The notes below the pieces were generated by a model. It did no database searches. It saw only the letters and a program-made list of their open reading frames with translations, and was not told where the DNA came from. Both the position numbers and the translations under genes were made by a program. 25,928 bases of DNA from a virus, in IMG/VR virus record IMGVR_UViG_3300031766_000055, positions 1 through 25,928 of that record; one strand, 5' to 3'. Positions within the stretch are counted from its first letter, which is position 1. Each line of letters opens with the position of its first letter. Positions 1-25,928 of the stretch are shown piece by piece.

Positions 1-236
1 GAGGTAGAGATAAAACAGATCTTAATTTTTTTCGTAAGGATCATCCAAGTAAACTTTAAACGACTTTGTCCTGCAAGCAGCCAGCCCACAGTAAGTGCAT
101 AATCTTCGCAGTCTCCTTCGTCCTTGTCAGCGTTTACATCTAATACACGCCAGTAATCGGCCGCATTATATTGAGCCGTATCATATTCATACACAAAAAG
201 ACTGTTTACTTTGTTTACCGCTTCATATTTATTCAC
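1..236 (-). CDS. Transglutaminase-like cysteine peptidase (BTLCP type), partial
   Basis: The gene runs off the left edge of the window, so only the N-terminal 78 codons are visible. It starts with GTG at 236, inside a TAGTG overlap with the stop of the preceding gene. A GGAG Shine-Dalgarno lies about 7 nt upstream. A tryptophan-containing segment (residues 27-31) is followed by GDCEDYA (residues 41-47). That motif is the hallmark of the bacterial transglutaminase-like cysteine peptidase family, with Cys43 as the presumed nucleophile; the expected downstream His and Asp would lie outside the window. Members of this family occur in phage genomes near virion genes, but their substrate is not established. 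It sits at the end of a run of exported proteins, although this piece shows no signal peptide. Recognition rests on one motif in a partial sequence. Confidence 0.7.
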   Translation of the reverse strand, partial: MNKYEAVNKVNSLFVYEYDTAQYNAADYWRVLDVNADKDEGDCEDYALTVGWLLAGQSRLKFTWMILTKKIKICFIST

Positions 237-664
237 TATTCGTCTCCTTCGAATTTAAGCTTTCGGAGATTCGCAATCTCCTGTTTGAGCTTTTGTACTT
301 CCATTCTTTTAACTTCAAGCTGTAGCTTATAGAGTTCATTACAATCAAGCCTTGACTTGGGAGGGTTGAGAGGTACAATAATCTTTGCATATACACCAAC
401 ATCCTTCACCAAACCTTCAGGATCATATTCATTCGGCATATTGAAATTACTGTTATAAGGGCCGTTCTGATTAAGTAACCCCACGACACCAAATTCTAGA
501 TTTGTAGAAGCTCCGATAGCCATGGAACACTCCACATTGTCTGCTCGTATACGGTCAGACGCATAAGACCCTGGTGTTGCGGGTAAGTTCAAGTTTAAAG
601 AACTAGACTCTGCTAAAGCAGTTATGCTAATTAGCAACAACACAGTTAACAGTAGTATTTTCAT
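236..664 (-). CDS. Exported protein with C-terminal coiled coil, unknown function
   Basis: This 142-residue protein has a clear N-terminal signal peptide: MK, then a leucine/isoleucine core, then a likely cleavage after ALA-ES at about residue 19. The mature part has a central region rich in Gly/Asn/Pro and ends in a charged heptad-like helix (residues about 108-140, ELYKLQLEVKRMEVQKLKQE), which should form a coiled coil. Two cysteines (C46 and C108) could make a disulfide in the periplasm. The start overlaps the end of the upstream gene by 4 nt (ATGA), so the two are probably translated together. It is the last of five consecutive genes with signal peptides. I do not recognise a family. Confidence 0.75.
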   Translation of the reverse strand: MKILLLTVLLLISITALAESSSLNLNLPATPGSYASDRIRADNVECSMAIGASTNLEFGVVGLLNQNGPYNSNFNMPNEYDPEGLVKDVGVYAKIIVPLNPPKSRLDCNELYKLQLEVKRMEVQKLKQEIANLRKLKFEGDE

Positions 665-1038
665 TCAATCTTCGAGCAAATTCTAGAAACTATAGAGGTT
701 TTACCTCCTCCCGATACCTGTATCTTTGACTTAGAACAGATATACATAGCTCTTTTCTTGTCTCTCTCCCTTATGTATATATCAATTTTCTTTCTCTGTA
801 AGTGTTTTACTGAGATGAGCTTGCTTTCTGTGGCGAAAGGAATACCCTCCCAATTTTCGTCAAATACTCCCACCGAATAATAATTGACATCTTTTCTTGT
901 ATTAAAAAGAGTCATGGTAGTGTACAGTACCTCTTCCAAGTAAGACTGCTTAAGCTTGGGGTATGTGGGAGTAAACTCATGAGCGGCAATATTATGACTT
1001 ATAAAGCAAAGTATTAGTACTATTACTGCGCGATACAT
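661..1038 (-). CDS. Exported protein, possible chaperone-like beta fold
   Basis: This 125-residue protein has a signal peptide (hydrophobic residues 4-18, likely cut after AA-HE). The mature part alternates short hydrophobic strands with polar turns. A segment with MTLFNTRKD, YYSVGVFD and IPFATES loosely resembles the N-terminal Ig-like domain of fimbrial periplasmic chaperones. I see this only as a pattern and it could be chance. Two cysteines near the C-terminus (YICS and RICS) may pair. The ATG at 1038 lies inside the end of the upstream gene (16-nt overlap) with no strong Shine-Dalgarno, which suggests translational coupling. Its neighbours are also exported, so it likely acts in the periplasm or at the cell surface. 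Function unknown. Confidence 0.7.
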   Translation of the reverse strand: MYRAVIVLILCFISHNIAAHEFTPTYPKLKQSYLEEVLYTTMTLFNTRKDVNYYSVGVFDENWEGIPFATESKLISVKHLQRKKIDIYIRERDKKRAMYICSKSKIQVSGGGKTSIVSRICSKIE

Positions 1039-1517
1039 TCTGCCACTACAACTGCTCTATAGTTGCCCGCTGGAAATGCTTTACCCACTCCGTATGTTGC
1101 GTTAGTTTCTGTCTTAAACCATGTACTTCCTGCAAGTGTCAAATTAAATTCTGTATGATTATCATACTCGACTTTAGCAGCATTATACGCCGACATTCCG
1201 GCAACTGAGACTTCTGATGTTTCTACATCTCCCACCCAAGTAACTGTATCTGACAGCGTAGGGCTTTCAGACCAAGCTATAGGATAACTAATTTTGGCTT
1301 TATAGAAATTGGCTTGCAGTACGTCATACCTTACAACAGGATCGACTCCGCCACTGGCAGGATCTGAATCTAGTTTTTGAGGTGTTGGGTTGCCGTAAAA
1401 CCCTGAAGTGTCTGGTGTTATCACACATTTAGACTCTACTCGGCCTACAACTTCCATATTCTCTGCACTGACATCAACAGCACAAAACATTAAACCTAAT
1501 AGTAATAATTTTTTCAT
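1023..1517 (-). CDS. Exported beta-rich protein, pilin-like, unknown function
   Basis: The 164-residue product begins with a textbook signal peptide (MKKLLLLG core, cut after VSA-EN). The mature part is small, lacks charged clusters and reads as alternating beta strands. It has a Cys near the N-terminus (ESKCVI, C32) and one near the C-terminus (AECIAQ), a layout seen in chaperone-usher pilins and spore-coat-U-like secreted proteins. I infer a beta sandwich; I do not recognise a named family. The start has AGGGGA about 8 nt upstream. It overlaps the next gene by 16 nt, which links it to a protein that faintly resembles a periplasmic chaperone. Confidence 0.72.
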   Translation of the reverse strand: MKKLLLLGLMFCAVDVSAENMEVVGRVESKCVITPDTSGFYGNPTPQKLDSDPASGGVDPVVRYDVLQANFYKAKISYPIAWSESPTLSDTVTWVGDVETSEVSVAGMSAYNAAKVEYDNHTEFNLTLAGSTWFKTETNATYGVGKAFPAGNYRAVVVAECIAQ

Positions 1518-1529
1518 TTAAAATTCCCC

Positions 1530-2408
1530 TTACTTTTGGTACTGAGATTGTACCATTTTCTCATGAAGTACTTGCTGAGCTAAACCAACTCTAGCACCCC
1601 TGTTGTTGTTAGGGAGTTTAGCATCTTGTAGCCTCCTGGCATCACGATACTCCCCACCATTTACCTGCTTTAAATAACTAGTAGGTAAGTAGTTTATGGA
1701 TGCTAATGCATCATGAAGTGCTTGAGCTTCTTGGGCCATTAAATCTGTATTTATTACACCTAAGAGTTTTTCAAGCCTTTCTTCGATCTCTTCTTTTGAA
1801 AGAGTTTTTTCCCTTTCTTTCTTCTCTTCATCTTCTTTCTGAGACTTTAAGTTTGCTTTTCTGTCCATCTCATCTTGTATATACTCATCGCTTTCCTGTG
1901 ACATTATAACTTCTGCTATTGCCACTGCAGCCATTGGGTCTATATATCCAGGACACTCAGGGTCACTTTGCTGATCTTCGCAAGGAGTATACTTGTAGGT
2001 ATAAAATACTTCAGGATCCAGTACTGTCCCTGTACCTTCAACTTCTATACTACCTACTCCCCAGAAAGAAATATCAATGTCAGGTACAGGAACTATTTTA
2101 CTAATAGTATTGCCGTCTACTCCCGACCAGTCATCTGTTTCTCGAAAGATATATCCGGAGCCACGTGCATTTTCATTCTGCACATGCACAAGCATAGCGT
2201 CAGCTCTCTCTTTCTCCGTAGTATACTTATAAATAACATTACCCACAGTCAACCCAAGTTGCTGTGGGAGCACATTTGTCATTACCCACTGATATCCTGC
2301 TGAAGCAGCATTATTCGTTACTCCATAAACAGGCGCTTCGCTAGAGTAGGAGTAACAAGAGTAAGCCAGCAACGCCGGCACCGCCCATAAGTGTTTTAGA
2401 ACTGTCAC
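1530..2408 (-). CDS. Exported protein with acidic/basic helical insert, unknown function
   Basis: This 292-residue protein starts with GTG at 2408, set by a strong AAGGAGG 6 nt upstream. The N-terminus is a signal peptide (residues 1-23, then EAPVYG). Residues about 25-155 look beta-rich and contain C-x(8)-C (TPCEDQQSDPECPGY). Residues about 165-230 form a long highly charged helix (QKEDEEKKEREKTLSKEE), probably a coiled coil, followed by a helical C-terminus. The first 68 nt overlap the end of the upstream gene in another frame, so the signal-peptide DNA also encodes the hydrophobic tail of that protein. No family recognised. The gene is inside the exported-protein run and probably ends up in the periplasm, on the surface or on the virion. 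Confidence 0.72.
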   Translation of the reverse strand: MTVLKHLWAVPALLAYSCYSYSSEAPVYGVTNNAASAGYQWVMTNVLPQQLGLTVGNVIYKYTTEKERADAMLVHVQNENARGSGYIFRETDDWSGVDGNTISKIVPVPDIDISFWGVGSIEVEGTGTVLDPEVFYTYKYTPCEDQQSDPECPGYIDPMAAVAIAEVIMSQESDEYIQDEMDRKANLKSQKEDEEKKEREKTLSKEEIEERLEKLLGVINTDLMAQEAQALHDALASINYLPTSYLKQVNGGEYRDARRLQDAKLPNNNRGARVGLAQQVLHEKMVQSQYQK

Positions 2409-2895
2409 TGAACCCCTCCTTCTTTTTCTTCTCTGGCTGTAAATCTTCGTTTACTGCCCAAGCAGCTTTTGCGTCTGGTCCAATCATACCATCATAAGGG
2501 CAGGGCGTTCCAGCCATCATCATCGCATCAAACACACGCTGATCTTGACACATCGTCGATACTGCAGCAACTTTCATACCCATATCGTAGAGAGTCTTTG
2601 CATTCTTCAGCATCTCACAATTTTCATCAGTTACTTGTGTACCTGTAGATATGCCTAAAATCTGTGTTTGTATTGCACCGGCTACTCCGAACGTACACAA
2701 ATCACTGTTACTAGTGTTAATAGTGGGCGTAATTGCAGATGCTGGAGGCGATCTCAGTGTGGTAGTAGTGTCCGATTGAGTAGTAATCGTACTATTAGTA
2801 GTAGAGTCTGTACGAATTGTGTCATCAATAGGATCCTCCTCTGCCCATGAGGTTAGAGGAATTAATAGTAGTAGAACCGATAAAATTTTTACCAT
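2341..2895 (-). CDS. Exported Thr/Ser-rich protein with C-terminal membrane anchor
   Basis: This 184-residue protein has a signal peptide (residues 1-18, cut after SWA-EE). A low-complexity Thr/Ser stretch follows (about residues 25-62), then a compact domain with four cysteines (DLCTFG, ENCEML, TMCQDQ, TPCPYD). It ends in a Gly/Leu hydrophobic tail with seven leucines, preceded by a lysine-rich KKKK patch. The central domain (TLYDMGMKVAAVS followed by the C-x-D-x-R motif) resembles a hypothetical protein I associate with marine phages, but I cannot name a function. A C-terminal tail after a positive patch suggests a membrane-anchored exported protein. The start lies in the TAAAATGG junction with the upstream basic-protein gene (7-nt overlap). 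Confidence 0.75.
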   Translation of the reverse strand: MVKILSVLLLLIPLTSWAEEDPIDDTIRTDSTTNSTITTQSDTTTTLRSPPASAITPTINTSNSDLCTFGVAGAIQTQILGISTGTQVTDENCEMLKNAKTLYDMGMKVAAVSTMCQDQRVFDAMMMAGTPCPYDGMIGPDAKAAWAVNEDLQPEKKKKEGFSDSSKTLMGGAGVAGLLLLLLL

Positions 2896-3194
2896 TTTAC
2901 CTTATCCGCCCAATACGCGGCGGACATCTTGCCTTTCGCAATATTTTTTGCATGTCGAGCTTTAAAGGATGCTCTTTTCTTCTTCATTTTAGTACTTTCT
3001 CCTGCTTTAGGTTTTCCTGCGGTTTTCGCACCCTGCTGGCCGAAGCGAATTGTCTTTACTTTGCCGCCTGATTTTGCAACGACAATATGAGACTTCTTTG
3101 CATGGCCTGGAGTACGTTTTGGTTTATTATACCCAGAAACTCCCGCTCTTTTTAGTCGGGAATCTTTCTTCTTAACTTTTCTTTTTGCTGCCAC
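2889..3194 (-). CDS. Small basic conserved phage protein (DUF6321-like)
   Basis: The 101-residue product has about 30 Lys/Arg. The core (SGYNKPKRTP, then KSHIVVAKSGGKVKTIRFGQQG, then KARHAKNIAKGKMSAAYWAD) matches my memory of a family common in marine phages, often labelled DUF6321. That label is from memory and should be checked. The protein starts with GTG at 3194 and overlaps the upstream gene by 23 nt. It is the last of four consecutive genes for very basic proteins. It could bind nucleic acid or package DNA in the head, but no function is established. Lack of a signal peptide separates it from the exported genes downstream in the same transcript. Confidence 0.82.
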   Translation of the reverse strand: MAAKRKVKKKDSRLKRAGVSGYNKPKRTPGHAKKSHIVVAKSGGKVKTIRFGQQGAKTAGKPKAGESTKMKKKRASFKARHAKNIAKGKMSAAYWADKVKW

Positions 3195-3384
3195 TTTTTT
3201 TACCTAAACGTGTTCTCTCTGCTAACAGAGTCTTTGGTACACGCTTGCCCTGCTTGTAGAGGGTCGCAATTCTTTTCAAAACTCTTGCGAGCTTGGCACG
3301 GCGTGAACCAGTAGTACCACTAAGATACTTCTTATTCACGCCAGTACGCTTGTCTTTCACGGCTTTTCTACGTTTAGTAGGCAT
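3172..3384 (-). CDS. Small basic protein, unknown function
   Basis: This 70-residue, strongly basic protein contains GVNKKYLSGTTGSRRAKLAR followed by a helix-like segment and a Lys-rich tail (KKSGSKKKS). The pattern with KKYLSG then a run of basic helix recurs in small proteins of marine phages next to other basic proteins. I know no function. The ATG at 3384 follows directly after the stop of the preceding tiny gene, and the gene overlaps the next by 23 nt. Being about 40% Lys/Arg, it is likely to bind nucleic acid, possibly in the capsid. That is an inference from composition only. Confidence 0.75.
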   Translation of the reverse strand: MPTKRRKAVKDKRTGVNKKYLSGTTGSRRAKLARVLKRIATLYKQGKRVPKTLLAERTRLGKKSGSKKKS

Positions 3385-3513
3385 TTACTTCTTCTTCTTT
3401 CCTTTCTTCTTCTTTTTCTTCTTTATATATGCCAAAAATGCCGCTGGCATTTTACGCTTTCCGCCTTTTTTAGCTGCTTTTTTCTTACCCTTTTTCATGT
3501 AGCGAGTCATCAT
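3385..3513 (-). CDS. Tiny ultrabasic protein (42 aa)
   Basis: An open frame from ATG at 3513 (or the adjacent in-frame ATG at 3510) encodes 42 residues, more than half of them Lys or Arg. It has the form MMTRYMKKGKKK, then KMPAAFLAYIK, then a near-pure lysine tail. An AAGGA lies about 9 nt upstream, and the start overlaps the upstream stop as ATGA. The frame fills the gap between two other basic-protein genes exactly, with 0-4 nt junctions, which is strong evidence that it is translated. The central MPAAFLAYIK could be a short hydrophobic helix. Function unknown; nucleic-acid binding or condensation is a guess from composition. Confidence 0.65.
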   Translation of the reverse strand: MMTRYMKKGKKKAAKKGGKRKMPAAFLAYIKKKKKKKGKKKK

Positions 3514-3806
3514 TTCTTTTTCCTTAGATCTAAGTCATGCTTACGTGAACCACGTATAAAAGAATTGACACGAGCGTGGGCCCATCGAGCCATTGTCATG
3601 CCTGGTCTGGAACCGCTAGACAGAAAAGCACCTTGACCACGACGATATACCGCCATCAAAGTACGGAGTGACTTTCTACTCTTTTTTGCTTTCGCTGCTA
3701 GGGATTTTCTTACTGCGGCAGAAAGAGGTCTACGACTTCTTTTCGGGGCAGACTTACGTTTGGTAGGACGCTTGCGCGTTTTAGGTTTTCTTTTTCGAAC
3801 AGCCAT
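3510..3806 (-). CDS. Basic conserved phage protein (DUF5824-like)
   Basis: I choose the ATG at 3806 because GGAGAA sits about 7 nt upstream. An in-frame ATG at 3818 would add MEKF but has a poorer site. The 98-residue protein opens with a very basic arm (about residues 1-50). The conserved-looking core follows: YRRGQGAFLSSGSRPG and a helix with ARWAHARVNSFIRG, then DLDLRKKK. The RGQGAFLSSGSRPG core is one I associate with a widespread phage domain labelled DUF5824; this attribution is from memory. It is the first gene downstream of the 0.7-kb non-coding region and leads the basic-protein run. Function unknown. Confidence 0.8.
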   Translation of the reverse strand: MAVRKRKPKTRKRPTKRKSAPKRSRRPLSAAVRKSLAAKAKKSRKSLRTLMAVYRRGQGAFLSSGSRPGMTMARWAHARVNSFIRGSRKHDLDLRKKK

Positions 3807-3829
3807 GAATTTCTCCATAACCTTGCCTA

Positions 3830-4474
3830 ATAATTAAGGCTTTAGAATTAGGTCGGGGGCGCGTGAGCTTTAAGGCTGTGCGGTGAAAGCCACCCCCTGT
3901 GGTCGGTGAGGTGCAGTGCGAACGTGCGTCTTAGCTGCTCCATGAAGGTTTGCCCCACCTGTAAGAACTATTATTAATATTTCTCACATCTCAGATGCTG
4001 TCTTTGTGAGTACAGCTCCGACTAAACACCATTAATAAACCCTATCTCAAAGACTTATTAATGGTGACTGTTTTAAGTTACAATGTAAAACAGTCAAAAA
4101 CATTGCCTCCGTCGAGGAGTAGCCCTTGCGAGCGCACGATTTACCGGAACGCTTGGCTCGGGGAGATGTTAGCGTGTTCTCAAATCACGTTGCCCCTAGG
4201 AATCGGTACCAATTTAACGGGCCTCCTTTAGTTGTAGCAGTTTTTATCCAACATCGGACTGCAAACCGAAGAGCACTTTAACGTGTATACTAATACGTCT
4301 GCTTCCTTACCCCAAGTAGAAAAGGGAGTGAGTTTTCCAGCAACTACACTAAAGCTGTCTACGTGTTAACCACCTGTAGAGCGAGGTCATGGTAAGTTCA
4401 TGAAGACTGCCGTCCTTTTAGCTGGAGGAGGCATCCAGTGGATAGATTCAGGAAATTACTTCCCTCACTTCAAT
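3830..4474 (-). ncRNA. Candidate large structured RNA or long leader, no gene found
   Basis: About 650 nt separate the promoter at 4481-4509 from the first basic-protein gene, with no convincing frame on either strand. The DNA is unusually rich in inverted repeats. There are two perfect adjoining stems (12 bp, 4027-4038 with 4055-4066; 11 bp, 4065-4075 with 4086-4096). A GC-rich hairpin lies at 3855-3897, a nested stem at 4160-4196, CGAGC/GCTCG near 4129-4160, and CTGGA/TCCAG near 4421-4438. A long-range helix pairs 4226-4237 with 4344-4354 with one bulged base. Phages carry large ornate RNAs of unknown role (GOLLD and ROOL classes). I cannot assign this one to either, and I found no tRNA, RNase P or tmRNA signature. 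Confidence 0.4.
4027..4096. repeat. Two back-to-back perfect inverted repeats
   Basis: CACCATTAATAA (4027-4038) pairs perfectly with 4055-4066 around a 16-nt loop. TGACTGTTTTA (4065-4075) pairs perfectly with 4086-4096 around a 10-nt loop. The two stems share bases 4065-4066, so they stack directly or compete at the junction. No T-tract follows on either strand, so these are not ordinary intrinsic terminators. Confidence 0.85.
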
Positions 4475-4480
4475 ATAGAT

Positions 4481-4509
4481 ATTATACAAGTTGTAAGCAT
4501 GTAAGTCAA
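4481..4509 (-). promoter_or_regulatory. Sigma70-type promoter P1
   Basis: TTGACT (4509-4504), 17 bp, TATAAT (4486-4481) on the minus strand, preceded by AGTTC. The start point would be near 4474. It transcribes the non-coding region, then the basic-protein and exported-protein genes. Confidence 0.85.
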
Positions 4510-4519
4510 GAACTTTTTT

Positions 4520-4744
4520 TCACTTGGGGTCAAATAAATTACCATCAAAAAAAAGGTTCTCGATGCAATAGTCCTCGCCTATTTCAAATTTGAAATAGTC
4601 CTCGCCTTCAACTGTAACCGTATATACTACGTCATTAGGGTCATGCGTAAAGAGGTAAGGAAGAAAGGTCTCTCCAAATACCTTATTTATGGACTTGGTA
4701 CATTTTCTGTCTTTCCATTCTTGAAAGTCTACTACGTTACTCAC
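4520..4744 (-). CDS. Small acidic protein, unknown function
   Basis: The 74-residue product starts with GTG at 4744, inside an 8-nt overlap with the end of the oxygenase gene (GAGG about 7 nt upstream). It begins MSNVVDFQEWKDRK and is acidic, with a beta-rich middle (VVYTVTVEGEDYFKFEIGEDY). It ends a few bases before promoter P1, so it is the last gene of this transcript. I recognise no family. Expression is probably coupled to that of the oxygenase. Confidence 0.65.
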   Translation of the reverse strand: MSNVVDFQEWKDRKCTKSINKVFGETFLPYLFTHDPNDVVYTVTVEGEDYFKFEIGEDYCIENLFFDGNLFDPK

Positions 4745-5384
4745 TTATAGCCTCTTCTTCTTTAGTGTCCTGATAATAATTAAAAACCTGCTGTCTAGAC
4801 TCTTCTTCAATTGTCGAATCGGTGTCTAAAAACATAGTTATGCTGTACCTCTCCTCATCACTTAAAACTTCTGTTACTTCATGTAGTACTATACTGGGAA
4901 AGAGTATAAGCCTGTTATGGGTGAAAGGAATAGTAGTATTCCCCTCAAATACATGGTCTCCACCCCGTACTCCCTCGGGATTTCTAGCTAGAGTTAGAAC
5001 AGCACTAATTTTACAGCTATCCGTATGCTCACTGTAATAATCCCCTTTAGAATACTTTGCGGCTATAACACTGCCTACATTACAAGATGCCAGATATCTC
5101 CATACCCAGTGATGAACCCCTTGGCTAACCTCTAGGTTAACAGTTCTAAACAAATCAAATATATCTTTATTTATAAAAGGATATGTGTTTTGTACCCCAA
5201 ATCGGGTATTAAGTTTTAGACTCTGTGCCTGTTTTAAAGGTTTTCCTTCTGCTAAGGCAGATCCTGCTTCTACGGGAGTTACCCAGTTTTTCTCTTTCTC
5301 CAGTAGGTAGAATAAGTATTCTATCTCGTGATCTTGAAGAGCATCATTAAAATGTATGATTGGAAGCTCTACTTCGTCGGCCAT
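4737..5384 (-). CDS. 2-oxoglutarate/Fe(II)-dependent oxygenase
   Basis: The 215-residue protein carries the prolyl-4-hydroxylase-type signature. H120-x-D122 (YYSEHTDSC) and H168 (PSIVLHEV) would bind Fe(II), and R179 (EERYSITMF) would bind the 2-oxoglutarate carboxylate. GGDHVFEG and the FPS turn before His168 also fit the double-stranded beta helix. The substrate cannot be deduced; phage members are suspected to act on proteins or nucleotides. The ATG at 5384 has AGGAGA about 7 nt upstream. It lies in an operon driven from 5983. Such oxygenases are frequent in marine phages and make the phage dependent on iron, which is notable beside the IscU gene in the other half. Confidence 0.88.
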   Translation of the reverse strand: MADEVELPIIHFNDALQDHEIEYLFYLLEKEKNWVTPVEAGSALAEGKPLKQAQSLKLNTRFGVQNTYPFINKDIFDLFRTVNLEVSQGVHHWVWRYLASCNVGSVIAAKYSKGDYYSEHTDSCKISAVLTLARNPEGVRGGDHVFEGNTTIPFTHNRLILFPSIVLHEVTEVLSDEERYSITMFLDTDSTIEEESRQQVFNYYQDTKEEEAISE

Positions 5385-5398
5385 ATAAAATCTCCTGA

Positions 5399-5656
5399 TT
5401 AAAAGTAGTCAAATCCTTCAGAGACTAAAGCCTCTTCTGAGGCTTCATCCCAACCAAACAAATCTTCGTCTTCTCCACAAAGTGCTTGTTCCATACGAAC
5501 TTCGTTAACTATTACTTGCTGAACTAAGTCCCAGGCATAACCTGCACTAATACTAAGTTGTACGGCAACTTCTGCTGCAATTTCTTCTGGTTCTTCGTCC
5601 CATAAAGCAAGCACTATACTCTCCGCTTCTTGATGTAATTTATCCATTTTACTCAT
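5399..5656 (-). CDS. Small acidic helical protein, unknown function
   Basis: This 85-residue, strongly acidic protein appears all-helical (MDKLHQEAESIVLALWDEEP, then a helix ending NEVRMEQAL). It has an acidic tail with GEDEDLFGWDEASEE. Its ATG overlaps the stop of the upstream gene by 4 nt (ATGA), so the two are co-translated. Acidic small phage proteins often target host enzymes or mimic DNA, but nothing here shows that. No family recognised. Confidence 0.65.
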   Translation of the reverse strand: MSKMDKLHQEAESIVLALWDEEPEEIAAEVAVQLSISAGYAWDLVQQVIVNEVRMEQALCGEDEDLFGWDEASEEALVSEGFDYF

Positions 5657-5931
5657 TTACCAATATCCCTTATACTATCTCTAGGGATAACCATGTAGCC
5701 GCCTTTATTATAAGCAATAGCTACTGTGTGATTTTTACTTTCTTTCCTCTTCCATTCATTATCAGGTTGAGGTGTGTACTTTGTAAGGGGCGCGCTAGGG
5801 TATTTCTTCTCTTCCCTTCTAGAGAAGATAGGTTTATCCATAGGCTTAAAAACAGGTTCCACTTTCTTTTTTCGTACAGTAGCTCGTCGTCTACCACAAA
5901 AAGTATGTCCTATACTTCCCTGAACAATCAT
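5653..5931 (-). CDS. Conserved-looking small basic protein, unknown function
   Basis: The 92-residue protein opens MIVQGSIGHTFCGRRRAT and has a basic, proline-containing middle. It closes with YNKGGYMVIPRDSIRDIGK. The two ends look like structured beta elements joined by a flexible linker. It is the first gene after promoter P2 (predicted start near 5948) and has GGGAGAG 5-6 nt before its ATG. The overall shape recalls hypothetical proteins of marine phages, but I have no functional assignment. Confidence 0.7.
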   Translation of the reverse strand: MIVQGSIGHTFCGRRRATVRKKKVEPVFKPMDKPIFSRREEKKYPSAPLTKYTPQPDNEWKRKESKNHTVAIAYNKGGYMVIPRDSIRDIGK

Positions 5932-5954
5932 ATAACTCTCCCAGTTAAAATATT

Positions 5955-5983
5955 ATTATACATGCGAAGAGCAATCGTGTCAA
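5955..5983 (-). promoter_or_regulatory. Sigma70-type promoter P2
   Basis: TTGACA (5983-5978), 17 bp, TATAAT (5960-5955), minus strand, both hexamers perfect. The -35 lies 3 bp beyond the stop codon of the upstream 59-aa gene. It serves the operon from 5931 down to 4520. Confidence 0.9.
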
Positions 5984-5986
5984 GAA

Positions 5987-6166
5987 TTATTTAGCGTGTA
6001 GTGCTTTTAAAATTTCAGCCCACTGTTCTTCGGTTATTCTAGTGCTATGATGTAGCGGGGCTGCGCTACAAGTCTCATCTTCTCCGTAGCGTCCCCTATC
6101 ATCGTTACCATCAGCATTTAGTTCTGTGGATGCTTTCTGCACCCCTTTATAATTGAGACTCGACAT
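5987..6166 (-). CDS. 59-residue protein, unknown function
   Basis: An ATG at 6166, within the last 20 nt of the upstream gene, opens a 59-codon frame. It begins MSSLNYKGVQKASTELNADG and ends EEQWAEILKALHAK. The hydrophilic N-terminus contains GNDDRGRYGEDE, and the C-terminus should form an amphipathic helix. GAGAG lies about 9 nt before the start. The frame exactly fills the space between the 6147 gene and promoter P2, which supports it as a real gene. No family recognised. Confidence 0.6.
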   Translation of the reverse strand: MSSLNYKGVQKASTELNADGNDDRGRYGEDETCSAAPLHHSTRITEEQWAEILKALHAK

Positions 6167-6485
6167 AATCTAATACTCTCTCAAAGGCATCAATAAGATC
6201 GCCCAGCTCATCCTCCTTGGAGGGATCGGTACCTTGGCTTAACACCTCTCTAAACTCTTCTTGAAGATTCTCAAGCATAGGCTTCAAGTGGAACTCAATA
6301 ATCGCTTGGTTCATGTCATCCGCACCAGCAGAACTTTCTACGTGGTCGTTAGCCCCTAGAGCTCCTTGACCGGCGATATAGAAGAAATTGTTTAGTTTAT
6401 CCCTAACTTTTGTCATAGAGTTAGTATCAAAGTCAATATTGACTGTATCGCTACCATCTCTTAGCGAAAAATTCCAGTTTTTCAT
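6147..6485 (-). CDS. Acidic helical protein, unknown function
   Basis: The 112-residue protein starts MKNWNFSLRDGSDTVNIDFD. Its remaining part looks helical (LNNFFYIAGQGALGANDHVE, then IIEFHLKPMLENLQEEFREV and DAFERVLDYVESQL). The ATG at 6485 overlaps the stop of the upstream gene by 4 nt. It is soluble and acidic with no signal peptide. It belongs to the early-looking operon driven by promoter P3. No family recognised. Confidence 0.68.
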   Translation of the reverse strand: MKNWNFSLRDGSDTVNIDFDTNSMTKVRDKLNNFFYIAGQGALGANDHVESSAGADDMNQAIIEFHLKPMLENLQEEFREVLSQGTDPSKEDELGDLIDAFERVLDYVESQL

Positions 6486-6685
6486 ACAGATACGCCTCTT
6501 TTAATAAGTTCTTTTCGTGCTTTCACACGAGTTTTCTTTTCTCCGCTTCGAAGATCTGAATCTTCTTTTGTACAGAGCTTAACTAACTCAGAAGTCTTTA
6601 CACCTGCAATAGGATAAACTTTCTTAGTTTTAGTCTTAGTAACTCTGTTAAATACTAATTCGTCTGGCTTAAATTTTACTGACAT
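6482..6685 (-). CDS. Small basic protein, unknown function
   Basis: The correct start is the ATG at 6685: promoter P3 would initiate near 6701, so an upstream in-frame ATG at 6736 could not be transcribed from it. AAGGAGA sits about 6 nt before 6685. The 67-residue product is basic and runs MSVKFKPDELVFNR, then YPIAGVKTSELVKLC, ending in a Lys/Arg helix. The Lys/Arg tail with the pattern KARKELIKRG resembles small marine-phage proteins. Function unknown. Confidence 0.72.
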   Translation of the reverse strand: MSVKFKPDELVFNRVTKTKTKKVYPIAGVKTSELVKLCTKEDSDLRSGEKKTRVKARKELIKRGVSV

Positions 6686-6707
6686 ATTGTTCTCCTTAAA
6701 AAACATT

Positions 6708-6736
6708 ATTATACAGGCTGATGCTAAGTTTGTCAA
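6708..6736 (-). promoter_or_regulatory. Sigma70-type promoter P3
   Basis: TTGACA (6736-6731), 17 bp, TATAAT (6713-6708), minus strand, both perfect. The TGA stop of the DUF3310 gene (6735-6733) lies inside the -35 box. It drives the genes from 6685 to 5987. Confidence 0.9.
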
Positions 6737-7050
6737 GAACTTTTTTCCGTTAATCTGGCTAGAGCGTCCGAATAAAGCTCATCCCCTCCTTTATGGGCCC
6801 TAGCAAACTTTTTCTCAAAATCATCGTCTTCTTGTTTGATTCTCACTTCTAAGTCTATCAGCATATCAATACAGTGTCGGGCTTTTCTTAGATCTTCTAC
6901 TGGTTGATGCTTGTCTCTAAATCTAGTAATATACTTAATCACAGTATGTTGTAGAGGATCCAGCCCGTTTTGCATGCTATATTCCATAGGCTGAATTTTA
7001 TATTTCTTGTAGTGATTGCCCCCAATTTGGTTATCCCAACTATCCGACAT
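6733..7050 (-). CDS. DUF3310 protein (T7 gp1.7-like nucleotide metabolism family)
   Basis: The 105-residue protein has the DUF3310 signature. QIGGNHYKKYKIQPMEY is followed by NGLDPLQHTVIKYITRFRDK and EDLRKARHCIDMLID, in the usual order and spacing. The family includes T7 gp1.7, described as an unusual nucleotide kinase acting on dTMP/dGMP. Phage members are thought to take part in nucleotide metabolism, fitting the nearby MazG and ThyX genes. The charged C-terminal third (about residues 75-105) is outside the domain. ATG at 7050 overlaps the upstream gene by 11 nt. Its stop codon overlaps promoter P3. Confidence 0.85.
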   Translation of the reverse strand: MSDSWDNQIGGNHYKKYKIQPMEYSMQNGLDPLQHTVIKYITRFRDKHQPVEDLRKARHCIDMLIDLEVRIKQEDDDFEKKFARAHKGGDELYSDALARLTEKSS

Positions 7051-7255
7051 TCCATTCTCTCCCTTCTTCTATCGCGTCTTGCGCACACTGAACATACTCT
7101 CGATCTTCCTCAGAGAGGACAGACCAAAACTTACTAATACTGAGCGAGAGATTATATGCTAGTGCTCTATCTCTTATATGCTCATTATTCTCCATCATAA
7201 ACTGAAGTTTGTCCAGCTTTTGGTTAATCTTTTGTCTTGTTGCGTTTAACCTCAT
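7040..7255 (-). CDS. Small helical protein, unknown function
   Basis: I take the ATG at 7255 as the start (71 residues); a longer in-frame start at 7309 would lie deeper inside the spanin gene and lacks a good site. The product begins MRLNATRQKINQKLDKLQ and continues with helices, including the segment VLSEEDREYVQCAQDAIEEG. The EEDREYVQ-A-AIEE pattern recurs in small hypothetical proteins of marine phages. It overlaps its upstream neighbour by 32 nt and its downstream one by 11 nt. Function unknown. Confidence 0.68.
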   Translation of the reverse strand: MRLNATRQKINQKLDKLQFMMENNEHIRDRALAYNLSLSISKFWSVLSEEDREYVQCAQDAIEEGREWNVG

Positions 7256-7673
7256 TATTATCCAGCCACTCCTCTGCTGTAGTACCCTCGCTTTCTGTAG
7301 TTGCTTCACGATAGTACAATATTAATTCCTTCTGTTGGCGCACGTACCGGCGCACTTCCTGAAAATTCTCTGCCATCTTTTCATACCCATCAGGCGTAAG
7401 TGAAAAAACAACAAAGTTCCCGTCGAGCATTTTCTCAATAATTTTAATCTGCTCCGTTAAATTCTCCTCTGTAATCACAAAGAAATTAACGTCTAGTAGA
7501 TCAATTTCCTGAGGCAGTGGCGGTTGGTATATCCGAAGAGGCACCTTTTCCGTCACTGTTATTATCTTTGCTTCCGGCTCCACTAGGGGCTTCTGGTGCC
7601 ACTTTGGCATCCACTGGCAACCCTGAAGTAGTAGGCTCGCCGTCATCAGCGTCCATAAGTTCTTTTGTATCAT
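7224..7673 (-). CDS. Outer-membrane spanin lipoprotein (o-spanin, Rz1-like)
   Basis: The 149-residue protein has a lipoprotein signal: MIQKNLWTLMTASLLLQGC, with Cys19 in an LLLQGC lipobox. Proline-rich residues follow (PLRIYQPPLPQEID), as in Rz1-type proteins. The first half (173 nt) is embedded out of frame in the inner-spanin gene and the rest extends past it. This is the overlapping arrangement typical of two-component spanins. The mature protein would sit in the outer membrane and join the inner spanin to fuse the membranes at lysis. At about 130 mature residues it is longer than classical Rz1. GGGAG lies about 8 nt before the ATG. Assignment rests on lipobox, overlap and location after the endolysin. 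Confidence 0.82.
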   Translation of the reverse strand: MIQKNLWTLMTASLLLQGCQWMPKWHQKPLVEPEAKIITVTEKVPLRIYQPPLPQEIDLLDVNFFVITEENLTEQIKIIEKMLDGNFVVFSLTPDGYEKMAENFQEVRRYVRQQKELILYYREATTESEGTTAEEWLDNNEVKRNKTKD

Positions 7674-8055
7674 TTTCTAGCTCCCTAAATACTAAAGCAG
7701 TTTTTGCGTTTGCACGCTTTTCTATCATGCCAGGTCTTGCGCGAGCGAGTCTAGTAAGATTATGATCTTTGAAGACTTTCATGTAGTTCTGCTTTTCTTT
7801 GTTCAGCTCATTGTTTCTTTGTGTGAGATTGGACATTGCTGCTTCTGATTTTTTTGCGTTTGCTTCAACCGCTTTAAGCGCTTGTTGCGAACTCTTAACC
7901 GCAGCTTCCATCTGAACTTGGTTTTCTTTGAGGGTTCTATTGTTGGCTTCCAGTTGAACAACTTCACTCTCTAGTTTAGAAACGGTAGTTACGTGATAAG
8001 CGTAGCCACCCCCTAGTGCACTTAAAGCACCCATTATCAGTATTATCTGAATCAT
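7501..8055 (-). CDS. Inner-membrane spanin (i-spanin, Rz-like)
   Basis: The 184-residue protein has an N-terminal membrane segment (residues 2-20, IQIILIMGALSALGGGYAY). A long coiled coil follows (about 25-95, SKLESEVVQLEANNRTLKEN and onward), the layout of Rz-type inner spanins. The C-terminal 50 residues are unusual: low-complexity Gly/Ser/Ala/Pro with GAGSKDNNSDGKGAS. This part is the region that overlaps the o-spanin frame, so its composition may reflect double coding. The ATG overlaps the endolysin stop (ATGA). Endolysin, i-spanin and o-spanin form a complete Gram-negative lysis set; I see no convincing holin next to it. Confidence 0.83.
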   Translation of the reverse strand: MIQIILIMGALSALGGGYAYHVTTVSKLESEVVQLEANNRTLKENQVQMEAAVKSSQQALKAVEANAKKSEAAMSNLTQRNNELNKEKQNYMKVFKDHNLTRLARARPGMIEKRANAKTALVFRELENDTKELMDADDGEPTTSGLPVDAKVAPEAPSGAGSKDNNSDGKGASSDIPTATASGN

Positions 8056-8495
8056 AGTTCTTCGAGACGTACCATGAGCCGTTCAGCTCGGTTAGTGACT
8101 TGCTTATGCCATCTACTATCACGGCCCTCAATTGCAGCTTTCGGCCAATCATGGTCTACTAATGCTGCACAGAAGTTCTTAAACTTTGATAAACGTGGTC
8201 GTCCCATATTGAACATCATGTTTACCACAATCTCTTGAACTTCTCCAGGAAATTGGTGCCATGCGTTTTCAAAAAGGACTTCACATTCGTCGATAGACGT
8301 ATCCAAATCTTTCTCAAACGCTTCCCAAACTCGCTCTTTCGATACCAAAGTACCGACCGGTTCATTATGTTCCGGATCGTTTTTAGTAACAAGATGGCCG
8401 ACACCAAAAGTAGCATACCCAAGATGGTCATTATATATTTTATACTCAACACCTTCGTCCACCTTTAAAGTTTCAAAAACACTTTCTCTATTCAC
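8052..8495 (-). CDS. Endolysin, T4-type lysozyme (GH24)
   Basis: This 147-residue muramidase aligns with T4 lysozyme. The catalytic triad appears as E14 (KVDEGVEYKIY), D23 (YNDHLGY) and T29 (YATFGVGHL), with the same 9 and 15 residue spacing as E11, D20 and T26 of T4. The helical C-terminal lobe is recognisable by NMMFNMGRPRLSKF and SRWHKQVTNRAERL. It cleaves the peptidoglycan glycan between MurNAc and GlcNAc. There is no signal peptide or signal anchor, so a holin is needed for export. It starts with GTG at 8495, with GGAG about 6 nt upstream, and is followed by both spanins. Confidence 0.95.
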   Translation of the reverse strand: MNRESVFETLKVDEGVEYKIYNDHLGYATFGVGHLVTKNDPEHNEPVGTLVSKERVWEAFEKDLDTSIDECEVLFENAWHQFPGEVQEIVVNMMFNMGRPRLSKFKNFCAALVDHDWPKAAIEGRDSRWHKQVTNRAERLMVRLEEL

Positions 8496-8703
8496 AAATA
8501 CTCCAATTTTTAATGGTAGATCTTTCTATATCTTCCCATTCTTTTGCTTCTATATCATAAGCAATAAGTTTATCTGATTTAAGACTACAATTTACTTTGA
8601 ATATAGTTTTTAAAGTATATGTTCTTGTAATCTCTTTGCCACTATTTAAACTACTATAAGTAATACTGACATTGCCGTTTCTCAATGCCTGTTCAAGTTT
8701 CAC
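8488..8703 (-). CDS. Small beta-barrel-like phage protein (SH3-like), unknown role
   Basis: The 71-residue protein reads as a small beta barrel. NVSITYSSLNSGKEITRTYT is followed by KLIAYDIEAKEWEDIERSTI. The closing pattern (a strand, then D-x-E-x-x-x-W, then a short strand) recalls the SH3-like DUF2693-type proteins of T4-like and marine phages. This is a weak fold-level guess. The gene at 15442 has a similar end (CWDTDSFRLMKADNVTSV), so the two may be distant paralogues. The GTG start overlaps the MazG stop (GTGA). Confidence 0.62.
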   Translation of the reverse strand: MKLEQALRNGNVSITYSSLNSGKEITRTYTLKTIFKVNCSLKSDKLIAYDIEAKEWEDIERSTIKNWSICE

Positions 8704-9032
8704 AAATCCGCTTCCTTTACAAAGATGCCATCAATCATCTTTCCTTTGCGATCTTTAATATCATCCCAAGCTACTTCCAAGCAGTCTTTGATATCAAGAT
8801 TATTTCGTTCCATGATGTTTATCATCACTACTAGCATATCCCCGAGGTCGTCTCGAATGTCGTTTCCTTTACAGATACTATCACTCAGCTCACCCAGTTC
8901 CTGTAACAGCTTCAAGCACTGATCTTTATCAGTACTACCTTCAATTAGGTTTCTGTCACGATGCCAAGTCTGAATTCTTGAAACCATTACTTCAGCTATT
9001 CCACGACTTTCCCCGTCCCATTTATCGTTCAA
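8700..9032 (-). CDS. mazG: MazG-like nucleotide pyrophosphohydrolase
   Basis: The 110-residue protein carries the MazG/all-alpha NTP pyrophosphatase signature. QCLKLLQELGELSDSICKG supplies the ExxE-type helix and RDDLGDMLVVMINI the acidic DDLGD helix, which together bind Mg2+. A third helix follows (LEVAWDDIKDRKGKM). Such enzymes hydrolyse (d)NTPs to monophosphates, and in phages are thought to adjust nucleotide or (p)ppGpp pools. It starts with TTG at 9032; AAAGGAGAG about 6 nt upstream fixes that start. A second MazG-like gene lies at 12356. Confidence 0.88.
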   Translation of the reverse strand: MNDKWDGESRGIAEVMVSRIQTWHRDRNLIEGSTDKDQCLKLLQELGELSDSICKGNDIRDDLGDMLVVMINIMERNNLDIKDCLEVAWDDIKDRKGKMIDGIFVKEADL

Positions 9033-9062
9033 TATTACTCTCCTTTCTTACTACACCTAAAA

Positions 9063-9275
9063 TTATAATACAGGAACTCCTCGCTGCTCCCATGTAAGGG
9101 GTTGAAACTCTTTCTTCTTCTCATCAAGTAGAGAGCGCAATTCAAGATTTTCAACTCTGAGCCGTGAAACTTCTGCACCAAATGAGTCTACTAACATGCT
9201 CTGTCTTTCGTTCTCCTTTCGTAATATTTCTATATTTTCAGATAACTTTTCCAGCTCCTCGTCTCTTCTATCCAC
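9063..9275 (-). CDS. Small coiled-coil protein
   Basis: GTG at 9275 is chosen because a strong AGGAGG lies 7 nt upstream. A longer in-frame GTG at 9320 has no Shine-Dalgarno and would overlap the upstream gene further. The 70-residue product is a continuous coiled coil for about residues 5-50 (EELEKLSENIEILRKENERQ and on through RLRVENLELRSLL). A short tail ends WEQRGVPVL. The start overlaps the upstream stop (GTGGATAG). Function unknown; it could be a scaffold or a dimerisation module. Confidence 0.68.
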   Translation of the reverse strand: MDRRDEELEKLSENIEILRKENERQSMLVDSFGAEVSRLRVENLELRSLLDEKKKEFQPLTWEQRGVPVL

Positions 9276-9447
9276 TCTGTTCCTCCTGCTTAATTTGCTT
9301 CTTGCCCGACTGACGAACACGTTTATTGTATTGTCTCTTAATTCTTTTTAAGGTACCTGCAAAATAGTGGTGATACCTACGAGCCCTTGTAAGGCTATCA
9401 TATTCATCCCCACCTTTTAGAGGCTCTGTCCTTCCCTCTTTTCCCAT
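9268..9447 (-). CDS. 59-residue basic protein, conserved-looking
   Basis: The ATG at 9447, within the end of the upstream gene (31-nt overlap), opens 59 codons. The protein has GGDEYDSLTRARRYHHYFAG, then a very basic helix (TLKRIKRQYNKRVRQSGKK). The arrangement of an acidic DEYD-LT box, an aromatic-rich helix and then a basic helix resembles small phage proteins I have seen, without known function. It fills what would otherwise be a 140-nt gap in a packed operon, and its stop overlaps the next gene's start. I consider it real. Confidence 0.65.
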   Translation of the reverse strand: MGKEGRTEPLKGGDEYDSLTRARRYHHYFAGTLKRIKRQYNKRVRQSGKKQIKQEEQSG

Positions 9448-9611
9448 AGTATAGGCACTCCTGTTATTGTATAGTACTGCTCTTTGGAAGGGTCAAGTTT
9501 TTCGTTAGCAATATCACAAAATCTTTGGGCAGTGACTTCCTTCTGCCATTCACCTATGTACTCAGTACACCATTCTCCCTCTATAAAAGTACACTTTAAT
9601 ACCAGACTCAT
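9417..9611 (-). CDS. Small protein, unknown function
   Basis: The 64-residue protein begins MSLVLKCTFIEGEWCTEYIG and looks like a small alpha/beta fold (VTAQRFCDIANEKLD, then YYTITGVPILWEK). The ATG at 9611 overlaps the upstream stop by one base (TAATG), with AGGAG 7-8 nt before it. Its ribosome site and first eight codons lie within a 48-bp sequence repeated exactly at 9805-9852. At the other copy only a nine-codon remnant of this gene (eight residues plus stop) is present. No family recognised. Confidence 0.68.
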   Translation of the reverse strand: MSLVLKCTFIEGEWCTEYIGEWQKEVTAQRFCDIANEKLDPSKEQYYTITGVPILWEKREGQSL

Positions 9612-9634
9612 TATACTGCTCCTATATCATGACT
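9587..9634. repeat. 48-bp direct repeat, copy 1
   Basis: This is an exact copy of 9805-9852 at a spacing of 218 bp. On the minus strand it encodes the C-terminal SHDIGAV of the 58-aa gene, its stop, and the Shine-Dalgarno, ATG and first eight codons of the 9417-9611 gene. Confidence 0.95.
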
Positions 9635-9787
9635 TCCTTCTGCCAATTGTTTTTGTACTAGGTAATCCCCTAGTATTTTCTCAATTCCTATCTGTACTAA
9701 GAGGTCTAATACGCCCGCCTCTACATCCAGCTCTAAAAGTGTGGAGCCGTCTGCCATTTCTACTATATCTGTTACTTTTATGTTCAC
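9611..9787 (-). CDS. 58-residue acidic protein flanked by a 48-bp repeat
   Basis: A GTG at 9787 with GGAGAG about 6 nt upstream opens 58 codons. The product contains KVTDIVEMADGSTLLELDVE and then a helix (VLDLLVQIGIEKILGDYLVQ). It ends SHDIGAV, the same seven residues as the next gene upstream at 9829-10023. The shared ends come from the 48-bp repeat that lies on each side of this gene. This looks like a small gene inserted or duplicated between two formerly adjacent genes. Function unknown. Confidence 0.65.
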   Translation of the reverse strand: MNIKVTDIVEMADGSTLLELDVEAGVLDLLVQIGIEKILGDYLVQKQLAEGSHDIGAV

Positions 9788-9804
9788 TAACGTCTCTCCT
9801 ATTT

Positions 9805-9852
9805 AAGTACACTTTAATACCAGACTCATTATACTGCTCCTATATCATGACT
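9805..9852. repeat. 48-bp direct repeat, copy 2
   Basis: This is identical to 9587-9634. Here it encodes the end (SHDIGAV, stop) of the 9829-10023 gene, then an orphan start MSLVLKCT followed at once by TAA (9829 down to 9803). That is a remnant of the start of the 9417-9611 gene. Confidence 0.95.
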
Positions 9853-10023
9853 CTTTATAGTTGTGGTTACTAGTCTACCAAACTTATCATAGATATAAGT
9901 GGAGACTTCTTGCGTCTCATCTTTTACTTTAACAGAGGTTTTTACGTACCCCTGCTCTTTCTCGTAATCTACAGGAGGAGGGTTATGAGGAACTCTTATA
10001 ACTTGTGAGATACCCTCAATCAT
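9829..10023 (-). CDS. Small protein, unknown function
   Basis: I choose the ATG at 10023 (64 residues) because GGAGGAG lies about 10 nt upstream. The in-frame ATG at 10032 would be almost on top of that site. The product begins MIEGISQVIRVPHNPPPVDY and appears beta-rich after that (YVKTSVKVKDETQEVSTYIY, then KFGRLVTTTIK), ending SHDIGAV. It overlaps the end of thyX by 8 nt. Its last codons are within the 48-bp repeat. No family recognised. Confidence 0.66.
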   Translation of the reverse strand: MIEGISQVIRVPHNPPPVDYEKEQGYVKTSVKVKDETQEVSTYIYDKFGRLVTTTIKSHDIGAV

Positions 10024-10639
10024 TCCAAACATCTCCTCCGTTCTCGATTAGAACTCGTTTGCATTCAAGTGCGAGATCCATATGCTCCTTCTGAGTACCA
10101 TTACCGCCACGAAGCTCTACAAAGTGCATCCATGAACGTAATGTTCCTGTCATATAAAGTCGGCTTTCAATCAGCCCTTCAGGCAGTACTGCTCTCGCTT
10201 GTTCTTTAGCAATCTGATTTTCTATCGCCCACTTATATGCTTCAGTACACTCTTTGATTATAGCTCTCTGACGCGCATGCCATGCAATTTCTAGACCATC
10301 ATTATCAGAGGAGATACTGTTCTGCCTATTTTTAGGGTCTTGCAGCCTAGCCTCTCTTGTAGTAAACGACAGATCTTCCGTGGGGTCAGCATATCTCTGG
10401 CTAAACTCCTGAAAACTAAAAGAACGATGTCTTAGCATCTGTCGAGCGATGTCTCTCGTTGTAGTAATCTCTATACAAGCACTCGCCATCTCAAAAGGAC
10501 TGAAGTGACTTTCTTTCTTCAGATATTTTAACAGCTTCGGGGCTGTTTTTGAGTTGCTTTGGTTTGCAGGATTGCTTACGCGGGCACAATACGCTATAAC
10601 GTCCATAGCTTTAGGCGTTATCCAAATTAAATTTACCAT
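10016..10639 (-). CDS. thyX: Flavin-dependent thymidylate synthase ThyX
   Basis: The enzyme makes dTMP from dUMP using FAD, NADPH and methylenetetrahydrofolate. The ThyX motif RHRxxSxxxxSxRY is visible at residues 70-83 (RHRSFSFQEFSQRY). NGTQKEHMDLALE lies in the C-terminal part, and LPEGLIESRLYMTGTLRSWM supplies the conserved substrate-site region. I start at ATG 10639, which has GGAG 7 nt upstream, giving 207 residues, a normal length. An in-frame ATG at 10651 lacks a site. It is the first gene after promoter P4, leading the operon of nucleotide and lysis genes. Phages use ThyX to keep dTMP supplied during replication. Confidence 0.95.
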   Translation of the reverse strand: MVNLIWITPKAMDVIAYCARVSNPANQSNSKTAPKLLKYLKKESHFSPFEMASACIEITTTRDIARQMLRHRSFSFQEFSQRYADPTEDLSFTTREARLQDPKNRQNSISSDNDGLEIAWHARQRAIIKECTEAYKWAIENQIAKEQARAVLPEGLIESRLYMTGTLRSWMHFVELRGGNGTQKEHMDLALECKRVLIENGGDVWND

Positions 10640-10664
10640 TGAAATCTCCATTAATTAAGTAGAT

Positions 10665-10693
10665 ATTATACGATGTTAAGGCTTCTGTGTCAA
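10665..10693 (-). promoter_or_regulatory. Sigma70-type promoter P4
   Basis: TTGACA (10693-10688), 17 bp, TATAAT (10670-10665), minus strand, both perfect. It drives thyX and the long lysis operon. The 19 nt at 10687-10705 are identical to 5977-5995 around promoter P2. Confidence 0.9.
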
Positions 10694-10731
10694 GAATTAT
10701 TTAGCCGAAGGTACTTGGGCAAAAAAAGTAT

Positions 10732-10760
10732 TTGACATAAAATCTAAAAGCTTGTATAAT
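10732..10760 (+). promoter_or_regulatory. Sigma70-type promoter P5
   Basis: TTGACA (10732-10737), 17 bp, TATAAT (10755-10760), plus strand. It is divergent from P4, with 38 bp between the -35 boxes. It leaves a 5' leader of about 104 nt before hsp20. Confidence 0.9.
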
Positions 10761-10870
10761 ATCCTCTGAAATTCGTACCAGTACGCTGTGCGTTTTTCTA
10801 ATCCGTAAATTAAAACGATTGTTACGCTTCCGAAAGGGGCAAGTTCATCTTTCTTAAAAGGAGAAAACTT

Positions 10871-11260
10871 ATGAATGCAGTAAATCTTGAAAAATTCTTT
10901 GTCGGTTTCGACAACTTAGTAAACAGCCCGTTGTATACCCAACAAGCACCTGAATATCCTCGTTATAACATTGAAAAAGTAGAGCAAGGCTACGTAGTAT
11001 CAGTAGCTGTTCCAGGATGGAACAAAAACCAAATTTCAGTGAACGTTCACAAAAATATTCTTACCATTCGAGGCGAGAAAAAAGAGTGTAACGAAGGCAG
11101 AAACTGGGTGCACAAAGGTATTAGTGGTAAAAGCTTTGAAAAGCACTTAAAACTAGATAATAGTTTAGAGGTGACCGTAGCTACCATGGAACACGGAATG
11201 CTTACATTAGAATTATCGTATTCACCCTCTAGTAAGCCCACATCAATACCTATTGGGTAA
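10871..11260 (+). CDS. Small heat-shock protein (Hsp20/IbpA-like)
   Basis: The 129-residue protein aligns with IbpA/IbpB: a short N-terminal arm, then an alpha-crystallin domain. The domain runs about residues 30-120, starting YPRYNIEKVEQGYVVSVAVP. Its recognisable strands include ISVNVHKNILTIRGEKK and GMLTLELSYS. A segment like WVHKGISGKSFEKHLKLDNS matches the central loop of IbpA. It would hold unfolding proteins for refolding by host Hsp70/Hsp100, perhaps during virion assembly. Hsp20 genes are common in marine T4-like phages. GGAG lies 7 nt before the ATG. The 104-nt leader contains a TTTTCT (10794-10799) able to pair with AGAAAA next to the ribosome site, which could act as a thermosensor, though this is weak. 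Confidence 0.92.
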   Translation: MNAVNLEKFFVGFDNLVNSPLYTQQAPEYPRYNIEKVEQGYVVSVAVPGWNKNQISVNVHKNILTIRGEKKECNEGRNWVHKGISGKSFEKHLKLDNSLEVTVATMEHGMLTLELSYSPSSKPTSIPIG

Positions 11261-11272
11261 ATTGGAGATTCA

Positions 11273-11383
11273 ATGAAGAACTTCGTAAATGATAAGTGGG
11301 ATACGCTAGGGGCTTTTATACAGCTCGGTCTTGTATTATGCACACCAGCAGCTTTTATAGCTCTTAGCTACTATTCGCACTAA
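11273..11383 (+). CDS. 36-residue membrane peptide
   Basis: An ATG at 11273 with GGAG about 7 nt upstream opens 36 codons directly after hsp20. After a charged MKNFVNDKWD start, the rest is one membrane helix (about residues 12-33, LGAFIQLGLVLCTPAAFIAL). It is the last gene before a strong terminator. It could be a small membrane regulator or even a holin-like peptide. With a single helix and no lysis neighbours, I do not assign that role. Confidence 0.6.
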   Translation: MKNFVNDKWDTLGAFIQLGLVLCTPAAFIALSYYSH

Positions 11384-11391
11384 AACGGGAG

Positions 11392-11415
11392 GGGGTCTTT
11401 CGAGGCCCCTTTTTT
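11392..11415 (+). terminator. Intrinsic terminator with TTCG loop
   Basis: Stem GGGGTCT (11392-11398) pairs with AGGCCCC (11403-11409) around a TTCG tetraloop and is followed by six T (11410-11415). The ATG of the next gene begins at the very next base, so this terminator also lies directly in front of the 11416 gene. Confidence 0.92.
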
Positions 11416-12033
11416 ATGTTAATACCTCAAAAGTACAAAAATAAGAAAGCCATTTTAATAGCCACGGGGCCTTCTCTAACTGAAGAAGTTATAGAGACTA
11501 TACGCCCTTATAAGGATGATTTTGTTATTTTTGGATGCAACGACACTTACAAAGTAGTTGACTTTTTAGACTTTCACTATGCTTGTGACAAACTCTGGTG
11601 GGATTTACACGCTGATATTTTTAGAGAGAAGTACCCACTCTTAGAAGCCTACACACAGGCTGAAGAGTATAAAAATAGTCAGTACAATCTAACCGTAATA
11701 CAGGGGTTACCTGCTCGAGGTATGAGCCTGGATCCTTCCTTAATTCACTGGGGCAAGAACTCAGGATATCAACTCTTGAATATCGCATTTTTAATGGGCT
11801 GTAGACAGTTTGTTTTAGTGGGCTATAATATGCAAAGAGTTGAGGGACAGATGCATTACTTTGGTGATCATCCTCCTGAGCTAAGCAGAAGTAGCCCTTA
11901 TGATGTATTCGTGTCTTGTTTTAACACCATCCAACCTGAAATAAAAGAATTAATAATAAACTGCACTCCTCATAGTGCGCTAACCATGTTTAAGTATAGT
12001 GACTTAAAAGAAACTTTAAATAAAGGAACTTAG
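11416..12033 (+). CDS. DUF115/MptE-like or glycosyltransferase-like protein
   Basis: The 205-residue protein opens with a nucleotide-binding-type strand and loop, AILIATGPSLTEE (about residues 12-24). FGCNDTY follows, and later GKNSGYQLLNIAFLMGCRQF then LVGYNM (about 113-140). This G-P-S / C-N-D / N-S-G layout resembles the DUF115 (MptE-like) and sialyltransferase-like proteins found in phages. The reaction is unknown, with modification of a surface or virion sugar being one possibility. The ATG at 11416 touches the T-tract of the terminator and has no Shine-Dalgarno. Either it is expressed by read-through at a low level, or translation starts in an unusual way. Confidence 0.6.
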   Translation: MLIPQKYKNKKAILIATGPSLTEEVIETIRPYKDDFVIFGCNDTYKVVDFLDFHYACDKLWWDLHADIFREKYPLLEAYTQAEEYKNSQYNLTVIQGLPARGMSLDPSLIHWGKNSGYQLLNIAFLMGCRQFVLVGYNMQRVEGQMHYFGDHPPELSRSSPYDVFVSCFNTIQPEIKELIINCTPHSALTMFKYSDLKETLNKGT

Positions 12034-12034
12034 A

Positions 12035-12145
12035 ATGAAAGTAGATACAACGAAACCACCCTATAACGGATTATTTTGGTGTGAAGTAAGAAAAGCTTAT
12101 TTTAGGTGGGAAGAATACATGCGCTTTTTTGCAGAGAGCAAGTGA
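12035..12145 (+). CDS. 36-residue protein, unknown function
   Basis: The ATG at 12035 has AAAGGA 6-7 nt upstream and opens 36 codons, MKVDTTKPPYNGLFWCEVRK and on to the terminal FFAESK. Its TGA overlaps the ATG of the glutaredoxin gene (TGATG), the usual coupling pattern here. It is rich in aromatic residues and has no membrane segment. Too short for family recognition; accepted because of the ribosome site and tight junctions. Confidence 0.55.
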   Translation: MKVDTTKPPYNGLFWCEVRKAYFRWEEYMRFFAESK

Positions 12146-12366
12146 TGATAGAAATTTATGGTAAAATAAACTGCAACTACTGCACTTCGGCAGTAGACCT
12201 ATGCAAAACGCTTAAATTAGATTATAAATACTACCGCCTAGATCAGGACTATACTTTAACGCAGTTATGGGACAAAGTAAAGTTTAAAACATTCCCTCAG
12301 GTTTTTGTTGATGGAGTGTGTATAGGTGGATTCTCAGAACTACTGGAGTTTACAAATGGATCTTAA
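12145..12366 (+). CDS. Glutaredoxin
   Basis: This 73-residue protein is a classic short glutaredoxin. EIYGKINCNYC carries the CxxC redox centre (C10 and C13), FKTFPQVFVDG has the cis-proline, and IGGFSELLEF has the glycine pair that binds glutathione. It would reduce disulfides using glutathione, most likely supporting ribonucleotide reductase or other phage/host thiols. A longer in-frame start at 12106 would lie within the preceding small gene. The ATG at 12145 keeps the TGATG junction and gives the normal family N-terminus. It overlaps the next gene by 11 nt. Confidence 0.93.
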   Translation: MIEIYGKINCNYCTSAVDLCKTLKLDYKYYRLDQDYTLTQLWDKVKFKTFPQVFVDGVCIGGFSELLEFTNGS

Positions 12367-12604
12367 AAAACTAAATAAACTAGTAATCACAATGGAAGAG
12401 TGCGGAGAATTAATACGTGCTTGTTCGAAAGTAATGCGACATGGTATTGAAGATCCTAAGTATCTCAGTAATCTGATCGATGAAATGGGTGATGTTCGTG
12501 CAATGATATCTGTGCTGTCAAAAGCATATGACCTTGATTCAGCCAAGATTGAAGATGCCACGCAAAAGAGGCTAACCAAGATGAATCGCCCTGATTACGA
12601 GTGA
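12356..12604 (+). CDS. Second MazG-like pyrophosphohydrolase
   Basis: The 82-residue protein from ATG 12356 (GGAG 7 nt upstream) has MEECGELIRACSKVMRHG (the ExxE helix) and LIDEMGDVRAMISVLSKAY (the ExxD helix), the minimal MazG-like fold. It should hydrolyse (d)NTP-type substrates, but its specificity cannot be read from sequence. It differs from the 8700-9032 MazG, so the two are unlikely to be recent duplicates. It is the last gene before promoter P6. Confidence 0.82.
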   Translation: MDLKKLNKLVITMEECGELIRACSKVMRHGIEDPKYLSNLIDEMGDVRAMISVLSKAYDLDSAKIEDATQKRLTKMNRPDYE

Positions 12605-12619
12605 GGACAAAAATAACTC

Positions 12620-12648
12620 TTGACATTTTTTTCTCTAGGTGTTATACT
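12620..12648 (+). promoter_or_regulatory. Sigma70-type promoter P6
   Basis: TTGACA (12620-12625), 17 bp, TATACT (12643-12648), plus strand. It precedes the 12675 gene by about 20 nt of leader and drives the iscU operon. Confidence 0.85.
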
Positions 12649-12674
12649 ATTGGAAATTGTGAGAGTAGAGTTCA

Positions 12675-13259
12675 ATGAATATATTCATTCTTGACCAAGA
12701 CATAGAGAAGTGTGCAGAGTATCATATAGACGCCCATTCCGGCAAAATGCAGCTAGAAGCTGCTCAAATGCTTTGCACTATTCATTGGATAGACAAGTTC
12801 GTAGGATACATTCCTCGTAAACTCACTTCAGAAGAGTGGCGGGTTATCGCTGAACGCAAGACAGATGACCCACGCCATTTTGCATACCTGCCTACAATGT
12901 ACAATCACCCTTGTACTATCTGGGCACGCGAATCGCAGCAAAACTACGAGTGGCTGTGGTGTTATGCTCATGCGCTCAATCAAGAGCATATCTACCGTGG
13001 CGGGGCAGACCACAAGTCTTTCCGCGAAGTCATAAACAAACTACCGGATATTTCATTACCCAACACAGGGCTTACACCCTTTGCACAAGCAATGCCAGAA
13101 ACCTTAAAGAGTGAAGATGCAGTTGCTTCTTATCGTATGTTCTACATGAAGGATAAAGCAGCTATTGGCAAGGGAGCTAAGTGGAAAGTTCGTGGCAAAC
13201 CCCATTGGTGGGACGATGATATCGCAGACTATGAAAGTAGAATTTCGAGGGCAGCCTAA
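12675..13259 (+). CDS. Conserved phage protein of unknown function
   Basis: The 194-residue protein has the pattern MNIFILDQDIEKCAEYHIDAH, then SGKMQLEAAQMLCTIHWI. A histidine/tryptophan-rich middle follows (NHPCTIWARESQQNYEWLWC), ending RGKPHWWDDD. A family with the D-x-D, H-x-x-K-M-x-x-E and NHP-x-x-x-W-x-R-x-S-x-x-N-Y-x-W-L signatures is widespread in phages. I believe it has no assigned function. The many conserved His, Asp and Glu residues suggest an enzyme, perhaps metal-dependent. It is the first gene of the P6 transcript, and its stop overlaps the iscU start (TAATG). Confidence 0.78.
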   Translation: MNIFILDQDIEKCAEYHIDAHSGKMQLEAAQMLCTIHWIDKFVGYIPRKLTSEEWRVIAERKTDDPRHFAYLPTMYNHPCTIWARESQQNYEWLWCYAHALNQEHIYRGGADHKSFREVINKLPDISLPNTGLTPFAQAMPETLKSEDAVASYRMFYMKDKAAIGKGAKWKVRGKPHWWDDDIADYESRISRAA

Positions 13260-13663
13260 TGGCTTATAGTGATAAAGTAATGGATCATTATGAAAACCCA
13301 CGTAATGTGGGAAGATTCGACGATGCCGAAGATATTGGTACGGGTATGGTCGGAGCACCCGCTTGTGGTGATGTCATGAAACTACAGATTAAAGTAGATA
13401 AGGGGATAATACAAGATGCAAAGTTTAAAACATATGGGTGTGGAAGTGCAATCGCTAGTAGCTCTTTGCTTACTGAATGGGTTAAGGGAAGAAGTTTGCA
13501 TGATGCTAATAATATTCGTAACACTGATATAGCAGAAGAGTTAGCACTTCCGCCAGTAAAAATTCATTGTAGTGTTCTCGCTGAGGATGCTATTAAAGCG
13601 GCAATAAAAGACTATTTGGATAAAAACAATGGAATACTTGGAACGGATGAAAGCAGTAGATAA
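13259..13663 (+). CDS. iscU: IscU-type iron-sulfur cluster scaffold
   Basis: The 134-residue protein is plainly IscU. MAYSDKVMDHYENPRNVG opens it, and the three cluster-binding cysteines are present: C36 (GAPACGD, with D38), C61 (TYGCGSAIASSS) and C104 (KIHCSVLAEDAI, with H103). The LPPVK motif that binds the HscA chaperone is intact at 97-101. It looks very close to gammaproteobacterial IscU, apart from a tail (NNGILGTDESSR) created by overlap with the next gene. It would receive sulfur from host IscS and pass clusters to host carriers, since no IscS or HscA is visible here. Start at ATG 13259, with GAGGG about 8 nt upstream. It is a candidate auxiliary metabolic gene. Confidence 0.95.
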   Translation: MAYSDKVMDHYENPRNVGRFDDAEDIGTGMVGAPACGDVMKLQIKVDKGIIQDAKFKTYGCGSAIASSSLLTEWVKGRSLHDANNIRNTDIAEELALPPVKIHCSVLAEDAIKAAIKDYLDKNNGILGTDESSR

Positions 13664-13817
13664 AGCCTTCACAGTTGAGAAGTGCGATAATGGCTATATG
13701 CTAAGAGGGTCTGGTATAGATGTACATGATTCATGGGGAGATTTAGTACTGGTCTTTAACAATCAGAACGAACTTATGAGTGCAATGGAAGCTCTCTGGG
13801 CGAAGAAGCATGTCTAA
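13629..13817 (+). CDS. Small protein, unknown function
   Basis: The 62-residue product begins MEYLERMKAVDKAFTVEKC and looks alpha/beta (GYMLRGSGIDVHDSWGDLVL, then ELMSAMEALWAKKHV). It starts within the last 35 nt of iscU. An in-frame ATG at 13647 is an alternative start; neither has a strong ribosome site. Its end overlaps the next gene. No family recognised. Confidence 0.62.
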   Translation: MEYLERMKAVDKAFTVEKCDNGYMLRGSGIDVHDSWGDLVLVFNNQNELMSAMEALWAKKHV

Positions 13818-13944
13818 AATTAGAATGACTGTTGACTCTTTATCTCGAAGCGAAACTAAAAAGAATAAAAAAGTTCGAGAAACAAAACAGCGTCAACAAG
13901 GTAAAAAAGAATTGAAAAATATGGAGAGACTAGAGGGTCAATAA
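13810..13944 (+). CDS. 44-residue basic helical protein
   Basis: The ATG at 13810 opens 44 codons: MSKIRMTVDSLSRSETKKNK, then a basic stretch rich in Lys, Arg and Gln, ending MERLEGQ. It is likely one long helix. It overlaps the genes on both sides (8 nt upstream, 1 nt TAATG downstream), which supports it as a translated gene. It directly precedes a DNA-binding protein gene and might act with it. That is only a guess from position. Confidence 0.6.
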   Translation: MSKIRMTVDSLSRSETKKNKKVRETKQRQQGKKELKNMERLEGQ

Positions 13945-14594
13945 TGAAACGAGGAGTTAAAAAGCAAGAAGGAGAGAACCTAACTGATGCAAACATTAAA
14001 AAGGTTATACAATTTTTGTCAGCAGAAACACCGATTTCAAAAAAAGAAGCGTGTAGTATTCTTAATATTAGTTATAATACTACTAGGCTTAGTAAAATTA
14101 TTGAAGAGTATGAGGAGAATATTCAATATAGAAAAACTAGAATGTCTCAGAAAAGGGGACGTCCTGCCTCACAGCAAGAAATCGCACAAATTGCGGAAGA
14201 GTACCTGGGAGGAGAGAGCTTTTCTGACATTGGAAAGAGAGTTTATAGGTCTGTAGCTTTTGTAAAAAACATAATTGAAAGAGTAGGTGTTCCTGCAAGG
14301 GCTCAGGGAGAAGAAAAAGCAGAAATCGAATATCTTCCTGAAGAGTGCGTTTCAGAAGCTTTTATTGTGGGAGAAGTCGCTTGGTCAGCCAAGTACCACA
14401 CTTCGTGTGAGATTCGGGCAAAACTTGACGACAAATATATAGATCAGTACAACACTGCTTGTTATAGAGTGTGGATAAGAGAACCTACAGAAACTAGTGA
14501 GGATTTCGGAGGCTTTAATGCTTACGTTCCTTCTTATGACCTTGGAAAACTGGAGCACTTAAAAGAATATGGACTTAATACAGGACGCATTTAG
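13944..14594 (+). CDS. DNA-binding protein with two helix-turn-helix segments
   Basis: The 216-residue protein has two HTH-like regions. Residues about 14-60 contain ISKKEACSILNISYNTTRLS, with the shape of a helix-turn-recognition helix. Residues about 70-118 contain KRGRPASQQEIAQIAEEYLG, then SFSDIGKRVYRSVAFVKNII, including an AT-hook-like RGRP. The C-terminal half (about 125-216) looks beta-rich and unknown. It probably regulates phage or host transcription. It is inside the P6 operon, after a small basic protein, and overlaps the next gene by 26 nt. Specific targets cannot be inferred. Confidence 0.7.
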   Translation: MKRGVKKQEGENLTDANIKKVIQFLSAETPISKKEACSILNISYNTTRLSKIIEEYEENIQYRKTRMSQKRGRPASQQEIAQIAEEYLGGESFSDIGKRVYRSVAFVKNIIERVGVPARAQGEEKAEIEYLPEECVSEAFIVGEVAWSAKYHTSCEIRAKLDDKYIDQYNTACYRVWIREPTETSEDFGGFNAYVPSYDLGKLEHLKEYGLNTGRI

Positions 14595-14823
14595 CCTGTA
14601 CATGATATTTTGCATTACTACGCTAGTATGTATAATATACTTACAGTACAAGGCTTTCAAAGAAGCGAAAGTAAGTTTTTCCTTCGGAGGTAGCCTTATA
14701 TATTACACTATAACGGCTGTTTCAGTAGTATTACTGGCACCGATATTTTTTATAGTTTTTATGTTTCGTAGCGACTCTTACTTCGACTCATTAGTTGAGT
14801 GGTTAGAGGAAAATATTTCTTGA
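14569..14823 (+). CDS. Small membrane protein with two helices
   Basis: The 84-residue product has two membrane segments: about residues 8-27 (FSLYMIFCITTLVCIIYLQY) and about 42-66 (LIYYTITAVSVVLLAPIFFI). A short charged stretch separates them (KAFKEAKVS), and the tail is acidic. It starts 26 nt inside the upstream HTH gene and ends at promoter P7. It has a size and shape seen in class II holins, but it is not beside the lysis genes, so I leave the function open. Confidence 0.68.
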   Translation: MDLIQDAFSLYMIFCITTLVCIIYLQYKAFKEAKVSFSFGGSLIYYTITAVSVVLLAPIFFIVFMFRSDSYFDSLVEWLEENIS

Positions 14824-14848
14824 CATACTTAGCTCCATCTCTTATAAT
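14820..14848 (+). promoter_or_regulatory. Sigma70-type promoter P7
   Basis: TTGACA (14820-14825), 17 bp, TATAAT (14843-14848), plus strand, both perfect. The -35 overlaps the stop codon of the membrane-protein gene. Confidence 0.9.
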
Positions 14849-14875
14849 ACTTGTATTGAATGAGAGGAACTTCCT

Positions 14876-15322
14876 ATGGGATGGAATTTTTATCAGAGAC
14901 AACTAGACAAGTTCGGCACTTGTGCCGGACATAAAGGCAAACCAAAACGGAGAAGAACTATGGCTTGGGACGACGATTCCAAACAGCAAGCAATTGAAAT
15001 GTACACAACAGAGGAACCTACACCGGAAAACTCTATGGAGATTGTAAAAGCAATCGCAGAAGAGATGGGTCAATCACCTAATGGTGTTCGTATGATTCTG
15101 ACTAAAGCTGGTGTGTATGTGAAGAAAGCTACTGCCACGGCTAGTGGAACTACAAAATCTGCTTCTACAGGAGGCACACGAATCAGTAAGGCTGCTGCTC
15201 AAGAAGCTCTTACTGCCGCCCTTACGGATGCAGGAGTCGATATTGATGAAGATATCGTCTCAAAACTAACTGGTAAGGCTGCCCAGTATTTTGCTGACGC
15301 GATAGCGAAAGTAGCAGCTTAA
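14876..15322 (+). CDS. SANT/HTH-like DNA-binding protein
   Basis: From ATG 14876 the product is 148 residues. A second in-frame ATG at 14960 (GGAG 7 nt upstream) would give 120 residues beginning MAWDDDSKQQAIEMY and is at least as plausible. The core after that second Met (EIVKAIAEEMGQSPNGVRMI, then LTKAGVYVKK) is a small three-helix HTH of the same kind as the four repeats in the 18446 gene. A linker of Ala/Thr/Ser/Gly follows, then a C-terminal helical domain (about 115-148, ending FADAIAKVAA). Likely an abundant DNA-binding protein or regulator. The 84 nt between the two ATGs contain a perfect hairpin at 14911-14930. Confidence 0.68.
   Translation: MGWNFYQRQLDKFGTCAGHKGKPKRRRTMAWDDDSKQQAIEMYTTEEPTPENSMEIVKAIAEEMGQSPNGVRMILTKAGVYVKKATATASGTTKSASTGGTRISKAAAQEALTAALTDAGVDIDEDIVSKLTGKAAQYFADAIAKVAA
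14911..14930 (+). promoter_or_regulatory. 8-bp hairpin between alternative starts
   Basis: GTTCGGCA (14911-14918) pairs with TGCCGGAC (14923-14930), with one G-T pair and loop CTTG. It lies 30 nt before the ATG at 14960. It may influence choice between the two starts or be a chance feature of the coding sequence. Confidence 0.35.
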
Positions 15323-15328
15323 TAAAGT

Positions 15329-15428
15329 CCTTAGGGGGGTTTATTGGCTATTGCCGCTGATAACTCCCTCCTAGGGCAACCACATTAATGCTTACACCAT
15401 GTAGACAAAAGAGGTTTTGCTCAACATG
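15329..15428 (+). promoter_or_regulatory. Structured leader with two hairpins
   Basis: In the 119-nt gap after the HTH gene, CCTTAGGGGGGTTTA (15329-15343) can pair with 15361-15375 with one bulge. An inner GGC/GCC stem lies within it. CATGT (15398-15402) pairs with ACATG (15424-15428), and CAAAA/TTTTG pair inside it around a GAGG loop. Neither hairpin is followed by a T-tract, so they are not classical terminators. They sit just before the ribosome site (GGAG, 15431-15434) of the next gene and may control it. Confidence 0.45.
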
Positions 15429-15441
15429 ATGGAGCTATTAA

Positions 15442-15705
15442 GTGAAAAAAGAAGAACTTAAAAAGAAGGTAGAGAGTGCTGGAGATGCGATTATCACGTA
15501 TAAAAGTCCAAACTCTAAAAAGACAAAGTACAATGTATGTACTTTAGATTTTACTACTCCCTACATTCAGGATAAGAAGAATAGAGCGAAAGAAGACGGT
15601 CAGACTGTCCTAATGTTTTGTTGGGACACTGATTCTTTTCGCCTTATGAAAGCGGATAATGTTACCTCGGTGATGCCCTTAGCTAATGTACTGAGGAATG
15701 ACTGA
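15442..15705 (+). CDS. Small beta-barrel-like protein (SH3-like)
   Basis: The 87-residue protein starts with GTG 15442 (GGAG 7 nt upstream). A Lys-rich helix (residues 1-10) is followed by strands ITYKSPNSKKTKYNVCTLDF and VLMFCWDTDSFRLMKADNVT. The end of the domain resembles that of the 8488-8703 protein (strand, then W/D-x-E/D-x-x-x-W/F). I therefore group both loosely with SH3-like DUF2693-type phage proteins. Role unknown. It overlaps the next gene by 1 nt (TGATG). Confidence 0.62.
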   Translation: MKKEELKKKVESAGDAIITYKSPNSKKTKYNVCTLDFTTPYIQDKKNRAKEDGQTVLMFCWDTDSFRLMKADNVTSVMPLANVLRND

Positions 15706-15983
15706 TGGAAGCATATTCAAAAATTATAGTAAATGAGCCTTATCGTCAGGTTCGACTAACCATTAATGAGTTTCGAGAGGAAGAGTATCTTCACTTGAGA
15801 GAGTATTATCTTGATTTTGAAGAAGAATGGAAGCCTACTAATAAAGGCATCGCCATACCTCTAGAGCTAGATACCTCAAAAGAATTGTTTATAGCGTTTT
15901 CAGAGATTATTTCTATAGCAGAGAGCAAAACGGTGTTAGAAGAATTTTTCGGAGACACTATTCGAGACCTATATCAAAAATAG
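15705..15983 (+). CDS. PC4/p15-like single-stranded DNA-binding protein
   Basis: The 92-residue protein contains RLTINEFREEEYLHLREYYL, then FEEEWKPTNKGIAIPLELD. The core REYY-D then EWKPTNKGI matches the conserved beta-hairpin of the PC4 transcription coactivator family (REYY/W-D, then KPG-KGI). A C-terminal helix follows (LFIAFSEIISIAESKTVLEE). PC4-like proteins bind single-stranded DNA as dimers. Phage versions may act in transcription, replication or repair. It directly precedes the ligase gene, separated by promoter P8, and ends with the codons CAA AAA TAG that are part of a repeated junction. Confidence 0.72.
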   Translation: MEAYSKIIVNEPYRQVRLTINEFREEEYLHLREYYLDFEEEWKPTNKGIAIPLELDTSKELFIAFSEIISIAESKTVLEEFFGDTIRDLYQK

Positions 15984-15986
15984 TTC

Positions 15987-16015
15987 TTGACAAAAGATCT
16001 GAAACCCTCTATAAT
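15987..16015 (+). promoter_or_regulatory. Sigma70-type promoter P8
   Basis: TTGACA (15987-15992), 17 bp, TATAAT (16010-16015), plus strand, both perfect. The upstream 18 nt and part of the spacer (CTGAAACCC) match promoter P9. Confidence 0.92.
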
Positions 16016-16042
16016 ATTCTTTTTTAAATGTGAAAGGAAAAT

Positions 16043-16987
16043 ATGAATAAACTTCTTGATGCTGCTTCAACAGCATATTACGAAGGCACGCCTTTTATGT
16101 CGGATGTAGAATTTGATATTCTTGCCGAAGAATCAGGCTATGTTGCTGTGGGCCATACAGGGGACTTTGAGATACAACATCTCTTTCCTATGTATAGCCT
16201 GCAAAAAGTATTTGTTGGAGAAGAACATCCTCCCTACGATCATGCGAAGGGAGCTACTATTGTTAGCCCCAAGCTAGACGGCGCAGCAGTATCTTTAGGC
16301 TACTGGAACGGTGATCTTATTATTGCTCTTACAAGAGGTGATGGTAAGAAAGGCCGTGACATTACTGAAAAGATGCGTTCGCTGGTGCCTGAAACTATAG
16401 ATCGTATGGGTGCAGTACAGATAACTGGAGAAGTTGTAGCTCCTGAGACAATTCCTAATGCTAGGAACTATGCGTCAGGGGCTTTAAATCTTAAGTCTAT
16501 AGATGAGTTTCTCACTAGAGAGATTCGTTTCGTAGCTTATGATATTCAACCTTCCTACCACCAAAGTTGGACAGAGGACTTAGCAGATCTTGCTTCGGCA
16601 AACTTTGATACAGTTACTCAGTCCAATTGGACGGGTTATCCACAGGATGGACTCGTATTTCGTGTGAACAATCGTGCGAAATATGAAGAGATGGGTTATA
16701 CATCTCACCATCCTCGTGGTGCTTTCGCATTAAAAGAGCGTCCTGCAGGAGTGAGTACACAACTGTTAGATGTGGTATGGCAAGTGGGGAAGTCGGGAGT
16801 AGTTTCCCCTGTTGCTATATTAGAGCCTATCTTGATTGGTGAAGCTACAGTTTCTCGTGCTACATTACATAATATGAGGTACATTAATGAACTGAATCTA
16901 GAGATTGGCTGTACTGTCGAAGTAATTCGATCTGGTGAAATAATACCAAGAGTCGTAAGACGAATTGAAGGAGAAGCGTGTGTTTGA
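16043..16987 (+). CDS. NAD+-dependent DNA ligase, adenylation and OB domains (split gene, part A)
   Basis: The 314-residue protein holds the N-terminal part of LigA. A short Ia domain (AYYEGTPFMSDVEFD, residues 11-25) binds NMN. The nucleotidyltransferase domain has catalytic K77 in SPKLDG, TRGDGKKGRDIT, the GEVVAP strand, DGLVFRVN and FALKERP. The OB domain (VVWQVGKSGVVSPVAILEPI to IRSGEIIPRVV) closes the protein. It ends exactly where the zinc finger begins in ordinary LigA; the remaining domains are encoded at 17688. A split ligase with A and B subunits is known in phage T5. The two parts must associate to seal nicks. GGAAA lies before the ATG, and promoter P8 is immediately upstream. Confidence 0.95.
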   Translation: MNKLLDAASTAYYEGTPFMSDVEFDILAEESGYVAVGHTGDFEIQHLFPMYSLQKVFVGEEHPPYDHAKGATIVSPKLDGAAVSLGYWNGDLIIALTRGDGKKGRDITEKMRSLVPETIDRMGAVQITGEVVAPETIPNARNYASGALNLKSIDEFLTREIRFVAYDIQPSYHQSWTEDLADLASANFDTVTQSNWTGYPQDGLVFRVNNRAKYEEMGYTSHHPRGAFALKERPAGVSTQLLDVVWQVGKSGVVSPVAILEPILIGEATVSRATLHNMRYINELNLEIGCTVEVIRSGEIIPRVVRRIEGEACV

Positions 16988-17267
16988 TGACGAAAATGAA
17001 GAAAATATTTTCGGATGGGTAGGTTTGAAAGATAATGGAGATCACTATATCTCAGCAGTAGGCTTATATGACTACTTCTGGCATTTAAAGGAAGACACCC
17101 GCACTAAAATCCTGGAGGGTTGGGTTACCGCTATAGAGGCGTATCTTGATCCTGAGTTCGCGAAAGACGTGGTAAATGCAGACGAAGGTATAATATATGT
17201 GTCTGAAAGTCGTGAATCGGTAGAAGATAAGCCTTCGGGTAATATTATACCGTTTCCTAAGCGGTAA
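16980..17267 (+). CDS. Acidic protein between ligase halves, unknown function
   Basis: The GTG at 16980 is preferred, with AAGGAG 6 nt upstream; an in-frame TTG at 16965 lies within that site. The 95-residue product begins with acidic residues (DDENEENIFGW) and is acidic throughout. It has a probable helical middle (AVGLYDYFWHLKEDTRTKIL) and ends NIIPFPKR. It overlaps the ligase part A gene by 8 nt, so it is translated with it. I recognise no family. Its position could mean it works with the ligase or that it travelled with the neighbouring nuclease gene. Confidence 0.68.
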   Translation: MFDDENEENIFGWVGLKDNGDHYISAVGLYDYFWHLKEDTRTKILEGWVTAIEAYLDPEFAKDVVNADEGIIYVSESRESVEDKPSGNIIPFPKR

Positions 17268-17629
17268 TGAGTGGGGTCTATAACCTCACTTATTTTCAGA
17301 ATCATCCTGAAGAGGCTGAAAAAGATGGAGTCCTCTACTGTGTTGTATTAGTAAATAAAAAGACTAATAAAAGAGAATGTTTGAAAGTTGGAATCGCCTC
17401 AGGCAGAAACTGGAAAGACGTTCTTCGACGTAGCAGAGGCTTTAACCACTATGATATACGTATACAACGCACATATCATAGTACGATGTTCAACGTATGG
17501 TCATTAGAACAAGCGTTGCACGAAGAATATAAAGAACATAAATACATACCTACACAAACTTTTGGCGGATATACAGAGTGTTTCAAAATAAAGAAAGAAA
17601 TTATTTTAGCTATACCGGCACAAAAATAG
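17267..17629 (+). CDS. GIY-YIG-like nuclease (T5orf172/MUG113-like)
   Basis: The 120-residue protein shows the GIY-YIG layout. LYCVVLVNK carries the first Tyr-containing strand, and LKVGIASGRNW stands for the YIG strand. WKDVLRRSRG supplies a conserved Arg helix, and FGGYTECFKI supplies the catalytic Glu. The first motif is degenerate (LYC for GIY), as in the T5orf172/MUG113 branch. It would cut DNA, either as a homing-type endonuclease or in repair/host-DNA breakdown. It stands between the two halves of a DNA ligase, the type of position where mobile phage endonucleases are found. The start overlaps the previous stop (TAATG) with no good Shine-Dalgarno. Confidence 0.68.
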   Translation: MSGVYNLTYFQNHPEEAEKDGVLYCVVLVNKKTNKRECLKVGIASGRNWKDVLRRSRGFNHYDIRIQRTYHSTMFNVWSLEQALHEEYKEHKYIPTQTFGGYTECFKIKKEIILAIPAQK

Positions 17630-17632
17630 TTC

Positions 17633-17661
17633 TTGACATTTCAACTGAAACCCCGTATAAT
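17633..17661 (+). promoter_or_regulatory. Sigma70-type promoter P9
   Basis: TTGACA (17633-17638), 17 bp, TATAAT (17656-17661), plus strand, both perfect. It gives the second ligase gene its own transcript. It shares an 18-nt identical upstream segment with P8. Confidence 0.92.
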
Positions 17662-17687
17662 ATCTATTCAATCGTTGGAGAAAGTCT

Positions 17688-18440
17688 TTGAAAGAAATTA
17701 TAGCACCCAAACAATGCCCAAGCTGTGGCTTTAGCCTTGAGTGGGTTAACGACTTGTTATTTTGCTATAACTCTACTTGTGAGTCTAAAACTCATAAGTT
17801 ATTGGAGCACTTTGCTTCTACGTTGAAAATTAAGGGCATGGGGCCATCAACTATTCAAAAGCTCAGGATAACTACAATTCCTCAAATATATGAACTGAGC
17901 TTAGAGGAGATGGCAGAGTCCCTTAATTCTGAAAAACTAGCTGCAAAACTGTTTGATGAAATTCAGGATTCAAAGAAAGCTAGTCTTTCTGAAGTCTTAC
18001 CTGCATTTTCGATTCCACTAATCGGCAAAACAGCGTCAAGTAAGTTGTGTGCAGTAGTTAGCTCTATTTATGACTTAAATGACGAGGCTTGTACAGCAGC
18101 GGGGCTTGGACCTAAAGCAAGCAACAATTTGCTAGACTGGTACCATTCATATTTCCTCTGCGAGTACAAATGGTTACCTTTCTCATTTGAGTCTAGAGAA
18201 GTTACTTCTGTAATAGAACCAAAAGGCGTAGTGTGTATCAGTGGCAAACTGACGTCTTTTAAAACAAAAGCAGAAGCTGAAAAAACTCTTATTAGTAGGG
18301 GCTTTCTTGTAAAGTCTTCGGTAACTAAAGAAGTTACCCACCTTGTTAATGAGAGTGGTCTGGAAAGTTCCAAGACCAAAAAGGCAAGAGATAGTGGAGT
18401 CTCTATTATCACAAATCTAAATGAATTTATAGGAAATTAA
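17688..18440 (+). CDS. NAD+-dependent DNA ligase, zinc finger, HhH and BRCT domains (split gene, part B)
   Basis: The 250-residue protein is the C-terminal part of LigA. A four-cysteine zinc finger comes first (C10-x2-C13, C26 and C31; CPSCGFSLEW). Helix-hairpin-helix repeats follow (about 40-160, including LKIKGMGPSTIQKL and FSIPLIGKTASSKL), then a BRCT domain (about 176-250, KGVVCISGKLTSFKTKAEAE). It begins at the natural domain border of LigA and so complements part A. It starts with TTG 17688, with GGAG 7-8 nt upstream. These domains hold the DNA while part A catalyses the reaction. Its separate promoter may alter the ratio of the two subunits. Confidence 0.93.
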   Translation: MKEIIAPKQCPSCGFSLEWVNDLLFCYNSTCESKTHKLLEHFASTLKIKGMGPSTIQKLRITTIPQIYELSLEEMAESLNSEKLAAKLFDEIQDSKKASLSEVLPAFSIPLIGKTASSKLCAVVSSIYDLNDEACTAAGLGPKASNNLLDWYHSYFLCEYKWLPFSFESREVTSVIEPKGVVCISGKLTSFKTKAEAEKTLISRGFLVKSSVTKEVTHLVNESGLESSKTKKARDSGVSIITNLNEFIGN

Positions 18441-18445
18441 AACAT

Positions 18446-19168
18446 ATGGCAATTCCAAAGTGGACTGATGAGCGTACTGCCGCTCTTACCGATTTCGTAG
18501 GCTCTGAGTCTCCGATTTCATACGCAACTGTTGTTGAAGCTGCTGATCAGCTTGAAACTTCACCGCGTTCTGTAGCTTCTAAGCTACGCAAAATGGGTCA
18601 CGAAGTAGAATCTTCTGCTACCGTAACCGCACGAGCATTTACTGACGAGCAAGAAGCAACCCTTCGTAGCTTTGTTACCGATAATGCTGGCCAATATACT
18701 TATGGCCAAATCGCTGAAGCTTTTGAAAGTGGCGAGTTTTCTTCAAAGCAAATTCAGGGTAAACTCCTGTCTATGCAGTTGACTGAAAATGTCAAGCCTA
18801 CTCCAAAAGTAGAAGCTGTACGTACCTTCTCCCCAGACGAAGAAGCTGCGTTTGTTAAGCACGCGACTGGCGGTGCCTTCTTGGAAGATATCGCAGAAGC
18901 TCTTGGCCGATCTGTAAACCAAATCCGTGGCAAGGCTCTAAGCCTGTTACGTCAAGGTTCTATCGATGCTATTCCTGCACAAAAGGAAAGCAAGGCTAGT
19001 GCTAAAGTTGATCCTCTCGAAGGCGTTGATGTAACTACAATGACTGTAGAAGAGATCGCAGAGCAGATTGGTAAAACTGCTCGAGGTGTTAAGACTATGT
19101 TGACTAGACGTAGCCTTACTGCTTCTAACTATGATGGTGCCGCTAAAGCAGCTAAAGCTGCAGGCTAA
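18446..19168 (+). CDS. Tandem SANT/HTH-repeat DNA-binding protein
   Basis: The 240-residue protein consists of four related three-helix units. They lie at about residues 4-54 (WTDERTAALTDFV, then VASKLRKMGHEV), 65-113 (FTDEQEATLRSFV, then IQGKLLSMQL), 127-170 (FSPDEEAAFVKHA, then IRGKALSLLRQG) and 192-225 (MTVEEIAEQIGKTARGVKTM). Each has an aromatic-x-D-E-x-x-A start and a final recognition-like helix, as in SANT/Myb-like folds. The 14876 protein has one such unit. It probably binds DNA at several sites; a structural or regulatory role is inferred. The codon usage (GCT, CGT, AAG-rich) looks optimised, consistent with high expression. A strong terminator follows. Confidence 0.72.
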   Translation: MAIPKWTDERTAALTDFVGSESPISYATVVEAADQLETSPRSVASKLRKMGHEVESSATVTARAFTDEQEATLRSFVTDNAGQYTYGQIAEAFESGEFSSKQIQGKLLSMQLTENVKPTPKVEAVRTFSPDEEAAFVKHATGGAFLEDIAEALGRSVNQIRGKALSLLRQGSIDAIPAQKESKASAKVDPLEGVDVTTMTVEEIAEQIGKTARGVKTMLTRRSLTASNYDGAAKAAKAAG

Positions 19169-19182
19169 TCCGTAGTCCCCCT

Positions 19183-19218
19183 GGCTAGGGTGGGGCTTCG
19201 GCTCCACTCTGGCTTTTT
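19183..19218 (+). terminator. Strong intrinsic terminator
   Basis: A 14-bp stem (19183-19196 with 19201-19214, several G-T pairs) closed by a TTCG tetraloop is followed by a T-run (19214-19218). It ends the SANT-repeat gene transcript. No new promoter is visible between it and the helicase gene. Confidence 0.93.
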
Positions 19219-19249
19219 GTCGCATAAATATAATTACGGAGATTGATAA

Positions 19250-20584
19250 GTGAATCTGGCAAGTATCCTACTCAAGACTATTATCGCGCAATGCGATATG
19301 GAAACTTGGGCGAACTCTCAGAAACACTACTTTCCAACAGAGTATTCCTCTATATGGTCGTACCTTAACAAGTACGTAGAACAACATAGTGTACTTCCTT
19401 CCTTCGAAGATTTACGTCTTGCAGTGCGAGATGCAACTCTACGAGACAGGTTCACCGCTCTCGAAAAGATTGACGAGATCGATATCGAACCTAATATACT
19501 ACTAGAATATTTAAAGAATGAGTATACTCAAGTTGAGATTATGAATCAACTTGAGAAGTATCTTTCTGACTCTATTGCAATGGAATCCGCACAGGAAAAT
19601 ATTGAGAGTCTACAGAATATTGTATTATCGGTAGAGGAAAAAGTTGACCTCAAAGATACAAGTACAAATATGAGAAAAATGGAATTGTTTGACCCAATTG
19701 AAGAGTTGGAGAAGAATGTTCCTTTAGGATTGAATCACGACTTCGACCGTATTCAAACCTTTGGCCCGTCCGATCTTGTACTTATTGGTGGCAAGCGTGG
19801 TGCTGGTAAGTCTATTGCCTGTGCTAATATTGCCTCTAGTACTTATGAAGCCGGTCATTCCGTAATGTATTTTACGATAGAAATGTCATCACGAGCAACC
19901 ATGCAGAGGATATGTAGTATATCTACTGGCGTTCCTGCGGCTGCAATACGTAACCGCAACCTATCTATAGGTGAGTGGGAACAGGTTGCTCGTTGGTGGT
20001 CTCAACGATTTGAAGACGGCGAGAGAGCACTTTCTCGCTATCTTTCACATCGTGACTTTGATACCTATCATGATGAGCTGACAGCGAAACCTTTGAGAGA
20101 GAAGCAGATTGATGTTGTATATGCACCTTCTCTGACTCTAGCAAACATTCGTACAGAGCTAGATAAGAAAGTAGCAAGACTACAGCCGCGAGTTGTGATC
20201 GTTGACTATATCAACCAAGTAAAGCGTTCTATGGTTTCCAATGGGCGTATGGGTCAGTATGACTGGACAGAACAGATAGAAGTAAGTAAGGCGTTGAAAA
20301 CTTATGCACAAGACTATGGATTTATTATGGTGTCTCCTTATCAAATCGATGCTACTGGCGAAGCTCGATTTGCCAAGGGTATACTTGATGCTGCGGATGC
20401 AGCGTTTACTCTTGACGCACATAATAAAGAAGATAATGTTATCAGCTTTGAGTGTGCAAAAATGAGAAATAGTGATGAAGTAAGTTTTACTTCAACAATG
20501 GATTGGGCCTCTCTACGGATCGGACCAGAGACTGGGTATGTCAAAGATGATGATGAAGCTTCAGAAGAGGTTTACGACTTATGA
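19250..20584 (+). CDS. Replicative DNA helicase, DnaB/T4 gp41-like
   Basis: The 444-residue protein has a helical N-terminal part (about 1-140), then a RecA-type helicase core. Walker A is GGKRGAGKS (residues 180-188). VMYFTIEMSSRATMQR is typical of DnaB motif 1a. Walker B is VVIVDYINQ (315-323), and GFIMVSPYQID carries the motif 3 Q. AKMRNSDE resembles the arginine-finger region. It unwinds the fork 5' to 3' as a hexamer and recruits the primase encoded next. It starts with GTG 19250 (GGAG about 8 nt upstream). The end overlaps the primase start by 4 nt (ATGA). No own promoter is seen; it may rely on read-through of the terminator at 19183. Confidence 0.93.
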   Translation: MNLASILLKTIIAQCDMETWANSQKHYFPTEYSSIWSYLNKYVEQHSVLPSFEDLRLAVRDATLRDRFTALEKIDEIDIEPNILLEYLKNEYTQVEIMNQLEKYLSDSIAMESAQENIESLQNIVLSVEEKVDLKDTSTNMRKMELFDPIEELEKNVPLGLNHDFDRIQTFGPSDLVLIGGKRGAGKSIACANIASSTYEAGHSVMYFTIEMSSRATMQRICSISTGVPAAAIRNRNLSIGEWEQVARWWSQRFEDGERALSRYLSHRDFDTYHDELTAKPLREKQIDVVYAPSLTLANIRTELDKKVARLQPRVVIVDYINQVKRSMVSNGRMGQYDWTEQIEVSKALKTYAQDYGFIMVSPYQIDATGEARFAKGILDAADAAFTLDAHNKEDNVISFECAKMRNSDEVSFTSTMDWASLRIGPETGYVKDDDEASEEVYDL

Positions 20585-21408
20585 GCGCAGTAATTGATCT
20601 ATTAGAGGAGCGTGGTATTTTCTATAAGTTGTCAGGCAATGACGTGCTTATTAAATGCTTAAATCCAGAACACGATGACGGCAATCCAAGTATGCGTATA
20701 GATAAAGTACTTGGCGTGTTTCACTGTTTCTCCTGTGGGTACAAGGGAAGTTTGTTTCGCCACTATAACGTAGAGTATAGTGAGACGGAAGTAAGAAGAG
20801 AAAAGCTAAAGAGGCTTATATCAAATATCCGTTCTTCAGGTATTGGTCTATCTATGCCTGAAGGTTATATGCCTTATATCGGTAACTGGCGAGGAATCAA
20901 GCCAGAGACGTATAAAAACTTTAGTGCTTTTCGTCACCATGATTCGCAGTTTATTGGTAGAATTAATTTCCCAATAATAGATGCTAGTGGTAGGATAGTA
21001 GCTTTTCAAGGTAGAGACGAGACTGGAACGCTAGACAACAAGTATTTGTTCTATCCAAGCGGAGTAAAATTACCTTTGTATCCACAGGTTCGCCCACTTC
21101 AGGGGCGCGTTATTCTAGTAGAGGGTATATTCGATATGCTCAATCTTCATGACAAGGGACTTGATAACGCAATATGTTGCTTTGGAGTGAAGAACTTCAA
21201 TGAGAATAAATTTAACTATTTAAAGATTTCGGGTGCTACGGGCCTTGACTTGATCTTCGACGCTGATACAGCAGGAGAGCAGGCAGCAGAACACGTAAAG
21301 AAGCTAGCGGGAGATTTTCCGGTAAGAGTAATTAAGCTAAGGTCTGGCGACCCCGGAACGCTACATGAAAAACAAGTTATTGGATTGCGGAGAAAATTAT
21401 ATGGCTAA
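20581..21408 (+). CDS. DnaG-type DNA primase
   Basis: The 275-residue protein has a CHC2-type zinc finger at the N-terminus (C26, H31, C49 and C52: CLNPEHDDGNPS and FHCFSCGYKG). A TOPRIM domain follows with E181 (VILVEGIFDML), D227 and D229 (LIFDADTAGEQAA). It lays RNA primers at the fork in partnership with the DnaB-type helicase. At 275 residues it lacks a helicase-binding C-terminal domain of bacterial DnaG size, as in other phage primases. The last 8 nt overlap the polymerase start. Confidence 0.92.
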   Translation: MSAVIDLLEERGIFYKLSGNDVLIKCLNPEHDDGNPSMRIDKVLGVFHCFSCGYKGSLFRHYNVEYSETEVRREKLKRLISNIRSSGIGLSMPEGYMPYIGNWRGIKPETYKNFSAFRHHDSQFIGRINFPIIDASGRIVAFQGRDETGTLDNKYLFYPSGVKLPLYPQVRPLQGRVILVEGIFDMLNLHDKGLDNAICCFGVKNFNENKFNYLKISGATGLDLIFDADTAGEQAAEHVKKLAGDFPVRVIKLRSGDPGTLHEKQVIGLRRKLYG

Positions 21409-23683
21409 TATAGCCTTGATCGAGACAAAACCAACTAGAAATGATTATGTGAGATTATTCGAGAATAAGTTCGAGTTTGATCGTTTCTCACTTACATCGG
21501 ATTCAACTCTTTCAAAAGTTTTAAAGAAAGACGTTGACTTAGAATTTGACCCAGACGCATATGAGTGGATTATACTTATAGGGTCAGAACCTTTGAAGTT
21601 TTACACAAAGGTAACTCAGGTTATGCAGTATGCAGGCACAATTGTGGATGACAAGTTTCTTCCTACAATTAACCCTGCCATGCTGTCATTTAAGCCTGAG
21701 GCGAAGAAAACCTGGGAAGATGCTAAGAATAATATCCTTGGCTATATCTCAGGCACCAAAAAGAAAGCAGAAATAAGCGGTGATAAATTCCTCGGAATCG
21801 AAGACACTGACGAAGCTATTGAGTATATTCAACGTTGCATTGACTCTCCCTATGATTTCATAGGTATTGACTCTGAGACTACAGGACTATACCCGCGTAA
21901 CGGACATATTCTAGGGATTAGCTTATCTTATGAGCCTCATGCAGGTGCATATATTAATGCTGATTGCTTGGATGAGATTGCAGAAGAAAAGATGCAAGAA
22001 CTCTTTGATAAAAAGAGGATGGTATTTCACAATGCTAAGTTTGACATACCTATGTTCGAGTTTCACTTCAATGTAACGGTTCCGAAGTTTGAAGACACGA
22101 TGCTTATGCATTATATGCTAGATGAGAATCCAGGTACTCACGGCTTGAAGATGCTCGCTATGAAGTATACAGACTACGGTGATTATGAAAAGCCAATGTA
22201 TGCTTGGATGGATGAGTATAGAAAGCAGCACGCTGTTCTCAAAAATGACTTTAAGTGGGAATGGATCCCTTTTGAAGTGATGAAAGATTATGCAGCGATC
22301 GATGCTACTGTTACATTTCTTCTTTTTGAGAAGTTTGAAAATGCCCTTAAAAAGGGTAATCCAAATCTTATGAGAGTGTATAGGACTATTCTGCTTCCTG
22401 CTTGCAGGTTTCTAATGTCCATTCAGGATAACGGTGTACCTTTCTGCCAAGACAGACTAATTGCTAGCCAAGATCTAATGCTTGAAGAAATCACTAATGC
22501 AGTGGAACTTCTACAGAGCCACAAATCGGTAGTAGCTTTTCAACAGGCGGAAGGAAAAGAGTTTAATCCTAATAGCGTACTACAGCTTCGTAAGTTGTTG
22601 TTTGACTATGCTAAACTTGATCCTACGGGTATAAAAACTGAGAAGGGGGAACACTCTACAAACGCAGAAGTGTTGGAACGACTTGCTTTGCAAAACGAGA
22701 TCCCTCGGCTTATCCTGGATGTTCGTAAGAAAACTAAAATCAAGAACACGTATCTTGATAAAATTATTCCGCAGCTTGATAGAGATAGTCACTTACGTAC
22801 TAACTTTAACTTGCACGGAACAACTTCAGGACGCCTCTCTAGTAGTGGTAAACTGAATATGCAGCAGATCCCTCGTGACAATCCGATAGTAAAAGGATGT
22901 ATCCGAGCTTCGGAGGGTCATAAGATTGTTGCAATGGACTTAACAACTGCAGAAGTGTATGTTGCCGCTGTCTTGGCAGATGACCTTGAGCTTCAGGATG
23001 TATTCCGTTCTGGAGGCAATTTTCACTCTACGATCGCTCACAAGGTGTTCCGTTTAGATTGTGAGATTCAGGATGTTGCTGAGAAATATACAACGTATCG
23101 GCAGGCTGCTAAAGCGGTAACCTTCGGTATTATGTATGGTGCAGGCCCGCATAAGATCAGTGAACAAGTTACTAAAGACGGTGGAAAGCTTTCCGTTGAA
23201 CAAGCTCGACAGATTATCAAAGAATACTTTGGTGCTTTCTGGAGATTAGAAGAGTGGATTGAAGCACAGAAGAAACTTATCAAGAGAGACTCTGCTATTT
23301 ACTCGCACTTTGGGCGTAAGCGTAGATTACCTGATGTTAAATCAGATAATAAAGGAGTGCAAGGACATGCAATTAGATCTGGTTTGAATTTTCTAGTTCA
23401 ATCCGCTGCTTCGGACATAAATCTCATGGGTGCTGTAGAAGCTCATTCAGTGATACAGCAGCGTAAAATGAAAAGCAAAATCTTTGCGTTAGTGCATGAC
23501 TCTGTATTAGCTGAAGTACCCTTGGATGAGATTGAAGAGTATAGTGATATACTGAAAACTGAAATCCAAAGAGATAGAGGGATTTATATTTCGGGCGCTC
23601 CCGTAGGATGTGATTTTGAAATAGGAGACGACTACTCAATGGGTAAGTTTGAAAGTAAATATGGTAATATCGCTAACCTATAA
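21401..23683 (+). CDS. Family A DNA polymerase with 3'-5' exonuclease
   Basis: I start at ATG 21401 (GGAG about 8 nt upstream), giving 760 residues; an in-frame ATG at 21365 has no good site. The proofreading exonuclease has IDSETTG (D157, E159), HNAKFD and DYAAIDATV. The polymerase has motif A MDLTTAEVY (D513, E518) and motif B RQAAKAVTFGIMYG (567-580). Motif C is VHDS, in which the usual Glu after HD is Ser (701). Phe in TFG is the position that disfavours ddNTPs in E. coli Pol I. No 5'-3' exonuclease domain is present. This is the phage replicase. It overlaps primase by 8 nt and the next gene by 23 nt. Confidence 0.96.
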   Translation: MANIALIETKPTRNDYVRLFENKFEFDRFSLTSDSTLSKVLKKDVDLEFDPDAYEWIILIGSEPLKFYTKVTQVMQYAGTIVDDKFLPTINPAMLSFKPEAKKTWEDAKNNILGYISGTKKKAEISGDKFLGIEDTDEAIEYIQRCIDSPYDFIGIDSETTGLYPRNGHILGISLSYEPHAGAYINADCLDEIAEEKMQELFDKKRMVFHNAKFDIPMFEFHFNVTVPKFEDTMLMHYMLDENPGTHGLKMLAMKYTDYGDYEKPMYAWMDEYRKQHAVLKNDFKWEWIPFEVMKDYAAIDATVTFLLFEKFENALKKGNPNLMRVYRTILLPACRFLMSIQDNGVPFCQDRLIASQDLMLEEITNAVELLQSHKSVVAFQQAEGKEFNPNSVLQLRKLLFDYAKLDPTGIKTEKGEHSTNAEVLERLALQNEIPRLILDVRKKTKIKNTYLDKIIPQLDRDSHLRTNFNLHGTTSGRLSSSGKLNMQQIPRDNPIVKGCIRASEGHKIVAMDLTTAEVYVAAVLADDLELQDVFRSGGNFHSTIAHKVFRLDCEIQDVAEKYTTYRQAAKAVTFGIMYGAGPHKISEQVTKDGGKLSVEQARQIIKEYFGAFWRLEEWIEAQKKLIKRDSAIYSHFGRKRRLPDVKSDNKGVQGHAIRSGLNFLVQSAASDINLMGAVEAHSVIQQRKMKSKIFALVHDSVLAEVPLDEIEEYSDILKTEIQRDRGIYISGAPVGCDFEIGDDYSMGKFESKYGNIANL

Positions 23684-24158
23684 ACAAATACTGAGAACTA
23701 TAAAGTTTCCGGTATATGTTTTACCGAGTGAGGAGTTTTACCTTAGGGATGGTCTTCTTATACTTAATGAACAAGTCGTAGATGACAAAAATCAACTAGG
23801 CGATACGTTAGGTAAAAGGAGGCTACAAACTCCTCACAAAGTAAAAACCTTAAACAAAACTTACGAAACTTTTTTAGATATTGTCAAAGAAAACCCACCC
23901 TATCTAATAGATGATAGCGGAGTACCTTTTTCGTATGAAAAAACTAAGTTTCAAAAAATTAGAAGTTTAAAGATTAAGAAGACTGAGGCTAAACAAACCC
24001 ATACCCGACTATGGCTTCATGGGGTAAACTTTCCTTTTATAGTGAAAGAGCCTCCAACGGGTAAAAACTGGGCCCAAGTATTATACTTAAAATCATGGCC
24101 CTGGCTGTTGTATAGTTTTTCGGAAGAAAGACAAGAAGATGCAAAGAGGAAGATTTAA
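23661..24158 (+). CDS. Conserved phage protein, unknown function
   Basis: I take ATG 23661 (165 residues); TTG 23649 is an alternative with a weak GGGT site. The protein has FPVYVLPSEEFYLRDGLLIL, then RRLQTPHKV, YLIDDSGVPFSYEKTKFQKI, WLHGVNFPFIVKEPPTGKNW, and LKSWPWLLYSF. The pattern of FPxxV, IDxxGxxFxYxK and PWxLYxF recalls a family found beside phoH in marine phages. I believe it has no function assigned. It may be related to the replication complex. It overlaps polA and shares its TAATG end with phoH. Confidence 0.72.
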   Translation: MVISLTYKQILRTIKFPVYVLPSEEFYLRDGLLILNEQVVDDKNQLGDTLGKRRLQTPHKVKTLNKTYETFLDIVKENPPYLIDDSGVPFSYEKTKFQKIRSLKIKKTEAKQTHTRLWLHGVNFPFIVKEPPTGKNWAQVLYLKSWPWLLYSFSEERQEDAKRKI

Positions 24159-24826
24159 TGCCGAGAAAGAAAAAGGACGTACTATCAAGCCTTAATTTCT
24201 ATCTAAAAGAAATAGAACCTTTAACCAAAAGTCAATTAGAAGTATTTGAGTCAGAGAACCATTTAATGCTCCATGGATGTGCAGGAACAGGGAAGACCTT
24301 TATTTCCCTATATCTAGCGCTCGATGATCTCCAAAAAGATTTGTATAATAAAATCTTATTAGTTCGTAGTGCTGTTCCTACCCGAGAGATGGGTTTTCTC
24401 CCTGGAACAGAGGATGAGAAGTCTAAAGTATATGAAAACCCCTATGTGAGTATCATGTCCGAGCTGTTTTCGAGAGGAGACAATCCATATGGGCAGATGA
24501 AGCAAAAGGGTATTATAAATTTTTTAACCACCTCCTATATAAGAGGTACAACTTTTACTGATTCTGTAGTGATTGTAGACGAATGTCAGAACATGACTTT
24601 CCATGAACTAGACAGTATTATTACTAGAGTAGGTAGAAATTGTAGAATTATTTTTTGTGGTGACTTCTTTCAGTCCGATCTTAAAAATAGCGGTTTAAAA
24701 GACTTTATGTCTATTATCAAGAATATGTATGATTTTGATTTTATTGAGTTTGGTATAAATGATATTGTACGTTCCGACTTTGTGAAAAACTATTTAGTAG
24801 AAAAATACAAAGAAGGAATACAATGA
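24158..24826 (+). CDS. phoH: PhoH-like ATPase
   Basis: The 222-residue protein has a P-loop (GCAGTGKT, residues 40-47) and KILLVRSAVPTREMGFLPGT, a PhoH hallmark. Walker B is VVIVDECQNM (137-146), and IIFCGDFFQSDL completes the core. PhoH-like genes are widespread in marine phages. The biochemical role is uncertain; ATP-dependent RNA or DNA handling is proposed. Start at ATG 24158, overlapping the preceding TAA. It lacks extra domains, as most phage PhoH proteins do. Confidence 0.93.
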   Translation: MPRKKKDVLSSLNFYLKEIEPLTKSQLEVFESENHLMLHGCAGTGKTFISLYLALDDLQKDLYNKILLVRSAVPTREMGFLPGTEDEKSKVYENPYVSIMSELFSRGDNPYGQMKQKGIINFLTTSYIRGTTFTDSVVIVDECQNMTFHELDSIITRVGRNCRIIFCGDFFQSDLKNSGLKDFMSIIKNMYDFDFIEFGINDIVRSDFVKNYLVEKYKEGIQ

Positions 24827-25002
24827 AAAGTAACATAGAAATAGAAGGGTTAGAACGTAAAATCGATCAACTTACTGAAACAGTAGAAATGCTTCAAAAA
24901 AGACTAGTTGAGATAGAGAATTTTACTCTTAGCCTTAAAAAAGCAAAAACCAGAAAACAACAAGAAAGAAAACTAGAAGATGAGATGTGGATTAAAAGTT
25001 GA
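24823..25002 (+). CDS. 59-residue coiled-coil protein
   Basis: ATG 24823 overlaps the phoH stop (ATGA) and opens 59 codons. The protein is one continuous coiled coil (IEGLERKIDQLTETVEMLQK, then RLVEIENFTLSLKK), followed by a basic segment (KTRKQQERK) and a short tail. The end overlaps the probable TTG start of the helicase. Perhaps a clamp or assembly factor for its replication neighbours, but no function is shown. The frame and junctions make it convincing despite its length. Confidence 0.65.
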   Translation: MKSNIEIEGLERKIDQLTETVEMLQKRLVEIENFTLSLKKAKTRKQQERKLEDEMWIKS

Positions 25003-25928
25003 AAGCAGTAATATCCAACAGAATTTATATGGACATAGAGCCTTCCGCCTTCGCGGATATTGATAAGGCGCTCACGTATAAAATAGATAGCTATAGAAGA
25101 GATGTTCCTCCTCAGTATATAAAGAACCTGAGAAGATTGAACAGTAGTCTTATATCTATACCTGTTGGTAGACTTGATCTTATTCCTTCGGGGTACGAAA
25201 TCAAAGATAAGCGGGTAAAAGTTCCTGTCGACTTTCCAAAGTTTAAGTTTGACTTGAGAGAAAGCCAACAAGAGGTTTACGATCAGTTAGAAGATAATGC
25301 CGTTATCAATGCATTCGTGTCCTGGGGGAAGACATTCACAGCTCTTGCAATAGCAGCCAAGCTAGGCCAGAAAACTCTTATAGTAACCCATACAGTGGCC
25401 CTAAGAAGTCAGTGGGAGAAAGAAATACGAAAAGTATTTGGGATAGAACCCGGAGTTATCGGTTCAGGAAAGTATAATATTAGCTCTCCTGTAGTAGTGG
25501 GCAATGTACAAACACTATACAAAATAAAAGACCAACTTCCAAAAGAATTCGGTACTTTGATAGTAGATGAGTGTCACCATATTCCTGCGAATACGTTCAA
25601 TCGTTTGGTTGATTCAAGCTATGCCCGCTATAAGATTGGTTTATCGGGTACTGTAGAACGAAAAGACGGTAGACACGTAATGATGCCGGATTACTTTGGT
25701 CATAAGAAATTCACACCTCCCAAGGAAAACTATATGGAGCCTTCTATAAATGTTATCCAAACTAAGATAAGATTTATGGATGGAGCTAAGATACCTTGGG
25801 CAAATCGCATCAATGATTTAGTTTCCCAAGAAGAGTATGGAAAACTAATATGTTTTCTTGCGGCAGCTTATAGAAAGAAAGGGCATAAAGTACTTTTGTT
25901 ATCGGATAGAGTAGGGTTTCTCAAGAGG
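24999..25928 (+). CDS. Superfamily 2 DNA helicase (UvsW/T5 D10-like), partial
   Basis: The frame from TTG 24999 stays open to the window end (310 codons). ATG 25029 is an alternative start. An N-terminal domain (about 1-85) is followed by the helicase core. Q-motif-like FDLRESQQEVYDQL comes first, then motif I VSWGKTFTALA, in which the usual GSGKT glycine is replaced by Trp. Motif Ia is TLIVTHTVALRSQW, motif II LIVDECHH (DECH at 190-193), and motif III GLSGTVERKDG. The second RecA domain begins near residue 270. It likely remodels branched DNA during recombination-dependent replication and repair, as UvsW and D10 do. It overlaps the coiled-coil gene by 4 nt. Confidence 0.9.
   Translation, partial: MKAVISNRIYMDIEPSAFADIDKALTYKIDSYRRDVPPQYIKNLRRLNSSLISIPVGRLDLIPSGYEIKDKRVKVPVDFPKFKFDLRESQQEVYDQLEDNAVINAFVSWGKTFTALAIAAKLGQKTLIVTHTVALRSQWEKEIRKVFGIEPGVIGSGKYNISSPVVVGNVQTLYKIKDQLPKEFGTLIVDECHHIPANTFNRLVDSSYARYKIGLSGTVERKDGRHVMMPDYFGHKKFTPPKENYMEPSINVIQTKIRFMDGAKIPWANRINDLVSQEEYGKLICFLAAAYRKKGHKVLLLSDRVGFLKR

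Follow-up and report, generated by a model that had tools for sequence, protein, structure and literature searches.

GOLLD and ROOL are RNAs of phages and prophages whose function is unknown. They are often found near tRNA islands and they assemble into RNA-only cages (PMC12286853). Expression of GOLLD goes up during lysis, and whether cages are common among large natural RNAs is a question that the authors of the same work call undetermined (PMC12286853). Two-piece tmRNAs also occur in marine phages (PMC9004378). In this work we describe a locus that, from its sequence and that of its relatives, very likely encodes a conserved structured RNA (3849-4474, minus strand; ~630 nt) in a 25,928-nt viral contig, the whole of which we call the window. 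The virus is marine and infects bacteria. Our best reading is that the RNA represents a family of large and ornate RNAs from phages that is new and absent from Rfam, one that resembles GOLLD and ROOL in kind and is a member of neither.

The original prediction had likened the region to GOLLD and ROOL, had seen no specific match, and had proposed a search with the Rfam models, these two included. That search was run and no family matched, in keeping with this view. With Rfam 15 there was no match at gathering scores and nothing sensible at E-values up to 10. The GOLLD model (RF02032), when searched by name, gave no match even at an E-value of 10; the corresponding control gave a match in 5 of 14 genomes, none of them above the cut-off. 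The ROOL model (RF03087) also gave no match by name, a result that is weak alone, the control having given no match either. A literature search found no paper that describes the RNA. The features of the locus are as follows, in the order of transcription.

4481-4519, minus strand: promoter AAAAAAGTTCTTGACT-17-TATAAT (motif match; one of eight alike in the window)
3849-4474, minus strand: structured non-coding RNA (homologues; covariance models R1, 3' domain, and R2, core)
4451-4464, minus strand: 5' hairpin GGGAAGUAAUUUCC (a hairpin is here in all types, with differing sequences)
4408-4438, minus strand: pseudoknot PK1, CUGG / CCAG with UGCCUCCU / AGGA(C)GGCA (covariation and shuffles)
4299-4347, minus strand: candidate pseudoknot PK2, 5' of a conserved AGACG (by eye)
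4237-4269, minus strand: candidate pseudoknot PK3, UCGG / CCGA and GCAGU / ACUGC (invariant)
4192-4222, minus strand: hairpin GCCCGUUAAAUUGGUACCGAUUCCUAGGGGC with the loop palindrome GGUACC (conservation)
4066-4105, minus strand: candidate pseudoknot PK4, CAAUGU / ACAUUG and GACUGUUUU / AAAACAGUC (common to the L117 type only)
4027-4066, minus strand: 12-bp perfect hairpin (compensatory changes relative to the L117 type; the L088 type lacks it)
3965-4026, minus strand: decayed remnant of a ~50-aa ORF (comparison with L117, L118 and L120)
3905-3959, minus strand: helix GGUGGGG / CCUCACC with an inner GCAG / CUGC hairpin (covariation)
3855-3897, minus strand: closing helix GGGGG / CCCCC around UUAAAGC (covariation)
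3510-3818, minus strand: basic protein (Pfam DUF5824), the next gene downstream in the same direction

The RNA would have its own promoter, of the host's sigma-70 type, and be transcribed leftward from it. The predicted minus-strand promoter is indeed present, with a -35 box TTGACT (4509-4504), a spacer of 17 bp and a -10 box TATAAT (4486-4481), and agrees with the consensus at 11 of 12 bases. All homologues examined have a promoter of the same type immediately before the RNA. The eight such promoters of the window, on both strands, all have TTGAC and TATAAT, with an A-rich stretch ahead of the -35 box; they are found at 4509, 5983, 6736 and 10693 (minus) and at 10732, 14820, 15987 and 17633 (plus), and the window's left gene block is divided from its right one by the divergent pair 10693/10732. 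Syntenic relatives carry a comparable set. The ends of the RNA given here are inferred, the 5' end from the -10 box and the 3' end from the last conserved helix.

The region had also been described as lacking a convincing reading frame, and this holds: within 3819-4519 the minus strand has no ORF of at least 40 aa and 11-19 stops in each frame, and the plus strand has ORFs of 51-56 aa only. Its folding energy relative to shuffled sequences is unexceptional alone (z -1.2 for the minus strand and -1.5 for the plus strand), and overall the z-scores of the RNA are ordinary to moderate (-1.2 to -3.5). It is the existence of homologues with covariation, not the folding energy, that lifts this region above chance.

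The homologues were reached through the basic protein downstream. A protein 85% identical to it led to a contig (L002) in which the gap upstream of the basic protein aligns block-wise to the window RNA, and sequence patterns built from the aligned blocks retrieved two groups. In total, 20 other viral contigs carry the RNA at the syntenic position, and so does one contig that had been assigned to a bacterial MAG. The viral contigs are of two divergent types: the L088 type is ~500 nt long (17 contigs) and the L117 type is ~750 nt long (three contigs: L117, L118 and L120). Looser pattern scans for distant members returned the same contigs and chance matches only. The model R1 detects the window and the known homologues, and has no match in 29 basic-protein loci of other phages; other phages with relatives of the basic protein have neither the gap nor the RNA at the locus. 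Among annotated phages, nucleotide similarity was confined to a basic-protein gene of Pelagibacter phage HTVC111P, and the L002 RNA showed none. The RNA makes up the longest non-coding gap of a 59.8-kb relative, where it is preceded by the same type of promoter. The contig binned with a Bacteroidetes MAG (UBA10340; L121, 1-6324) comes from a phage of the L088 type, and its MAG assignment is probably a binning artefact.

Comparison of these sequences suggests a fold with a pseudoknot domain at the 5' end, a central core that is highly conserved and a 3' domain with covariation, which would be arranged around a fast-evolving insert. Compensatory changes are seen in PK1, in the 3' domain and in one hairpin. 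The counts given below come from three independent lineages only, so many of the compensated cells share few events. PK1 is of the H-type; 83 of 84 cells are paired across seven distinct sequences and 9 of the 12 pairs show compensatory changes, in an alignment with one gap set by hand for a bulge. For the ungapped part, the tool's own count is 100% paired with double changes in 5 of 8 pairs. The second stem has 55 of 56 cells paired, compared with at most 28 when slid, and each of its pairs has changed on both sides somewhere among the seven sequences. Furthermore, when a PK1 model is made from the other types, the window and L117 fit it perfectly; among 100,000 shuffled versions of the window segment, 2 do so. 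In the 3' domain (3855-3959), 98.4% of cells are paired, compared with 37-57% when slid, five pairs are doubly compensated, and none of 500 shuffles matches it in cells paired, doubly changed cells or covariation score. The proposal of a large structured RNA is thus supported, both by covariation and by a pattern of conservation that tracks no reading frame.

The core (4191-4298) is 95.7% identical between types, compared with 66.9% for the BFD gene and 71.2% for upstream coding DNA. Its hairpin scarcely varies, and is therefore conserved but uninformative for covariation; PK3 gives no covariation either way because it is invariant. PK2, which was found by eye, can be seen clearly in L088 and in L117; in the window it is tentative and without covariation support. 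The sequence GGUACC is in the loop of the core hairpin in every member. This loop is a possible self-pairing site, the pairing being strong on paper, with a short intramolecular stem that competes with it in some members.

At least six inverted repeats had been predicted, and we find eight pairs. These include both of the perfect ones, of 12 bp (4027-4038/4055-4066) and 11 bp (4065-4075/4086-4096, part of candidate PK4), which are joined as described. The emphasis that had been placed on this pair was misdirected: both lie within the variable insert, and what is conserved is PK1, the core and the 3' domain. A proposed long-range helix (4226-4237/4344-4354) can be formed in the window, as 6+5 pairs with a bulge, and competes with a candidate pseudoknot; no counterpart was found in the relatives, and we have dropped it as an element of the RNA for that reason.

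The insert also bears on what the product of the locus is. In the L117 type it hosts a ~50-aa ORF with a ribosome-binding site, located between the core and the 3' domain. The L088 type is without this ORF and the window has only its remnant, and the RNA domains that flank the insert persist in both. Mainly because the ORF is decayed or missing where these domains are kept, we take the RNA, not the peptide, to be the conserved product. No intact copy of the peptide was found elsewhere in the ORF-less phages, in the records searched.

L118 carries a second structured RNA (7675-8440, minus strand) with the same type of promoter and a folding-energy z of -5.9. It hosts an ORF that is 51% identical to the peptide of the first RNA, is followed by a strong terminator and then a separate promoter, and carries ACAGTTTTGTACTTGAT three times in tandem close to the 5' end. 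It matches neither the 3' model, the core model nor Rfam, and no nucleotide similarity was found in annotated phages, nor any sequence match elsewhere. This second RNA suggests that a separate transcript is possible for RNAs with such a layout. Permuted tmRNA genes are also found in the three contigs of the L117 type:

L118, 579-877 and 6532-6902, minus strand: two different permuted tmRNA genes
L117, 4629-4927: permuted tmRNA gene (viral contig)
L120, 2901-3199: permuted tmRNA gene (viral contig)

Each is downstream of an ORF for a BFD-like [2Fe-2S] protein, in contigs that also hold a homologue of the window RNA. No tRNA was found in the window or in the 18 loci scanned, of which three have a permuted tmRNA, and no tmRNA (tRNA-like domain, tag reading frame) was found in the window or within the RNA in the relatives. 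Because of the permuted tmRNAs that accompany the RNA in some relatives, a search for what it acts on would best begin with the translation machinery.

The window encodes a DNA polymerase, a DnaB-like helicase, a primase and a split NAD ligase. The closest polymerases are from large Aeromonas and Vibrio phages (~43% identity), and the NAD-dependent DNA ligase is split over 16043-16987 and 17688-18440 (plus strand), adjoined by a D5-like regulator. A lysozyme-spanin set is upstream of the RNA, and the order of lysis genes, RNA and basic proteins is the same in the window, L117 and L118. Small proteins rich in lysine and arginine (DUF5824 and unknown families) are encoded in a row at 2889-3818 (minus strand), and such a run is also present in other marine phage contigs. 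The gene after the RNA encodes a basic protein in the window and a BFD-like [2Fe-2S] protein in the others (L088, L117). No intrinsic terminator is seen after the window RNA, therefore co-transcription with the basic-protein genes is likely.

The original prediction had offered, as an alternative, a very long regulatory leader to the basic-protein and exported-protein operon. Such a 5' leader would act in cis on the operon that follows, which encodes basic proteins in the window and the BFD protein in relatives. There is no terminator before the operon, the downstream start codon is just ~20-50 nt past the last helix, and the ribosome-binding site of the L088 type might be masked by a short ACCU/AGGU helix. 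However, the proposal is weakened by a downstream gene that differs between lineages and by the lack of any conserved pairing that would occlude the ribosome-binding site. The RNA is also much bigger and more elaborate than most leaders, and the terminator and separate promoter that follow the second RNA of L118 speak against it too. We consider a leader rather improbable, and a stand-alone RNA that acts in trans somewhat probable and the likelier of the two.

Much less probable is an mRNA for the embedded ~50-aa membrane peptide, of which the RNA would chiefly be the untranslated part. The ribosome-binding site of the ORF and its counterpart in the second L118 RNA are what such an mRNA would have, but the absence of the ORF from one type and its decay in the window, with structure kept on both sides, are difficult to reconcile with this. 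Less probable again, and in our view very close to dismissed, is that the region is intergenic DNA which evolves fast and forms hairpins by chance, or a DNA element, for example a replication origin. The modest folding energy (z near -1.5) and the variable middle part of the window region are as expected of such DNA. That said, covariation in the pseudoknot and the 3' domain contradicts it, as do an orientation that is fixed relative to the promoter and a core conserved above the flanking genes. On balance, we lean towards a large phage RNA with its own promoter that acts in trans. It would be made during infection and may work, like GOLLD and ROOL, as a compact and perhaps self-associating RNA, to which the loop palindrome would contribute.

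A more speculative and, we think, unlikely extension is that this is an unrelated lineage of self-assembling phage RNA, in which monomers joined through their GGUACC loops would form an RNA-only particle during infection. If this were true, some phages would carry two such RNA genes beside permuted tmRNAs. A separate family of RNAs that is comparable in size and has pseudoknots, a palindromic loop and a variable insert allows the generality of cages to be tested directly. It is also of interest that compact phages from the sea devote ~0.5-0.75 kb to an RNA with a core conserved above their proteins.

The window RNA resembles GOLLD in that it is large and phage-encoded, with a strongly conserved domain and a less conserved part; in that the variable part can host an insert, tRNAs in some GOLLD RNAs and an ORF in relatives of the window RNA; and in that it has a self-complementary loop and, in some relatives, tRNA-like genes nearby (PMC12286853). 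It differs from GOLLD in being shorter, with other sequence and helices and no covariance-model match, and the neighbours of its relatives are tmRNAs rather than tRNAs, with neither in the window. With ROOL it shares a similar length (659 nt for the solved ROOL), a phage origin, multiple pseudoknots and the lack of a known protein partner (PMC12286853), whereas there is no covariance-model match and no tRNA island near the window RNA or in the 18 loci scanned. The permuted tmRNAs are likewise multi-pseudoknot RNAs of marine phages (PMC9004378), but they are absent from the window, and L117, L118 and L120 hold both RNAs separately.
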